Assembly (NCBI RefSeq): GCF_900187135.1 | Contig: NZ_LT906443.1 | Location: 1,426,001-1,490,000, forward strand | Length of the DNA: 64,000 bases | DNA from: Corynebacterium ulcerans | Lineage (GTDB): Bacteria > Actinomycetota > Actinomycetes > Mycobacteriales > Mycobacteriaceae | Direction: 5' to 3' | Part shown: positions 1 through 64,000 of the stretch, piece after piece | Numbering within the stretch: the first letter of the stretch is position 1 | How the letters are laid out: each line of letters begins with the position of its first letter | Notes under the pieces: model-generated | What the model was told of the DNA's origin: nothing | The model's database searches: none | The model's input: the letters and a program-made list of their open reading frames with translations, nothing else | Made by a program: the position numbers and the translations under genes

Positions 1-455
1 ATTTGCTCAACGACCTGCGCGAAAAGCTCGGCTTCTCCATGGTCTTTGTCAGCCACGACCTCGCCTTGGTGGCCAAGCTAGCCCACAAGATCACAGTTAT
101 GTACGCAGGTCAGGTCGTCGAGCAAGGCAATACCCGCGAGCTTCTTTCCAATCCTCAGCACGAGTACACCCGGGGCCTCCTGGGTGCGGTGCTGTCCATC
201 GAGGCTGGCGCGGATCGTCTCTACCAGGTACCGGGAACCGTGCCAAGCCCCCGCGAATTTGTTATCGGCGACCGCTTTGCGCCACGGTCCAGTCACCCAA
301 CCATTGGTTTGGATCAACGTCCACTTCTCCGACTTGTTGATGGTTCAGAGACCCACTGCTTCGCCGCCACAGACGCATTACTTGCACTGCGCCGCGAGGA
401 AGCAATCGCTAGCAGCAACCTCGATATTGAAGGTTTGGAAGGTGAAATCCGATGA
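1..455 (+). CDS. Peptide-type ABC transporter ATPase, DppD/OppD-like (5' end missing)
   Basis: This is the C-terminal part of an ATP-binding subunit of a dipeptide/oligopeptide-type importer; its upstream part lies outside the window. The fragment starts just before the switch histidine region ([10 protein letters not shown]), followed by the usual [10 protein letters not shown] strand and the HEYTRGLL segment typical of DppD/OppD proteins. The C-terminal peptide-transporter extension is present, but its usual cysteine after FAPR is replaced by SS, so a conserved cysteine cluster seen in many homologues is incomplete. Its stop codon overlaps the start of the next ATPase gene in an ATGA arrangement, which indicates one operon. 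The substrate cannot be read from this fragment. The aldolase gene downstream suggests a carboxylated sugar such as sialic acid, which is inference. Confidence 0.9.
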
Positions 456-1285
456 GTAATCCCCAGATGCAGCAGCGCAACAATCTCACGGGTCGCGACA
501 GCGATGCTCCCATCATTGAGCTTCGCGACGTCAACGTGATCCACAAAACACGCACAGGAAAGCTCTTCCGCCCCGAAACCCTTCACGCAAACAAGGACAT
601 CAACTTCCACGTTGATCGTGGCCAGGTTGTTGGCATCGTTGGTGAGTCCGGCTGTGGTAAATCCACGCTAGCCCGAGTCATGGTCGGTCTGCAGAAGCCC
701 ACCAGCGGCGAGGTTTACTTCCGTGGGGAGAAAATGACAGGACGCGGTCACCAGCGCAAAGAGTTGGGTCGTGCCATCTCCGTCGTTTTCCAGGATCCAG
801 CCACTGCGCTGAATCCCCGTATGACGGTCAAAGACCAGCTCCTCGATCCCATGCGCGTGCATAAGATCGACGACGAAGCCGGCCGACTCAAGCGCGTCCG
901 CGTTCTCCTGAGCCTCGTGGGCCTCCCACAATCCGCTCTTGATGTTCTGCCCCGTCAGATCTCTGGTGGACAGCGCCAACGCGTGGCTATTGCCCGTGCG
1001 CTTGCGTTGGAACCGGATGTGATCATCGCTGATGAGCCTACTTCTGCACTTGACGTCTCGGTGCGCGCACAGGTTCTCAACCTACTCACCGACCTACGCA
1101 ATGAATTGGGACTCGGCCTCGTGTTCATTTCGCACGATATCAACACCGTGCGTTATGTCTCCGACCGCATGTGCGTGATGTACAAGGGCGAGATTATTGA
1201 GGAACAACCCACCGAACTTCTCTTCTCTCAGCCTCAGCAGGAATACACAAAGACGCTACTTGCAGCAACGCCGTCCCTCCTCTAA
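452..1285 (+). CDS. Peptide-type ABC transporter ATPase, DppF/OppF-like
   Basis: This is the second ATP-binding subunit of the importer, 277 residues long. It hydrolyses ATP at the cytoplasmic face to drive uptake through a permease pair encoded outside the window. The Walker A motif GESGCGKST lies near residue 68, the signature SGGQRQR near residue 170, the Walker B motif [12 protein letters not shown] directly after it, and the switch motif FISHD follows. The [16 protein letters not shown] segment before the nucleotide domain is typical of DppF/OppF partners. It overlaps the preceding ATPase gene by four bases. The aldolase gene starts 26 bases downstream, so the three are probably co-transcribed. 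Confidence 0.93.
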
Positions 1286-1311
1286 ATACGTTTTAAGAAT
1301 CGAGTTTTACC

Positions 1312-2235
1312 ATGTCTTCCATTGTTTCCGGTATCGTCCCACCAGTTCTCACGCCGCTGCATGCGGATCGCAGCCTTGACCTGGAATCGCTAGCACGTCT
1401 TGTTGAGCACCTCATTGGTGCTGGTGTTGACGGCTTGTTCGCACTGGGTTCCTCCGGCGAAGTCGCATTCCTTAGCGATGAAGATCGCGGCATCGTGATC
1501 AACGAGATCGTGAAGCTGGCTAAGGGTCGCGTACCCGTGTACGCCGGTGTCATTGATACCCAGGCCAACCGTGTAATCAAGCATGTACGCCAGGCAGAGA
1601 CAGCTGGCGTGGACGCTGTGGTCGTCACGGCCCCCTTCTACGCCATCTGTGGTCCCAACGAGATCGAAGCACACTTCCGCGCTATCGCCGAGGCCACCGA
1701 TCTCCCCATTATCGCCTACGACATCCCCGTCTGCGTGCATTCCAAGCTGTCTTCAGAAATGCTGATCAAGCTCGGCAAGGACGGCGTTCTTGCAGGTGTC
1801 AAGGATTCCTCTGGTGACGATGTTTCCTTCCGCCGCTTGGTGATGCTCAACAAGGCAGCCGGATCACCGCTGACCCTGTTGACTGGCCACGAGGCAGTCG
1901 TTGATGGCTCTTTCATTGCTGGTGCCGACGGTTGCGTTCCCGGCCTGGGCAACGTCGATCCCGCTGGCTACGTCCGCATGTGGAAGGCTGCTCAGTCCGG
2001 CGATTGGGAGACTGTACGCACTGAACAGGATCGTCTCGCCGCACTCTTTGAGATCGTCTTCCAGCCACGCGGCAAGGTCGGACCAGCTGCCGGCGTCGGC
2101 TCGTTCAAGACCGCCCTTGAGCTCATGGGCGTGTTCTCTTCAAACTTGATGTCCGCACCACTCGCGCCTATCGACGACGCCGAGTCCCGCGATGACATCG
2201 CAGCAATCCTGCGCACTGCAGGTCTGCTGGGCTAA
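1312..2235 (+). CDS. DapA/NanA-family aldolase (possible N-acetylneuraminate lyase)
   Basis: This is a 307-residue class I aldolase of the dihydrodipicolinate synthase / N-acetylneuraminate lyase family, a cytoplasmic TIM barrel. The GSSGE substrate-carboxylate motif lies at residues 46-50, the catalytic tyrosine at 136 (YDIP) and the Schiff-base lysine at 164 (GVKDSSGD). That spacing is the same as Tyr137/Lys165 of E. coli NanA. It follows two dipeptide-type ABC ATPases. In C. glutamicum a nanA-like gene is linked to an ABC importer of this type for sialic acid, so a role in using host sialic acid is plausible. The family also contains 2-keto-3-deoxy-sugar aldolases, and the motifs alone do not separate them. 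A strong hairpin terminator follows. Confidence 0.75.
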   Translation: MSSIVSGIVPPVLTPLHADRSLDLESLARLVEHLIGAGVDGLFALGSSGEVAFLSDEDRGIVINEIVKLAKGRVPVYAGVIDTQANRVIKHVRQAETAGVDAVVVTAPFYAICGPNEIEAHFRAIAEATDLPIIAYDIPVCVHSKLSSEMLIKLGKDGVLAGVKDSSGDDVSFRRLVMLNKAAGSPLTLLTGHEAVVDGSFIAGADGCVPGLGNVDPAGYVRMWKAAQSGDWETVRTEQDRLAALFEIVFQPRGKVGPAAGVGSFKTALELMGVFSSNLMSAPLAPIDDAESRDDIAAILRTAGLLG

Positions 2236-2272
2236 TAAGCTCCGCCCTTACCAGGCGGAAACCGGAAAACAA

Positions 2273-2336
2273 GCTCACCGCCTCCTTTCCTGAAGATTCC
2301 ACACAAATATCAGGCAGGGAGGCGGTGAGCCTTTTA
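2273..2336. terminator. Hairpin terminator after the aldolase gene
   Basis: GCTCACCGCCTCC at 2273-2285 pairs with GGAGGCGGTGAGC at 2318-2330. The partly paired interior contains TCCTGA and TCAGGC, and a CTTTTAT tract follows on the plus strand. It lies between the convergent ends of the aldolase gene and the small secreted protein, so it may stop transcription from both sides. Confidence 0.85.
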
Positions 2337-2348
2337 TATTCTCAAATT

Positions 2349-2765
2349 TTATTTCACGGTCGCGTTTCGAGCTACGGTGAAATCGTCATTAGCAACTACA
2401 TAAACCACAATCTGTCCTGGTTTGACCACTTGCCCTGAGGGAAGTGTCAGAGTCTGCGTTCCCAGCTCAGTTTCTCCGGTAGGGGAGAATGGGGAACCTT
2501 TAACCCAGGCATTAATTGCATCTGCAGACTTCTGGGTTCCGTAGAACTTATAGCCATAGCTAAAAATGTGGCGATCTTCCGCAGGACCAACATCGCCTAG
2601 AAAGTCTGGCTTAGCATGCCGGATTTGTGCCCTAGCCTGATCGTCAAGGGTAGCGATAGTGGTGATGGGCGCACCGGTGAACTCAGCTGCCATAGCGGTG
2701 GCGGGGACTCCGAATGCAATACCTAGTGCAAGAGCGGCAGGTACGATTCTGGTGAGCTTTTTCAT
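2349..2765 (-). CDS. Small secreted protein of unknown function
   Basis: The product has 138 residues and starts with a clear Sec signal peptide: KK at residues 2-3, a hydrophobic core around residues 8-20, and an AMA signal peptidase site with cleavage after residue 26. The mature part of about 112 residues has no cysteines, no lipobox and no transmembrane segment, so it should be released. I do not recognise the family. The middle is rich in aromatic residues (HIFSYGYKFYG), and the C-terminal half looks like short beta strands. The start is supported by an AGAAAGG ribosome site six bases upstream. The gene is monocistronic, with a shared terminator downstream and an AT-rich gap upstream. 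Confidence 0.75.
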   Translation of the reverse strand: MKKLTRIVPAALALGIAFGVPATAMAAEFTGAPITTIATLDDQARAQIRHAKPDFLGDVGPAEDRHIFSYGYKFYGTQKSADAINAWVKGSPFSPTGETELGTQTLTLPSGQVVKPGQIVVYVVANDDFTVARNATVK

Positions 2766-3208
2766 AAAAACCTTTCTGGTAAAAATTCAGGGCCAGTCTT
2801 TTACACGTGGCCCTCATGGAGAATCATGTTGTGTAAGAACTCTTTGCGAGTGACAACACTGTAACCAGAGGTTTTGCCTTACGTACAGCCTTAAAACCTG
2901 TGCGTTTTCCTGTGAGAGACCCTAAAGCTAAGCCAAAAAATAATAGGTTTCTATATAAACGAGAATTGCAGACAATCAGAATAAGCTATTTATTGAATAC
3001 AATCGTTTGCCCAACCATAGGAAACTGTATTTTTACTGGAAGAAGTCTGGCAGAAGGTTGGAAAAATATATCATTTTTCTTCCTGAGCCCTACAGATAAC
3101 TAGCAGGAAAAAATTTCCTTGGAGGATCACACTATATCGACATAATCATGCAGCTCAAAGCAGTTTTTTATGGAATTTTGTCCAAGGAAAAATTTTGACC
3201 TCATCCCG
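2766..3208. other. AT-rich intergenic region, no supported gene
   Basis: This stretch of about 440 bases is clearly more AT-rich than its surroundings. I find no convincing coding region. It should hold the promoter of the small secreted protein on its left side. Near the right side is a long inverted repeat (3108-3196) described separately. Confidence 0.6.
3108..3196 (-). terminator. Long inverted repeat downstream of the permease gene
   Basis: AAAAAATTTCCTTGG at 3108-3122 is complementary, except for one position, to CCAAGGAAAAATTTT at 3182-3196, with about 60 bases between the arms. Read on the minus strand, the distal arm ends in a run of T residues. It could therefore end the gabT-gabD-permease transcript, though the loop is unusually long for a simple terminator. 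Confidence 0.4.
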
Positions 3209-4459
3209 TCAGATTCCCACTAAAGACCACAAGGAATAGGCAAACGCGGCACAATAAACCACCACAATGGCCAACTGAATCAACGGGTAAGCCTGCCACG
3301 TAACCTGCCATTCAGGGTTACGATTACCGTTTTTCCTAGCAGCTCGGAGTAGCAAAACCGGGATGATAGACATGATTGCACCAGCAAAGCCACCTGCATA
3401 TGTCAAGGCAGCCACAAACCCTGTAAAGCCGGCAAAGAAGATCACAAGCGGCGGAATCACGGTAAGAAGCAAAGCCGCAATTCTCTGCCAACCTGTTTCC
3501 CTCCAGTGGAAGATATTCAAGACATTGCGCATCGTCGTAAAGCCAATCGCCAGAAACGATGTCAGCATGGCGCACAAGGCAAAGATATTAGCCAGGTAAA
3601 AAGCCACAGTGCCCAGGGAGTCACCCCAAGCAATGGTGATCACTTCCGTGACATCGGTACCCAGCAAACCGAGCGCAGCGAAGGGGACAAGCGCCAAGGT
3701 AAAACCTGTGATTCCCATCCCGGCTACAACGGCGTGCGGTATGGCGTTCGGATTATGATCGCGTAATCCGCGAGCGAGTTCCGGCACCACATATTGAGCG
3801 AGAAACGTGAAAACCGCGAGATTCATAATGGGAATGATGAATGCAGGATTCAGCACCACCACATTGGCGATGGTGATACCCGGACCGATAAACGTCCATC
3901 CGCACAAAACGATGGTGATCAGCGCCATCGCTGTCGTGATAGCACCTTCCGCGATACCTGTAGCATGCAACCCAATCCACATCACCGCTGCACCCACAAT
4001 GAAAAAGATGACTGTTCCCAGAGTCGGCGAGACCCCAAGAAGGTTATGCAGGAGTGACCCCGACCCCGAGGCATAGGCAATCAGAGCCCCGATCCCGTTC
4101 ACCATAATGGCCACGAACACAAGCCATCGACCGGCCTGACCGAGATACTTTTCTGCGAGACCCGAAAGCTGGAAGTCCTCTTGAGTTCGCAGTGCCACCT
4201 CCGCCACATAGAGCATAGAAAAGGTGGTCAACGTGCCCGCAATAATGAGTGCGATGACGAGTGATAGAAAACCACCATCACGGGAGGCATAGGGGATACT
4301 CAAAATACCCGCGCCGATATTTGTACCAAAAATCAATGCAATGCCCTGGGCCAGGGTAATCCTGTGATTATGGTGTTCTGGATGATGCCCGCCATGATTT
4401 GTGCGAGCTTTCCCAGTGCTGGGGGCCGATAACGTCAGGCCTTGCTTATTGAGGGGCAT
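3209..4459 (-). CDS. gabP: Amino-acid permease of the gab operon, likely GABA uptake
   Basis: The product is a 416-residue polytopic membrane protein with about eleven hydrophobic segments. A charged, His-rich N-terminal tail (GGHHPEHHNH) precedes the first helix. The motif IFGTNIGAGILSIPYA in helix 1 is typical of the AAAP/HAAAP amino-acid transporter group and unlike the APC-type GabP of E. coli. It lies directly after gabT and gabD on the same strand (19 bases after gabD). This matches the gabTDP order described in C. glutamicum, whose GabP is likewise unrelated to the E. coli protein. The start has an AAGGAG site six bases upstream. Function is inferred mainly from context; an aromatic amino-acid transporter is the alternative. 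Confidence 0.7.
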   Translation of the reverse strand: MPLNKQGLTLSAPSTGKARTNHGGHHPEHHNHRITLAQGIALIFGTNIGAGILSIPYASRDGGFLSLVIALIIAGTLTTFSMLYVAEVALRTQEDFQLSGLAEKYLGQAGRWLVFVAIMVNGIGALIAYASGSGSLLHNLLGVSPTLGTVIFFIVGAAVMWIGLHATGIAEGAITTAMALITIVLCGWTFIGPGITIANVVVLNPAFIIPIMNLAVFTFLAQYVVPELARGLRDHNPNAIPHAVVAGMGITGFTLALVPFAALGLLGTDVTEVITIAWGDSLGTVAFYLANIFALCAMLTSFLAIGFTTMRNVLNIFHWRETGWQRIAALLLTVIPPLVIFFAGFTGFVAALTYAGGFAGAIMSIIPVLLLRAARKNGNRNPEWQVTWQAYPLIQLAIVVVYCAAFAYSLWSLVGI

Positions 4460-4478
4460 ACAACTCCTTGTTTTCTCG

Positions 4479-5933
4479 CTATTGCCACGCCACGTAGCGG
4501 ATATCTAAGTACTCAAAAATTCCTTCGACTCCGCCTTCTCGGCCAAAACCAGATTCTTTTACTCCTCCGAAAGGAGCGGCGGGGTCCGAAATAGCACCCC
4601 GATTGATGCCAACCATACCGGCATTGAGCTCGGCGGCAAGTCTTTGAGCAGTATGGACGTTCTCACTGAATCCATAAGCTGCCAGGCCAAACTGTGTCTG
4701 ATTAGCCAGAGAAATCGCCTCTGCAAGATCAGAGAAGACCGTTATCGTGGCCACTGGGCCAAAAATTTCCTCGTGCATGATGCGCGAATCCGGATCCACC
4801 TGGGTCAGGACAGTCGCAGGATAAAAATAGCCAGGGCCATCGGGAACCATGCCACCGCACTGAATGTGTGCCCCGTCTGAGACAGCATCGGCGACCAACT
4901 CAGCGATCCGGTCACGCTGCTGCTCAGTGATCATTGGTCCCAGCGTGGTCGACTGCTCTAGACCATGCCCAAGCACAAAGCCTTCCATCAGTGCGACTAG
5001 CCTGTGGGTGAATTCTTCTGCAATATCCTCGTGCACCAAGAAGCGGTTAGCCGCGATGCAGGCCTCTCCACCGTTGCGCATTTTTGCCTGTAACGCGCAG
5101 CTCACAACGAGATCGAGATCAGCATCTTTGTACACCACAAAAGGCGCATTTCCCCCCAACTCCATCGACGTCCTTTGCAAGGTGTCTGCCGATTGCCGGA
5201 CCAGAGTTTTCCCCACGGGAGTCGATCCCGTAAACGTGACTTTACGCAGCCGCGCGTCTGCCATAAGTTCCTGCGATAAAGCAGCAGCACGAGTGGTTGG
5301 GATAACAGAAAACACCCCGTCAGGAGCATCATGGCGTTCTAATACCTCGGAGATCACCGCGCCGAGGAAAAGCAGCGTCAGGGGAGTCTCAGCAGCAGGT
5401 TTCACTATGACCGGGCACCCCGCAGCAAGAGCTGGAGCGATCTTGCGAGTAGCCATCGCTAGGGGAAAATTCCACGGCGTAATAGCCAATACGGGCCCTA
5501 CCGGCGTGTGCGTTGTCAGGATGTGCCCGTTGCCACCAGGACCAGGGGAGAAGCGACCCTGCACGCGCACAGATTCCTCCGCAAACCACCGAAAGTACTC
5601 ATTTCCATAGCTCACTTCGCCTTGGGCTTCTGCACAGGGCTTTCCCATCTCCAAGGTCATTGTCCGAGCAAAATCGTCACGACGCTCCTCTATCGCATGA
5701 AAAATCTCGTAGAGAACCTGTGATCGTTTTCTTGTAGACCACGCGGACCACTCAGCAAACGCTTTATCAGCCAGATCAAGAGCATGCATCCATTCCTTCG
5801 ATCCTGCATCACTGACACGAGCGAGTTCTTTCTCCGTGGCGGGATCGACAACAGAAAAGGTCTCCGTCAGGTCCTGAACGTGAGTGCCGATACGCACCCC
5901 GGTGGGAATTTCAGGCAAAAGGACACTGTTCAT
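4479..5933 (-). CDS. gabD: Succinate-semialdehyde dehydrogenase
   Basis: The 484-residue protein oxidises succinate semialdehyde to succinate with NAD(P)+, the last step of the GABA shunt. Aldehyde dehydrogenase landmarks are present: the PWNFPLAMATRKIAPALAAG substrate/cofactor segment, the TGSTPVGK dinucleotide-binding turn, the catalytic base in MELGGNAPF and the nucleophilic cysteine in NGGEACIAANR. An upstream in-frame start at 5996 would run into gabT. The ATG at 5933 has an AGGAG site seven bases upstream and leaves a 10-base gap to the gabT stop, so I chose it. The gene lies between gabT and the permease in one operon. Confidence 0.92.
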   Translation of the reverse strand: MNSVLLPEIPTGVRIGTHVQDLTETFSVVDPATEKELARVSDAGSKEWMHALDLADKAFAEWSAWSTRKRSQVLYEIFHAIEERRDDFARTMTLEMGKPCAEAQGEVSYGNEYFRWFAEESVRVQGRFSPGPGGNGHILTTHTPVGPVLAITPWNFPLAMATRKIAPALAAGCPVIVKPAAETPLTLLFLGAVISEVLERHDAPDGVFSVIPTTRAAALSQELMADARLRKVTFTGSTPVGKTLVRQSADTLQRTSMELGGNAPFVVYKDADLDLVVSCALQAKMRNGGEACIAANRFLVHEDIAEEFTHRLVALMEGFVLGHGLEQSTTLGPMITEQQRDRIAELVADAVSDGAHIQCGGMVPDGPGYFYPATVLTQVDPDSRIMHEEIFGPVATITVFSDLAEAISLANQTQFGLAAYGFSENVHTAQRLAAELNAGMVGINRGAISDPAAPFGGVKESGFGREGGVEGIFEYLDIRYVAWQ

Positions 5934-5943
5934 GGCATTTCTC

Positions 5944-7278
5944 CTATCGCCCGGACTCTTCACATAGGGAGTCACGGAGAATTCCCAAGCCCTCACGCAG
6001 CAAGCTTTCGCTTATAACCACGGGTGGAAGCAACCGGATCACATTCCCGTCAATTCCACATGTCAGGATCAATATCCCCTGCTTCTTACACGCCGCCGCT
6101 ACTCGCGCTGTGAGATCAGGATTAGGTTTTCCGTGGGCGTCGACAAGCTCTAGGGCTACCATTGCTCCGCGACCGCGAACCTCGGCGACCGTGTCCAGCT
6201 CCTTTGCCAAAGGATCGAGCACCTCACGCACGATGTCCTCAATGTCTCGTGCCCGCTGGCACAGATCCCAACGTTTCATCTCTGCAACAGCCGCTAACGA
6301 CGCCGCACAGGCAATGGGGTTTCCGCCATAGGTCCCGCCCAGGCCGCCCACTACTGGAGCGTCCATCATCTCCGCACGTCCAGTGACTGCAGACAGGGGA
6401 AGCCCGCCCGCAATGCCTTTTGCCGTGGTGATCAGGTCCGGGACTACGCCTTCATGATCGCAAGCAAACCATTCACCCGTGCGGCAGAATCCGGCCTGAA
6501 TCTCATCGGCGACAAAAACTACGTTATTTTCCGTGCACCACTGGGAAAGAGCAAGCAAAAAGCCCTGAGCCGGGACAATGAAGCCACCCTCGCCTTGAAT
6601 GGGTTCGATCACCAGACAAGCAATATTTTCCGCACCGATCTGCGTCTCAATCATGTGAATCGCATCTGCTGCGGCTTCGGCACCGCTTTTGTTGTCGCGC
6701 AATGGGTAAGACATCGGCGCCCGGAATACGTCTCCTGCCAGGGGTCCGAACCCGGTCTTGTAGGGTTTGTTCTTTGCTGTCATTGCCATCGTAAGGTTGG
6801 TACGCCCGTGATAGGCATTATCAAAGACGATCACCGCTTGTTTGCCGGTATATGCGCGGGCAATCTTGATGGCGTTTTCTACAGCTTCCGCGCCAGAGTT
6901 TAAAAGAACGGACTTTTTTGCGTGATCTCCTGGGGTGAGCTCTGCAAGCATCTCGGCAACTGCCACATAAGACTCGTAGGGGGAGACCATGAAGCTGGTG
7001 TGAGTGAAGCGTCGTACTGCATCGGATACTGCATCCGCGACAGCCGGGTTGGAACCTCCGACGGTGGTTACGGCGATGCCGGAGGCGAAATCGATCCACG
7101 AGTTACCGTCGGCGTCGACAAGCACGCCTCCGTCGACATCCACAACGTAACCGGGCAATCCCGGGTTGAGCGCGCGTGCGACAGCCTTTTGTCTGCGTGT
7201 ATCTAGTTCGGCACTATGTGGCCCGGGGGCCTCTGCCACCTTGCGAACCTGCGGGAGACGGTAAGTGAGATCTTTCAT
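5944..7278 (-). CDS. gabT: 4-aminobutyrate aminotransferase
   Basis: This is a class III, PLP-dependent aminotransferase of about 444 residues that converts GABA and 2-oxoglutarate to succinate semialdehyde and glutamate. Visible landmarks are NSGAEAVENAIKIAR (phosphate-binding turn), FDNAYHGRTNLTMAMT, the DEIQAGFCRTG loop that stacks on PLP, and the Schiff-base lysine in TTAKGIAGGLPLSAV. Two tandem ATGs (7281 and 7278) follow a GGAGA site; the second has the better spacing. It is the first gene of the gabT-gabD-permease operon and is divergent from the PucR-type regulator. The intergenic region carries repeated TGTGAT elements. Confidence 0.92.
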   Translation of the reverse strand: MKDLTYRLPQVRKVAEAPGPHSAELDTRRQKAVARALNPGLPGYVVDVDGGVLVDADGNSWIDFASGIAVTTVGGSNPAVADAVSDAVRRFTHTSFMVSPYESYVAVAEMLAELTPGDHAKKSVLLNSGAEAVENAIKIARAYTGKQAVIVFDNAYHGRTNLTMAMTAKNKPYKTGFGPLAGDVFRAPMSYPLRDNKSGAEAAADAIHMIETQIGAENIACLVIEPIQGEGGFIVPAQGFLLALSQWCTENNVVFVADEIQAGFCRTGEWFACDHEGVVPDLITTAKGIAGGLPLSAVTGRAEMMDAPVVGGLGGTYGGNPIACAASLAAVAEMKRWDLCQRARDIEDIVREVLDPLAKELDTVAEVRGRGAMVALELVDAHGKPNPDLTARVAAACKKQGILILTCGIDGNVIRLLPPVVISESLLREGLGILRDSLCEESGR

Positions 7279-7281
7279 CAT

Positions 7282-7425
7282 TCTCCAATCACGTTTGTGA
7301 TCACGGACACTCTATCTGTGATGTGCACCAGTGTAAAAAGAAATACGTGATGCAGTACATATACAAAGTGGATAATTTTGCAAAGATTTATCGACATAAG
7401 GTCTAATCACAGCTAGAGTTTTCCT
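7282..7425. promoter_or_regulatory. Divergent gabT / pucR-type regulator promoter region
   Basis: The 144-base gap carries a GTGATCAC palindrome at 7297-7304 and further TGTGAT (7317-7322) and CGTGAT (7346-7351) copies in the same orientation, plus ATCACG near 7289. The repeat spacing suggests operator half-sites for the PucR-family regulator. CAGTACATAT at 7353-7362 is shared with the amine-oxidase/TetR promoter region (14398-14407). Which protein binds where is inference. Confidence 0.5.
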
Positions 7426-8973
7426 ATGCCATCGGAGCAACGTCACACCACACCACTAGGGCAAGAATCCCTAACTCTCACCTGGCTTTATCAGCAAAGG
7501 TCTCTCAAACTCACTGAAATTATTGCCACTGACGTAGAGTTTTGCTCCGTCCACCCCACAGAGATGCCGGACCCCACCGAATTCCTCACACCCGGCGCGA
7601 TCGTACTCACCACAGGAATTGCCTGGGCCACCGAGGCCGATGCCACCGACTATGTCTCACGACTAGCTTCCTGCGGTGTTGTCGCGATCGGTTTTGGCAG
7701 CGGGGTCATTTACCTACACCCACCTCAATCGCTCATTACGGCATGCACAGCACACAATATTGGGCTTTTCGACGTCCCCCGCGCAATCCCTTTCGTCTCC
7801 ATCCAAGCGCGGGTACACCAGGAAATCCTGCGACGCCGAACCGTCGTCCAAGAATCACTGCATACAGCACAGGAAGCGCTCAATTCCGCAGCACTGCGCG
7901 GGGGAATAACCCAGCTCTTGCATGAGCTTGCGTCAAGCATTACTGCGGACGCAGCCTTAAGCGATGCAGCGGGAACCCTCATATTCTCCCCAGACAATGA
8001 CCGCTATGACGTTGCGCAGCGCGCACGCAGGCTTATCCAGGAGGAAAACATCAGGACTGCTGTCTTGAACAGCGGAGATGTGGTCACAATGACCCAACGT
8101 TTGAGTACTGGCGATAGTTTTTTACTGCTGGTTCTTGCTTCCGCCACAGGGTTTGACGCACGCGCGCGCAGTTTGATCAAACACGCCTCAGGACTCATAG
8201 AAATCCTTGCACACAATCATGGGAACGACTCCCATGAGGCAGAAAAACTAGCATTAGGCATCCTCGCCCAGCATCCACTCCTTACAGAAACTGCACAACA
8301 TGTTTTATCCACACTAAGCAGTCTCGATAATGCCCTGCAGCTTGCCTATATCCATGCCGATTCCCCTTTAGCCATCACCAAGGCACTCAACCACCTAGCC
8401 AAATCGACCTCATCAACAACTGTCCCACACACAGTGGCTATTACCCTGGGCAATACCAGCGCCATCGCAGTGCATGCCGGCGCATCAGAGTCGTTGTTTA
8501 TGCAGACTATAGGGCCGCACAATCAGCTACGCATCGCTTTTAGCGACCCCCTGACCCCCTCCGACATCACCCCAGAGCTGGTGGAGCGCCTAAGCGTCCA
8601 GGCACACAATCTGATGCTCGGCACCTCTAGCACAAGCACACACCACGATTCTTGGTTTAACCATCCCGAGTTCCTCCGACTCACAGCTACGCATAGATTG
8701 CGCACAATCGACACCTTGGACGAGCACGATTGCGCACACAATAGCGCCTACCGGGCAACGCTTGAGGCGTTTTTACGGCACAACGGCAACGCTGCTGCCG
8801 CAGCTCAACAGCTCGGCATCCACAGACACACCATGCGTAATCATCTCCACCACATCGAGGATCTCTGCTCTCTTAACCTTAACGATCCCGTAACCAGGGC
8901 CGAGCTTCTTCTCCTACTCATGAGCCATGGCGCTCATATAAAAGGGGATCGGCGACAGCACCCGACCCCCTAA
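7426..8973 (+). CDS. gabR: PucR-family transcriptional regulator of the gab genes
   Basis: The product has 515 residues. The N-terminal part (about residues 20-140: LTWLYQQRSLKLTEI, then GAIVLTTGIAW) is the PucR effector domain. The C-terminal part (about 440-500) is the PucR helix-turn-helix, with FLRHNGNAAAAAQQLGIHRHTMRNHL being the characteristic segment. It is divergent from gabT. A PucR-type regulator controls gabTDP in C. glutamicum, so GABA-responsive activation is the likely role. This GabR is unrelated to the MocR-type GabR of Bacillus. The ribosome site is weak, which suits a leaderless or low-level message. The gene ends convergently with the aldehyde dehydrogenase gene, only 14 bases apart. 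Confidence 0.8.
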   Translation: MPSEQRHTTPLGQESLTLTWLYQQRSLKLTEIIATDVEFCSVHPTEMPDPTEFLTPGAIVLTTGIAWATEADATDYVSRLASCGVVAIGFGSGVIYLHPPQSLITACTAHNIGLFDVPRAIPFVSIQARVHQEILRRRTVVQESLHTAQEALNSAALRGGITQLLHELASSITADAALSDAAGTLIFSPDNDRYDVAQRARRLIQEENIRTAVLNSGDVVTMTQRLSTGDSFLLLVLASATGFDARARSLIKHASGLIEILAHNHGNDSHEAEKLALGILAQHPLLTETAQHVLSTLSSLDNALQLAYIHADSPLAITKALNHLAKSTSSTTVPHTVAITLGNTSAIAVHAGASESLFMQTIGPHNQLRIAFSDPLTPSDITPELVERLSVQAHNLMLGTSSTSTHHDSWFNHPEFLRLTATHRLRTIDTLDEHDCAHNSAYRATLEAFLRHNGNAAAAAQQLGIHRHTMRNHLHHIEDLCSLNLNDPVTRAELLLLLMSHGAHIKGDRRQHPTP

Positions 8974-8975
8974 GC

Positions 8976-9004
8976 ACTACGTGCATGCTAGTCCTGCACG
9001 TAGT
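8976..9004. terminator. Perfect stem-loop shared by two convergent genes
   Basis: ACTACGTGCA (8976-8985) pairs exactly with TGCACGTAGT (8995-9004) around a nine-base loop. It starts two bases after the stop codon of the PucR-type regulator, and the stop codon of the aldehyde dehydrogenase lies in the loop. No T-tract follows on either strand, so it may be a 3'-end stabiliser and not a classical terminator. Confidence 0.5.
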
Positions 9005-10352
9005 ACAGCTGTTTGTTCACAAACTCATCCATGCCCAATGGCCCCAGCTCGCGACCAAAACCGGAACGCTTCACTCCACCGAAGGGCAGTTCAGCTCCTT
9101 CTCCCGCCGGAGTGTTCACATTTGCCATACCCACCTCTAGTCGCCTGGCAACCTGAGCTGCCCGCTCCGCATCTTGGGAGAACACCGCTCCACCGAGGCC
9201 AAAGAGACAATCGTTGGCCAGCGCCAACGCTTCGTCGTCACTTTCCACCTTGTACACCACGGCCACCGGGCCGAATAGCTCCTCGTAGTATTCGTCGCTT
9301 CCCCGGGGGACGTCGACAAGCACGGCGGGGGAGTAGTACGCGCCTTCTTCCGCCAGCTTCCCTCCAACAAGAAGTTTCGCACCTGCGGCAACGGCGGCTT
9401 TCACCTGTTTATCCAGGTTCTCCGCGGCTTCCCTCGACGACAGGGGGCAATACGTGTTCTCACCAGCCGTATCGGGTGTGGAACGCACCGACTGCTGTGC
9501 AAGAGAAACGAGCTCGTCGACGAACTCATCATATATATCGGCCATCACGATCATGCGTTTGTTGGAATTGCACGCCTGCCCGGTGTTATACATTCGGGTC
9601 TCCCACGCAGTGCGCGCGGCTGCCTTCACGTCTGCAGTATCCAACACAATATAAGGATCTGAGCCACCAAGCTCCAGTACCGCCTTTTTAAGGCTGGCTC
9701 CCGCTTTGGCACCCACGATTGCCCCGGCACGTTCGGAACCGGTGAGGGATACTCCCTGGATACGCGGGTCTTCGATGATCCGTGAAATCTGATCATGCGT
9801 GGCAAAGAGATTGGTGTACACACCTTCGGGTACCCCAGCATCATCCATAATCTGCTGCACAGCCAGCGCAGAACGGGGACAAATCTCAGCATGCTTCAAA
9901 ATGATCGTGTTTCCCAGCATGAGGTTAGGGCCTACAAAACGCGCAATCTGATAAAAGGGGAAATTCCATGGCATGATGCCCACGAGCGGTCCTATTGGCA
10001 AGCGGCGCACCTTGGCAGTGCCCTCACCAGTGGGAATGCTCTGATCCTTGGCAAAGCTTTCGCCGTTATCCACGTAATACTGGATTATGTCCCCTGAGAA
10101 CTCCGCTTCTTCGATTCCCTCTGAAAGCGGCTTACCCATCTCAGAAGCAGCAATATCAGCCAGCTCTTCCTTGCGCTCATGGAACAAATCAGCCACCCGA
10201 CCAACGATCTGCGCGCGCTCCGCGAAGGACCGCGTTCCCCAATCGCGATAGGCAACAGCCGCGCTCTCTAGTGCTTTGTCCACGTCGAGATCCGTGGCGT
10301 TATCAAACTTCTCTACGATCTGATTGTTCACAGGGTTTTGGACTCGATACAT
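8988..10352 (-). CDS. Aldehyde dehydrogenase, GabD1-like (possible 4-aminobutanal dehydrogenase)
   Basis: The protein has 454 residues, which fits the compact GabD1-type succinate-semialdehyde dehydrogenases of actinobacteria. Landmarks are MPWNFPFYQIARFVGPNL, ILKHAEICPRSA, the VSLTGSERAG turn, LELGGSDPYIV with the catalytic base, and the nucleophilic cysteine in NTGQACNSNKR. It is the last gene of an operon with an amine oxidase and an APC permease (12 bases after the permease). A dedicated gabD is already present in the neighbouring gab operon, so oxidation of 4-aminobutanal, the product of putrescine oxidase, is the attractive role. That substrate is inferred from context; sequence alone favours succinate semialdehyde. 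Confidence 0.82.
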   Translation of the reverse strand: MYRVQNPVNNQIVEKFDNATDLDVDKALESAAVAYRDWGTRSFAERAQIVGRVADLFHERKEELADIAASEMGKPLSEGIEEAEFSGDIIQYYVDNGESFAKDQSIPTGEGTAKVRRLPIGPLVGIMPWNFPFYQIARFVGPNLMLGNTIILKHAEICPRSALAVQQIMDDAGVPEGVYTNLFATHDQISRIIEDPRIQGVSLTGSERAGAIVGAKAGASLKKAVLELGGSDPYIVLDTADVKAAARTAWETRMYNTGQACNSNKRMIVMADIYDEFVDELVSLAQQSVRSTPDTAGENTYCPLSSREAAENLDKQVKAAVAAGAKLLVGGKLAEEGAYYSPAVLVDVPRGSDEYYEELFGPVAVVYKVESDDEALALANDCLFGLGGAVFSQDAERAAQVARRLEVGMANVNTPAGEGAELPFGGVKRSGFGRELGPLGMDEFVNKQLYYVQD

Positions 10353-10364
10353 CGTTGTGCTCCT

Positions 10365-11891
10365 TTATGTAGTGATCAAAGTGAGGTTTTCATCGGCGCG
10401 GGAGGTGTTGCGTTTTAAGGTCCTTCCTAAAAAGAAATCGGGGTGTGCAACGCGAGTAAAAATCATCAGAACAATGCCCATGACCAGGATGCCCATCCCC
10501 AACACAAAAACAGTTCCCATTCCCATCAGGGACGAGCCCGAACCATAGTTCGGGGACATCGAGTCAAACGCGGTGATAAAGAACATCACCAGGAGGAATC
10601 CTCCACCTAAAGCGGGGAAAAGGAATTTAAAAATGATGTTGTGCGCTGAGGTGAAGAGTTCCGTGCGGAAATACCAAATGCATGCCACCGCAGTAACCCC
10701 ATAGTAGAAGCAAATCATCAGTCCGAGGGCAGAGATCGTATCCCACAGTGCATTCTCGGAAATGATACGAGTGATGGTGTAAAAAACTCCTGCGGCCACA
10801 GCGGAAGCAATTGTGGCCACGCTGGGGGTTCTAAACCGCGGGCTCACTCGACCAAAAGCTGGTGGCAGCGCACGATAATATCCCATAGCCAAAAGTGTTC
10901 GTGCAGGCCCCACCATCGTGGATTGCAACGAGGCAAAAGAGCTGGACAGGACTGCAATATAAATCAAGACTGCATAGTTTCCGAGAACGGGAAAGGACAA
11001 AGCTGCAAAGATAGAGGACTGATTCTCCGGGTTACCCGCTCCAAATCCCTGATCACCCGTTCCGGCCCACGTGACCACGGCTACAGCGGTAAGCAAATAG
11101 AGGAGAATAATCGTGACTACCGTAATGGTAGCGGCTCTACCAGGCGTTTTCTCCGGGTTCTTTGTTTCCTCATTCATGGTCAGCGTTACATCCCAGCCCC
11201 AAAACATGAAGATGGACAGCGATATGCCAGCAGCGACGAGGGAAAAATTGCCAATGTCTAGTGGATTGAACCACTGCATGGTGAACGGCGTGAAATCAAA
11301 ACCACCATGATGATAGGCCCGGAAAATTGCCACAATATCAAAAACCACCACCGCAATGATTTGCACTGCTACCAGTACATATTGCAGCTTTTGTGTAGAC
11401 TCCAGACCGCGATAAGAGACATAACCGGCAATCGCGATAAACGCGAGCGTCGTGGGAATATTGATCCACAGATTCCGTGTCCACTCACCAATCGCGGGGT
11501 TGCCCAGTATCTGAGCTAGCAAGAGATAAAAGAAGTCCACCGCTACGGCGGCTAGGTTGGAAAGAACCAGAATCGTTGCTGTGATGAGCCCCCATCCACC
11601 CATCCAACCAACCCAGGGTCCAAAAGCCTTTGTTGCCCATGTAAAGGATGTGCCGGAATCCGGGACTCGGTTGTTGAGCTCTCGATATGCAAACGCAACC
11701 AGCAGCATAGGGATAAAGCCCAACAACAGGATCGAAGGAACGTATTTACCCACCGCTGAAATGGTGGGACCCAAGCCCGACGTCAGCGTGTAGGTGGGAG
11801 CAATGCAACTGATACCAATAATCACCGCGCCGATGAGTCCCACACGGTTTTTTGCCAGTCCTTTTTCGGATTCAATAATGATCTCAGCCAT
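10365..11891 (-). CDS. APC-family amino-acid/polyamine permease
   Basis: The 508-residue protein has about twelve hydrophobic segments and the APC superfamily signature in helix 1 (GLIGAVIIGISCIAPTYTLT) and after it (FAYRELNNRVPDSGTSFTWA). It probably imports an amino acid or a polyamine. Its position between an amine oxidase and an aldehyde dehydrogenase suggests putrescine, which is inference. A GTG at 11900 is possible, but the ATG at 11891 has a strong GGGAGG site eight bases upstream. This start overlaps the end of the universal stress gene by eight bases, suggesting translational coupling. Confidence 0.82.
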   Translation of the reverse strand: MAEIIIESEKGLAKNRVGLIGAVIIGISCIAPTYTLTSGLGPTISAVGKYVPSILLLGFIPMLLVAFAYRELNNRVPDSGTSFTWATKAFGPWVGWMGGWGLITATILVLSNLAAVAVDFFYLLLAQILGNPAIGEWTRNLWINIPTTLAFIAIAGYVSYRGLESTQKLQYVLVAVQIIAVVVFDIVAIFRAYHHGGFDFTPFTMQWFNPLDIGNFSLVAAGISLSIFMFWGWDVTLTMNEETKNPEKTPGRAATITVVTIILLYLLTAVAVVTWAGTGDQGFGAGNPENQSSIFAALSFPVLGNYAVLIYIAVLSSSFASLQSTMVGPARTLLAMGYYRALPPAFGRVSPRFRTPSVATIASAVAAGVFYTITRIISENALWDTISALGLMICFYYGVTAVACIWYFRTELFTSAHNIIFKFLFPALGGGFLLVMFFITAFDSMSPNYGSGSSLMGMGTVFVLGMGILVMGIVLMIFTRVAHPDFFLGRTLKRNTSRADENLTLITT

Positions 11892-12792
11892 CTGTCTCAC
11901 CTCCCCTCATATAGCCATTGGGGATGACAACCATGGGCACAGGTATCGAGCGCAACATCCGGGAAGCCGTCGTTCCAATAAACAAACGCCCAGGAACAGC
12001 CAACCGCGAGGAGCCAGCAATAACGATCTCCCCGGGATCCCACGCAAGGTCTGATACCGCTTCTTCCACGGAATTCCCGCTGGCTACTACGGTGCTCGCT
12101 TTTCCTTCGTCAAGCATGTGCTGGGCTATATCACCCAGAACGCGGTCGGCATACTGCCGAATAGCGTTGGGGACATCGTTGCCTAGGCCTTGCAAGTCCG
12201 ATTCTCCATGAATGACCAGAGACACTAGTCTCAGTTCCACGCCTCGTTTGCTAGCGCGATCAATGGCGTTACTTATCACATCCACGCTTCCCGAGCGAGG
12301 ACCAAACATACAGGTAAGACGAGAAATCGGCCCTGGATATGCATACCCTTTAGGCGCCAAAGCAATGGGAACCGTTGCGGAATGCAACAGGGCGTTGACC
12401 GCGGCTCCCATGTGGAACCGGCTGAGTATCCCACCTTTACGTGCACCTACCACGATCATGTCGCAGTTCAGCTCCACTGCAGTGTCGTTCAGGGCTTTTG
12501 CCTCTGAGTCTCCCAACACGATTCGAGCTGTCGCATCAATGTCTTTAGGGATGCTTGCAAGGGCCTCTTCTAACCACGTTGCAATGTGCTCTTCCAGAAT
12601 CGAGGAATAGCCTCGGTCATGCGGATATACTCCAGAAAAGGAATTGCTGAGGGGCGCGATCATCACGATGTCCAGACTTACGTCCCGTTCTTTAGCCAGA
12701 GCTATCCCGAGGTTGAGAGCATCTTTGCCGTAATCGGTGGCAACATAAGCGACCAATATCCGCCCTGAGGCGCGTCGATGGGGAAAGTCCAT
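11884..12792 (-). CDS. Universal stress protein with two UspA domains
   Basis: The protein has 302 residues and two tandem UspA domains. Each shows the ATP-binding loop: GARKGGILSRFHMGAA at about residues 115-130, and GSSRLAVPGRLFIGTTAS near the C-terminus. Both end with the VPIALAP / VPMVVIP strand that follows the loop in ATP-binding members. It lies two bases after the amine oxidase gene and overlaps the permease gene, so it is co-expressed with both. Amine oxidation releases hydrogen peroxide and a reactive aldehyde, so a protective or regulatory role is possible but unproven. Confidence 0.85.
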   Translation of the reverse strand: MDFPHRRASGRILVAYVATDYGKDALNLGIALAKERDVSLDIVMIAPLSNSFSGVYPHDRGYSSILEEHIATWLEEALASIPKDIDATARIVLGDSEAKALNDTAVELNCDMIVVGARKGGILSRFHMGAAVNALLHSATVPIALAPKGYAYPGPISRLTCMFGPRSGSVDVISNAIDRASKRGVELRLVSLVIHGESDLQGLGNDVPNAIRQYADRVLGDIAQHMLDEGKASTVVASGNSVEEAVSDLAWDPGEIVIAGSSRLAVPGRLFIGTTASRMLRSIPVPMVVIPNGYMRGGETDG

Positions 12793-12794
12793 GG

Positions 12795-14279
12795 TTAGCC
12801 CCTCGCCGCAATCGCATGCGCGACGTGTTCGCCCATGCGTATCGCCCCGTCCACGTGCTGGTACCCCTCAGCAGCGATGTCTGAACACGAATAATAGATC
12901 GGGCCGGTTGGTTCGTTTTGCAGATGCCCCCAACGAGAAAGTCCACCGAGGTCATAGCTGGTGGCATAGGCGCCTCGCGTCCACTCTTCCGCAGCCATAT
13001 CGGAAAGATAAAAAGCTATCGGTTCCATGGTCTTGGGCCCCAAGTACATAGACATCGCCTCAAGGATGCGTTTTTTGCGTTCCGACGCAGAAAGGTGCCA
13101 CATGTCATCGGCGTAGACATCGGAGACAAAGCCTACGAGGGTGCCGTATGGGTCTTCCTTGTGAGGTTCTCCCGAGGCGCAATTCTCGCCATAGTTAGTG
13201 TTGTCATAGATCTCTTGAACTAGGTGACCGCCACCAAAACCGGTTCCTGATAGTCCTTCTTCACGCCAGAAGGGCGTCGGGTAGACCGCATGAACTTTGA
13301 TGACCAGCCCCATGGAGATGTGTTGATGCACGATCTGTTGGTCGCGGGGGAGTGGCGGAACATAATCGATCCTGTTGTACAGATTTGGAGGGGTGGCAAG
13401 CACCGCGTACCGGGCACTCACTATTGCCTTGTCCGAGTATGCAGTCACGTTTCCCGGAGCCCCATTGTTGGGAACCCCGTTGCGGACGTCGGCAAGCACT
13501 CCATTGAGCGGATCTGCAGTATCAGGATCGGGAGTGGCCCACTCTAAGCGGCGTACGGGCGAGTCAAGGATCACGGCGTCGCCAAGTTCCTGCGCCATGG
13601 CCAGCGATACTGACTGCATTCCGCCGACAACACGCTTATCCAAGATGAAGTCTTCATCTACGAGGTTGCTAAAAGAGCCTGCTGACGCCGCCATGAGCGC
13701 CGCCTGCAATACCGAAAAGGTATGTGCCGGCTTTGTGAGCATGCCCGAGGCAACGTAGATGGATACGTTGTCGATCGCCTCGGTATCGCTAGAAAGCTGC
13801 TCTAACCAGCTGCGAAAAGAAATCGAGTCCAGTTCTTTGGCCCTCGGATGTGCCCATGGCGATGCCGGGTCGATCTCCGAGGTCAACTGATCGAGTTCCC
13901 GGATAAGCCGATCCATTTCCTCCGCCGTAGTGGGGCTGACCGGGAATTCTTCCTGGTACACATGTCGCGTGCCATCGGGGGACACGTACACCGATTTTCC
14001 CTCGCGATAGCGGGGGAACGTGTCCAATCCCAGCTCTGAGACCAGCTCTATAAGCCGCGTTTGGTCTGGGGAAATCCACTGTCCGCCTAGCTCAATAAAG
14101 TGTTCTACGCCGTCAGCGTCTTTTACTTTTCCGTTCCAGGTCCGACCACCCACGCGAGCACGAGCCTCAAGCACGCACACGTTCAGTCCTTGCGCTTTGA
14201 GGGTGCGGGCTGCCATAAGTCCTGACGGTCCAGCCCCAATAACTACTACGTCGCTTTCTATCTTTTGTGGACTCGTCAT
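12795..14279 (-). CDS. Flavin-containing amine oxidase, putrescine-oxidase-like
   Basis: The 494-residue protein belongs to the FAD-dependent monoamine/putrescine oxidase family, which turns a primary amine into an aldehyde, ammonia and hydrogen peroxide. It has the N-terminal dinucleotide fold (VVVIGAGPSGLMAARTL), ARARVGGRTWNG next to the flavin, FIELGGQWISPDQTRL, and a C-terminal flavin segment ending in DGAIRMGEHVAHAI. Length and motifs fit Micrococcus and Rhodococcus putrescine oxidases. TTG and GTG codons precede the ATG at 14279, which has AAGGAG nine bases upstream. It heads a four-gene operon and is divergent from a TetR gene. Other amine substrates such as tyramine remain possible. 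Confidence 0.82.
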   Translation of the reverse strand: MTSPQKIESDVVVIGAGPSGLMAARTLKAQGLNVCVLEARARVGGRTWNGKVKDADGVEHFIELGGQWISPDQTRLIELVSELGLDTFPRYREGKSVYVSPDGTRHVYQEEFPVSPTTAEEMDRLIRELDQLTSEIDPASPWAHPRAKELDSISFRSWLEQLSSDTEAIDNVSIYVASGMLTKPAHTFSVLQAALMAASAGSFSNLVDEDFILDKRVVGGMQSVSLAMAQELGDAVILDSPVRRLEWATPDPDTADPLNGVLADVRNGVPNNGAPGNVTAYSDKAIVSARYAVLATPPNLYNRIDYVPPLPRDQQIVHQHISMGLVIKVHAVYPTPFWREEGLSGTGFGGGHLVQEIYDNTNYGENCASGEPHKEDPYGTLVGFVSDVYADDMWHLSASERKKRILEAMSMYLGPKTMEPIAFYLSDMAAEEWTRGAYATSYDLGGLSRWGHLQNEPTGPIYYSCSDIAAEGYQHVDGAIRMGEHVAHAIAARG

Positions 14280-14360
14280 CACTACCAACTCCTTTACTCC
14301 GCACGATCTACTGGAGGATTTGTGAGAAAATCAACCCGTCGAGAAGGGCTACAGCACATT

Positions 14361-14377
14361 AATGAATGCCATTCATT
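14361..14377. promoter_or_regulatory. Perfect 17-bp palindrome, likely TetR operator
   Basis: AATGAATG and CATTCATT flank a single C in the gap between the amine oxidase gene and the divergent TetR gene. Length, symmetry and position are those of a typical TetR-family operator. Binding by the neighbouring regulator is inferred. Confidence 0.6.
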
Positions 14378-14391
14378 TTGTGTTGCGGGTC

Positions 14392-14401
14392 ACTGTACAG
14401 T
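14392..14401. promoter_or_regulatory. ACTGTACAGT palindrome next to the likely operator
   Basis: This perfect 10-bp palindrome lies 14 bases from the 17-bp palindrome and 28 bases before the TetR start. It overlaps CAGTACATAT (14398-14407), which also occurs before gabT at 7353-7362. It could be a second regulator site or part of the promoter. Confidence 0.4.
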
Positions 14402-14428
14402 ACATATGAGAGTTGAAACAAGGGGTAT

Positions 14429-15103
14429 ATGGCAATGAATTCTCCGCGCGGTCGCGGCCGACCTTCAAAAGCAGTGGTCACACGGACAGCAATCGCCCAG
14501 GCCGGACTTTCCATCGCTAGTACCCGAGGGTATGAAGCCCTGACTATGGCAGCACTAGCCCGCCACCTAGGCGTAGCCCCCAGCGCCCTTTACAATCACG
14601 TGAGAAATAAAGCCGATCTCCTCATCGTGATACAAGACGAGGTGATGACCTCCGTGGACACGTCCCCCCTCGACGCAGCAATCGCAGGCACCCTATCCCC
14701 AAAGAAGGCTTTGGCCGCCTGGGCGCGTTCCTATCGCGACGTCTTCTCCCAGCACCTCCCGCTAGTCCAAATCATCGCAACTTTTCCCATCATTGGGGCG
14801 CCAGAAACCGTAAAAATATACAACAAAGCCGCCCACGTTTTGCAGCTCACAGCCCTAGAGCCGCATCTCATCCTCCCGAGACTCATCGCCCTAGAATCCT
14901 TTATCTACGGCTCAGCATTTGACGTGCATGCTCCGGAAAATATTTTTGACACCACCGGAATGACCCCGGACCCCACCTTCCTCCATGACGCAGTTGTAAA
15001 ATTTCATAATTCCATCTGTCCCCCCGACCAGACGGACTCGCAAAATATCTACGCCGAAACCCCCTTCACAGTGGGGCTCAACGCCTTGCTCGCAGACCTC
15101 TAG
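14429..15103 (+). CDS. TetR-family regulator, divergent from the amine oxidase operon
   Basis: The protein has 224 residues. The N-terminal part (residues 15-65) is a TetR helix-turn-helix: AGLSIASTRGYEALTMAALA, then LGVAPSALYNHVRNKADLL. The C-terminal ligand domain resembles the TetR_C_1 type, with YRDVFSQHLPLVQIIATFPIIGAPETVKIY cut by short loops. It probably represses the divergent amine oxidase operon through the palindrome at 14361-14377. An inducer such as putrescine or an aldehyde is only a guess. The first ATG follows AAGGGG closely; an ATG two codons later is an alternative. The gene stands alone on its strand. Confidence 0.82.
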   Translation: MAMNSPRGRGRPSKAVVTRTAIAQAGLSIASTRGYEALTMAALARHLGVAPSALYNHVRNKADLLIVIQDEVMTSVDTSPLDAAIAGTLSPKKALAAWARSYRDVFSQHLPLVQIIATFPIIGAPETVKIYNKAAHVLQLTALEPHLILPRLIALESFIYGSAFDVHAPENIFDTTGMTPDPTFLHDAVVKFHNSICPPDQTDSQNIYAETPFTVGLNALLADL

Positions 15104-15126
15104 TCCCTCCCCACAATCCACACACT

Positions 15127-15846
15127 TCACTCGGGAGCCGCTTCAACCTGGACGGTCATACCAATATGAACCCAGTCCCACGGTGCCACCGACACACCCT
15201 CAGAGTCTTCTCCCAAGAGAGCAGGCTCAACGCAGACAAAATTCCGCCATTCTCCGGTACCCATGTCAGACATCTCATTCGCCAGTTTTTCACCAGGATT
15301 CCACACAATAAAGTGGTCAGTTCCTTGCCCTTTGACCGTGATGCGTCGCTGGCCATCGTCGATAAGCAAAGGTGCGGGAGCTGAAAGGCGGAATTCCTCC
15401 AACAGGCCACCGTCCGAGGTAAAGGTCTCCTGGGGTGCTGTCACGGTAGTGTTCAGTACATCAGCGACATAAAAGTATGGATGAAAAGCCAGCTGAAGAT
15501 TCCGGCGAACACTAGAAGCATTCCTACACTTCAACATCATGGCAAAGCCGTGGGATGTCGACTGAACAGCCAGGCGTAAATCCCAGTCATCGTGATTCAT
15601 CCGAGCGTCGAGCCCACCCGAGGTCTCCAACACCTCCCATTCCTTTCGGCGCGCCCACCCATGTTGAAGTTCATCGTGCCCCATAAGCTTGCCAAACCAC
15701 GGGGCAATAATAGGCACGCCGCCACGAATGGAACCACCTAATGCCATATCCGGAATACTCGACATAAAGAGAATTTCTCCACAGTCAGAGGTAGTGGCGG
15801 AGATAAGATGGCCGCGGTCTTCAGGCATGTTAAGAGTCGTTGTCAT
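15127..15846 (-). CDS. Hexose-6-phosphate 1-epimerase (YeaD-like)
   Basis: The 239-residue protein belongs to the aldose 1-epimerase superfamily, D-hexose-6-phosphate mutarotase branch, which interconverts the anomers of glucose 6-phosphate in the cytoplasm. Landmarks are RGGVPIIAPWFG near residue 40, the HGWARRKEW catalytic histidine segment, HPYF in the middle, HFIVWNPGEK, and NFVCVEPAL with the probable catalytic glutamate. It is somewhat shorter than the E. coli enzyme of about 290 residues. It is monocistronic, convergent with the TetR gene, and its start faces a parS site about 45 bases upstream. Confidence 0.85.
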   Translation of the reverse strand: MTTTLNMPEDRGHLISATTSDCGEILFMSSIPDMALGGSIRGGVPIIAPWFGKLMGHDELQHGWARRKEWEVLETSGGLDARMNHDDWDLRLAVQSTSHGFAMMLKCRNASSVRRNLQLAFHPYFYVADVLNTTVTAPQETFTSDGGLLEEFRLSAPAPLLIDDGQRRITVKGQGTDHFIVWNPGEKLANEMSDMGTGEWRNFVCVEPALLGEDSEGVSVAPWDWVHIGMTVQVEAAPE

Positions 15847-15888
15847 GGTTTCTCAGCCTACCGCTGGACACCGAGCAAAAACAGCCCA

Positions 15889-15904
15889 CGTTTCACGTGA
15901 AACT
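15889..15904. promoter_or_regulatory. parS site
   Basis: CGTTTCACGTGAAACT contains the full 14-base core GTTTCACGTGAAAC of the bacterial ParB-binding site. It lies in the gap between the epimerase and the sulfatase-like gene. It is the parS copy farthest from dnaA in this window, about 42 kb away. Confidence 0.9.
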
Positions 15905-15959
15905 ATGAATTTCCACTAGCGCCGCCCGGAAGGTTTCCGAACATGGCAGACTAGAAAGC

Positions 15960-16598
15960 ATGAATATTGCCGTAGTCACCGGCCGTGTACTCGCCCCTCA
16001 ATCCCTCCCTGGGCTCCGCTTTAGCCGAGCTTTTGCCCCCTCCACCGATTATCGCGCCGCACGAGTTGCACTTCTCACCGGGCAATATCCCCAACGGCAT
16101 CCCCTCACGCGCTTTGCATCGCTTATCGACGACGTGGCCGACGACTTCTCCCATTCCGGCATCCCCATCATTGAACGCGCAACTATCGACGACACCCTCA
16201 TCGCAGAAGCCCTGGCCTCCAAACGCGCTGTCTTTTTTGTCGGACACCCCGAGGGACAAGAACAGATTGCTATGTCACTCCACTGGCCAGGGGTTACCGA
16301 TTCCAATCTGCCCCACACCAAGATTTCCACCACCTCATGGGAATGCTCTGAACTTGTATCCAGCCTAGACGTTGCACCAACCCTTGCAGCTATTGCCGGA
16401 TACGACGTGCGCCCCAACGCTAGGCTCTCCTTTGATGGTATGAACCTAACGCCAGTTATTCGCTACGGAGCCACTGGACATGGGGGACTTTTCTTCGATG
16501 ACGGCACCATCATCACCCCCACAGAGACCCGACAAGACACATCCGATCCGGAATGGCAGATGTGGAAGTCAATCATGGAGATGGGACCCCTCCAATAA
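15960..16598 (+). CDS. Shrunken sulfatase-like protein without the catalytic cysteine motif
   Basis: The 212-residue product aligns by eye with several separated parts of sulfatases/alkaline-phosphatase-fold hydrolases, which normally exceed 400 residues. LRFSRAFAPSTDYRAARVAL and LLTGQYPQRH match the region around the formylglycine site, SLHWPG matches the basic strand before the C-terminal domain, and SLDVAPTLAAIAGYDVRP plus DGMNL match the end of the catalytic domain. The catalytic Cys/Ser of the C/S-x-P-x-R motif is absent, and so are the N-terminal metal-binding aspartates. The reading frame is open throughout. It is either a decayed remnant that kept its frame or a non-catalytic derivative. 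The ribosome site (AGAAAG) is modest. Confidence 0.55.
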   Translation: MNIAVVTGRVLAPQSLPGLRFSRAFAPSTDYRAARVALLTGQYPQRHPLTRFASLIDDVADDFSHSGIPIIERATIDDTLIAEALASKRAVFFVGHPEGQEQIAMSLHWPGVTDSNLPHTKISTTSWECSELVSSLDVAPTLAAIAGYDVRPNARLSFDGMNLTPVIRYGATGHGGLFFDDGTIITPTETRQDTSDPEWQMWKSIMEMGPLQ

Positions 16599-16664
16599 TC
16601 ATTACCCCGGATTGCATTGCACACAATTATTGTGCGCAATTACTTTTATGTGGAAATAGCAGAA

Positions 16665-16686
16665 AGGCCCAACCGAAGTTGGGCCT
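16665..16686 (-). terminator. Terminator after the DUF1846 gene
   Basis: AGGCCCAAC (16665-16673) and GTTGGGCCT (16678-16686) form a nine-base-pair stem. Read on the minus strand, the loop is TTCG and a short T-rich stretch follows. It lies 20 bases beyond the stop of the DUF1846 gene. Confidence 0.8.
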
Positions 16687-16705
16687 AGGGGCGCTCATCA
16701 AAAGA

Positions 16706-18199
16706 CTAGCGCTTTTGGTACAATTTATTCTTTTGGAACTTGGGATCCGAAGTAACCAAGACACCAAGGTTGCGGAAGATTCCCTCATCCACAGAACCCA
16801 GGATCGTGGTGGTGTGCACGTCGCAGCCTCGCAAGTTCTTCAGCTGGTCAAGAGCCTTCTGTGCATTCTGATCCGTAGCTGCAGAAACAGAGAGGGCAAT
16901 CAAGACCTCATCCGTATGCAGACGGGGATTAGTACTGCCCAAATGATGTGTCTTCAACGTCTGAATCGGCTCAATAGCATCGGGGGAGAGGAGATGGACT
17001 TCATCATCAATCCCGGCCAATACTTTCAACGCGTTCAGCAACATGGAGGAGGAGCATCCCAGTAAATCTGACGTTGCCCCAGTGACTATCTGACCACTAG
17101 GAAGCTCAATGGCACATCCCGGAAGTGAAGTGCGCTCGGCAACGGCACGAGCAGGCTGCACCACAACACGCGCGTCAGACTTGATGCCAGCTTTAGCCAT
17201 AACAACTGCAGCACGATCCGACTGTATGGAATCTGACCCCATGCGAGCTTCATCCACGAGTGCCTTGAAATAGCGTCGAATGATTTCCTGCTCAGAGGCT
17301 TCTCGGCATGCGTCATCATCAGAAATGCACTTACCCGCCATATTGACACCCATATCCGTGGGTGACTCATAGGGGCTCTTGCCTAGTAGCCGTTCCAACA
17401 GCGTCTTAAGCAGAGGGAAAGCTTCCACATCACGGTTGTAGTTGACGGTTTGCTCGCCGTAGGCGGCAAGGTGGAAAGGATCAATGATGTTGGCATCGTT
17501 GAGATCTACCGTGGCGGCCTCGTAGGCCAGGTTAACGGGGTGTTCCAGAGGGAGGTTCCAAATTGGGAAAGTTTCAAATTTGGCATAGCCAGCCTGAACG
17601 CCACGCTTATGCTCGTGATACACCTGCGAAAGGCACGTCGCAAGCTTTCCCGATCCAGGCCCCGGCGCGGTAACAACAACCAAGTCCCGTGTGGTGTCCG
17701 CATACTCGTTGAGTCCGAATCCTTCTTCGGAGACGATGCGGTCCGTGTCCATCGGATAGCCGGGAATAACCCGGTGCTTGGATACCTTGATTCCCAAACG
17801 CTCCAGACGCTCAATAAAGGCTAGGGCGAGACGGTTTCCGTCTTCTAATTGAGTGAGTACCACATGCTCAGCCAAGAAGCCACGGTCCCGGAAAACGTCT
17901 ACGAGCCGCAGGACATCTTCCTCGTAGGAAATACCGAGATCGGCACGAATTTTGTGGCGTTCCAGGTCTTTGGCATTGATACAGACAAGGATCTCTACTT
18001 CATCTTTGATGCGGTCAAGCATCGCGATCTTGTTGTCTGGAGTGAATCCCGGAAGGACACGGGAGGCGTGCATGTCGTCGAAAAGCTTGCCGCCCATCTC
18101 CAGATAGAGCTTCCCGCCGAGAGCTTCCCGCCGCTCCCTGATGTGCTGGGACTGCATCTCGATGTATTTTTCGCGGTCGAAGCCGATCCTATTAACCAT
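16706..18199 (-). CDS. DUF1846 family protein
   Basis: This 497-residue protein is a typical full-length DUF1846 member, a family found in Gram-positive bacteria with known structures but no settled function. Characteristic parts are the N-terminal [20 protein letters not shown], the central [20 protein letters not shown] segment that looks like a nucleotide-binding loop, [12 protein letters not shown], and the C-terminal [20 protein letters not shown]. No signal peptide or membrane segment is visible, so it should be cytoplasmic. The gene stands alone and is followed by a good terminator. The loop suggests a nucleotide-dependent enzyme, but I would not name a reaction. Confidence 0.88.
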
Positions 18200-18392
18200 G
18201 GAACCTCATCGTAGCAAGCCCATAAACTCTGCCGCGATTCCGGCAGGTCATTCGAGTTATCCTCACGTTTTAATTCACACGCTAAAGGTCTTGTCGTGGC
18301 CCGATATCTCACACGACCTCACGCGAGACCTTCAACGCTTTCTGTGACTGTGTTCCACCGGGATTTCCCAGTATGGAACTGGTGCGGCAAAA

Positions 18393-18572
18393 CTAGGTCA
18401 GATCTTTCAGTTTTGCCCCTGCGGCGGCACGCTGTACGGCTTCCGTCCCTTTAATGGCACTTGCTTTAGATTCGTACGCCTCGCCGCTAGCAACGATCTC
18501 GCCGTTTCCTGCCTTCAAGCGAAAGCGGAATTTACCGGCTCTGTCTTCATAAACTTCGAATGTTCCAGCCAT
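18393..18572 (-). CDS. Small DUF1508 (YegP-type) protein
   Basis: The 59-residue protein is a single DUF1508 unit: FEVYEDRAGKFRFRLKAGNG, then EIVASGEAYESKASAIKG, then a short helix. Proteins such as E. coli YegP have two copies. The function is unknown. A longer frame exists, but GAAAGG lies nine bases before the ATG at 18572 and directly abuts the ATG at 18581, so the shorter start is preferred. The gene is monocistronic. Confidence 0.82.
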   Translation of the reverse strand: MAGTFEVYEDRAGKFRFRLKAGNGEIVASGEAYESKASAIKGTEAVQRAAAGAKLKDLT

Positions 18573-18733
18573 GGGGGTCATCCTTTCAGTATGCGCAAGG
18601 TGCGAATAACTGAATTGTCCCACGTTAGACCCTATAAAAAACCCTTCTCAGCAAAAGACTATCTTTCATTTATCCTTTATAAAACCAGGTAGCCCCCGAT
18701 ATAAGAAAATAATCTCTTCCCCACATCTCAACG

Positions 18734-19840
18734 TTAGCTCAAGCGATTGGAACGCTCGACCAATTCATCCCACGATGCATAGGGGAGGGTGAGCCAGGTA
18801 AAGGCCAAAGCCCGCATACGCACTGTTGCCACTTGGGATTCTCCTAAAATTTCGCCCTTGACATCGTCACCACCCGCCAAGGCCTCGCGTTGCGTCAGCG
18901 CAAGCCGATCCAAGGTGCTGATGTATTCATGCGCCGTACAGATCTCTTCCAGAGTTCGGTAGCTAGCCGACCGATACAGCTCCTCGAGAGAACGAGCGAG
19001 GAGCCGCTTAGGGACAAACAAAGCCTTAGGATTCACCAGATTAACGGGGTGTGCATGAGCAGTGCCGATACGATCCTTGGGAATATCTTCATCACCAAGC
19101 AACCCCACGCACCACGCCAGAGTTTCCACCACGATCGCCTGATCCAGGACCTCTGCCACCGCCATCATTCCCGAGTGTCGCTGCTCTCTATCAAGCGGAG
19201 CAATACGAGAAAAGAGCTCAAAAAGACGTTGTTCAGAATCGGTGAGCGTGACCAAAGCCAAATCATAGCGGTCCGCCATTGCCTGTATGTCGGGATTCTT
19301 TCCTCGCCAGAGTTCCCTCGCGATATCTACGAGCACAGCAAGACACACAATGCGATCAACAACATCACTAGCCGCCGGCAGTAGCATTTCTGCCACATCC
19401 GGAACCGGAATCGCAGAAAAATCCACCAAGAACCCCTGCTTAGACAGAGTATTTCTAATAGATTGTGCACGATCTAATGCACGGGCGTTAAGGATTGCCG
19501 CAGGGGCCTCTCCGGCGAGAATGTTGCGGCGGCGGACGTCGTAAAGCTCTCCCTGCTCATCCAAGAACAAGACGCTTGCTCCGGCCGCCCACGATTCGGC
19601 ATTGTCGGGGAAATCCTCAAAATCATAACGAGTAAGGCTCCGCCCCAACTGGCTCATATAGCGTCGCATGGCAAAAGGATCGATAGCCGGGTCGTCCGCA
19701 ATGCGTTGATTGAGATTGCCCGCCGCGCTAAGAAACTCCTCACGCAATGCCCGCGACTCCGGAGTTCCTGCATACAGCGGACGCGGTTCAGGCCCACCAG
19801 ACAGGGGAGTGTTCTGCGCAGAATAAGCAATGAATTTCAT
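18734..19840 (-). CDS. DUF4272-like protein of unknown function
   Basis: The product has about 368 residues and no signal peptide. The middle resembles DUF4272: RAQSIRNTLSKQGFLVDFSA, then a helix-rich segment with DRIVCLAVLVDIARELW, and a conserved EVLDQAIVVETLAWCVGLLG region. The function is unknown. A start at 19870 is open, but the ATG at 19840 is preceded by GAGGAAC and gives the sequence MKFIAYSAQ. The neighbours are unrelated single genes, so context does not help. Confidence 0.65.
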   Translation of the reverse strand: MKFIAYSAQNTPLSGGPEPRPLYAGTPESRALREEFLSAAGNLNQRIADDPAIDPFAMRRYMSQLGRSLTRYDFEDFPDNAESWAAGASVLFLDEQGELYDVRRRNILAGEAPAAILNARALDRAQSIRNTLSKQGFLVDFSAIPVPDVAEMLLPAASDVVDRIVCLAVLVDIARELWRGKNPDIQAMADRYDLALVTLTDSEQRLFELFSRIAPLDREQRHSGMMAVAEVLDQAIVVETLAWCVGLLGDEDIPKDRIGTAHAHPVNLVNPKALFVPKRLLARSLEELYRSASYRTLEEICTAHEYISTLDRLALTQREALAGGDDVKGEILGESQVATVRMRALAFTWLTLPYASWDELVERSNRLS

Positions 19841-19938
19841 AAGTTCCTCAGAAGCGGGGCGATAACGCACGGGGACAGTGGCAACATAAGGATTCTAGCC
19901 ACTGTCCACTGCTTGCCGCTGCCACGAGGAGCGAACCA

Positions 19939-20829
19939 CTATAGCCCCATAGTCGCTTTTGTTCGCTCCAGAATATCCAGACGCTCAGAGACACTGCTGG
20001 TTGGTGGAACTTGTACCTTGACTCCGTAGTAGGAAGCATGGCCCCGCGCAGCTTCCACACATTCGACGACCCTCTCAGGAGTCAGCCAGGAGATCGGCTC
20101 GGTCTCCGCTAGTGGCAGGTGAGTATCTGCCCAGCCGGGCCCATAAACGCTATCTTCCCCGCCAGCACCTGAGATCATCACGCCCCCAAGTACTCCAGCG
20201 GCAACAAGCTTTTCGACGTGCTCACGTGGCCGTCCAGCATCTCGACTTTCAATGACGCTACGTCCCCAGTTCACGGTTACCTTGAGTCCCAGCTCCTGAG
20301 CAACGCGAGCCTCTGCCTCAATATCCAAGAAACGCTTCTCTCCGGGATACTCCGGCACATACGCGTCACAGTGCTCGATCACCAGCTCCAGTCCCAACCC
20401 GCGATCTGTGAGTTCCCTCAGCGACTGGGCAAACATGTCCTCTTGAGCAGTCACAGAAGGTGCAGAATGTACATGAAGCGTGGATATGGTTCGTTGACCA
20501 GTGAGATCATTGAGCTGATGTGCTTTCTCCACGGCTAGCAGTACATGGTCAATAGCCGCTTGCCTTCCTGCAGGATCAGAAGAGCCAAGTCCAAAAGTGG
20601 GGGAGGAACCTAGACTCTGCATGGTTCCTGGAATCAACGTGAGAACTGAATCCTCAAACCTATGGGCAAAATGTTCCGCCTGCCATTCAATGGGATCAAA
20701 GAGGTCCTCACGGAACGGGATTTCCAGAGCATCTGCGATTCCGCGCTCCGCCAGCCCTGCGTAAAACTGCTCTTGTTCCTGTCTCGCGGAGGGCACTGCT
20801 GCATAGGCGCCGACTAAGAAGCGACGCAT
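19939..20829 (-). CDS. DUF4862-like TIM-barrel protein
   Basis: The product has about 296 residues. It starts with RRFLVGAYAAVPSA and carries repeated strand-helix units such as ISTLHVHSAPS, LELVIEHCDAY, LKVTVNWGRSVIES and GGVMISGAGG. This pattern suggests a TIM barrel of the sugar-phosphate isomerase-like type, with His, Glu and Asp residues at strand ends. It resembles the DUF4862 family, whose function I do not know. An upstream ATG (20847) is open, but GAGGAAACC immediately before the ATG at 20829 supports the shorter form. It is monocistronic. Confidence 0.6.
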   Translation of the reverse strand: MRRFLVGAYAAVPSARQEQEQFYAGLAERGIADALEIPFREDLFDPIEWQAEHFAHRFEDSVLTLIPGTMQSLGSSPTFGLGSSDPAGRQAAIDHVLLAVEKAHQLNDLTGQRTISTLHVHSAPSVTAQEDMFAQSLRELTDRGLGLELVIEHCDAYVPEYPGEKRFLDIEAEARVAQELGLKVTVNWGRSVIESRDAGRPREHVEKLVAAGVLGGVMISGAGGEDSVYGPGWADTHLPLAETEPISWLTPERVVECVEAARGHASYYGVKVQVPPTSSVSERLDILERTKATMGL

Positions 20830-20941
20830 GGTTTCCTCGATTGCCATACCCGCATTTTAGTTCACAAACCCTAGACGTAGGACGTCTGATGTTAACTTTT
20901 TTAGAGATGATTACCACGCTCAGAGGCCGCATCGCAGCCAC

Positions 20942-20991
20942 GAAATGAGGGACTGCACCAACCACACACGGTCGGCACAGCCCCTCATTTA
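20942..20991. terminator. Possible terminator hairpin after the symporter gene
   Basis: AAATGAGGGACTG at 20944-20956 can pair with CAGCCCCTCATTT at 20978-20990 with one mismatch. It lies just beyond the stop of the dicarboxylate symporter gene. There is no strong T-tract on the minus strand. Confidence 0.4.
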
Positions 20992-21007
20992 GCAGAAGAG
21001 ATTGTGT

Positions 21008-22318
21008 TTAATTCTTCTTAGTTGAATCCACTCCGGAAGCAGACACAGATACATTGTTATCTGCAGTCTCTTCCGATTCTTTTGCGTCGATGCCTGCAAT
21101 AGCTGCAGCAAGACCAAGGTCATCAGCATCATCCAGATCGTGGCGAGAAATGGATCCCTTTGCAAACTTATCCACCACCATCGCAATAGCGCCATCGCCC
21201 GTGACGTTACAGGCGGTACCAAAGGAATCGATAGCGATATAAGCAGCGATCATGAGTGCCACCTGATCGTCGTTAAAGCCAAGGCTTGAGGACAAGAGGC
21301 CGACAGCAGCCATGATTGCGCCGCCGGGAACGCCTGGCGCGGCAACCATCGTAACGCCCAACATCAAAATGAATCCGAGTGCGGTTGCCAAAGGAATATC
21401 CATGCCATCCATGAACATGATGGCAAACGCAAACAAGGTAATTTTCATCATCGAACCGGACAGGTGGATCGTTGCGCACAACGGAATCACAAAGCCGGCT
21501 ACAGACTTGCTCACGCCATTTTTCAGAGCAGACTCATAGGTCACGGGGATTGTTGCAGCAGACGACGACGTCCCTAGGGCCGTAAAATAAGCCGGCATCA
21601 TGTTCTTAAGGGAGGCCAGTGGATTCTTGCCAGCGACAGCTCCCGCAAAGAGGAACTGCAGAACAAGAAGCACAAAGCTCATAAAGATCGCCAGAACCAA
21701 GACTTTGGCAAAAGCAGTAAGGACATCGGCAAGGTTTCCGTTCATTCCCAAGGAGAGGAACATGCCAAAGATATAAATGGGCAACAGTGGAACGATAAAG
21801 GAGGAGATAACCTTCATCACCACCCGGCGCAGATCTGCAACACCGGAATAAAGCGTGTCAGACTTAACCGTTGTCATGGCCACACCCACCACAAAGGCGA
21901 GAATCAAGGCGGTCATCACAGCCATCGGGGCAGGCATTTCCACACTGATATAAGGAGCTAGCGCACCTTCTTCAATATCAGCCGCGTGAACATTTTGCTG
22001 CCCAGCCAAAAGCTTTGGATAAATCGAGTTGGCCACACCCCAGGAAATTAGACCAGAGATCAGTGCAGAACAATAAGCAATGCCGGTTGTAATCGCTAGC
22101 CACTTACCAGCACCTCGACCAAGGCCGGCAATGGCGGGAGTAATGAGCGAGAAGATCAAAACCGGGATAAAGAATCCCAGGAAGTTTCCGAAGAGACCAT
22201 TGAAGGTTACAAAGATCCGGGCTAACCCATCAGGAAAGAAAAAGCTGCACACAATGCCCAGGATGATCGCCACGATGATCCTGAACAGCAGCGAGGAAGA
22301 AAGACGCTTTATGTTCAT
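21008..22318 (-). CDS. Dicarboxylate/amino-acid:cation symporter (DAACS family)
   Basis: The 436-residue membrane protein belongs to the glutamate/aspartate/C4-dicarboxylate symporter family. It has the serine-rich re-entrant loop (FTALGTSSSAATIPVT), the VAAPGVPGGAIMAAV second loop, and the cation/substrate helix with SFGTACNVTGDGAIAMVVDK. About eight membrane segments are visible, and a hydrophilic, acidic C-terminal tail of about 45 residues follows. These features favour a Na+- or H+-coupled transporter; the TIPVTYESA stretch suggests a Ser/Thr or dicarboxylate carrier, but this is not decisive. The gene is monocistronic, and more than 500 bases separate it from crtB. Confidence 0.87.
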   Translation of the reverse strand: MNIKRLSSSLLFRIIVAIILGIVCSFFFPDGLARIFVTFNGLFGNFLGFFIPVLIFSLITPAIAGLGRGAGKWLAITTGIAYCSALISGLISWGVANSIYPKLLAGQQNVHAADIEEGALAPYISVEMPAPMAVMTALILAFVVGVAMTTVKSDTLYSGVADLRRVVMKVISSFIVPLLPIYIFGMFLSLGMNGNLADVLTAFAKVLVLAIFMSFVLLVLQFLFAGAVAGKNPLASLKNMMPAYFTALGTSSSAATIPVTYESALKNGVSKSVAGFVIPLCATIHLSGSMMKITLFAFAIMFMDGMDIPLATALGFILMLGVTMVAAPGVPGGAIMAAVGLLSSSLGFNDDQVALMIAAYIAIDSFGTACNVTGDGAIAMVVDKFAKGSISRHDLDDADDLGLAAAIAGIDAKESEETADNNVSVSASGVDSTKKN

Positions 22319-22836
22319 TAGTTTGCCTACACTATGGAAGGAGGTACGAGGGACATACTGTTCCCTGCGCGACTGGCATGCCGCCTGGGTTGTGAACTAA
22401 CTTACGCGGTTACCAGCGGAATTCATATTTTCCATAGATCTCATATATCGGAATTTTTTGTCGGTGTTCCAGCGGAAAAGTATATATAGGCCCACGACCT
22501 GCCCCTTTTGTGCAATACTTTTTAAAATCCCGTAGCGTATCGACTATTATTTTCCAGCCTTCAATTATGTTTCACGTGAAACACGGTCTCCTGCCGCCCC
22601 CTAGAAGAGGGAAGAGGTAAGGGCCGAGAAAAACTCTCACAGTTGCCACCGCAGTCGCAATGCACGCACTACAGTCAATACATTAATGTGCGCCAGCTGC
22701 AACCAACGCCCTTAACCACCATCATGTACCGAATACGCGTACCGGGGTTCACATGCGAGACAAGAAAGCGCTATATCTTTTAATAAGACACCAGAGCAGA
22801 GAACCAAAGTTAGCGTTTCACAGGAAGGAGCCGTGT
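22319..22836. other. Intergenic region between symporter and crtB with a parS site
   Basis: No supported gene lies here. It must carry the divergent promoters of the symporter gene and crtB, and it contains a perfect parS at 22568-22583. Reading frames upstream of the crtB start lack a ribosome site. Confidence 0.6.
22568..22583. promoter_or_regulatory. parS site (perfect 16-mer)
   Basis: TGTTTCACGTGAAACA matches the full 16-base consensus ParB site as a perfect palindrome. It is intergenic, about 35 kb from dnaA. Confidence 0.93.
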
Positions 22837-23970
22837 ATGCCCCGTTGGCCCCTCCCAAAAAACCATCACCGTTTAAAGGTAGAAGCTTCCGCATCTCGCC
22901 GCCCGCAAGGCTCGGCTATAAAAACGGCTTTAGAGGCATTGGCAACTCTGACAAAGCTCCGAGGAGAGACCTCGGGGGAGAAAAAGGCGTCTCGTAACTC
23001 CACCCATAAAGCCCCCAATAAAACCTTAAGCAAGGAAACGACAGCTACCGCTTCGCTTGAAAACTTCGATCGCATGTCGATCAAAGCCGCCGAAAAAGTC
23101 ATTACGTCTTATTCCACCAGTTTCTCATTTGCCACCCACGTCCTTGAGCCAGAACTACGCACCGATATCCGAAATCTCTACGCCATGGTGCGCACTGCAG
23201 ATGAGATAGTCGACGGCACCGCTCACGCAGCCGGGCTCACCTCCGCACAAACCGCAAAGCTTCTCGCAGACTACGAACGTGAGGTGCTCCTAGCCCCCAC
23301 GCAGCGACTGCACGTAGATCCAGTCATGCATGCCTACGCCATCTCGGCCCGTCGGTGCCATTTCAAAGAAGAACATGTGCGTGCTTTTTTCGCTTCCATG
23401 CGCAGAGACGTCACCAGCCTTACATACGATGCCGACAAAGACTACCGCGACTACATCTATGGCTCCGCTGAGGTCATTGGCCTTATGTGTTTATCCGCTT
23501 TCCTGGTAAAACGTCCCAGCTCACCCTATCCGGAAGAGGCCCAAGCCACGCACCCTTACTCCCAGAAAGACCTCGACACAATGAGCGAAGGGGCACGCGC
23601 TTTAGGTGCAGCGTTTCAAAAGGTAAATTTTCTCCGCGATTGGCAGGAGGATGCGGCGCATTTGGGACGGCATTATTTTCCCGGCGCCCCTCACTACCTC
23701 ACCGACTCCTTCAAACACACAGTCATTGTAGATATTCGCGCCGATCTAGCAGCAGCTCTCCGAGCCATACCGCTCTTGCCGGGCTCCGCCACAGTGGGAG
23801 TAGCAGCAGCTGCAGAATTATTCACCGAATTGACCAATATCCTTGATGCCATGAGCGCAGCTGAGATCATGGAACGTCGCGCGAGCGTTCCTACCACCAC
23901 AAAAGCAAGAATCATGGCTCGTGCGCTTATCAAAGCCAGAAAGTTTCATCCGCTGGCGTATGACCGCTAA
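22837..23970 (+). CDS. crtB: Phytoene synthase with an extended N-terminus
   Basis: The protein condenses two geranylgeranyl diphosphates to phytoene. The catalytic core starts around residue 80: TSFSFATHVLEP, the first Mg-binding motif in MVRTADEIVDG, RRDVTSLTYDADKDYRDYIY, then the second motif in KVNFLRDWQEDAAHLGRHYF. From the ATG at 22837, preceded by AAGGAG, the protein has 377 residues, about 70 more than usual. The extra N-terminal part is rich in Lys, Thr and Ser and is probably disordered. The ATG at 23074 would give the usual length but has no ribosome site. It forms an operon with crtI. Confidence 0.85.
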   Translation: MPRWPLPKNHHRLKVEASASRRPQGSAIKTALEALATLTKLRGETSGEKKASRNSTHKAPNKTLSKETTATASLENFDRMSIKAAEKVITSYSTSFSFATHVLEPELRTDIRNLYAMVRTADEIVDGTAHAAGLTSAQTAKLLADYEREVLLAPTQRLHVDPVMHAYAISARRCHFKEEHVRAFFASMRRDVTSLTYDADKDYRDYIYGSAEVIGLMCLSAFLVKRPSSPYPEEAQATHPYSQKDLDTMSEGARALGAAFQKVNFLRDWQEDAAHLGRHYFPGAPHYLTDSFKHTVIVDIRADLAAALRAIPLLPGSATVGVAAAAELFTELTNILDAMSAAEIMERRASVPTTTKARIMARALIKARKFHPLAYDR

Positions 23971-24025
23971 TACATGTGTGCTTTTGCCTCGGAAGAGGAT
24001 CCCACCGTCTGATTGGAAAAAGACA

Positions 24026-25660
24026 ATGATGCCGAGTACATCCCCTAAGAAAGCCGTTGTTATCGGAGCGGGCGCCGCGGGTTTAGCCACCGCCGCTTTA
24101 TTGTCCTGCGAAGGCTACGAGGTAACAGTGGTGGAGAAAAACGAGGGGATCGGTGGGCGTGCTGGGGATCTCTGTGACAAAGGTTTCCGGTGGGACACCG
24201 GCCCGTCGTGGTACCTCATGCCCGATGCTTTTGAACATTTCTTCGCGCTGCTCGGCAGTACGGTTGAGCAGGAGTATGGGCTCGAAGATATGCAGCCAGC
24301 GTATCGACTTTTTGCAGAAACGCACCCCACCCAAGCCGCCGAGCGTATCGACGTCCCCAGCGACCCCATCACTCTAGCCAACTATTTTGAATCGATAGAA
24401 CCCGGCGCGGGAGAGATACTTAAGAAGTATCTTGCCAGCGCTAGCACTGTCTATCGCATCGCTGTGGAACGGTTTCTTTATACCAACTTCACATCTCTTG
24501 GCCCGTTGTTACACCGAGATGTTCTTGGCCGTCTCTCCATGTTGGCTAAACTACTCACGCAGTCTCTCCACGCGATGGTGAACGAGCGTTTTCAGGATCA
24601 TCGACTAAGGCAAATTTTGTCTTATCCAGCCGTCTTCCTGTCTTCTCGACCAGAGGAAACACCGTCGATGTATCACCTCATGAGTCATACCGACATAATC
24701 CAGGGAGTACGGTATCCGACTAAGGGTTTCACTGGTGTCATGGAGGCGATATATCGCCACGCGCTCATAAGAAATGCGCGTTTCCTTTTTAACACTGCCG
24801 TTTTAGAGATCACTACCAGCAACGTGCGCCGCCGCCTGCTACAACGGAAAAAGCTCGCCCGTACCACTGGAGTGTTAATTCGACACAGCGATGGTTCGAA
24901 AGAGCACCTTCGCGCAGACATTGTGGTGTCTTGTGCCGACCTGCATCACACTGAGACACAGCTGTTACCGCAACATCTTCGCAGTTATGATTCCGACTAT
25001 TTTTCTCGCCGCAATCCCGGCGTGGGCACGGTGGTGGTGTTAGCAGGAGTCACAGGGTCTTTGCCTCAGCTTAAGCATCACAATCTGTTTTTTAGTCGAA
25101 ACTGGACAACCGATTTTGATGCTGTTTTCCGCACCGACACCTCAGATGTGGCCTCGGAATCTATCTATGTATCCATGCCTTCCCACACAGACCCACACGT
25201 TGCACCACCGGGTCACGAGAATCTTTTTATTTTGATTCCTGTCTCCGCACAACTAGATATTGGGCATGGCAACACCTATGGGCATACTGAGTCCGAGTCC
25301 GTACGCGCTATTGCCGAGCATGCTATCGAATCTATTGCACACAAGGCTGGCATACCCGATTTATCCTCGCGAATCATTGTGCACAAAACAATTGGTCCTG
25401 CCGATTTTGCTGATCGTTACCATGCATGGCTTGGCGGTTCCATCGGTCCGGCACATACACTCAGGCAGTCTGCGTTCTTCCGAGGGCGCAATGTCTCTCA
25501 AAAGGTAAAAAATCTGTACTATGCGGGCGCGACTACCGTCCCTGGGGTTGGTATCCCGATGTGTCTTATATCGGCAGAAAACGTTATCAAGCGACTGCGG
25601 GGCGATACCAGCGCAGGGCCTCTGCCGGAGCCACTCAATCCACACCGTGCTTCGATATAA
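24026..25660 (+). CDS. crtI: Phytoene desaturase
   Basis: This FAD-dependent carotenoid desaturase, about 544 residues from this start, introduces double bases into phytoene on the way to lycopene-type carotenoids. The FAD fold is at the N-terminus (KAVVIGAGAAGLATAALLSC, then VVEKNEGIGGRAGDLCDKGF). The CrtI signature is near the C-terminus (NLYYAGATTVPGVGIPMCLI). Start choice is uncertain: the tandem ATG at 24026/24029 has only a weak GGAAAAAG site, while an ATG at 23960 overlaps the crtB stop and might be translationally coupled. No crtE, cyclase or crtEb gene follows, so the end product depends on genes elsewhere. Confidence 0.88.
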   Translation: MMPSTSPKKAVVIGAGAAGLATAALLSCEGYEVTVVEKNEGIGGRAGDLCDKGFRWDTGPSWYLMPDAFEHFFALLGSTVEQEYGLEDMQPAYRLFAETHPTQAAERIDVPSDPITLANYFESIEPGAGEILKKYLASASTVYRIAVERFLYTNFTSLGPLLHRDVLGRLSMLAKLLTQSLHAMVNERFQDHRLRQILSYPAVFLSSRPEETPSMYHLMSHTDIIQGVRYPTKGFTGVMEAIYRHALIRNARFLFNTAVLEITTSNVRRRLLQRKKLARTTGVLIRHSDGSKEHLRADIVVSCADLHHTETQLLPQHLRSYDSDYFSRRNPGVGTVVVLAGVTGSLPQLKHHNLFFSRNWTTDFDAVFRTDTSDVASESIYVSMPSHTDPHVAPPGHENLFILIPVSAQLDIGHGNTYGHTESESVRAIAEHAIESIAHKAGIPDLSSRIIVHKTIGPADFADRYHAWLGGSIGPAHTLRQSAFFRGRNVSQKVKNLYYAGATTVPGVGIPMCLISAENVIKRLRGDTSAGPLPEPLNPHRASI

Positions 25661-25711
25661 AATCCACCTAGTTATTTAGTTGATAAGCAAACCCGGACTA
25701 CAGTGATCGGC

Positions 25712-26185
25712 ATGACTGTCGTCGGCACGCTTTTGGCTATCGTAGCTATTGCTCTTATCATCATCGGCGCCTTGGCATGGGCTCGCCGCCTCCCCGGAAA
25801 CTCTTATGTGGGAATCCGGGTACCTGAGGTGCGTAAATCTCAAGAGCTGTGGACCACCGCGCATCACGTCGCTGGCCCCTTGTGGGTCGTCGGTGGCATT
25901 GCTGTTGGTATCGCTGCATCACTGTGTTTTGCCCCCTCCGGGTGGTTACATCTGATGTCCATCGTCGCGGTGCTCGCGGGCATAATGTTTGTGAGTATTG
26001 GAGCTAATGTGGGCGCGCGCGCTGCATCGCTTCTCGACGCCCAAGCGGACGTCACAGCGGCTTCAGAATCCACGTGCTGTAGTGCCGGGGGAGCTGAGGA
26101 GGCAGACGATGAGGGGCAGGCGTCGACAAGCTTTACCCCCGATCTGGAAGCATTACGACGTGCAGCGCAGGCATCCGATAACTGA
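25712..26185 (+). CDS. SdpI/YfhL-like small membrane protein
   Basis: The protein has about 157 residues and three hydrophobic segments (about residues 1-23, 52-75 and 80-100) followed by an acidic cytoplasmic tail containing adjacent cysteines (STCCSAG). The segment LPGNSYVGIRVPEVRKSQELW between helices 1 and 2 is typical of the SdpI family, named for the Bacillus immunity protein against the toxin SdpC. A general membrane role is likely, and immunity is not implied. No strong ribosome site is seen; a GTG nine bases earlier is an alternative start. The gene ends just before the trp promoter. Confidence 0.65.
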   Translation: MTVVGTLLAIVAIALIIIGALAWARRLPGNSYVGIRVPEVRKSQELWTTAHHVAGPLWVVGGIAVGIAASLCFAPSGWLHLMSIVAVLAGIMFVSIGANVGARAASLLDAQADVTAASESTCCSAGGAEEADDEGQASTSFTPDLEALRRAAQASDN

Positions 26186-26191
26186 TTGCCC

Positions 26192-26220
26192 TTGCGCTCA
26201 TGCACGCTCATGCGTATGGT
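26192..26220 (+). promoter_or_regulatory. Promoter of the first trp leader
   Basis: TTGCGC (26192-26197) and TATGGT (26215-26220) are spaced by 17 bases and fit a housekeeping promoter. Transcription would start around 26227, at or just before the leader peptide ATG (26229), so the leader may be leaderless. The 13 bases CCCTTGCGCTCAT (26189-26201) recur before the second trp leader. Confidence 0.6.
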
Positions 26221-26228
26221 TCATTTTT

Positions 26229-26267
26229 ATGAAGAACATGAATGCACAGTGGTGGTGGCTCGCATAG
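26229..26267 (+). CDS. trpL: trp leader peptide 1
   Basis: The 12-residue peptide MKNMNAQWWWLA has three consecutive tryptophan codons just before its stop, as in known trp leader peptides. Its end overlaps the first arm of the attenuator. Translation should stall at the Trp codons when charged tRNA-Trp is scarce and so allow trpEGDCF transcription. An internal ATG at 26238 is an alternative start with a GAAG sequence upstream. Confidence 0.9.
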   Translation: MKNMNAQWWWLA

Positions 26268-26328
26268 CAGCGAGCTACTAAATTGTGCATCCCACAGCTC
26301 GCTTGAAGACTCCCAAGCGGGCTTTTTT
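26257..26328 (+). terminator. trp attenuator 1 (before trpE)
   Basis: Four arms are visible. Arm 1, GCTCGC (26258-26263), pairs with arm 2, GCGAGC (26270-26275). Arm 2 extended to GCGAGCT pairs exactly with arm 3, AGCTCGC (26296-26302), as antiterminator. Arm 3, GCTCGCTTG (26297-26305), pairs with arm 4, CAAGCGGGC (26314-26322), with one wobble, followed by six T residues, as terminator. Together with the Trp-rich leader peptide this is a classical ribosome-mediated attenuator. Confidence 0.9.
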
Positions 26329-26391
26329 GTATCTATAAGTTTTCAGCCACAAAGCCCGCAGCGGGAAAATCCCGACAAACGCAAAGGCACT

Positions 26392-28041
26392 ATGGCTACT
26401 ACACAAACCACTTTTTACGTTGAAAGACGCTCAGTCCGCTACCACGAGGACGCCGCCGCACTTTTTGCGGCGCTGGGAGGGACAACTGCTTCCGATTCCG
26501 TGCTGTTGGAATCTGCGGACGTGGAGTCCAAGAAGAACACGATGTGCATCGCCACTCTCACCGGCGCGGTACGTGTTACATGCGTCGGACAAACGGTCAC
26601 CGCCACTCCTCTGACGCCCACAGGAAGGAGCATTATTGATCGCCTATGCAGCCAGCTTGCAGAATATCTAGCAGAAAGACACACCACCGGGGAAGCAACC
26701 TTTGCTTTCACCAGGGCTCAGGAACTTAACGAACGCGAGCGGTTAACTGCCGTAAGCAATGCAGAAGTGCTCCGCGCACTCCAGCGTGCGGCCGGCTACA
26801 GCGGAAAAGAATTGCCGCTCCTTTCCGGTGGCTTTGCCTTTGACTATTTAGAAACCTTTGAGGTGCTCCCAGAGGTTGGATCGGGGGAGAATACCTATCC
26901 GGATTATCAATTCCTGGTGGCAGAAACTCTGCTTGTTATCGACCACCTGAACCGTGAAGCATTTATCGAGGCTGTGGGTATTAATGCAGAAGAGCTAACC
27001 AGCAGACTTGACCACCTTGTGGAGAAAATTTCTTCTGACATACCCGAGCTAGGGATAGCCGCAACGCCATCGGATACGCCGTCAGAGGTCCTGCACGTGC
27101 AGACCTCTATGAGCGATCCCCAATTTTGCACGCATGTAGAAGAACTCAAAAAGAGTATTCATAGCGGCGATGTCTACCAGGTAGTACCGGCACGATCCTT
27201 CTCTACTGCATGCGATAATGCCTACGCGGCGTATCTTCAGCTTCGTGCATCCAACCCAAGCCCGTATATGTTCTACGTGCGAGGACAGACAGCATTAAAC
27301 AATATTGCGCACAATAATAATGAAGCCTCTTGTGAGACTTATGAAATCATCGGAGCCTCACCCGAATCCAATTTAAAGTTCGACGCAGCAACACGCAACG
27401 TTCAGCTATACCCTATCGCAGGCACCAGACCGCGGGGCCTTAATCCCGACGGCAGCGTCAATCACGAGCTGGACGTCCGCGCCGAACTGGACATGCGCAC
27501 CAATGCCAAAGAAATCGCCGAGCACACTATGCTCGTTGATCTTGCGCGCAATGATCTCGCTCGAGTAGCAGTACCAGCCACAAGAAAAGTGTCCGACCTC
27601 CTAAGTGTGGATAGATATTCCCGGGTAATGCACCTTGCGAGCAGGGTGAGTGCCACACTACACTCCGATTTTGATGCTATCGACGCCTACCGCGCCTGCA
27701 TGAATATGGGAACACTCAGCGGGGCACCTAAATTGCGCGCAATGGAATTACTTCGCGGTACCGAAGGTACCCGAAGAGGATCCTATGGTGGAGCGATTGG
27801 CTATCTGCGTGGCGATGGAACAATGGACACCTGCATTGTTATCCGATCCGCTTTTATCCACAACGGTACCGCCGTCGTGCAGGCGGGAGCTGGAGTAGTG
27901 CGAGATTCCATACCCCAGGCGGAAGCCGATGAAACCCTGCATAAAGCATACGCAGTGCTCAACGCCCTTGCGATGGCACAGAACGCAACCCTAAAGGTAA
28001 ACGCTCATGAATCCCACCAACACCCATGTAGTACTCCTTGA
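26392..28041 (+). CDS. trpE: Anthranilate synthase component I
   Basis: The 549-residue subunit makes anthranilate from chorismate with ammonia supplied by TrpG. The tryptophan feedback site LLES is at residues 38-41. The chorismate-binding domain shows SGDVYQVVPARSF, YEIIGASPESNL, YPIAGTRPRG, EHTMLVDLARNDLARV, MNMGTLSGAPKLRAMELL and GAGVVRDSIPQAEADET. The ATG at 26392, after AAAGG, starts a normal N-terminus; the longer frame runs back into the attenuator. The 3' end overlaps trpG by 35 bases, giving a slightly unusual His/Pro-rich C-terminus (HESHQHPCSTP). It is the first structural gene after attenuator 1. Confidence 0.95.
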   Translation: MATTQTTFYVERRSVRYHEDAAALFAALGGTTASDSVLLESADVESKKNTMCIATLTGAVRVTCVGQTVTATPLTPTGRSIIDRLCSQLAEYLAERHTTGEATFAFTRAQELNERERLTAVSNAEVLRALQRAAGYSGKELPLLSGGFAFDYLETFEVLPEVGSGENTYPDYQFLVAETLLVIDHLNREAFIEAVGINAEELTSRLDHLVEKISSDIPELGIAATPSDTPSEVLHVQTSMSDPQFCTHVEELKKSIHSGDVYQVVPARSFSTACDNAYAAYLQLRASNPSPYMFYVRGQTALNNIAHNNNEASCETYEIIGASPESNLKFDAATRNVQLYPIAGTRPRGLNPDGSVNHELDVRAELDMRTNAKEIAEHTMLVDLARNDLARVAVPATRKVSDLLSVDRYSRVMHLASRVSATLHSDFDAIDAYRACMNMGTLSGAPKLRAMELLRGTEGTRRGSYGGAIGYLRGDGTMDTCIVIRSAFIHNGTAVVQAGAGVVRDSIPQAEADETLHKAYAVLNALAMAQNATLKVNAHESHQHPCSTP

Positions 28042-28654
28042 TAACCACGATTCCTTTGTATACAACCTGGTCGACGCTTTTGCTGTTGCAGGCTATCGTT
28101 GCACCGTCTTCCGCAACTCCGTTGAGGTAAAGGAGATTCTGGCAGCCAAGCCGGACATCATTTGCCTTTCTCCCGGGCCCGGCCATCCTCGGGACGCGGG
28201 CTGCATGATGGAACTCATCGATCATGTATTGGGTCGCATCCCGGTCCTTGGCATTTGCCTAGGATTCCAAGCCCTCCTAGAGCACTTTGGGGGAGAAGTG
28301 CGCGAGTGTGGCCCAGTCCATGGAATTACAGATCTTATGCAGCTCAACGAACGCGGCCTGCATAGTTCGCTATTTCACGGCCTGACCGTTGACGCCGGTC
28401 CAGGATCGCAGGAAGGCAAACACGTCCCCGTGGCCCGGTACCACTCTCTTGGGTGCACGGAAGCGCCAAAGGAATTGAGGACACTAGGAACCTGCCCTTC
28501 GAACATCGGGCCAGTGATAATGGCGGCCGAGGCGCGCGAGCATGCTGCGGTGGGGCTGCAATTTCATCCAGAGTCGATCCTAAGCCCTTCCGGCCCGATC
28601 ATTTTGCAACGCTGTATCACCCATCTATCTCAACTAACCAAAGCCTACAGTTAA
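28007..28654 (+). CDS. trpG: Anthranilate synthase component II (glutamine amidotransferase)
   Basis: The 215-residue class I glutamine amidotransferase supplies ammonia to TrpE. LLDNHDSFVYNLVDAF is at the N-terminus, and LSPGPGHPRDAG forms the oxyanion region. The nucleophilic cysteine is in LGICLGFQALLEHFGG, and GLQFHPESIL carries the catalytic His and Glu. It is a single-domain protein, not fused to TrpD. It overlaps trpE by 35 bases, indicating tight coupling. Its stop codon forms the left edge of an 18-bp palindrome. Confidence 0.95.
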   Translation: MNPTNTHVVLLDNHDSFVYNLVDAFAVAGYRCTVFRNSVEVKEILAAKPDIICLSPGPGHPRDAGCMMELIDHVLGRIPVLGICLGFQALLEHFGGEVRECGPVHGITDLMQLNERGLHSSLFHGLTVDAGPGSQEGKHVPVARYHSLGCTEAPKELRTLGTCPSNIGPVIMAAEAREHAAVGLQFHPESILSPSGPIILQRCITHLSQLTKAYS

Positions 28655-28669
28655 CGTCACGTGACGTTA
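28652..28669. repeat. Perfect 18-bp palindrome between trpG and trpD
   Basis: TAACGTCACGTGACGTTA is exactly symmetric and starts with the trpG stop codon. It shares the TCACGTGA centre with parS but differs at the flanking positions. It could be an operator, a weak ParB site or an RNA hairpin in the operon message. No T-tract follows. Confidence 0.6.
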
Positions 28670-28698
28670 TTCTTAGGTACAAAAACCTTAGGACAATT

Positions 28699-29724
28699 AT
28701 GACCAGTGAAAGCACAAAGAAAAAACTTATCGCTTATCTCGATAATCCACACCCAACGGTAGAAGAAGCTATAGAGGTTTTTACTCCTCTCACAATTGGC
28801 GACTACGACGATGTGCACATCGCAGCACTCCTAGCCACCATACGTACACGCGGGGAAACCTACGCAGACATCGCAGGCGCCGCACATGCTTTCCTCGCAG
28901 CAGGGCGTCCTTTCCCCATCACAGGTTCCGGTTTAATGGATACCGCAGGTACCGGCGGCGATGGCGCAAATACCATCAACGTAACCACGGCAGCCTCACT
29001 TGTGGCAGCCTCTGGGGGAGTGCAGATGATTAAATGCGGCAACAGATCGGTCTCTTCTCAATCGGGATCGGCCGATGTTCTGGAAGCTCTCAATATCCCA
29101 TTAGACCTAGACCCCGACCGCGCTGTTCGACAATTCAAAGCTTCCAATTTCACGTTTCTTTTCGCACCGGCCTATAACCCGGCAGTCGCCCACGTACAGC
29201 CCGTCCGAAAAGCCCTCAGAGTCCCTACTCTTTTTAATGTGTTGGGCCCATTACTTTCCCCGGCGCGTCCCGAATTTCAGCTTATGGGCATTGCTAATCC
29301 AGCGCTTGGCCCCGTCATTGCTAAGGTATTCCGCGATCTAGGCCGCACTCATGCATTAGTGGTTCATGGATCCGGCATCGACGAAGTCGCCGTACATGGC
29401 CCCACCACCATATGGGAACTCAACCACGGCACGATCACCAGTTATGAGGTCACCCCTGAAGAACTAGGAATCCAGCGCCATAGCCTCGCTGACCTAGCAG
29501 GCGGCGACGGTACGGAAAATGCTGCACTGATGCGCGCCACTTTTGCCGGGGAAGGTGCTCCTGCCCATCGAGATGCTGTCGCAGCTACCGCCGGCGCAAT
29601 TTTTTATACTGCAAATCTGGTGGACTCTCTGCGTGAAGGAACAGACAAAGCAAAAAAACTCATCGAAGACGGCCACGTTCAACAGTGGCTCGCAACCCAC
29701 GAGGAGGCCAACTATGCACAATAA
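28699..29724 (+). CDS. trpD: Anthranilate phosphoribosyltransferase
   Basis: The 341-residue enzyme joins anthranilate and PRPP. The PRPP-binding glycine loop is MDTAGTGGDGANTINVTTAA near residue 80, followed by KCGNRSVSSQSGSADVLEAL. PAYNPAVAHVQPVRKALRVP, FNVLGPLLSPARPEFQLMGI and VHGSGIDEV also match the family. The ATG at 28699 has AGGA upstream; the longer open frame is not needed. It overlaps trpCF by 11 bases. Confidence 0.95.
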   Translation: MTSESTKKKLIAYLDNPHPTVEEAIEVFTPLTIGDYDDVHIAALLATIRTRGETYADIAGAAHAFLAAGRPFPITGSGLMDTAGTGGDGANTINVTTAASLVAASGGVQMIKCGNRSVSSQSGSADVLEALNIPLDLDPDRAVRQFKASNFTFLFAPAYNPAVAHVQPVRKALRVPTLFNVLGPLLSPARPEFQLMGIANPALGPVIAKVFRDLGRTHALVVHGSGIDEVAVHGPTTIWELNHGTITSYEVTPEELGIQRHSLADLAGGDGTENAALMRATFAGEGAPAHRDAVAATAGAIFYTANLVDSLREGTDKAKKLIEDGHVQQWLATHEEANYAQ

Positions 29725-31204
29725 TGCAGCGTCCATGCCTACAGTCTTAGAAGAAATTGTTCACGCCCGCCGATCACATCTTCAAGAGATTCGTGCCCGC
29801 ATTGCACATGTAGATCCTCTCCGGTTGCCGCGGTCCACAAAATCTCTTTTCCAGGCGCTTGGTGGCTCTGTGAGCGGGGGAGTGGCGCCGCGTCGTCAAG
29901 CACATTCTGACACCTCTACAAGGGCGCCGCACTTCATTATGGAGTGCAAATCCGCATCACCGTCATTAGGGGACATCCGAGCCGATTATTCCCCAGGAGA
30001 CATTGCACGGATTTACTCTCGCTACGCTTCCGCGATTTCCGTTCTTTGCGAGCCCGACAAATTTAACGGCGATTACGATCACCTGGCCACCGTTGCAGCT
30101 TCCACGCATCTGCCGGTTCTATGCAAGGACTTCATCATCGATCCCGTGCAGGTGCACGCTGCACGCTACTTTGGCGCGGATGCGATCCTACTCATGCTTA
30201 GCGTGCTTGACGACGCCACCTACATCTCACTTTCCCATGAAGCCGAACGCCTCGGCCTAGACGTCCTCACCGAAGTAATCAACGAGGAGGAGGTAAAGAG
30301 AGCCATTCGCCTTGGCGCAAAGATTTTTGGTGTCAATCACCGCAACCTACACGACCTCAGTATCGACCTTTCCCGTTCCTCACAACTAGAAGCCCTCGTC
30401 CCGGCCACCGCTATACTCGTGTCAGAATCCGGCATCCAAACAAACGAGACTGTCCGCCAGCTGGCAGGCCATTCCGACGCCTTCCTTGTCGGCTCACAAC
30501 TCACCGGCTGCATCGACGTTGACTCCGCCGCACGTTCACTCGTTTTCGGGACGAACAAGGTGTGTGGACTCACCACCGCTTCCGGCGCCCAAACTGCACG
30601 CGCAGTCGGCGCAACGCATGGGGGATTGATATTTGAAGAATCCAGCCCTCGCAATGTTTCACGTGAAACTGCCCAAAAAATCATTGCGGCAGAGCCACAT
30701 CTACACTACGTTGCGGTGAGTAGACGCACTCAAGACTGGACGGAAATACTCCTTCCGGGTATTAAAACCCTCCAGATCCACACCCCATATCAAGGGTCCA
30801 TCGCGGGAGAGAGAGAGCTTCTCAACAAAGCCCGCGCAGAACTCCGCAAAGCGGGAAGAGAAGACATTGCCATCTGGCGAGCCGTATCCATGACAGCGCC
30901 GGAAGGTCCTGATATTGCTGTGGCACTCATGGATGACGTAGATATGATCCTTCTCGACACCGGCGCCGGCGGCACCGGAACACCCTTTCCTTGGGAAAAG
31001 ATCCCTCAGGGAGTGACACCAAAGGCAATCCTGGCCGGGGGTCTTAATCCTGACAATCTTCCCGAAGCATTAGTAAGGGGGTGCGCCGGTCTAGACCTTA
31101 ATTCCGGCGTCGAATACCCAGCCACCGCCGGGATCTGGGCGGGATTAAAAGATTCAGGGGCACTACGCCAAGCTTTCTCCACCATCCGAGAGTTTCATTA
31201 TTAA
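29714..31204 (+). CDS. trpCF: Indole-3-glycerol-phosphate synthase / phosphoribosylanthranilate isomerase fusion
   Basis: The 496-residue bifunctional enzyme catalyses two consecutive steps. The TrpC part (residues about 1-275) shows FIMECKSASPSLGDI, VLCKDFIIDPVQ, LDVLTEVINEEE, GVNHRNLHDLSIDL and VSESGIQT. The TrpF part (about 280-496) shows KVCGLTTASGAQTARAVGA, LLDTGAGGTGTPFPWEKIPQ, LAGGLNPDNLPEA and LDLNSGVE. The start has GAGGAGG six bases upstream and overlaps the trpD stop. A parS site (30655-30670) is embedded in the TrpF part, where it encodes NVSRET. The operon pauses here: a second leader and attenuator separate it from trpBA. Confidence 0.95.
   Translation: MHNNAASMPTVLEEIVHARRSHLQEIRARIAHVDPLRLPRSTKSLFQALGGSVSGGVAPRRQAHSDTSTRAPHFIMECKSASPSLGDIRADYSPGDIARIYSRYASAISVLCEPDKFNGDYDHLATVAASTHLPVLCKDFIIDPVQVHAARYFGADAILLMLSVLDDATYISLSHEAERLGLDVLTEVINEEEVKRAIRLGAKIFGVNHRNLHDLSIDLSRSSQLEALVPATAILVSESGIQTNETVRQLAGHSDAFLVGSQLTGCIDVDSAARSLVFGTNKVCGLTTASGAQTARAVGATHGGLIFEESSPRNVSRETAQKIIAAEPHLHYVAVSRRTQDWTEILLPGIKTLQIHTPYQGSIAGERELLNKARAELRKAGREDIAIWRAVSMTAPEGPDIAVALMDDVDMILLDTGAGGTGTPFPWEKIPQGVTPKAILAGGLNPDNLPEALVRGCAGLDLNSGVEYPATAGIWAGLKDSGALRQAFSTIREFHY
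30655..30670. promoter_or_regulatory. parS site inside trpF coding sequence
   Basis: TGTTTCACGTGAAACT has the complete 14-base core and lies within the codons of the TrpF domain, about 27 kb from dnaA. A centromere site therefore constrains the protein sequence here (residues VSRET). Confidence 0.9.
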
Positions 31205-31256
31205 CCTGACTTTCCCACACCGGCCACACCCAACACAGAAAACATACCCCCACCCC

Positions 31257-31285
31257 TTGCGCTCATCACCCAAGACGTTTAAGTT
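31257..31285 (+). promoter_or_regulatory. Promoter of the second trp leader
   Basis: TTGCGC (31257-31262) and TAAGTT (31280-31285) are spaced by 17 bases, exactly as in the first trp promoter. The surrounding CCCTTGCGCTCAT (31254-31266) is identical to that promoter. Transcription would start around 31292, next to the leader ATG at 31293. Confidence 0.55.
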
Positions 31286-31292
31286 GTTGCCT

Positions 31293-31334
31293 ATGAGATA
31301 TGCACTAAACATTTGGTGGTGGCGCGCTTACTAA
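31293..31334 (+). CDS. Second trp leader peptide, before trpBA
   Basis: The 13-residue peptide MRYALNIWWWRAY again has three consecutive Trp codons and ends inside arm 2 of the following attenuator. No Shine-Dalgarno sequence is visible, consistent with a leaderless message. I know of only one trp leader in well-studied corynebacteria, so this internal copy is unusual. Confidence 0.85.
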   Translation: MRYALNIWWWRAY

Positions 31335-31393
31335 GCGGGCCATTGAGTGCTATCTATTTCTCCGGCTCGCATCGCGCGGGCCGTTTCTTTTTT
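31321..31393 (+). terminator. trp attenuator 2 (before trpBA)
   Basis: Arm 1, GGCGCGCTT (31321-31329), pairs with arm 2, AAGCGGGCC (31333-31341), at eight of nine positions. Arm 2, GCGGGCC, pairs with arm 3, GGCTCGC (31364-31370), as antiterminator. Arm 3 pairs with arm 4, GCGGGCC (31376-31382), as terminator, followed by TTTCTTTTTT. Arms 2 and 4 share the same seven bases, so the switch is mutually exclusive by construction. Confidence 0.88.
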
Positions 31394-31626
31394 GGGTGAA
31401 TCCTAGGCCACGAGCTCGCGATCAATCACATATCTATCGCGCAAAGGCACCAACCATGTTCTCTCTTTGTTACCCCTACACCGCCCACACCACAGCAGGC
31501 GCACACCAAGACATCCCACCGCAACCACGAGTCATCATGACGTCGGCACGCGAAAAACGATGGCATGGTTTCACGTGAAACATTGACCTACGAAAAACAC
31601 CCCTAAAACTCGCAACCTAAGGATGC
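31394..31626 (+). other. Leader stretch between attenuator 2 and trpB
   Basis: About 230 bases without a supported gene follow attenuator 2. It contains a parS at 31567-31582. A 60-codon open frame is present but has no ribosome site or recognisable sequence. Confidence 0.55.
31567..31582. promoter_or_regulatory. parS site upstream of trpB
   Basis: GGTTTCACGTGAAACA has the complete 14-base core. It lies in the trpBA leader region, 44 bases before the trpB start and 0.9 kb from the copy in trpF. Confidence 0.9.
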
Positions 31627-32880
31627 ATGATGACGCTCTCCCAGAACTCCACCGATCAGCACACACTCCTTCCCGCATATTTCGGGGAATTCGGCGGACA
31701 ATTCGTTCCCGAGTCACTCCTGCCAGCCCTCGACCAACTCGAAAAAGCGTTTGTTGAGGCACAAGAAGATCCACAATTCCGAGAGGAGCTCGCGGGCTAT
31801 CTCAAGGATTATTTGGGGAGGCCCACCCCCTTAACCGAATGTTCCAAGCTACCTCTGGCTGGAAAGGGTAGGGGACACGCGCGCATCTTCCTCAAACGCG
31901 AAGACCTAGTCCATGGCGGAGCACATAAGACAAACCAAGTGATCGGCCAGGCTCTCCTGGCTAAGCGGATGGGCAAAAAGCGCATCATTGCAGAAACCGG
32001 TGCAGGACAGCACGGAACCGCAACCGCCCTTGCGTGCGCCCTCTTAGACCTTGAATGCGTCATCTACATGGGAGCAAAAGATGTAGAACGCCAACAACCC
32101 AACGTGTATCGCATGGAACTCATGGGTGCCACAGTGGTACCCGTAGACTCAGGATCAGGGACGCTCAAAGACGCGGTCAATGAGGCGCTTCGGGATTGGA
32201 CTGCAACCTTCCACGAATCTCATTACCTACTCGGCACAGCAGCGGGCCCCCACCCATTCCCGACGATCGTTCGAGAATTCCACCGTGTGATTTCCGAAGA
32301 GACAAAAGCCCAAATGATTGAACGCACGGGAGGCCTCCCCGACGTTGTGGTTGCTTGTGTGGGCGGAGGTTCCAATGCAATTGGCATGTTTGCAGATTTC
32401 ATTGACGATCCTTCCGTAGAGCTCGTCGGAGCGGAACCCGGCGGTGAAGGCCTATCATCCGGCAAGCACGGAGCAACCATCAACAACGGACAAGTCGGTA
32501 TCCTGCACGGCACTAAAAGCTATTTGATGCGAAACTCTGATGGCCAAGTGGAAGAGTCCTATTCCATTTCCGCCGGACTAGATTACCCCGGGGTCGGGCC
32601 ACAACATGCACACCTATCAAAGTCTGGACGAGCCACCTATGTAGCCATCACGGACGCCGAGGCTCTTGAAGCCTTCCAATTACTCTCCCGTGAAGAGGGA
32701 ATCATCCCAGCACTGGAATCAAGCCATGCGCTTGCGTATGCACTGAAGCGAGCCAGCCTCGCAGAAGAAGAAGGAAAAAATATCACCATAGTGGTCTCCC
32801 TTTCAGGACGTGGTGATAAAGACATCGATCACATTCGTAAAACTCTCGCCGCCAACCCCGCGCTTGCCCTCAAGGACTAA
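31627..32880 (+). CDS. trpB: Tryptophan synthase beta chain
   Basis: The 417-residue PLP enzyme joins indole and serine. The N-terminal part shows [18 protein letters not shown]; the Schiff-base lysine is in [29 protein letters not shown], the PLP phosphate loop [23 protein letters not shown] and the C-terminal [13 protein letters not shown] complete the classical TrpB1 pattern. Two tandem ATGs start the gene after AAGG; either may be used. It is the first gene behind attenuator 2, and trpA follows after two bases. Confidence 0.95.
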
Positions 32881-32882
32881 TC

Positions 32883-33722
32883 ATGAACCGTTACCACAAC
32901 CTTTTCACCCGACTAGAGCAATCCAATGAAGGAGCCTTTGTTCCTTTCATCATGCTCGGCGACCCTTCTCCCGAAGCATCACTTGCAATCATTCGTACCG
33001 CTGTCAAAGCCGGCGCAGATGCACTTGAGATTGGCGTTCCCTTCTCAGACCCGGTGGCCGACGGCCCAACCATCCAACGATCTCATCTCCGCGCCTTGGA
33101 TAATGGAGCAACCGTTGATTCCTCTTTATCGCTCATTGCTCAGATTCGTTCAGAATTTCCAGACCTGCCCATCGGACTCCTGATCTACGGCAACGTCCCC
33201 TTCACCCGCGGACTAGATACCTTCTATCAAGAATTCGCCACAGCCGGCGCCGATTCTATTTTGCTTCCCGACGTCCCAGTACGGGAGGGGGCACCTTTCA
33301 TCACAGCAGCACAACAAGCAGGGATCGCACCTATTTTCATTGCACCCGCACAGGCATCGGAAGATACCCTCCGAGACGTGGCAGCACATTCTGAAGGCTA
33401 CATCTACGCAATTTCTCGCGATGGGGTCACCGGCACAGAACGGGAATCATCCACTAGCGGACTCAGTGACGTAGTAGCAAACATCACGGCATTCGGCGGT
33501 GCCCCTACGCTTCTCGGGTTCGGAATTTCCACTCCCCAGCACGTTCGCGACGCGATGGCGGCCGGGGCAAGGGGAGTAATCACCGGATCCGCCATCACAG
33601 CAATCATTGAACGCCACTGTGTTGGTACACACCCTCAGCCCGCAACAATCAATGACATGCCCGCGTTGCAATCGGAAATTTCCGCTTTTATCGCTGAGAT
33701 GAAAGAAGCAACTCGCAAGTAA
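32883..33722 (+). CDS. trpA: Tryptophan synthase alpha chain
   Basis: The 279-residue TIM-barrel subunit cleaves indole-3-glycerol phosphate. Catalytic Glu is in ALEIGVPFSDPVADGPTIQ, and catalytic Asp is in ADSILLPDVPV. YAISRDGVTGTE, GFGISTPQHV and ARGVITGSAI form the phosphate site. It starts two bases after the trpB stop and so is translationally linked to it. It is the last gene of the trp cluster; no strong terminator was recognised behind it. Confidence 0.95.
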   Translation: MNRYHNLFTRLEQSNEGAFVPFIMLGDPSPEASLAIIRTAVKAGADALEIGVPFSDPVADGPTIQRSHLRALDNGATVDSSLSLIAQIRSEFPDLPIGLLIYGNVPFTRGLDTFYQEFATAGADSILLPDVPVREGAPFITAAQQAGIAPIFIAPAQASEDTLRDVAAHSEGYIYAISRDGVTGTERESSTSGLSDVVANITAFGGAPTLLGFGISTPQHVRDAMAAGARGVITGSAITAIIERHCVGTHPQPATINDMPALQSEISAFIAEMKEATRK

Positions 33723-33822
33723 GCTCTTCACGCTGCACAACCCGCACGACACAGGAAGGCCTTCGCTAACGCCCGGTGGCGTGTCGATAAGCATATAGTC
33801 GCCGTATCCATCGGGCAGTGAA

Positions 33823-33838
33823 TGTTTCACGTGAAACT
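33823..33838. promoter_or_regulatory. parS site downstream of trpA
   Basis: TGTTTCACGTGAAACT has the complete 14-base core. It is intergenic, between trpA and the Rieske lipoprotein gene, about 24 kb from dnaA. Confidence 0.9.
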
Positions 33839-33908
33839 TCAGCCGCGCTGCCTTTTGTCACTGTGATGTTTAGTGACTGATCCACAGTTTCGGTGTAATA
33901 CTGGTTTT

Positions 33909-34316
33909 ATGACTACCCATGACTCCACATCTTCAGCAAACCACAGCCCCAGGTGCACAAGGCGCATGTTCCTACTCGGCACAGCAACCACTTTTGCGGG
34001 AGCCGTGCTCGCAGCCTGCGGCGGCGATAAAACCAAAGCCAAAGAAATAGCACTTTCCGATGTCCCCGTGGGGAGCGCAACCATCGTTGATGATTTCATC
34101 ATCGCCCAACCGGTTGCGGGGGAGTACAAAGCATATTCAACTGACTGCCCCCATCAGCACGCAAAAATCACGATCGTCCAAGGCGACACAGTGAAGTGCC
34201 CAAAACATGGTTCGATATTTAACATCAAAGACGGCTCCGTCACCCAGGGCCCATCGCGAGATCCGCTCATGACAAAGTCTCTTGAGGTATCAGGGGATAA
34301 AGCGAAGATCTCCTGA
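33909..34316 (+). CDS. Rieske-type [2Fe-2S] lipoprotein, probably Tat-exported
   Basis: The 135-residue protein carries a twin-arginine motif (RR at residues 18-19, followed by MFLLG), a hydrophobic segment and a lipobox LAAC with Cys37. It should therefore be exported folded and anchored as a lipoprotein outside the membrane. The Rieske ligands are in DCPHQHAKI and KCPKHGSIFNI, giving one Cys-x-His and one Cys-x-x-His pair. It is far smaller than the QcrA subunit of the cytochrome bc1 complex, so it is a stand-alone ferredoxin-like protein; its partner is unknown. The upstream frame is longer, but this ATG starts directly before the signal. No strong ribosome site is visible. Confidence 0.82.
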   Translation: MTTHDSTSSANHSPRCTRRMFLLGTATTFAGAVLAACGGDKTKAKEIALSDVPVGSATIVDDFIIAQPVAGEYKAYSTDCPHQHAKITIVQGDTVKCPKHGSIFNIKDGSVTQGPSRDPLMTKSLEVSGDKAKIS

Positions 34317-34370
34317 CACCTATTGTGCGATAACAACCACACTGTGAGCATTCCGATCTAGACTCAAAGA

Positions 34371-35339
34371 ATGCTCGCCAAAATCAAGAACCTTGACCCC
34401 CTCATCGTCCTCATAGTGCTGGCGGTCATCATTGCAATTTTCTTCCCAGCCAGCGGTGGTTTTGCCGATGTCTTTTCCACCGCAACCAAAATTGCAATCG
34501 CTTTACTCTTTTTCCTCTACGGTGCTCGGCTCTCCACTAAAGAAGCCCTCGACGGCCTGAAAAACTGGAAGCTGCATCTAACAATTCTCGCTTTTACTTT
34601 TGTGGTGTTCCCTGCGATAGGTCTAGCACTCAAGCCCCTCGATATGGTTATTTCCAGCGGAATATCTATGGGGATCCTGTATCTCACGCTAGTTCCTTCT
34701 ACTGTCCAATCGTCGGTCGCTTTCACTTCGATCGCACGGGGGAACGTCGCAGGGGCCATCGTCAGCGCCTCAGCTTCCAACCTCATCGGAGTTTTTGCCA
34801 CCCCGCTGTTAGTGATGGCGCTCATGACTACGGAGGGGGGAATGCACATTGACACCGGAGTTTTTCTGGACATTGCTGTCCAGCTGCTTCTACCTTTTGT
34901 CATTGGACAACTTCTGCGACGGTGGGTCAAAGACTTTGCTGCGAATAAAGCAACAAAAGCCGTGGATCGCGGATCCATTGCAATGGTGGTTTATTCCGCA
35001 TTTTCCGCAGGAATCGTCGCCGGAATTTGGTCATCCGTCAAAGCCTGGGAAGTACTTTTCCTCGTTATTTTCTCCATCGTCCTAGTCGCTTTTATGTTGT
35101 GGTTGACCAAATTTAGTGCACAAAAACTCGGTTTTAACCGGGGGGATGTTATCGCCATAGAATTTTGCGGAACAAAGAAATCTCTCGCTTCCGGGCTTCC
35201 CATGGCAGCCGTGATATTCGGCGGGACAAACCTAGGTCTGCTCATTCTTCCGCTGATGATTTTCCATCAGATACAACTCATGATGTGTTCCTGGCTTGCC
35301 GCCCGCTATGCTCGAAATTTGCCAGACAATCTCAACTAA
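34371..35339 (+). CDS. Bile acid:sodium symporter-like (BASS family) membrane protein
   Basis: The 322-residue protein has about ten hydrophobic segments. It matches the bacterial SBF-like group: LLFFLYGARLSTKEALDGL, YLTLVPSTVQSSVAFTSIARG, SASASNLIGVFATPLLV and EFCGTKKSLASGLPMAAVIF, the last two resembling the crossed helices that bind Na+ in BASS transporters. The substrate is unknown; bile acid transport is not implied. It is 54 bases downstream of the Rieske gene and perhaps separately transcribed. Confidence 0.85.
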   Translation: MLAKIKNLDPLIVLIVLAVIIAIFFPASGGFADVFSTATKIAIALLFFLYGARLSTKEALDGLKNWKLHLTILAFTFVVFPAIGLALKPLDMVISSGISMGILYLTLVPSTVQSSVAFTSIARGNVAGAIVSASASNLIGVFATPLLVMALMTTEGGMHIDTGVFLDIAVQLLLPFVIGQLLRRWVKDFAANKATKAVDRGSIAMVVYSAFSAGIVAGIWSSVKAWEVLFLVIFSIVLVAFMLWLTKFSAQKLGFNRGDVIAIEFCGTKKSLASGLPMAAVIFGGTNLGLLILPLMIFHQIQLMMCSWLAARYARNLPDNLN

Positions 35340-35363
35340 ACCCACTGCGTTCAGGAGAGCCCC

Positions 35364-35678
35364 ATGACTTCCTATCTTTATGTAAGAACAATAATGTCCA
35401 TCCCCGGCGTGGGAACCAGCAATCATATTGCAGAGCTAGAGCCCACCAATGCCACCGAATGTCGTTTGCACCGACTCCTTGAAGTGGATCCCACCAACAG
35501 TGTCTGCGGGGCAGCCCGCGACGGGGTAGTAGTGGGAATGGCAGCACCACCACAGCCTACGGTCCCTCATCCAGAGAGCTATGCAGACTTCCCAGACATC
35601 GAAACCGCATACTTATCACTAGAAGAATTTGAAGCACTGTGGTTTGAGGCGATAGAAAAATTTCCTGAACTACGCTGA
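35364..35678 (+). CDS. Small conserved-looking protein, possibly DUF6881-like
   Basis: The 104-residue protein starts behind a GGAG site eight bases upstream and lies 24 bases after the transporter gene. It has no signal peptide or membrane segment. The order of features, a short N-terminal strand, a basic RLHRLLEVDP region, a DGVVVGMA strand, Pro-rich middle and an acidic C-terminal helix (LSLEEFEALWFEAIEKF), resembles DUF6881 proteins, which are small and of unknown function. The match is by eye only. A very strong terminator follows. Confidence 0.6.
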   Translation: MTSYLYVRTIMSIPGVGTSNHIAELEPTNATECRLHRLLEVDPTNSVCGAARDGVVVGMAAPPQPTVPHPESYADFPDIETAYLSLEEFEALWFEAIEKFPELR

Positions 35679-35690
35679 TTTGCTCCGAAA

Positions 35691-35741
35691 CAAAGGCCGG
35701 CTTTCCAACCTACAGTTTAGAGGTTGGAAAGCCGGCCTTTG
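35691..35741. terminator. Bidirectional terminator with a 21-bp perfect stem
   Basis: The arm at 35691-35711 is exactly complementary to the arm at 35721-35741, with a nine-base loop ACAGTTTAG. It is A-rich on the left and T-rich on the right (CAAAGG...CCTTTG). It lies between the convergent ends of the small hypothetical gene and brnE, so it can serve both. Confidence 0.85.
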
Positions 35742-35760
35742 CGTATCCGGGAAGGCACAA

Positions 35761-36114
35761 TCACCACACAAGATTGACCAGAACCATATAAAAAACTGTT
35801 CCGCTGATAATGGATAGACCACAGTCTCTCCGCCACCAATGCACCAGCAGCGTAACAGCCGTGGCGATAAGCGCAGGCACGAGACCTCCCGTGGCACTCC
35901 GCGCAGCCGAAAGTGTGTACATAACGAGCACCACCATCACGCCCACAGGCATAGTTATCGCAAGCATGGACATCAAGGCACTACCTTTAAGTAACTTAAC
36001 TGCAGAAAAGGGGAGCCACCGCAACATAAAAGTGACCACAGCAACTGGCAGAAGCACGAGGATAACAGAGGAAAGCGTGACACCTTCGGGCAGTCCCAAC
36101 TGAGCAAACGTCAT
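35761..36114 (-). CDS. brnE: Branched-chain amino-acid exporter, small subunit (AzlD/BrnE)
   Basis: The 117-residue protein has four hydrophobic segments and matches AzlD/BrnE, the small partner of a two-component exporter for isoleucine, leucine, valine and methionine in C. glutamicum. Signature: FMLRWLPFSAVKLLKGS near the N-terminus. A longer frame starts at 36129, but the ATG at 36114 overlaps the brnF stop in an ATGA arrangement and has GGTGAAG upstream. The order brnF-brnE is the usual one. No Lrp-type regulator gene lies next to it here. Confidence 0.85.
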   Translation of the reverse strand: MTFAQLGLPEGVTLSSVILVLLPVAVVTFMLRWLPFSAVKLLKGSALMSMLAITMPVGVMVVLVMYTLSAARSATGGLVPALIATAVTLLVHWWRRDCGLSIISGTVFYMVLVNLVW

Positions 36115-36827
36115 TTCTTCACCTTCCATGTCAGTGCAGCATCCAAGCGTGGTTGCACGCTACGCACGAACAGCAAGAGAAAGTAAGCAACGAGCGCAAT
36201 GATGAGCATCTTCTGGGTGGAGATCAGGGCCGCAATGACAGATAAGACAATGGCAAAAAACGGCAATGACCAATCTTGATTATTACGAAACGCTTCCCAC
36301 GCCAGCACCACAAAAAGCGCAGTAAGAGCAAACTCCATTCCCTGAATGCCTGAAGGTAGGGCCACGCCAGCTAACGCTCCTACAACACCTGACAAAACCC
36401 ATAGAGCATGACAAAAAACCTGGACCGTCAACAACCTCACACTAGAAATATTTCCAGCCTCCGGTCGAGCTGAAACGATCGCATAGGCTTCATCGGTAAG
36501 CGAATACGTGGAATACGCTCTACCGATAATTGATGTAATTCGATGGCGCGGATATGTTAAGCCATAAAAAATATGGCGGAAATTTACCATAAAAGCTGTG
36601 ATTGCTGCAGATACGGGACCCGCCCCACCGGTAATAAGCGTAAGTGCAAGAAATTCCATTGAACCGGCATAAATCACGATGGAAAAAATTGGCGCCCACC
36701 ACCAGGCGAATCCCGATTGCGTCACCAATAAGCCAAAAGCAAGACCTAGCGGAATGAGGCCTAGCGCGACCGCCCAGGATTCTTTAATTCCTGCCCGAAT
36801 TTCAGACGATGTTTCACGTGAAACCAT
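36111..36827 (-). CDS. brnF: Branched-chain amino-acid exporter, large subunit (AzlC/BrnF)
   Basis: The 238-residue membrane protein has about six to seven hydrophobic segments and matches AzlC/BrnF: SWAVALGLIPLGLAFGLLVT, IYAGSMEFLALTLI, MVNFRHIFYGLTY and the YSLTDEAYAI segment. It works with BrnE. An upstream start (36872) is open, but AAAGAGG lies five bases before the ATG at 36827. A parS site covers codons 2-6 (VSRET), so ParB binding would sit on the translation start region of this gene. Confidence 0.88.
   Translation of the reverse strand: MVSRETSSEIRAGIKESWAVALGLIPLGLAFGLLVTQSGFAWWWAPIFSIVIYAGSMEFLALTLITGGAGPVSAAITAFMVNFRHIFYGLTYPRHRITSIIGRAYSTYSLTDEAYAIVSARPEAGNISSVRLLTVQVFCHALWVLSGVVGALAGVALPSGIQGMEFALTALFVVLAWEAFRNNQDWSLPFFAIVLSVIAALISTQKMLIIALVAYFLLLFVRSVQPRLDAALTWKVKK
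36810..36825. promoter_or_regulatory. parS site at the brnF start
   Basis: TGTTTCACGTGAAACC has the complete 14-base core. It overlaps the third base of the brnF start codon and the next codons, about 21 kb from dnaA. Confidence 0.9.
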
Positions 36828-36971
36828 CACAACCTCTTTTGTTGATTTTCCTCCAGAAAAGGTGAACACCAAGGAGATACGAATAAAAGAAACCGGGCAC
36901 CTAGCCCTACATAGAGCACAGTACCCATAAGAAGCCTCAAGAAAGGGGCATGTATCACCTTAAGTGAAAAC

Positions 36972-37568
36972 TTAGTTTTCGGATACGTCTATAGGATACG
37001 TTGAATACAAGGGGAGCGGCATAGGCTGACGCCTCATTACATCGCCCCAAACATCAACGCTTCCAGCAGCAATCACATCGGAAGACAATGCGGGCGCCAC
37101 GTACCATTCCCCCTTTTCAATCTCTTCATTCAATTGGCCGGGTTCCCATTCCACATAGCCAGCAAAAAGACGCAGCCCCGAAAGATCAGCCGCTATACCT
37201 TCTGGCTGGGCTCGCAGATCCACGTGTACCAACCGATTAGCTAAGCGATTGAAATGCGGATGCGCAGCAATATCCACCCCTGGGGCTGTAACTCCTAGTC
37301 CTACCACTCCCTGCTGATTAAGTGGGCCGCCGATATAAAGAGCCTGGGGCTTGGATACTAACGGGGCCCATTCTGGCATCACGTTAAACACGGCGACGTC
37401 ACTCCGCGAAGCAAGGTTCACACCGAACGTCGTAACTTCATTGTGCTCAAGAAGCAGAATGACATTCCGTGCAAACACAGAACTTTCCATAGAAGGCGCC
37501 GCTATGAGTAGCATTCCCGGAGCAGGTTCATTTCGCTCCATAGCATTAAATAACCGATCTGCATACAT
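36972..37568 (-). CDS. YqgE/AlgH family protein (UPF0301)
   Basis: The 198-residue cytoplasmic protein belongs to the YqgE/AlgH family of unknown function. Landmarks are GMLLIAAPSMESSVFARNVI, LLLEHNEVTTFGVNLA, LYIGGPLNQQGVVGL and FAGYVEWEPGQLNEEIEKG. The open frame extends to 37661, but GGGAGG lies eight bases before the ATG at 37568. It is located directly downstream of the CCA-adding enzyme gene on the same strand (25 bases), so it is likely in the same transcript. Confidence 0.88.
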   Translation of the reverse strand: MYADRLFNAMERNEPAPGMLLIAAPSMESSVFARNVILLLEHNEVTTFGVNLASRSDVAVFNVMPEWAPLVSKPQALYIGGPLNQQGVVGLGVTAPGVDIAAHPHFNRLANRLVHVDLRAQPEGIAADLSGLRLFAGYVEWEPGQLNEEIEKGEWYVAPALSSDVIAAGSVDVWGDVMRRQPMPLPLYSTYPIDVSEN

Positions 37569-37593
37569 ATCGCACGCCTCCCTTATTTTCCTT

Positions 37594-39126
37594 CTACTTT
37601 TCCAACTCAGACATGTCGGCGGCATTATGGTTTTGCGACCACCATGCTTTGAGTTCCGCAATGGCCTCTTCGCGCTCCAAAGGACCGCGTTCCAACCGTA
37701 GTTCTTTCAGGAAAGACCATGCTTTACCCACGTCAGGACCGGGCTTAAGGTCAAGTAGTGTCATAATCTCATTTCCATCGAGATCAGGACGCACCCGCTG
37801 AAGATCTTCCCGCTCAGCAATGTCCGCGATGCGTTCTTCTAGGTGATCATATGTCCGCTGAAGTCGGGCTGCCTTCTTTTTGTTACGCGTTGTGCAATCT
37901 GCACGGACAAGCTTATGCAGCTTGGAAAGCAAGGGACCCGCATCCGTTACATAACGGCGTACAGCAGAATCCGTCCATTCCCCCTCACTAAACCCGTGGA
38001 ACCGCATATGTAGCCGGATAAGGTCACTGACGTCATTCACCATCTGCTTAGAGTATTTAAGCGTGCGCATGCGTGCTCGCATGATCCGAGCACCTACGAT
38101 TTCGTGGTGATGAAAACTCACTTTTCCATCATCGTTAAAAGCCCGGGTGTCCGGCTTGCCGCAATCATGCATGAGGGAGGCCCATCTCAGTACTACGTCG
38201 GGGCCATCCTCCTCCTGCTCCATCGCCTGGCGCAGGACTGTAAGCGAATGCAGATACACATCCTTATGCTGCCGGTGCTCGTCTTGTGTAAGTCGTAGCG
38301 CGGGGATTTCCGGAATAATACGCTCAGCAAGCCCGGTATCCACCATGAGGTCAATGCCATCCCATGGCGCCCGACCGCAGAGTAGTTTATCCAGCTCCAC
38401 TTGCACTCGCTCAACAGTGATGCGATCGATCTGATCCGCCATCTGTGTCATTGCGTTGCAGACGCGATCGGCGACAGAAAATTCTAATTGTGAAACAAAC
38501 CTGGCAGCACGAAGCATACGCAATGGATCGTCGTTAAAGCTTTGCTCAGGGGCAGAAGGCGTATCTAAGACACTTTCTACTAAGTCATCCATTCCGTTGA
38601 CAGGATCATGGAACGTCATTTCACCAGTGGGATGTATTTCTACGGCCATGGCATTGACACGGAAGTCTCTACGGATAAGGTCGCCCTCTAGTGTGTCACC
38701 AAATTGCACTTCCGGGTTTCTCGTTTTCCCGTCGTACACGTCTGAACGAAACGTGGTGATCTCTATTTGTTGCCCGTCTTTTTCTGCGGATACCGTTCCA
38801 AAATCGATTCCAGTATCCCACACCACAGGTGTGTAGTCATTGAGAATCTCCATCACGATCTCTGGACGAGCATCGGTAGTGAAGTCCAAGTCATTGCCCA
38901 GCTCATCGAGAAGAGCATCACGCACGGAACCTCCTACGAGGTAAAGGCGGTGTCCGCGATCTTGAAAAAGCTGAGCGAGGGGGGCCAACAGAGGAGCAAG
39001 ATCTGCCAATGTGCGCTGCGCACGGGCAAGAAGCTCAATGCGGTTCGGTGAATCGCTTGCCGAGACGTTCTCGGTAGTGTTGGCATCAATAGGGGCAACA
39101 GAGGACGCGGCGGAGGATGAGTTCAT
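37594..39126 (-). CDS. cca: CCA tRNA nucleotidyltransferase
   Basis: The class II nucleotidyltransferase adds or repairs the CCA end of tRNA. The N-terminal domain has YLVGGSVRDALLDEL followed by the metal-binding DLDFTT, then EITTFRSDVYDGKTRNPEV and RRDFRVNAMAVE. RMLRAARFVSQL follows, and an HD domain (RWASLMHDCGKPDTR, HHHEIVGARI) is in the C-terminal half. Start choice is open: the ATG at 39126 (510 residues) follows AGGGA, and an ATG at 39195 would add 23 residues after CAGG. The divergent NUDIX gene and this order are conserved in Corynebacteriales. Confidence 0.92.
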   Translation of the reverse strand: MNSSSAASSVAPIDANTTENVSASDSPNRIELLARAQRTLADLAPLLAPLAQLFQDRGHRLYLVGGSVRDALLDELGNDLDFTTDARPEIVMEILNDYTPVVWDTGIDFGTVSAEKDGQQIEITTFRSDVYDGKTRNPEVQFGDTLEGDLIRRDFRVNAMAVEIHPTGEMTFHDPVNGMDDLVESVLDTPSAPEQSFNDDPLRMLRAARFVSQLEFSVADRVCNAMTQMADQIDRITVERVQVELDKLLCGRAPWDGIDLMVDTGLAERIIPEIPALRLTQDEHRQHKDVYLHSLTVLRQAMEQEEDGPDVVLRWASLMHDCGKPDTRAFNDDGKVSFHHHEIVGARIMRARMRTLKYSKQMVNDVSDLIRLHMRFHGFSEGEWTDSAVRRYVTDAGPLLSKLHKLVRADCTTRNKKKAARLQRTYDHLEERIADIAEREDLQRVRPDLDGNEIMTLLDLKPGPDVGKAWSFLKELRLERGPLEREEAIAELKAWWSQNHNAADMSELEK

Positions 39127-39603
39127 TATCCCTACGGTGTACGAACCATCATTGGTAATGGTTGTGTGCTGCTTACTCTGTGAATTCACGCGCATGAGTT
39201 TACCTGGTTAATTCCATTACCATTATTTCTCTATACTGCGCCCCGGCTAGACGACGCCACTCACGTATCTTCCTCTTGCATTACCAAGATACTGCCGGCA
39301 AGTTCATCAGCCATTTTCCCACCACCAGGGAAATATAACTGAATCTTCTTACTCAAATCACGGTATCCAAATGCGTAATCACTCACTTATAGTTGTTAAA
39401 GTTATGGTGATCACGTCCACATTTTTTCACCTCATTTACTAGATCTTTCCCACCTTTTCGGGTCAAGAAGTCCATTTTCTACGTCATCTGCCACCTAGAT
39501 GTATGGCTAAATACGCCACACACGTTGTTCACGATTACTCTTTTCTTTTAAAGAAGCGGTTCATAGGTACCTTCTCAAGGTTGAAAAGGATACGATCAGC
39601 GAG
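39127..39603. other. Intergenic region between cca and the NUDIX gene
   Basis: About 400-480 bases, depending on the cca start, hold no supported gene. The stretch is AT-rich and must contain two divergent promoters. I recognise no operator or riboswitch. Confidence 0.5.
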
Positions 39604-40683
39604 ATGAGCGAAAACGAACAATCGCGCCCAAATGCGGTGAATTCTACGGAATCCACCGCACCACGGCGCAGAAGACGCACGCGGTCACGCCGTTTTAGCA
39701 GTGATCAGACGGGGCGCTCTTCGCAGTCGCATCGAACTGCCGAAGGGGGCCGTACTTCTGCAACCCAACAGGCAGGGGCAAAGCGCAACACTAATGCACA
39801 AGCTTCTGGTGAGGGGCGCGCTTCAAAACGCAAAAATAGTCCGTCTCAAGAAAACGCTAACGGTAGTTCTTCCCGCGGGCGAAAAAATAACGAGACCCGC
39901 AAATCCAACAAGTCTCGTGCAACAGGTTCTCGCTCCACTACGACACGAAACACGGTAAAGCGCAAGGACAACCAAGAAACAACGCCACCGCAAGGTAACG
40001 AGTCAAGCGATAATGAATCTCGCGCTACTCGACGTAAACGACGCACACGGACGGGACAGCGCACCGCTCAGCGCTCTACCTCCGCACCGGAAAATAAGCG
40101 TCGCCGGCGTCGACCGCAAACCTCTCATCGCTCTAGAAATAGTCGCGCTAGCCTCCGGAACCAGTATCAGACATCCAAGATCAACACTCGCGATGAAACT
40201 TCCGCGGGCGGTTTGGTGATCTCTGGACTGGCTGAGGCAGTTGACAACAACAATAACGTTGATCTTTCCCGTATTTATGTAGCGCTCATTGGACGACTCG
40301 ATAGGAGAGGCCGCCTTTTGTGGTCCATGCCTAAAGGTCACGTCGAACCAGGTGAAGACAAAGGGAAAACCGCCGAACGCGAGGTATGGGAAGAGACTGG
40401 AATACACGGCGAAGTTTTCGCGGATCTCGGCACGATTGATTATTGGTTTGTATCGGAGGGAGTGCGTATTCACAAGACAGTTCATCACCATTTACTGCGA
40501 TACGTCGATGGTGATCTCAACGATGAGGATCCAGAGGTTACTGAGGTCTCCTGGATCCCAGCCAATGAGCTTATTGAACATTTTGCTTATGCCGACGAGC
40601 GTAAACTAGCCCGCATCGCGCACGATTTAATCCCAGAATATGCCATCAAAGAGAAGGCAGAGGGAAGGAAAACCCCGCGGTGA
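39604..40683 (+). CDS. NUDIX hydrolase with a long basic N-terminal tail
   Basis: The 359-residue protein consists of a disordered, Arg/Lys/Ser/Thr-rich tail (about residues 1-195) and a C-terminal NUDIX domain (about 200-345). The NUDIX box is intact: [12 protein letters not shown], then [11 protein letters not shown], which fits GX5EX7REUXEEXGU. It corresponds by position to MutT4 (Rv3908) of M. tuberculosis. The domain would hydrolyse a nucleoside diphosphate derivative; substrate unknown. The tail contains several RRR/KRRRRR clusters and could bind nucleic acid or ribosomes. It overlaps the next gene by four bases (GTGA), showing an operon with the DUF6049 and murJ genes. Confidence 0.9.
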
Positions 40684-43583
40684 GCACTATCAATCTCACC
40701 TCCATCAAGTTACTCAGCGAACATATGCGATTAAGCACCGCTGAGCTTTTGGCGACGGTTCCATCGGATTCGCCCAAGAACCGTTCGACGGCTCGCACTC
40801 GACGGCCTTTCGCCCTAGGAATATTTCCTTTATCCCTGTTGTCTCGCACTGGGACAGCGCTACTGACGCTTGCCTTATGCAGTGCCACGCTCGCACATGC
40901 GCCACAGGCTGCCGCAGATGCCCTTCCGTTGTCACCGATGGGGCCGACTTCTCATCGTTGGATCAACCCTGATGTACGTTCAATCGACGTCAATGCCAAG
41001 GTCAAAATACAAATCCTTAAAGTCGATTCGCATATCCAGCTCGGCGAAAAGATACATCTTTCTCTCCGCATCATCAATAATTCCGATTCTCCGATCGACC
41101 AGAGCTCTGCGAAGATTGTGGCTCGTCATGCAGACGCAGAACCGACCGTCGCCGGTGCCCGTACCGTGCTCGCGGCTGCACCTTCTTCCTACCCGTATCT
41201 TGCAAGCCCAATTCCAATTCAGTCAAAGATCGCGCCTGGTAGTTCCAAAGATATAGACATCAGCATAGACACGGGGGCGACAGAGCCCGGAGGACTACAG
41301 CTGCGTTCTGCTGGCTCTTACCCCATACTGATTGGGCTGCACGATGCCTCTGACAGTATTTACAGCACACAGAGATTCCTTCTCTCTGCATCCGCACCGC
41401 ATAAGCCCGAGGGCGCAGCGCAGGACCCTAAGCATCTCAGCATGGTCCTGCCTATCACAGCGGAAGTCGATATCGTTGGTGGTGAAACCGGCGAGGCCCC
41501 CGAACGCGCGCCTCTTATCATGCGTTCGGAAGCTCTGACCGAAGAGATTGCGCATGGCGGCCGCCTAGATCAGCTTCTCGACGCCTACCTCGCTGCACGC
41601 GCTTCAACACCAGAGATCAGCGCAGCGAGCTGCTTAGCTATTGATCCGCAATTTCTTGATGTCACCCGGCGTATGTCTGAGGGATATAGCGTGGCACCAC
41701 AGCGGCCTAGCTCGGTGTCGGAGAACAGACGTCTCCGCGATTCCTGGAATATTGAGGATGAAACAGAAAAGCATGTCCCTGGCAGGGGACAAAAAGCCGC
41801 TGCTGAGTGGTTAGAAAAGTTAGGAAAAGCCACTGAAGATACCTGCACTGTGGCTATGCCGTGGGCTAATGCTGATCTCAACGCGGTGGCTAAAACCAAC
41901 AACCCATGGTTGATGCGTGAGGCCCTACAGCGCGGCTCTGGAATCATTAAAGATGTGCTGGGGGTTACCCCGGAATCCAATATCGTGATCCCCGGCACGG
42001 GTTACATCACTGCACAAGCTGCAGCTTCTTTGGGATGGGCTGACCAAAAGGAAAGCGCGGATGGTACACAACCTCCAACCACGAGCGATATCAGTGCAGC
42101 GTGGGAGGCTGCTAAGGCTAAGGAAGCTAAATCCCAGCCGGATGAAGATTCGCTTAAGGAATCGCCAGCTAAAGATTCTGAGGCATCGTTGGATAGTGTT
42201 CGTGATTCCGCTGTCCCAACCACTGCACCTACGGCTCAGGTACCGGTTTCTGTCCTCGTCGCTGACAATACGGTGTGGCAGGCCCCCAAAGTAGATCGTT
42301 TTGGCCAGCTAGCAGCTGGTGTGCGTTCTGTAGCATATCAAGGGTCGCTGTCCGCCACACTTGCCCAGGCATCTCCAAAGCCAGTGACAGCGGGATACGG
42401 CAATTATGACATTCGCTTTGACTATTCGCTCGATTCTGAGGCCGCTCGGATGGCTACTGGTGCAGCAGCTATCGATGCTGCTGTCGCGGAGAACACACAG
42501 CCGACGCTGTTGATGATGCCTACATCGATACGGAACCCCAATTCCTGGTTCGAGGCAATCTCTACGTTGTTACGGGAGCATTCCGCATTGCCTATGACCC
42601 TGCGCGACTACGTCACTATGTCGCAGCAGCAGGAAGGGGAACTTGCTGCACAAGCTGCGGCTGCGGCTGCGACGTCGGCAAGCGGCGATGGATCGCCGAG
42701 CAGTATCTCTAGCAGCGGCCTGGTAGAAGGCAGATATGGCGCACCTTATGACGATCCCACAGTAGTCTCGGACACAGAAATCTTGCGGGCACGCCAGCAA
42801 TCGGATTATACCGACGATCTCACGGGTCTCATGATTAATGACGCCGCCATCGCATTGTCTCCCTATAACTTCACCGCGCCATTGCGGCAGGATTTACTCC
42901 GCGCGCTCAGCGTCAACGGACGACGTTCCATTAATAGTTTTGACCAGAAGATTGCCCGAGCCACCGCTTTATCCAATGAAAATCGCGATGCGCTCACGGA
43001 ATTGCGCAGCTCCGTCACATTGTTGTCGCCGGGCAACGTGTACACCAGACTTTCCCCGTCCTCACCGCTACTTATCGCGGCAAAGAACGGGCTGCCGCTG
43101 CCCGTTGATGCGCGCATTCGTTTTAACGGGCCTGAAGGCGCTTCAATTAAGGTGAAAAACAGCCTGGTTATTCCGGCAAAAGGTTCCATCACCGCACAGA
43201 TGATCGCTCAGCTTCCCGACGACGATGACCAAACCAATCTCAAGCTATGGCTAGCCACGCCAACAGGTGCGGCAATCTCCAACCCTGTGACTATCGCTGT
43301 ACAAACACGATCTGGTTTTGTGGGACAATCTGGCATCGCCCTCACTGTAGTTCTGGGACTCTTTGCCTTGCTCTTCTTGCGTTTCTTTGTCAAACGCAAA
43401 CGCCGTACTCATGGCGAACCACAAGTAACAACGCGTTCTCTTTCTCCTGTATCAACCACGCGGCTTCCACCCGTACGCAGGCCGCGTCGTCGCAGTGAAG
43501 GCTCAGTTCGTGATGGCGACCGTACCAGTGGTGATGCCAGCTCGGATGATTCTGGAACAGGTCTTCAATCTCCGCGTCCATAG
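40680..43583 (+). CDS. DUF6049-like large envelope protein (Rv3909 position)
   Basis: The 967-residue protein has a hydrophobic segment at about residues 44-78 (signal anchor or signal peptide), a long extracytoplasmic part, a membrane helix near residues 880-905, and a short basic cytoplasmic tail with RPRRRSEG. Its position between the NUDIX gene and murJ matches Rv3909 of M. tuberculosis, a DUF6049 protein of unknown function. The GTG start overlaps the previous stop; an ATG at 40725 is an alternative. Its constant linkage to murJ suggests a role at the site of cell-wall synthesis, which is inference. Confidence 0.8.
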
Positions 43584-43741
43584 CGGAGAGATAAAGACAC
43601 CCCCTTTCAACAGTTCTCGAGGCTACAACCAGCACTACACTGATTGCCCCCGATCTTTCCCCTTGACGCCACACAGGTTTTCGTCCCTCCGACTCGCACG
43701 AAAACCGTGGCGGCGACCATAGAAAAGAAGCAGGATTCCAG

Positions 43742-46700
43742 GTGAACTCATCTGAGAGCACACCCTCTAAAAAGGGAACCAGGTACCGTATCGTGCCTCC
43801 CGCGGCACCCGCACCAGTCCCTGAGGCTCGTCCCCGTCACACCAGTTCCTCGGTGCACCCCAGTGAGGATCGCTCCAAGCTGGATAAGGACCCCGCCCGT
43901 CACTCGGTTGCTGATACTTCCAGCGACAACAGCGCTGTGTCTGCCGGCCTGAGCACCCCCTCTGAAGGTGCTCAGCCAGCCGGGGGAAAGACGTCGGAAA
44001 GCTATGAACAAGAGTCACAGACAGCCTCAGTGGTTACCGTGGATAGGGACGCACAATCCGCCCGCACCACAGCAGCCGGCGCCACGAATGATTCTGCGCC
44101 TCAGGCAGACGAGGACTCGCAAAGCACCGCCTCTACCAGTGATAATGATGTTGTTCGTTCCACTGGTTCCATGGCCATAGCCACTCTTTTCTCACGTGTT
44201 ACGGGCTTCCTGCGCACCGTTTTGATCTCCACCAGCCTAGGCGGCGCCATCGCCTCGGCTTTTAACACCGCAAATACTCTGCCCAACCTCATTACAGAGA
44301 TTGTTCTGGGCGCAGTGCTCACGTCTTTGGTGGTTCCCGTTCTTATTCGGGCGGAAAAGGAAGACCCTGATAGGGGAGCCGCATTCATCCGGCGGCTCTT
44401 TACCCTCGCGGCGGCTCTACTCGGATTGGTCACGATCGGGGCGATTATCGCTGCGCCTTTACTGAGTCAGCTCATGCTAGGCGCAGATGGCAAGGTCAAC
44501 ATCGTCCAAACCACTAGTTTTGCGTATATTTTGCTTCCGCAGATTTTCTTCTACGGAATGTTTTCGCTGCTCATGGCGGTGCTCAATACCAAGCAGATCT
44601 TCAAACCCGGAGCGTGGGCGCCAGTAGCAAACAACATGATCACCATTGCCGTGCTTGTGTTGTACATGCTGCTTCCTGGCGAGCTTGATCCCACAGCGCC
44701 TTCTACGATCACTGACCCGCACGTGCTGCTTCTGGGTCTAGGAACCACGCTGGGCGTTGTTGTCCAGGCATTGATTATGATTCCCCCAATCCGCCGTGCT
44801 GGCATATCTCTTAAACCGCTGTGGGGCATTGATGCGCGTTTGAAGCAATTCGGGGGAATGGCCACGGCAATCATTGTGTATGTGGCGATTTCTCAAATCG
44901 GTTACATGATCACAACCCGTATTGCTTCCTTTGCAGATGAGGGCGCACCCAATATTTACCAACAGCATTGGCTGTTGTTGCAGGTTCCTTACGGCATTAT
45001 CGGTGTCACGTTGCTCACCGCCATCATGCCGCGTCTTTCCCGCAATGCCGCCGATGGTGATGACAAAGCAGTGGTCCGCGACCTCATTATCGGCTCAAAG
45101 CTCACCTATATCGCGTTAATCCCTATCGTCGTCTTTTTCACGGCTTATGGCGAGCGCATCGGCCTCGGGCTTTTTGCTTATCGACGCTTCGACGCCGAGT
45201 CTGCAACCATCCTTGGCTGGACGCTCAGCTTTGCTGCGTTTACCCTGCTGCCGTATGCACTCGTGCTGCTGCATCTGCGTGTGTTCTATGCGCGAGAAGA
45301 AGCCTGGACACCTACGTTTATCATCGCTGGTATTACCGTCACCAAGGTAGTTCTCTCTGTTATCGCTCCAATGGCTGCCACGGATCCCAGCCGAGTAGTG
45401 ATCCTTCTTGGTGCTGCCAACGGCTTTGGATTCGTTGCCGGTGCGATCATCGGCGCAATGCTCTTGCGCCGCAAGCTTGGAAATCTCGGCGGACGCGAAG
45501 TGCTAAAAACGAGCACCTGGGCCTTTATCGCCTCTGGCGCAGGTATCCTCGCCGCTCTCGCTCTGAGCTATGTCCTCGACCAGTTTATGGGCGGCCTTTT
45601 TAGTGCCTTGGGCAGCGTCGGAATGCTTGTGCACCTCGCTATTGTCGGTGTGGTCTTCCTTCTATGCACTGGTCTCGTGCTTTCACGCTCGGGCCTGGAA
45701 GAAGTTATCAACCTTGGTTATGCACTGCAACGCATCCCAGGTATGCGTCGCATCATCCATATGCGTGCCCCGCAAACCGACACTATGGTGCCAACGCGCC
45801 AGGCTATAGCCAACGAGGCCCTCGCTTTCGACGACACGTTCAACGCCACGCCAATCCCGGCACCGATGTCCGCCGGTATCGTTCGTGGTCCACGCCTGGT
45901 CCCCGGCGCGCAGGTTTCCGATGGTCGATTCCGCTTGTTGGCAGACCACGGTTCTGTCTCCACTGCGCGTTTCTGGCAGGCTAGAGAAAAGACCACGGGT
46001 AGGGAAGTAGCCCTCATCTTCGTGGATACGTCCGGGAAAGCTCCGCAGGCCCCCGCAAGCCCTGCGGCCGCCGCGGGCGAGGCAGCAGAGGTATCGCGTC
46101 GTACTCGTGCGCTGGCTAATCTCAATCACCCAGCAATCGCACCAAATATTGAGGTTTTGTCGTATCGCAACGGCTGCCTTGTTGTGGCCGATTGGGTCGC
46201 TGGTTCCTCGTTGGCTTCTGTGGCCAGCGAACCGGTTAATCCCTATGCTGCCGCCTACGCTTTTGAGCCTCTCAGCCAGGCCGCACAGTTTGCTCAAAGC
46301 GCTCACACCCCCTTAGGCATTGATAATCACGCGCGTATCCGTATCAATACAGATGGCATGGCGATCCTTGCGTTCCCCGCTGTCTTGTCTGATTCCTCCT
46401 ACGAACGCGATATGCGCAGTATTCGTACCGCTCTGGGCACTCTTATTCAGGTGGACACTGCTCCGCAAGAAATCACTGCGCTTCTGCATGTCGACGCCAC
46501 CGAGCTTCCGCATGCCATCGCAGATCTTCCAGATGCTCCCTCTGTTGCCGAGGACCACCTCGTTGTTGAGGAAGAAGCTACTCCTAGGCCTCGAAACACA
46601 CCAGGCTTTGGTAGCGCTGGGTTTAGCAATATCGCCCGTGCGATTATCGCCATGGCGGTTGCAGTGGTCGTTGTTTCCATCGCTGTGATTACCGGTTACA

Positions 46701-47221
46701 TCACGAGCCTCTTTGGCAGTGACCAAGGACAGGTACCTTTGAACAGCGATTCGATTGTGAACTCTAAGCCCTCTGATGCGCTAGATCTGCCTAGCATCGT
46801 GGCTCCCATTAAGAACGCTTCCGCGTGGTCTCCTAGTGGCACAACACCACATCGCGAGTCCTCATCTACTGCACAGTTGGCCATTGATCCAGATAAATCT
46901 AGTGCATGGTCTACAGGACCAATAGAAAAAGGGCAGGGGGCAGGCATCTTGCTTACTCTTGCTCAACCGCATCGGGCTAGCTCTGTGGTGGTGGAAAGCG
47001 ATGGTACACCGGCAAAGATCTCTGTCTATCGGGTGGAAGACGATAATGTTTCTTCGCTAGACTCCGCTCAGCTGTTGGGAGAACGCAAAGTTTCTTCCAT
47101 GCAGACTCGGATCTCGTTGGGTAAAGAACCGTTGGTCACCTCCATTCTGGTGTGGGTAACGGGGGTCCCCGACAACGCATCCGTGAAGATACACAACATC
47201 ACAGTAGTAGCTAGTTCTTAA
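43742..47221 (+). CDS. murJ: Lipid II flippase MurJ/MviN with C-terminal pseudokinase-like region
   Basis: The 1159-residue protein has four parts. A hydrophilic N-terminal tail of about 135 residues is followed by a MurJ/MviN core (about 140-665) with some fourteen membrane helices, which flips the peptidoglycan precursor lipid II. It starts GSMAIATLFSRVTGFLRTVL. A cytoplasmic protein-kinase-like domain (about 710-930) has no HRD or DFG motif visible, so it is a pseudokinase. A single membrane helix (about 965-990) and an extracellular domain of about 150 residues end the protein. This layout matches Rv3910 of M. tuberculosis, whose pseudokinase is controlled by PknB through FhaA. The start is GTG after AGGA. 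Confidence 0.92.
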   Translation: MNSSESTPSKKGTRYRIVPPAAPAPVPEARPRHTSSSVHPSEDRSKLDKDPARHSVADTSSDNSAVSAGLSTPSEGAQPAGGKTSESYEQESQTASVVTVDRDAQSARTTAAGATNDSAPQADEDSQSTASTSDNDVVRSTGSMAIATLFSRVTGFLRTVLISTSLGGAIASAFNTANTLPNLITEIVLGAVLTSLVVPVLIRAEKEDPDRGAAFIRRLFTLAAALLGLVTIGAIIAAPLLSQLMLGADGKVNIVQTTSFAYILLPQIFFYGMFSLLMAVLNTKQIFKPGAWAPVANNMITIAVLVLYMLLPGELDPTAPSTITDPHVLLLGLGTTLGVVVQALIMIPPIRRAGISLKPLWGIDARLKQFGGMATAIIVYVAISQIGYMITTRIASFADEGAPNIYQQHWLLLQVPYGIIGVTLLTAIMPRLSRNAADGDDKAVVRDLIIGSKLTYIALIPIVVFFTAYGERIGLGLFAYRRFDAESATILGWTLSFAAFTLLPYALVLLHLRVFYAREEAWTPTFIIAGITVTKVVLSVIAPMAATDPSRVVILLGAANGFGFVAGAIIGAMLLRRKLGNLGGREVLKTSTWAFIASGAGILAALALSYVLDQFMGGLFSALGSVGMLVHLAIVGVVFLLCTGLVLSRSGLEEVINLGYALQRIPGMRRIIHMRAPQTDTMVPTRQAIANEALAFDDTFNATPIPAPMSAGIVRGPRLVPGAQVSDGRFRLLADHGSVSTARFWQAREKTTGREVALIFVDTSGKAPQAPASPAAAAGEAAEVSRRTRALANLNHPAIAPNIEVLSYRNGCLVVADWVAGSSLASVASEPVNPYAAAYAFEPLSQAAQFAQSAHTPLGIDNHARIRINTDGMAILAFPAVLSDSSYERDMRSIRTALGTLIQVDTAPQEITALLHVDATELPHAIADLPDAPSVAEDHLVVEEEATPRPRNTPGFGSAGFSNIARAIIAMAVAVVVVSIAVITGYITSLFGSDQGQVPLNSDSIVNSKPSDALDLPSIVAPIKNASAWSPSGTTPHRESSSTAQLAIDPDKSSAWSTGPIEKGQGAGILLTLAQPHRASSVVVESDGTPAKISVYRVEDDNVSSLDSAQLLGERKVSSMQTRISLGKEPLVTSILVWVTGVPDNASVKIHNITVVASS

Positions 47222-47235
47222 GCGCACTGTGTAGG

Positions 47236-47286
47236 ACTGTGGTGGGAAAGAATCGTCGATTCTTTCCCACCACAGTTTTCTTTTTC
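47236..47286 (+). terminator. Strong terminator after murJ
   Basis: The arms at 47236-47255 and 47257-47276 are perfectly complementary over 20 bases, with a nominal one-base loop, followed by TTTTCTTTTTCTT. This isolates murJ from sigM. Confidence 0.9.
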
Positions 47287-47578
47287 TTGTTATAAATCCT
47301 CGGTTATCACCTTTGCGCAGAACCTTGCCACAAATCACCTCGCGCGATCCTTGGCGTCCCCATAGTTATTTTTGCAGGTTGCTCAAAAAGCCCCAACCAA
47401 AACCATAAAACCATATTTATGCAGGTCAAGGCATTAAAATTCTTTCTTATATAGCTCTGCAACATCCAACCTATTGTGCAAGCAGAATATCTTGCCGGCG
47501 ATCTTTCTTAGTCAAGATTAAAAGCAAATCATCGTGTCGCTGGAGGGAGGCGACATCCAAACACTATGGGGGGAAATA
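47287..47578 (+). other. AT-rich region upstream of sigM
   Basis: No gene is supported. The region should carry the sigM promoter. I found no clear SigM-type motif in it. Confidence 0.45.
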
Positions 47579-48277
47579 GTGAGCTGTGCAGTCACGGCCA
47601 CCGCAATCGAACATGATGCAGCCACATCCAAAACGGTCACCAACGCCATGCGCCACAAAGTTGGTGACCGACATGAGCTCTCCGTGAAAAACATCGAGAG
47701 ACAAGCACAACAACACATAACAAAGATCCATGACACCGATCTTGTTATCCAGTTCCTCGAAGGAGACAACCAGGCATTTGATGAAATAGCCAAAAGGCAT
47801 TATCACAGCTTGTGGTGGCTTGCTCGACGCCACAGCTACTGCGATTCCGACGCCGACGACATCATGCAGGAAGCGATGCTCAAGGCTGCACGTAACCTAG
47901 GACGATACCGTGGCGATTCCTCACTGAGCACCTGGCTTTATCGTCTTGTCTTTAACACCGCCTACGACCACATTCATCGCTGCACACATCGAGACAATCT
48001 CCCGTTAGAACCATTCCTAGGAGCACACGCTCAGCTAGATTGTGCACTCAGCCATGATCCGCTCAGAGATCACGCTATGTCCATGTCAATAGCCCAAGCG
48101 GTAGACGTGTTACCACCCGAACAAAGAAATGCCATCCTCTTGGTGGATTTCGCTGGCTACGACGTTGACGTCGCTGCACAGATAGAGAAAGTTCGACCTG
48201 GAACAATCAAATCGCGCCGGGCTCGAGCACGAAAAACCCTGAGAGATCTCCTTATTCCCGTTATCGAAGAGCTGTAG
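47579..48277 (+). CDS. sigM: ECF sigma factor SigM
   Basis: The ECF-type sigma factor directs RNA polymerase to stress genes; in C. glutamicum SigM controls thioredoxin, chaperone and Fe-S genes under disulfide stress. Region 2 is DLVIQFLEGDNQAFDEIAKR to DADDIMQEAMLKAARNL and YRGDSSLSTWLYRLVFN; region 4 is AVDVLPPEQRNAILLVDFAG with the helix-turn-helix to KSRRARARKTL. The N-terminus before residue 60 is not conserved. The GTG at 47579 has a GGGGGGAA site; GTG 47534 and ATG 47648 are alternatives, the last giving the usual length of about 200. The gene for an anti-sigma factor that normally follows is absent. Confidence 0.85.
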   Translation: MSCAVTATAIEHDAATSKTVTNAMRHKVGDRHELSVKNIERQAQQHITKIHDTDLVIQFLEGDNQAFDEIAKRHYHSLWWLARRHSYCDSDADDIMQEAMLKAARNLGRYRGDSSLSTWLYRLVFNTAYDHIHRCTHRDNLPLEPFLGAHAQLDCALSHDPLRDHAMSMSIAQAVDVLPPEQRNAILLVDFAGYDVDVAAQIEKVRPGTIKSRRARARKTLRDLLIPVIEEL

Positions 48278-48314
48278 CACATAGAAGCAACCTGAACGTT
48301 GTCCTTATCACGTT

Positions 48315-48343
48315 GGGAATGTAAGCATGCCCTCACTTGTTAG
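48315..48343 (+). promoter_or_regulatory. SigM-type promoter before trxB
   Basis: GGGAAT (48315-48320) and TGTTAG (48338-48343) are separated by 17 bases. This is close to the SigM consensus of C. glutamicum (GGGAAT, 16-20 bases, YGTTGR), with one mismatch in the -10 part. It fits control of trxB-trxA by the adjacent sigma factor. Confidence 0.6.
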
Positions 48344-48500
48344 GAAGAAAAAGAAAGTAACCTATGAGAATGCTGAGGCGCTACGGCTAACGGCTACACT
48401 GAGCCAGAATCACGAAAGCACCTACGGAGATCTCAACAAGGGCTTTCTCCACATATCTGGCCCCGCTAGATTCAGTTACAACAGCTAGGAAGGCAACCTC

Positions 48501-49457
48501 ATGTCCGAAGCACCCAACGTGCCTAACGCGACCACAGTGCACGACGTAGCCATCATCGGATCCGGCCCAGCCGGTTACACCGCAGCTCTCTATGCGGCTC
48601 GCGCTGAGCTCAAGCCCATTGTTTTCGAGGGAATCGAATTCGGCGGCTCTCTCATGACCACCACAGAGGTAGAAAACTTCCCCGGCTTCCCAGAGGGCAT
48701 CATGGGGCCAGATCTTATGGACAACATGCGTTCTCAGGCCGAGCGCTTTGGGGCGGATCTCCGTATGGAGCTGGTAACCAAGGTGGAACTTGAAGGCGAG
48801 ATCAAAAAGATCTGGGTCGACGACCAAGAGTTCCATGCCCGTTCCGTCATCTTGGCCACGGGCTCTGCACCACGCTATATCGGCGCGGAAGGCGAGCAGA
48901 CGCTCCTGGGTCGGGGAGTCTCTGCTTGTGCCACATGTGACGGCTTCTTCTTCCGCGATCATGATATCGCTGTGGTCGGCGGCGGCGACTCCGCCATGGA
49001 AGAAGCGACCTTCCTTACCAAGTTTGCTAAGTCTGTGACTATCGTGCACCGCCGCGAGGAGTTCCGTGCTTCCGCCATCATGCTGGAACGGGCAAAGAAC
49101 AACGACAAGATCCGGTTCCTCACCAATAAGACCGTATCCAAAGTGCTGGGGGAGAATACGGTGAGCGGATTGGAACTCACGGACACTGTCACCGGAGAGA
49201 CTTCTGTTCTCGACGTCACGGCTATGTTCGTAGCAATCGGCCATGATCCTCGTTCTGACTTATTCCGTGACGTAGTAGACACCAATGATGCAGGCTATGT
49301 CCGGGTAGCAGAGCCTTCCACGCGCACCAACGTTCCTGGTGTCTTCGCCGTGGGAGATCTTGTCGACGACCACTACCAGCAGGCAATCACCGCTGCCGGT
49401 TCCGGTTGCCGTGGTGCTATCGACGCCGAGAATTATCTCGCATCACTCAACGCCTAA
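48501..49457 (+). CDS. trxB: Thioredoxin reductase
   Basis: The 318-residue flavoprotein reduces thioredoxin with NADPH. The FAD site is [20 protein letters not shown], the redox-active disulfide is in CATCDGFFF, the NADPH site is [15 protein letters not shown] followed by [10 protein letters not shown], and the C-terminal flavin loop is [24 protein letters not shown] lies seven bases upstream. It forms an operon with trxA and lies behind a SigM-type promoter. Confidence 0.96.
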
Positions 49458-49487
49458 CCCACCACCTACGTATAAGGAGAAACTCTC

Positions 49488-49811
49488 ATGAATGCACCTA
49501 TCGCTTTGACCGAGGCAACTTTTAAGACAACCGTCATTGACTCTGATAAACCAGTTCTCGTCGATTTCTGGGCAGAATGGTGCGGCCCGTGCAAAAAGCT
49601 GGGCCCGATCATCGATGAGATCGCCGCTGAGATGGGCGACGACGTCGTCGTAGGCAAAGTCGACGTGGATGCCGAGCGCAACCTAGGCGCAATGTTCCAA
49701 ATTATGTCGATTCCCACCGTTCTTATTTTCAAGGATGGCCAGAAGGTCGCCGAATTTGTTGGGGTTCGTCCAAAATCAGAAATCGTGGCAAAACTGCGTT
49801 CACACCAGTAA
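49488..49811 (+). CDS. trxA: Thioredoxin
   Basis: The 107-residue disulfide reductase has the active site WAEWCGPCKKLGP, the cis-proline in MSIPTVLIF and a normal length. It receives electrons from the reductase encoded 30 bases upstream. GGAGAA lies eight bases before the ATG. In M. tuberculosis the gene at this position is called trxC. Confidence 0.95.
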   Translation: MNAPIALTEATFKTTVIDSDKPVLVDFWAEWCGPCKKLGPIIDEIAAEMGDDVVVGKVDVDAERNLGAMFQIMSIPTVLIFKDGQKVAEFVGVRPKSEIVAKLRSHQ

Positions 49812-49899
49812 CTGGTATCCTTTGACGAGGATTACAAAGCCATCACTGTGCCATTAACCGGCATTTTGGCTTGACCACCCGTTATTGGAAAGGAGCAGT

Positions 49900-51081
49900 G
49901 TGTCTGACATCTTGCGAGTAGGTGACCGCAGCCCGCGCGTCGCTGAAGTCAGAACAGCACTGACGCGCCTTGGTCTTGTGCCGGACTCTGATAAAGAAAT
50001 CAAGCAGTCCAAGGGGCAAACGTTCACTGACCCCGAAACATACTTCGACGAAGAACTCGCCGAAGTCATCAAGGGTATGCAACAGGCTCGGGGCATCATC
50101 GCTAGCGGTGAGATCAACGAGGTCACCCTCCGTGCCCTCCGAGAGGCCTCATATAAGCTCGGCGCCCGAGTTCTTAGCTTTGAGCCAAATAATATCTTCG
50201 TTGGCGACGACGTCCTGCAGCTGCAAACGCAGCTGCAGGAACTCGGTTTTTATACCGATCGTGTCGATGGCCGATTCGGAGATAATACATACAAGGCGCT
50301 GCTCAGTTATCAGATCAACTATGGGTTGAAGAGCGACGGCATCTGCGGTCCCGAAACAATCCGTGCGTTCGGGCGCCTTGGCCGCAGGATCACCGGCGGT
50401 TCTCCACAGGCTCTTCGCGAGCGCGAGCGCGTCCGCGATGCTGGCCCTATGCTTGCCGGTAAGCGCGTCGTCATCGACCCTTCTTTGGGTGGAAACTCGC
50501 GTGGACAAGTAGTGCAGGGCCCTTACGGAGAGATCACCGAAGAGGAAATCCTCTGGGACCTTGCTACCCGGGTAGAGGGACGCATGATCGCTGCAGGGAT
50601 GGAGACCATTATCTCTAGACCGCGGCAGGATAATCCTTCACAGTTGGAGCGCGCGGAGATAGCCAACGCTTTTGACGCCGACGTGATGATTTGTTTGCAA
50701 TGCGATCAGTACCAGAACGACAAAGCAAATGGCGTTGCCACTTTTTACTTCGGCTCTGAGGCCGGGACTAGCTCTCTTACTGGAGAAATGCTGAGTGGTT
50801 TCATCCAACGCGAGATCAGCGCTCGTACTGACCTGGTCAACTGTGGTAACCATGGCAGGACCTGGGACCTGCTCCGCATCACGGCGATGCCGACCATCGA
50901 GGTGGTGTTGGGCTATCTGACCAACCCACACGATGTCACAATCTTGACTGATCCCAAGCACCGAGATGCGATTGCAGAAGCAATTGTGGTGGCCGTCAAG
51001 CGTTTATATCTCCTTGACGACGATGACCAGCCCACAGGCACCTACAAGTTCGCAGAGATGTTAGAACAGGGCATGCTTTAA
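49900..51081 (+). CDS. cwlM: CwlM-like pseudo-amidase, regulator of peptidoglycan synthesis
   Basis: The 393-residue protein has two peptidoglycan-binding (PGBD) units at about residues 8-85 and 97-162 and an Amidase_3 domain at about 185-370. No signal peptide is present, so it is cytoplasmic. Zinc-ligand and catalytic positions of the amidase are changed: the usual PGHGG is PSLGG (194-198), the SIHxN motif is CLQCDQ (265-270), and the last catalytic Glu position (331-340, PTIEVVLGYL) reads Val. In mycobacteria CwlM is not an amidase but, when phosphorylated, activates MurA and contacts MurJ/FhaA. The GTG start follows AAGGAG. Its nearness to murJ fits this role. Confidence 0.88.
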   Translation: MSDILRVGDRSPRVAEVRTALTRLGLVPDSDKEIKQSKGQTFTDPETYFDEELAEVIKGMQQARGIIASGEINEVTLRALREASYKLGARVLSFEPNNIFVGDDVLQLQTQLQELGFYTDRVDGRFGDNTYKALLSYQINYGLKSDGICGPETIRAFGRLGRRITGGSPQALRERERVRDAGPMLAGKRVVIDPSLGGNSRGQVVQGPYGEITEEEILWDLATRVEGRMIAAGMETIISRPRQDNPSQLERAEIANAFDADVMICLQCDQYQNDKANGVATFYFGSEAGTSSLTGEMLSGFIQREISARTDLVNCGNHGRTWDLLRITAMPTIEVVLGYLTNPHDVTILTDPKHRDAIAEAIVVAVKRLYLLDDDDQPTGTYKFAEMLEQGML

Positions 51082-51089
51082 GCTGTTCG

Positions 51090-51127
51090 ATGGTGGCTTT
51101 CCTCGAGGAAAGCCACCATTTTTATTT
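51090..51127 (+). terminator. Terminator after cwlM
   Basis: The 30 bases at 51090-51119 are a perfect palindrome centred on CTCGAG, followed by TTTTTATTT. The gene ends nine bases before it, and the convergent acetyltransferase-like gene ends just beyond. Confidence 0.9.
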
Positions 51128-51131
51128 CCTC

Positions 51132-51800
51132 TTATACCGGAACTTTGGCAAACAAAGGTTCCGCGGCTTCCGCAGTGAGCAAAGAGTGCGCTGGCGGCAG
51201 CTGAAGCCGTAGCAGGGGCAGCACTGGATGATGCCGAATGATCTCAAATCCAGCGGATTCTAATAACGCTACCGTCATCAATCCGATATCCTCCGCAGAT
51301 GCGAGTATGCGCTGAATGTTTTCCGGCTGTGGGTTAAACGGGTCGTCACAAAAGGATTCGTCCCACGCAAAGGCCTCAAGGGCTTTTATTCCTTGCCCGG
51401 CAAGGTGAACGATGGCTGCGTCGAGAAGCATTGTTTCTATACCGCTGCCCATCACGGCCGGGTCTCTGTGGAGAGAGGTCAACACGTAGGCATCGCTGGT
51501 CACAGGGGCGGTAGGCAATTGGGCACACCCCGGGGCTTCAGCAGCTGGGCAATAGAGAAGTGTTGCACAGGCCCGAGAGCCGTGTAGAGCGGCATTGTGG
51601 ATACTCGTGATGTTGAAGCCGCAACTGCCGTATGCAGACAGCACAGCGGCCAGCCATGCTTCTTTTTCCAGGGTTGGGGTCCCGGCAGCAGAGGCACGCA
51701 GTGCCGCTGATTCTTCCAACTCCCAAAACACGCTTCTCGACGCCCCCAGATGGATCCGAGGGATACCTTCTAAGTTCAGGGCTTCGATTCGAGTGTTCAT
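51132..51800 (-). CDS. GNAT-like protein next to parB (Rv3916c position)
   Basis: The 222-residue protein lies downstream of parB on the same strand with a 41-base gap. The middle (TSLHRDPAVMGSGIETMLLD, AAIVHLAGQGIKALEAFAW, LLESAGFEIIRHHP) follows the fold order of a GNAT acetyltransferase, with GSGIETML in place of the acetyl-CoA loop Q/RxxGxG/A. The arginine expected in that loop is not evident, so activity is doubtful. Its place matches Rv3916c of M. tuberculosis, a conserved protein of unknown function. Co-location with parAB is conserved, but no link to segregation is established. Confidence 0.75.
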   Translation of the reverse strand: MNTRIEALNLEGIPRIHLGASRSVFWELEESAALRASAAGTPTLEKEAWLAAVLSAYGSCGFNITSIHNAALHGSRACATLLYCPAAEAPGCAQLPTAPVTSDAYVLTSLHRDPAVMGSGIETMLLDAAIVHLAGQGIKALEAFAWDESFCDDPFNPQPENIQRILASAEDIGLMTVALLESAGFEIIRHHPVLPLLRLQLPPAHSLLTAEAAEPLFAKVPV

Positions 51801-51841
51801 GCCATCAAGCGCCTTTCATAAGAAGCTGCTACCGCAAACTA

Positions 51842-52894
51842 CTACTCCTCGCTATTTCCTCCGAGAAGGCCCATGATGCGGTCGAAATCTTCACGACCAC
51901 CGAATTCCACAACAATTTTTCCTTTGCGCTTACCCATACTCACAGACACTTTGGTGTCCAGCCCATCAGCAAGGCGGTTTGCAGCATGGGTGAGGAACTC
52001 AGGGGTCGGTATCTTCTCCCGCTTCTTTGGTGCTGTTTTTTCACCGCGGTTCATCAGCGTGACGGCTTCTTCTGTTGCACGAACAGAAAGACCCTCTGCA
52101 ACAATACGATCGGCTAGAGCAATCTGGTGATCCTCGCCCCCTTTAACGCCTAGAAGTGCTCGGGCATGTCCAGCTGAAAGCACACCAGCCGCTACTTTGC
52201 GCTGTACTGATACAGGAAGAGCAAGCAAGCGGATCATATTGGTGATCACAGGGCGAGAGCGTCCGAGTTTATCCGCCAACTCATTCTGAGTAACGCCGAA
52301 TTCCTGCAGCAGCTGTTGGTAAGCAGCTGCTTCCTCTAAAGGATTAAGTTGAACTCGGTGAATATTCTCCAAAAGGGCATCGCGCAGCATCTCCGAATCA
52401 TCGGTCTTGCGAACGATTGCGGGAATAGTTTTCACACCGGCTTTAGACGATGCACGCCAGCGGCGCTCGCCCATGATGATCTCGTAGTGTTCATCGGCAG
52501 TCTCACGGACCACGATGGGCTGAAGTAGACCAAACTCACGGATTGAGTGAACCAGCTCAGCAAGGTCTTCCTCGTCGAAAACGCTACGGGGATTTTTATT
52601 GTTGGGGATAATGAGCCCAATCGGAATTTCCCGATAGGTGGCACCAAATTCTTCGAGTTGCTGATCAGCACCCCGTGACTCTGCGGATTGCTTTTCTACC
52701 ACCTGCGCAAGGATGGGACTGATGCGCGCAGATTTGGTATCGCGTTGAGAGCGCGATTGGGTCTTCTTCTCGGCAGCGCCACCGAAAACCACGTCTGCTG
52801 CAGAATCGCCGATCCGTTGCCCTGGTGTTGGGCTCCCGGTTATCAGTGCGCCGATTCCTCTGCCGAGACCACCTTTACGAGTTTCCTGTGCCAT
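51842..52894 (-). CDS. parB: Chromosome partitioning protein ParB
   Basis: The 350-residue CTP-dependent clamp binds parS and loads SMC. The N-terminus [12 protein letters not shown] contains the Arg-rich ParA-contact region. The CTP-binding part includes NNKNPRSVF and the [12 protein letters not shown] motif, then [20 protein letters not shown]. The parS-reading helix-turn-helix is [20 protein letters not shown], and the C-terminal dimer domain follows. Its targets are visible in this window as six full parS cores. It starts five bases after parA. Confidence 0.96.
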
Positions 52895-52899
52895 TTTTC

Positions 52900-53892
52900 T
52901 TACTCCTTCGAGGTCTCATCCGCGTGATCGGCATTGCCTTCACTCTGGCTTTGCCTTTGTTGTTCACGTAATGCTTCTGGCGACATGCCGATCGGTCCTG
53001 AGCTTTCCGACGGCATGTAGTCGCCGCGGGTGGCCAACTCTCGCGCCGCGTCGAGGTAGGCAAGCGCACCCCGGGAACCGGGATCATAGGCAAGAACGGT
53101 TTGCCCGTAGCCTGGTGCTTCTGACACCTTCACGGAACGCGGGATCTTGGTTCCTAAAACTACGTCACCAAAATGCCCACGCACTTCATCCATGACCTGC
53201 TCTGCGAGCTTTGTCCTGCCGTCATACATGGTCAAAAGAATCGAGGAAATGTGCAGGTTGGGGTTGAGGTATTGCCTAATCATCGTGATGTTGTTCAACA
53301 ACTGTCCTACGCCTTCGAGGGCATAGTATTCACATTGAATAGGGATAAGCACCTCATCAACAGCGGTCATCGCGTTAATGGTGAGCAAACCAAGCGATGG
53401 GGGACAATCGATAAAGATGTAATCGAAGTCCGCCTGCTGCATATACTCCGTGTTGAGGGCGTCGCTAAGCCGGTATTCTCGCCGAACTAGGTTAACCAAC
53501 TCAATTTCAGCACCCGCCAGATCAATGGTCGCAGGAACACAGAAGAGATTCTTGGATGCAGTTGTTTCCTGTAGTGCATCCTCTACCGTGCACTCGCCGA
53601 TGAGTAATTCATAACTCGACAAGGTTCCAGCACGGTGATCAACCCCTAGGGCAGTAGAAGCGTTTCCCTGAGGATCAAGATCAATAACAAGAACTTTTAG
53701 TCCATTAAGGGCAAGGCCGGCTGCAAGATTAACTGAAGAAGTGGTCTTTCCCACGCCACCCTTTTGGTTAGCTACAGTCATCCTGCGAGAGCTATCTGGA
53801 CGGGGCAGGTGCAGGCTATTCGGTGTCAACACCTGGGCCGCACGACGTGCCGCAGCGGCGATCGGTGTATCTTCCCAGTTTTGGTCGTCCAT
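52900..53892 (-). CDS. parA: Chromosome partitioning ATPase ParA
   Basis: The 330-residue MinD/ParA-type ATPase uses the deviant Walker A motif [20 protein letters not shown] around residue 45; the switch region [16 protein letters not shown] and the Walker B motif [19 protein letters not shown] follow. In corynebacteria ParA moves ParB-parS complexes along the nucleoid towards the poles. The first 40 residues and the last 40 (acidic, [17 protein letters not shown]) are hydrophilic tails. AGAAGGGA precedes the ATG. Confidence 0.96.
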
Positions 53893-53997
53893 GCGTCCCT
53901 TCTCGTCTATGAATCGAGGGCCCTATCCTGCCCAAAGTGTACGTTTCTACTTTAATGCCTAAAAGGCAGGCGGTTCCACACCACCCCGATGCTGTTT

Positions 53998-54669
53998 TTA
54001 GCGAACTTTTCGGATGGAAATCAGTGTAGTTGGATCTTCAAGCTGATCACCCACAGTAAAAATCTTGATTTTTCCACCGCCAGCTTTAAAAATCATTTTT
54101 TCATCACGATCAAGCTCTTCCCTTACGGAAGAACCTTTCATGGCGATCATTTTTCCACCAAGACGAACTAGCGGAAGAGACCACCCCGCAAGTTTCCCTA
54201 GAGGTGCAACCGCACGCGATGTCACGACGTCGACAAGGCCCAGCTCGTTTCGGACTTCTTTTTCTTCAGCGCGCCCCCGGATCACGGTCACGTTATCTAG
54301 GTTCAGGGAGTCTTTCACTTCGCTCAAGAAAACAGAGCGTTTGAGCAGTGGTTCAATGAGTGTTATCTCCAGGTCAGGACGGGCAAGCGCAAGAGGAATG
54401 CCCGGCAAACCGGCGCCTGAGCCAATATCTGCAACGCGAGCATGAAGATCCATTGCTTCACCGATGACTGCGCAGTTAAGTATGTGACGGTCCCACAGTT
54501 TTGGAACTTCACGAGGGCCGATAAATCCGCGTGTGGATCCGTCGGTAGCCAATAAACGGTGATATTCCACCGCTTTGTCCAGCAAAGATCCGAAGATTTC
54601 TGCGGCTATCGCTGGGGGAGAGGTCAGCTCAAGCTCACGCTCAGCACCGTTGTTTTCCTCATGTTTCAC
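53998..54669 (-). CDS. rsmG: 16S rRNA (guanine-527-N7) methyltransferase
   Basis: The 223-residue S-adenosylmethionine enzyme (GidB) methylates G527 of 16S rRNA. The SAM-binding part is [20 protein letters not shown], followed by [15 protein letters not shown] and [20 protein letters not shown]. The N-terminal segment [15 protein letters not shown] is typical. The start is a GTG that lies inside a parS-like palindrome (54662-54677). It lies upstream of parA with 105 bases between them, and no jag/khpB gene separates it from yidC. Confidence 0.94.
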
Positions 54670-54677
54670 GTGGAACC
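54662..54677. promoter_or_regulatory. parS-like site at the rsmG start codon
   Basis: TGTTTCACGTGGAACC differs from the parS core by one base (GGAAC in place of GAAAC). The GTG start of rsmG (54669-54667) lies in its centre. It is about 3 kb from dnaA, far closer than the six perfect cores. Confidence 0.65.
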
Positions 54678-54800
54678 ATCCTTAATACTTCTACCGGCAG
54701 CACAAACAACTCCGGCACCTTCACAACGCTATCACGCTGGCCTAACATCGCTGCCCCCAAACGGGAAAATGAATACATCAAGCACATAATCACCAGGCGG

Positions 54801-54840
54801 AATAACAAAAACTGCCGCCACCATGCGGGGTGACGGCAGT
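54801..54840 (-). terminator. Terminator after yidC
   Basis: ACTGCCGCCACC (54811-54822) and GGTGACGGCAGT (54829-54840) form a 12-base-pair stem with one G-T wobble. On the minus strand it is followed by TTTTTGTTATT. It ends the rpmH-rnpA-yidD-yidC transcript. Confidence 0.85.
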
Positions 54841-54853
54841 AAATGGAAGAAAA

Positions 54854-55810
54854 TTATTTCTTCTTACCCTTCTTAGGGTTATTCGGGCGCTGGCCGGGTT
54901 TCGGAGCTGTTGCTCGCTTCGCAGCTTTCTTGGCTTCAATTTCTTCGGCTTCTTCTGCGTCAATCTTGTTAAAGATCCAACGCTGCTGGAAGAAGGTCCA
55001 AATGTTGTTAGCCACCATGTAGAACAGCAGGCCGAGGTGCCACAGAACACCGGTAAACAGAATGGTCAACGGCATGAACCACAACATCATCTTGTTCATC
55101 ATGTCCATCTGCATCTGCATCTGGCCGCTAGTAGGCGCAGCTTGCAGACCAGACTCACGCCGTGCTTTTTGGCGATTAACAGACAAACGTCCGTTCATAT
55201 GCGTTGCTACCACGATGATCAGAATCAATGGGGCTGCAACAGCAATGATGTTGGCGCGGGTGAAATCTACAGGCTGGAAAGCCTTGTACATGACACCAGG
55301 CATCGAGATGTATGCGGAGAGCGGAACACCAAAGATACGAGCGTCAAGGAAGGACTGAACGTCTTCGGGCGAGAAGATGTAGTTAGGGGTCTGTCGGTTG
55401 ACCTCAACGGAAAGTCCCAGCTGACTGTGTCCGGTACCGGTACGGTTGAAAGAACGCAGCACGTGGAACAGACCGATGAACACAGGCATCTGCACAAGAG
55501 CCGGAAGGCATCCAGCGATGGGATTTACTCCCACTTCTTTTTGCACTTTCCGTGTCTCTGCCATCATCTTCTGCTGGTCTTTTCCGTATTTCTTACGGAT
55601 TTCCTGCATCAGCGGCTGAAGTTCCTGCATCTTGCGAGCAGAGCGCATCTGATTAAGCATTGGCTTCACAAGGAATGCACGAATCGTGAACGTCAGCAGC
55701 ATAATAGCCAACACCCACGAGATGCCGGAGCCTGGGTCAAACACAAAGCTCACTACTTTGTGCCAGAACCACAGGATGGCCGAGATCGGCCAATAAATGA
55801 AGTTGAGCAC
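54854..55810 (-). CDS. yidC: Membrane protein insertase YidC
   Basis: The 318-residue insertase places membrane proteins with or without SecYEG. It has the Gram-positive (YidC1/SpoIIIJ-like) layout with about five membrane segments: WVLAIMLLTFTIRAFLVKPM, the cytoplasmic hairpin rich in charged residues (MQEIRKKYGKDQQKMMAET), VNPIAGCLPALVQMPVFIGL and LWHLGLLFYMVANNIWTFF. The basic C-terminal tail (KPGQRPNNPKKGKKK) can bind ribosomes. The Arg in TIRAF corresponds to the hydrophilic-groove arginine. The start is GTG with AAGGAG farther upstream than usual. Confidence 0.95.
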   Translation of the reverse strand: MLNFIYWPISAILWFWHKVVSFVFDPGSGISWVLAIMLLTFTIRAFLVKPMLNQMRSARKMQELQPLMQEIRKKYGKDQQKMMAETRKVQKEVGVNPIAGCLPALVQMPVFIGLFHVLRSFNRTGTGHSQLGLSVEVNRQTPNYIFSPEDVQSFLDARIFGVPLSAYISMPGVMYKAFQPVDFTRANIIAVAAPLILIIVVATHMNGRLSVNRQKARRESGLQAAPTSGQMQMQMDMMNKMMLWFMPLTILFTGVLWHLGLLFYMVANNIWTFFQQRWIFNKIDAEEAEEIEAKKAAKRATAPKPGQRPNNPKKGKKK

Positions 55811-55911
55811 TGTGAGTCAGAACTCCTTGGTGGTCGAAGTTTTAAGATGTGGCATTCCCTGCATATCGAAGCTGATCATCGAGGATCCTCCAAAGAATCT
55901 CCGATGCATAA

Positions 55912-56199
55912 TCAACGCCGAGGCACTGGGTCGTAACCGCCTGGATGCCAGGGGCCACATTTGGCTAGCCGTGCGATCGTCAACGCCGTGCCTACAACAG
56001 CACCACGCCGAGACACAGCCTCAAGCGCATACGCGCTACAGGTCGGATCGAAGCGGCAGGTAGACCCCATCTTAAGGGGAGAAATATATTTTTGGTAGAA
56101 ACGCACCGCGTCATATAGCAGCCCGCTGAGAATCCCAGCAGGTCGCACAGGCCTAGAATTATCATTCTCATTGCCTAGTTGATGATGGGAATAACACAT
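55912..56199 (-). CDS. yidD: YidD membrane-insertion efficiency factor
   Basis: The 95-residue protein contains the YidD core [10 protein letters not shown], then [15 protein letters not shown] and [12 protein letters not shown] with its conserved cysteines. It assists YidC-dependent insertion at the membrane. GGAG lies nine bases before the ATG. It lies between rnpA (15 bases upstream) and yidC (101 bases downstream), the standard order. Confidence 0.93.
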
Positions 56200-56214
56200 G
56201 AGAGCCGCTCCTTA

Positions 56215-56571
56215 TCAACGTAAAAGCAGCTTTTCGACGCCCGAACGGACATCCGCTTCCAGCTCTTTAGACGTCGCCGTTGCAGCCGGGGGTAATGCAC
56301 GAACAACAACATACGCGTCGTGAGGGATCTGGTCTTTAATGCCCATAAGAATATGCCGAAGTTTGCGAGATACTGAATGACGGGTCACCGCATTGCCTAC
56401 GGCTTTGGAGACCACAAGGCCAAAGCGTGGTCCGCCTACTGCCGCTATGTCGTCAGCAGTAGCATGGGTGCGTAAATGAATAACGACGGTGCTTCTTCCA
56501 GCACGCTTGCCTTTCCGAATAGTTCCACGGAACTCGTCGGAATTGCTGAGCTTGTGCCTAGAAGGAAGCAC
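56215..56571 (-). CDS. rnpA: Ribonuclease P protein component
   Basis: The 118-residue protein cofactor of RNase P helps cleave tRNA 5' leaders. KLSNSDEFRGTIRKGKRAGR at the N-terminus and the RNR-like motif in VSKAVGNAVTRHSVSRKLRH are characteristic. The start is GTG, and the gene lies 26 bases downstream of rpmH. Confidence 0.94.
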   Translation of the reverse strand: MLPSRHKLSNSDEFRGTIRKGKRAGRSTVVIHLRTHATADDIAAVGGPRFGLVVSKAVGNAVTRHSVSRKLRHILMGIKDQIPHDAYVVVRALPPAATATSKELEADVRSGVEKLLLR

Positions 56572-56597
56572 CGTCGTTTAATTCTTGTAAGAAGAGA

Positions 56598-56741
56598 CTA
56601 AGCAGTCAGCTTCTCACGGCCCTTACGACGACGTGCAGCCACGATTGCGCGACCCGCACGGGTACGCATACGAATACGGAAGCCGTGCTTACGTGCGCGA
56701 CGACGGTTGTTCGGCTGGAACGTCCGCTTGCCCTTAGCCAC
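56598..56741 (-). CDS. rpmH: 50S ribosomal protein L34
   Basis: This 47-residue, strongly basic ribosomal protein begins [20 protein letters not shown] and ends with [11 protein letters not shown], a near-textbook L34. The GTG start has GAGGAG eight bases upstream. It is the first gene of the rpmH-rnpA-yidD-yidC operon, divergent from dnaA across the origin region. Confidence 0.97.
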
Positions 56742-57716
56742 GGTGAACACTCCTCAAGTTGTGTGTAGGTGTCCGCACAAAGATCCCCGACCCACAATGG
56801 GGCCAAGCACCCTCTTACTTCCTAGCGTTGCTAGGAAGAGCGGTCACCCTAAATTGGATGATTTTCAAGTGAGGTACGCGCACCACGCTAACCACAATCA
56901 CGTTAGCGCCGAATTTCCGGAACCCTGTCGGCGTCACGCATCTCTTCTGATGCGAGGCGTTCCGAAAGCTCTGTCGTTCATAGCGGCGTTCTCAAACAAA
57001 GCACTTGCGATTGACGTATTAAAAACACGCCCGTTGCAGTGACAGACCTCAACAGACTACGTGAGTTTTCCTAGCTAGAACAAATCGACACGCCGTTCCC
57101 CCAACCCCACCCCTGTAATGACATTTTTGTAATTAACAGCTGCTCATCCACTATTTGGCCGGTCAGAGTCTCTCGACAGTTGCAATATAGCCATAAAAAT
57201 GCCTCTGTTCGAGTGCCCCAGACCGAAAACATACAACATCCAAAACTAATTTTTGGACAGCCCTACGTCACACCGAGTAACAATATTTGTAAGGAAAAAT
57301 CACACACTGTGAATAACCAGACCTGTGGATAACTCTCAAGTTTATGTCGAAACTTTCCACATAGAATTGAATTTACGCAGGTTAAAAGCAAAATTCTTCA
57401 CAGTGAGCGTTATCCACAAGGTTGTGAAATAACTGTGGATAACTTTTCACACACCCCAGTGTGGGAAGTTATCCACAGTTGTGGAAAACTCTGTGGAATA
57501 CGCGGTCACAGCCCCAAAGCGTTGTGAACAACTCGGTGAAATCCCCGTGGACAGTGAAATAACATTTTTCACTGCCGGATGGGGAAATCTCGTTGCGTTG
57601 GACATTATTTTTGGGGCTAGTGAGCGCTGCTGATAGGGCACTGACCCGCGAATGCACTGCCATATCAGCATGAAAATTAGTTGTTGTTCATTCGCACGAG
57701 GTAAAGGAAATACGAA
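56742..57716. other. Origin region between rpmH and dnaA
   Basis: This stretch of about 975 bases has no supported gene. The left part contains the rpmH promoter and a CTTCCTAGC/GCTAGGAAG stem-loop (56818-56838). The right part is AT-rich and holds a cluster of DnaA boxes (57308-57477) just before dnaA. It is probably part of oriC together with the dnaA-dnaN gap. Confidence 0.75.
57308..57477. promoter_or_regulatory. DnaA-box cluster upstream of dnaA
   Basis: Four perfect boxes are visible: TGTGGATAA at 57324-57332 and 57434-57442, and TTATCCACA at 57410-57418 and 57469-57477. TGTGAATAA at 57308-57316 has one mismatch, and weaker copies (TTTCCACA, CTGTGGAAT) lie between and after. They should serve initiation and dnaA autoregulation. 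Confidence 0.85.
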
Positions 57717-59543
57717 GTGTCGGAGACTCCATCGACATGGAACGAGCGGTGGCAGGAAGTTACTAACGAGCTGCTGTCACAGTCTCAGGACCCAGATAGT
57801 GGTATTTCCATTACTCGCCAGCAAAGTGCATACCTGCGATTGGTAAAGCCAGTCGCGTTTGTAGAGGGTATTGCAGTTTTAAGCGTCCCTCACGCCCGAG
57901 CGAAAAAAGAGATTGAAACTACGCTGGGCCCTGTCATCACTGAGGTGTTGTCTCGTAGATTAGGGAGACAATATAGCCTTGCAGTGAGCGTTCATGCTTC
58001 AGAAGAAGAACCAGAAGACTCCTCGATTAGTTCTGATAGCGCGTCTGCGTACCAGGAACGATCTGCTGTTTCGGGACATTACGGTGCAGGTTCCGCTAAT
58101 GCGGCATTCCAGAATCAGCAAAGCGCGGCATACCGACAGTCACAGGACGCACAGCATCCTGTGACTTTTGGTTCTTCTTCGTACGGAAATGAAAAGTATC
58201 CAGAAAACACCCCGGAACAGGGATTTTCCACTCCTCGTTATGGATTTAACGAACAAAATTTTAATGAGGTTCAACACACCTCATCGGGGACTTCTCATAC
58301 TGCCCCCCAAAGTGGGTCTGCATTACTGCATGATCCACTCCAAACGCGTAGCGCTGAAGCACCGCTGAACCAGGATTATCCGGGAAATACTGGAGGATGG
58401 CGTACTGACCATATCCAGGAATCTACTCAGGCAGAGCAGATTCCTTCGGGCACACCGCGTACTCGTGAGCAACCATCGTTTAACCCGGATCGTGCTTTAG
58501 CCCTTAATCCTCACTACACATTTGATTCTTATGTGGTCAGTGATTCCAACAAATTGCCGTGCTCAGCAGCAATCGCTGTGGCGGAAAAGCCTGCTCGCGC
58601 CTACAATCCGCTCTTTATTTGGGGAGACTCCGGCTTAGGTAAAACCCACCTCATGCATGCGGTGGGTAACTATGCTCAATACTTAAATCCGCGTCTCCGT
58701 ATTAAGTATGTTTCTAGTGAGGAATTCACTAATGAATACATCAATTCGGTGAGAGATGACCGTCAGGAAGCTTTTAAGCGTAAATATCGTGAACTAGATA
58801 TTTTGATGGTTGATGATATTCAGTTCCTCCAGGGCAAAGAGGGTACGCAGGAAGAGTTCTTCCATACATTTAATGCTTTGTACCAAGCTAATAAGCAGAT
58901 TGTTTTGTCCTCAGATAGGCCACCAAAACAGCTGACTACCTTGGAAGATCGACTACGTACACGATTCCAGGCGGGTCTTATTGCAGACATTTATCCGCCG
59001 GATTTAGAGACTCGTATCGCGATTTTGATGAAGAAGGCGGCGTCGGAACGCATCGTCGCAGATCGTGAAGCTATCGAGTTGATTGCGAGCCGTTTTAATA
59101 CGTCGATCCGCGAACTAGAAGGCGCTTTTATCCGTGTTTCTGCGTATGCCTCACTGATGTCTCCAGATAAGGGAAAGCACCGTATTGACCTGCGGATAGC
59201 CGAAAAAGCTCTTGAAGATATGATGCCGGAGCAGGCCAATCAAGAGATTACGGCGACAACCATTCTCGCAGCTACTGCTGAGTATTTTGAGATGGATGTC
59301 AACGCCCTCAAAGGTAGTGGCAAGACGCGCGCGGTGGCGCATGCGCGTCAGCTGGCAATGTATCTTTGCCGCGAGCTAACCGATTTGTCACTTCCAAAAA
59401 TCGGCGAGCAATTTGGCGGTAAAGACCACACCACGGTGATGTACGCGGATCGAAAAATCCGTAAAGAGATCACCGAGAAGAAAGAAACGTACGACGAAAT
59501 CCAACTGCTCACTCAGCAGATCAAGAGTTCTTCTCGCGGATAA
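57717..59543 (+). CDS. dnaA: Chromosomal replication initiator DnaA
   Basis: The 608-residue initiator binds DnaA boxes and opens oriC. Domain I is at about residues 10-90, followed by a long Gln/Ser/Pro-rich linker (about 95-255), longer than in most bacteria but normal for corynebacteria. The AAA+ domain has the Walker A motif [17 protein letters not shown] and the Walker B motif [20 protein letters not shown]. The C-terminal DNA-binding domain carries [15 protein letters not shown]. The GTG start is preceded by AAAGGA. A strong terminator follows. Confidence 0.97.
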
Positions 59544-59563
59544 GACCATCACCGGCTTCCCAT

Positions 59564-59608
59564 AAAAGGTTGCCTCCCAGTGATTCTGGGAGGCAACCTT
59601 TTATTTTT
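59564..59608 (+). terminator. Terminator after dnaA
   Basis: The arms at 59564-59580 and 59586-59602 pair perfectly over 17 bases around a TGATT loop, and TTTTATTTTTG ends the structure. dnaN therefore needs its own promoter. Confidence 0.92.
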
Positions 59609-59653
59609 GTGGGTTCATCCAGGTCACAAAGGTTTTAAAAGTAGTCCACAGAG

Positions 59654-59843
59654 TTATGCACAGCTGTGTAATTACAAGCTTGTAATTTGGTGATACTCGA
59701 CACATTTTTGAGGTTTTCGATACGGTTTAAGGCCTGTGGATAACACTGACTTTTATGTGTAAGAACTCCCTCTGAACTGGGGATAGAATGTGGACAACCC
59801 ACCAACCCCAAAAGTTATCCACAGACCCCGCATGTTATCCACC
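59654..59843. promoter_or_regulatory. DnaA-box cluster between dnaA and dnaN
   Basis: Perfect boxes are TGTGGATAA at 59735-59743 and TTATCCACA at 59815-59823. One-mismatch boxes are TTATGCACA at 59654-59662, TGTGGACAA at 59789-59797 and TTATCCACC at 59835-59843. Confidence 0.82.
59670..59687. repeat. Perfect 18-bp palindrome in the origin region
   Basis: AATTACAAGCTTGTAATT is exactly symmetric and lies between DnaA boxes. Its half-site CTTGTAATT occurs again before dnaN (60089-60097), with a near copy in inverted orientation at 60029-60037. Confidence 0.75.
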
Positions 59844-60023
59844 GAGATTCCACAACCGCATTCACACCCGAAAAATCCGCTACGACCGTAGCGTTCACCC
59901 CTCATTTCACAGAATGCACAGGACTTACTGTTACTACCAACGATTTACTCTTAATGAAACTAAGTAGAAAGAGGGGCTGGGGAATAACAACTTTTGCGGC
60001 TCGGCCTGCGGTCTCATCGGATT

Positions 60024-60102
60024 CTTGAAATTACAAAAATCTGGGGCTGCGGAGTTTTGCAGTCGCGTCAACCCGGGTACGGTTAGGTCTTGTAATTCCA
60101 AG
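60024..60102. repeat. Inverted repeat before dnaN
   Basis: CTTGAAATTACAA (60024-60036) is complementary to TTGTAATTCCAAG (60090-60102) at 12 of 13 positions, with 53 bases between the arms. The right arm lies 30 bases before the dnaN start, so it may control dnaN or belong to the origin. Confidence 0.6.
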
Positions 60103-60131
60103 ATTCACTCAAGCGAGGAGCCCTCATACGC

Positions 60132-61319
60132 ATGGACGCACAAGCTGTCTCATTCCGGGTCGAGAAGGAAGACCTTTCAGGTGCAGTGAGCTGGGTTGCG
60201 CGTAACCTGCCAACAAAGCCCACTCAACCCGTACTGCGAGCCGTGGTCATCACAGCTGATGATGAAGGGCTGGAGTTTGCAGGCTTTGACTATGAGATAT
60301 CTACAAAAGTGCGTATTTCCGCTGATGTAAGCCAACCAGGACGGATCGCTGTTGCTGGAAAGCTGCTTTCAGACATCATCGGCACTTTGCCCGCAAAGCC
60401 AGTAGAAATTTTTGTAGAAGGCAGTCAGGCACTCGTTGTCTGTGGTTCCTCTCGCTTTGAGCTTCCACTTATCCCCTTGGACGAGTATCCGATTTTGCCT
60501 AAGCTTCCTGCAGCAACAGGTGCCATCGATCCTAAACTTTTCGCAGACGCAGTACTCCAAGTTGCCGCAGCAGCCGGCAAAGATGACACACTGCCTATGC
60601 TCACCGGTATCCACATGGAAATCGATGGGGAAGACGTCACGTTGACTGCCACAGATAGGTTCCGTTTGGCTTTGCGACGCTTCCAATGGACACCCGCTGT
60701 CGCCGATGCTAAAGCGGATCTTTTGATCCCCGCGAAGAATCTCTCAGATAACGCACGCAGCCTTGATCTCAACTCAACCGACCCAGTGGAAATCGCTGTA
60801 GGTGCTGGTGAAAGCATTGGATCCGAAGGACTCTTTGGTATCCACATCGACAACCGACAGACCACAACGCGCATGCTAGACGCGGATTTCCCTAACGTGA
60901 ATCCGTTGCTGCCTAAGGTTCATAAGTCGATGGCGAGCGTCGAGATCTCTGCGTTAGCAGATGCGATTCGTCGTGTGGCTTTGGTCGCTGAAAGAAACGC
61001 ACAGATTAGGCTCCAATTTTCCAAGAACGAGGTGATTTTGTCTGCTGGTGGCTCGGATGCCGGACATGCAGAAGAATCAGTTCCTTGCGCATACACCGGG
61101 GAAGATGATTTCTTGATCGCCTTTAACTCGGGTTACTTGCGTGATGGCCTAGGCGTAATCAAGACAAACCGTGTGGTCTTTGGCTTTACCGAGCCGTCTC
61201 GCCCTGCGATCATGATTCCTGAGCCGGAAGAGCTTCCGGAAGCTGATGCCGATGGCACGTTCCCCACACCCGACACTGACTTCACATACCTTTTGATGCC
61301 AGTTCGACTTCCAGGCTAA
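60132..61319 (+). CDS. dnaN: DNA polymerase III beta subunit (sliding clamp)
   Basis: The 395-residue protein forms the dimeric ring that tethers polymerase to DNA. The family pattern is visible in three repeated domains: FRVEKEDLSGAVSWVARNLP, then GAIDPKLFADAVLQVAAAAG with TDRFRLALRRFQW, and the C-terminal FNSGYLRDGLGVI followed by the hydrophobic end YLLMPVRLPG, which matches the clamp C-terminus that binds partners. GAGGAG precedes the ATG at a slightly long distance. recF follows after 64 bases. Confidence 0.97.
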   Translation: MDAQAVSFRVEKEDLSGAVSWVARNLPTKPTQPVLRAVVITADDEGLEFAGFDYEISTKVRISADVSQPGRIAVAGKLLSDIIGTLPAKPVEIFVEGSQALVVCGSSRFELPLIPLDEYPILPKLPAATGAIDPKLFADAVLQVAAAAGKDDTLPMLTGIHMEIDGEDVTLTATDRFRLALRRFQWTPAVADAKADLLIPAKNLSDNARSLDLNSTDPVEIAVGAGESIGSEGLFGIHIDNRQTTTRMLDADFPNVNPLLPKVHKSMASVEISALADAIRRVALVAERNAQIRLQFSKNEVILSAGGSDAGHAEESVPCAYTGEDDFLIAFNSGYLRDGLGVIKTNRVVFGFTEPSRPAIMIPEPEELPEADADGTFPTPDTDFTYLLMPVRLPG

Positions 61320-61383
61320 AAGCGAAAACTGCTGGTGAGAATCCCTTTTTCTCGCCAAAAGAAAGCAACCAGAGGTAACTACC

Positions 61384-62619
61384 GTGTACATTCGTGAGCT
61401 ATCGCTCCGAGATTTTCGTTCGTGGGCAGACTGCCACGTGGATCTTGAACCGGGTGTCACGGTTTTTGTCGGACGTAATGGTTTTGGAAAGACCAACATC
61501 GTTGAGGCCATCGGATATATTGCGCATTTAGGGTCTCATCGAGTCTCCCAAGATTCTCCGCTGGTCCGCCAGGGAAAGGCATCGGCTCGGGTATCTGTTA
61601 CTGCCGTTAACCAGGGACGTGAGCTTACGGCCCATATGCTGATTAAGCATAAGGGCGCCAACCAGGCTCAGATTAATCGGACCCGGCTGAAGTCTCCCAG
61701 AGAGCTTTTAGGAGTGGTTCGGACTGTCTTGTTTTCTCCAGAAGACCTAAGCTTGGTCCGTGGGGAACCCGGGGAGCGCCGGCGCTATCTAGACCATATC
61801 GTCGCTACGAGAAAACCTAGGTTAGCAGGGGTAAAGGCTGATTATGACAAGGTCCTAAAGCAACGAAATTCGCTGTTGAAAACAGCTAGTGCATCGCTGC
61901 GTCGGGGCTATGGCGCAGATGATGGGACTCTGAGCACTCTGGATGTTTGGGATACCCAGCTTGCTCGACTTGGCAGCGAGCTTATCCATACTCGACTGAA
62001 CCTCGTTGCCGAGCTTGCTCCGCTCGTCCATTCCGCGTATGCCCGCATTGCTCCGGAATCACGGCCCGCTCGAATTAGCTACGAATCTACTGTTCCCGTG
62101 CCAGCCGCTGGCGTTGATACCGAGGCGGCGTCGATAAGCATCCCTGACGTGGAAGTTCTGGAAGCAGCCATGCTTTCTCAGCTGGGGGTTCAGCGGAAAA
62201 AGGAGATTGATCGGGGTCTATCTTTGGTCGGGCCGCATCGCGACGATCTCACCGTTTTGTTGGGGGATTATCCGGCTAAAGGATATGCGAGCCATGGGGA
62301 AACCTGGTCGATGGCGCTAGCCCTGCGACTAGCGGAATTCCGCCTGCTCAGCTCAGATGGGACGGAACCCATTTTGATCCTTGACGATGTGTTCGCGGAA
62401 CTTGATTCCAAACGCAGACAAAAACTCGTGGGGATCACGGCAGAAGCAGAACAAGTACTCATCACGGCGGCTGTCGGCGATGATCTACCAGATAACCTGG
62501 CAGAATCGGTGGTACACCGGCACATGGTGACCATGACGGATACCCCAGAGGGCCGTATTTCTGAGCTGGATAAGGACAAAGACACGGAAGGAACGAGCGA
62601 TGAGCACTCAGCCTGCTGA
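61384..62619 (+). CDS. recF: DNA replication and repair protein RecF
   Basis: The 411-residue SMC-like ATPase helps load RecA at gaps. The Walker A motif is in [17 protein letters not shown], the signature region is [20 protein letters not shown], and the Walker B motif is in [20 protein letters not shown]. It starts with GTG behind AGAGGT. The C-terminal 30 residues are hydrophilic and overlap the next gene by 20 bases. Confidence 0.96.
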
Positions 62620-63172
62620 TACTGGATCAGAGGATCCCGTAGCAGAGGCATTTGCTGCTATTCGCGCTGAAGCGCAGCGACGTACTGGGCGGATTCCAGA
62701 TCTGTCTGCCCAGAACCCGCGTCCGGGATTCAAGCTTAACGACGCCCCCGCCACCCCTCGCAGACCAAAAGCCCCGGGAAAACCGACTGGTCCGGACGGC
62801 CGCAGACTACGGCGTTCTTATGACGTCGAGCCTGTCGGGTCTGTGCTGAGCAAAGAGATCCAACGCCGGGGATGGCGTCACGGGATTGCTGGTGGTTGGG
62901 TGCATTCGCATTGGGATGAATTGGTAGGAGAAAAAATCGCTGCACATACCAAAGTGGAAATGCTTAAAGAGAAATCTCTCTTTATATCGTGTAATTCCAC
63001 TGCGTGGGCCACAAATCTACGCATGATGCAGCGCACGATTTTGCAGGCTATTGCGGAAAAAGTAGGCCCTGATGTAGTAGCAGAGCTCAAGATTTTTGGG
63101 CCTAAGACGCCCAGCTGGCGCCATGGCCCCTTGCACGTAAAAGGTCGCGGCCCGCGCGATACATACGGATAG
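62600..63172 (+). CDS. DUF721/DciA-like protein
   Basis: The 190-residue protein has a basic, Pro-rich N-terminal half (about residues 30-75) and a C-terminal DUF721 domain (about 80-185: [20 protein letters not shown], then [20 protein letters not shown]). Many bacteria use such proteins (DciA) as helicase loaders for DnaB. Its location between recF and gyrB matches Rv0004 of M. tuberculosis. It overlaps recF by 20 bases, so the two are translationally coupled. Confidence 0.9.
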
Positions 63173-63311
63173 GGTAGGGAGGACTACCTCAAAATCGTCT
63201 AATTCACCCCTATTTTGCCGTTATAAGCGTGTGAATGCATTCCTTGTAGGGAGGTAGGCAGTGTAAGATGGAACGGTCTAAGCGTATTTAATAACAAGGA
63301 GTGCTCGTTCC

Positions 63312-64000
63312 GTGGCAACCGCTGAACATGAATATGGCGCCTCATCCATTACGATCCTCGAGGGTCTAGAGGCTGTACGTAAGCGCCCCGGTATGTACAT
63401 CGGCTCGACCGGTGAACGCGGCCTACACCATTTGGTGTGGGAGGTCGTGGATAACTCCGTCGATGAGGCGATGGCTGGTCACGCCACGCATGTCGACGTC
63501 ACACTGCTGGAAGACGGCGGCGTTGAGGTCGTGGATAACGGCCGTGGCATCCCCGTCGATATGCACGCGTCCGGCGCACCGACGGTGCAGGTCGTTATGA
63601 CGCAGCTGCACGCGGGCGGTAAGTTCGACTCTGATTCCTATGCTGTCTCCGGTGGTCTTCACGGCGTGGGCATCTCTGTGGTGAACGCGCTGTCCACTCG
63701 CGTCGAAGCCGATATTAAACTTCATGGCAAGCACTGGTATCAGAACTTCTCTCACGCGGTTCCTGACGAGCTGATCCAGGGTGGAAATGCACGGGGAACA
63801 GGAACCACCATTCGGTTCTGGCCGGATGCTGAGATCTTTGAAACCACCACGTTTAAATTCGATATCATTGCACGCCGCTTGCAAGAAATGGCGTTCCTGA
63901 ACAAGGGACTCACCCTTTCGCTGACAGATAAGCGTGTGAGCGATGAGGAACTTGAGCTGGAAGCAATCGCCGATGAGGGCGATACCGCAGAGAATGTCTC
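63312..64000 (+). CDS. gyrB: DNA gyrase subunit B (3' end outside the window)
   Basis: The first 229 residues of the ATPase subunit of DNA gyrase are visible. The GHKL ATP site is complete: [20 protein letters not shown], the Mg-binding Asn in [24 protein letters not shown], and the ATP lid [22 protein letters not shown] start after AAGGAGT with eight bases spacing. About 140 bases separate it from the DUF721 gene, so it probably has its own promoter. The remainder continues beyond position 64000. Confidence 0.97.

Follow-up and report, generated by a model that had tools for sequence, protein, structure and literature searches.

Two tryptophan attenuators, before trpE and before trpBA, in Corynebacterium ulcerans and a small clade of relatives

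The window, a 64,000-nucleotide stretch of the Corynebacterium ulcerans genome (contig NZ_LT906443.1, positions 1,426,001 to 1,490,000), contains tryptophan biosynthesis genes in the order trpE, trpG, trpD, trpCF, trpB and trpA. All six score above the curated NCBIfam cut-off, and the trpB is the only one in the genome. Positions below are those of the window.

26392-28041, plus strand: trpE, open reading frame matching anthranilate synthase component 1
28007-28654, plus strand: trpG, open reading frame
28699-29724, plus strand: trpD, matching the trpD model
29714-31204, plus strand: trpCF fusion, matching bifunctional TrpC/TrpF
31627-32880, plus strand: trpB, matching the trpB model; first gene of what we read as the second unit
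32883-33722, plus strand: trpA, matching the trpA model

A gap of 422 nt (31204 to 31627) separates trpCF from trpB and houses a leader of its own, which begins 88 nt past the trpCF stop. The earlier note had placed two trp leaders in this set, and both are where it put them, including all four arms of the second: each has three consecutive Trp codons, mutually exclusive arms and a terminator with a T-tract.

26229-26267, plus strand: leader peptide 1, MKNMNAQWWWLA, the tail of a longer listed frame; predicted leaderless
26257-26263, 26270-26276, 26297-26303 and 26316-26322, plus strand: arms of attenuator 1 (whole element 26257-26323)
26296-26323, plus strand: stem of terminator 1, followed by a T-run
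31293-31334, plus strand: leader peptide 2, MRYALNIWWWRAY, shared unchanged by three genomes; predicted leaderless
31320-31329 with 31333-31342, plus strand: arms 1:2 of attenuator 2, with one mismatch (element 31320-31342)
31335-31341 with 31364-31370, plus strand: antiterminator of attenuator 2 (arms 2:3)
31363-31370 with 31376-31383, plus strand: stem of terminator 2 (arms 3:4), with its T-tract at 31384-31393

The three Trp codons occupy residues 8-10 in both peptides, and the stop codon of leader peptide 2 falls at arm 2. With tandem Trp codons, exclusive arms and an intrinsic terminator, leader 2 is by its anatomy a classical ribosome-mediated Trp attenuator. Rfam 15, at gathering score, has no match within the window and hence no name for either leader. 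A scan of 26100-31700 returned 12 terminator-like sites (5.3 +/- 2.4 expected); terminators 1 and 2 have seven and six G-C pairs, respectively, and the remaining ten sites have four or fewer. Folding energies are -46.9 kcal/mol for leader 1 (z -5.7) and -40.5 kcal/mol for leader 2 (z -3.9); the antiterminator piece of leader 2 folds at -14.7.

To each run of at least two TGG we assigned an arm score, built from the best 2:3 and 3:4 pairing and T-tail in the next 130 nt. The survey covered both strands of 2.01 Mb (the window and 175 trp loci) and 2439 such runs. Leader 1 scores 49 and leader 2 scores 48. At a cut-off of 44, which was chosen once the scores had been seen, there are 105 sites before the first trp gene, four in the trpCF-trpB gap and two elsewhere, the last being 2 of 2330 other TGG runs. 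The corresponding counts are 28, three and one at a cut-off of 48, and 117, four and 13 at 40, where five of the 13 sites elsewhere are leaders of lone trpB genes. Leader 2 could in principle be an accidental pattern in GC-rich DNA, as the two unrelated sites scoring at least 44 in 2.01 Mb might suggest. Against this, 3000 dinucleotide shuffles of the window gap gave an arm set of any kind once and never a score of 40 (observed, 48), and the element recurs at the same place in four genomes of one clade. We therefore give chance practically no credence; leader 2 is not a chance pattern.

The distribution of leader 2 was assessed in the genus Corynebacterium, with 242 genomes, for 176 of which one locus each was read. 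In 167 of these loci trpCF and trpB stand in order; the nine dropped are seven lone trpB loci, one contig end and L353. Comparison of this gap in related corynebacteria, a course the earlier note had suggested, locates the attenuator in only four of the 167 operons: those of the window, C. silvaticum (G206), G043 and the C. diphtheriae-like G166. The trpCF and trpB matches lie a median of 36 nt apart among the 167 operons, and the four longest gaps (2414, 433, 426 and 399 nt) are those of the four leader 2 genomes. In 15 further genomes examined for the gap only (L265-L289, the other ten of which repeat counted genomes), no WW-containing ORF lies in the gap. When leader 2 was searched as DNA against the 242 genomes, the window genome, G206 and G043 alone gave E <1e-30, with the next hit at 7.4e-8; this search missed G166, which was recognised from its locus. 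Neither the WW-ORF screen nor the arm score captures every first leader (leader 1 is found in 117 of 176 sequences at score 40 and in 105 at 44), and second leaders that have diverged strongly could escape them as well. The arm score replaced an earlier hairpin-based extraction of leaders, which returned a region in 109 of 167 entries, some of them wrong.

A tree of TrpD, TrpB, TrpA and TrpCF, built for 34 chosen loci, places the four leader 2 genomes in one clade (SH-aLRT 98) with one change. The tree was made by a quick method without bootstrap, has two weak deep forks, and represents the locus, not an independent species history. Because the four carriers form one clade, a single origin of leader 2 is the simplest account. 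The nearest named TrpB, that of C. silvaticum, matches the window TrpB at 98%, and TrpB of G043 matches it at 94%. The first leader peptide of G166, MTNMNAHNWWWRA, equals that published for C. diphtheriae NCTC 13129 (PMC5784534), and G166 is thus C. diphtheriae or a close neighbour.

Among the window, C. silvaticum and G043, leader peptide 2 is identical and 50 of 51 pair cells in its stems are standard, compared with 25.5-52.9% when the partners are slid in the same three sequences. These sequences contain no two-sided pair changes in the stems, so that pairing is conserved and covariation does not serve as proof. Leader 2 of G166 differs from that of the other three. One could envision leader 2 as a relic, a decaying copy without effect, with trpBA expressed by read-through or from another start. 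The modest match of its putative promoter would fit such decay; however, three genomes preserve the peptide, its stop and the stems though loops and flanks have changed, and we judge a relic very improbable.

Several other features of these loci were noted. In the one assembly of C. silvaticum (L301, 3151-3351), the frame of leader 1 shifts inside the run of Trp codons and then continues for 66 codons through the attenuator arms, out of frame with trpE; if this shift holds, leader 2 would be the only intact Trp sensor at that locus. Past leader 2 in the window lies a possible 40-aa ORF (31456-31578), with AAAGG upstream and its stop inside a parS-like site; by eye, its start and end, and little of its middle, are similar in C. 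silvaticum and G043. A hairpin-like CGCGATCAATCACAT..CTATCGCG at 31417-31441 is, also by eye, nearly unchanged in the same two genomes. Six parS-like sites of 16 bp with the core TTTCACGTGAAA occur in the window (15889, 22568, 30655, 31567, 33823 and 36810), of which one is within trpCF and another lies in the stretch from leader 2 to trpB. The parS core lies inside trpCF in 155 of 167 operons, and parS1 of C. glutamicum is likewise within trpCF (PMC7083940). We considered parS as the cause of the split and found this unsupported: the core is in the trpCF-trpB gap of 11 of the 167 operons, and seven of these have no second leader.

In G166 the two halves are separated by an ORF that resembles DUF454 but falls short of its NCBIfam cut-off, by panC and, on the opposite strand, by panB; a trpB1 stands before trpE. 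With these genes intervening, the halves are two operons in G166. At 1e-20, the panC protein finds no match in G000, G043 or G206, a set that includes the window genome; panC is present far from trp in G221 and G238, and G145 has panC too. In the same G166 locus (L298, 2885-4421), the trpE similarity is split between two frames, 2885-3097 and 3117-4421, and the gene may be interrupted or the sequence misassembled. The earlier note had counted both attenuators as parts of one operon. The two attenuators stand, and the single operon is doubtful given the G166 arrangement; the trp set is better read as two adjacent units.

A Shine-Dalgarno sequence is not seen upstream of the AUG of leader 1, nor upstream of that of leader 2. 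A promoter scan by sigma-70 rules lists no site at either leader; by eye, a candidate can be recognised before each.

26192-26220, plus strand: putative promoter 1, TTGCGC, 17-nt spacer, TATGGT, ending 8 nt before the ATG
31257-31285, plus strand: putative promoter 2, TTGCGC, 17-nt spacer, TAAGTT, ending 7 nt before the ATG

The TTGCGC of promoter 2 and its distance are kept in C. silvaticum and G043. As no Shine-Dalgarno is seen and the AUG follows the putative -10 box at 8 nt in leader 1 and at 7 nt in leader 2, both leaders are predicted to be leaderless, a class that in C. glutamicum makes up about 33% of mRNAs (PMC3890552). The trpBA pair probably has its own promoter. Such a promoter has precedent, since C. 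glutamicum has an internal transcription start at trpB (PMC11995493). For C. diphtheriae, the passages of a transcriptome paper that bear on these leaders name only that of trpB1 and report no start for it (PMC5784534).

Alternatively, leader 2 could act mainly as an internal attenuator on mRNA reading through from trpE, a second control step in one operon. Polymerase could enter it, as no other plus-strand terminator is listed between trpCF and leader 2. However, leader 2 lacks a Shine-Dalgarno and lies 88 nt from the trpCF stop, and in the computed fold of its untranslated RNA the 1:2 hairpin coexists with the terminator, as it does within a longer read-through piece of unremarkable overall fold (z -1.3); in G166, moreover, the opposite-strand panB divides the halves. 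We consider a mainly internal role unlikely. Given a leaderless peptide without Shine-Dalgarno and an untranslated fold that terminates, we infer that read-through mRNA from trpE would mostly stop at the leader 2 terminator, leaving trpBA dependent on promoter 2.

Leader 2 may be a copy of leader 1. With their promoters, the two leaders align at 96, compared with 54.5 +/- 6.2 in 500 shuffles. The promoters alone, which have CCCTTGCGCTCAT in common, align at 27 compared with 12.3 +/- 2.6, and one of 1000 plain letter shuffles is equally high. Shared arm function explains part of this resemblance and the promoter stretch less easily. Past the terminators there is no likeness (24 compared with 21.8 +/- 3.4), so any copied segment was short, and copying of the trpE start along with the leader is rejected. 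Given that its leader 2 differs from the other three, a separate origin in G166 may also be considered.

Other trpB genes of the genus are preceded by Trp leaders in different settings. An extra trpB stands before trpE at the same locus in 16 of 176 sequences (L123, L135, L139, L170, L183, L184, L188, L193, L298, L299, L300, L307, L311, L338, L341 and L342). A short WW-containing ORF precedes it in all 16, and G166 alone among them also has a leader before trpBA. The seven lone trpB loci match the window TrpB at 61-63% and have no trpE match within the fetched 11 kb. In five of them (L218, L220, L221, L222 and L223, whose peptides end in, for example, CGAQWWWLA), a leader with Trp codons and attenuator arms (scores 40-42) lies 276-320 nt before the trpB match; their genomes (G001, G034, G068, G098 and G101) are all outside the leader 2 clade. 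The other two, L217 and L219, show no Trp leader at this score. In a sample of 20 additional trpB copies located outside trp operons, none has a leader at score 36 in about 1 kb upstream, and L353 (G159), with trpBA and neither trpE nor trpCF in the fetched 8.5 kb upstream, has no Trp leader at score 36 either. Control of trpB by its own Trp attenuator is therefore not confined to the window's clade. An attenuator-controlled trpBA pair downstream of trpCF is confined to it among the operons examined, and the lone trpB leaders are different arrangements. Given these five leaders, Trp leaders can arise or persist in other ways.

The explanation that we hold to be very likely is that leader 2 is a ribosome-mediated Trp attenuator with its own promoter, probably copied once in an ancestor of the clade and making two co-regulated units. 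When tryptophan is plentiful, the ribosome would reach the leader 2 stop and cover arm 2, arms 3 and 4 would form the terminator, and trpBA would be off. When Trp-tRNA is uncharged, the ribosome would stall at Trp codons 8-10, arm 2 would pair with arm 3, and polymerase would enter trpBA. The promoter-leader segment of the first unit would have been copied before the four leader 2 genomes diverged, dividing the trpEGDCFBA set in two. The earlier note had proposed that the tryptophan synthase half is separately controlled. A complete Trp attenuator and a probable promoter of its own speak for this; independence from anthranilate synthesis is not supported. With a triplet of Trp codons at residues 8-10 in each peptide, both leaders should read the same pool of charged Trp-tRNA. 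The suggested role of leader 2 in indole uptake is not supported.

More tentatively, and with distinctly less confidence, we suggest that leader 2 distinguishes where an mRNA began. A transcript from its own promoter would begin with the leader AUG and be translated and Trp-regulated. A trpE read-through transcript could not start the leaderless peptide, would keep the 1:2 hairpin and would terminate at any tryptophan level. If so, a single short leader, once copied, would close the first unit and open a second, regulated one, splitting an operon in a single step. The leader 2 genomes provide an example, limited to one clade, of trp genes divided by an apparent attenuator copy, with the undivided form kept in other corynebacteria. 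In C. diphtheriae, the TrpB protein Q6NEC4 shows a log fold change of +8.1 from 4 to 24 h inside macrophages, a result that the authors call unclear (PMC13419099). Leader 2 offers a lead for this rise, bearing in mind that Q6NEC4 could be either of two TrpB proteins.

The second attenuator is real, is conserved in a small clade and was already predicted for the best-known member of that clade, C. diphtheriae. Candidate attenuators were described before both of its trp operons, trpB1EDGC and trpB2A (Seliverstov et al., 2005; PMC1262725). As the nearest described relative, this system resembles the window in having two Trp attenuators, one per half, a likeness drawn from description rather than from sequence letters. 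It differs in layout: the C. diphtheriae-like G166 has a DUF454-like gene, panC and panB between the halves and a trpB1 besides, whereas the window has one trpB, no panC match and a 422-nt gap. A search of openly available literature by titles, abstract beginnings and passages returned no other description of this arrangement in C. ulcerans or C. pseudotuberculosis. What this analysis adds is the restriction to one clade among 167 operons, the probable origin of leader 2 by copying, and an interpretation of the genes as two units.

In C. glutamicum, Heery and Dunican reportedly described a trpL attenuator before trpE in 1993. Like the leaders of the window, trpL combines Trp codons and a terminator of the same type; unlike the window, C. 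glutamicum has one leader for the operon. Its trpB has an internal start at the ATG, and the account of that start mentions no attenuator (PMC11995493). A reporter-tested case of leader-peptide attenuation in the same group is the uORF attenuator of C. ulcerans ilvB-II, which, unlike leader 2, concerns branched-chain amino acids and ilvB (PMC10272879). In Chlamydia, the intergenic promoter of trpRBA is controlled by YtgR, an iron-dependent repressor, unlike the leader peptide of leader 2; like leader 2, it is an internal region that controls trpBA separately (PMC7755916).
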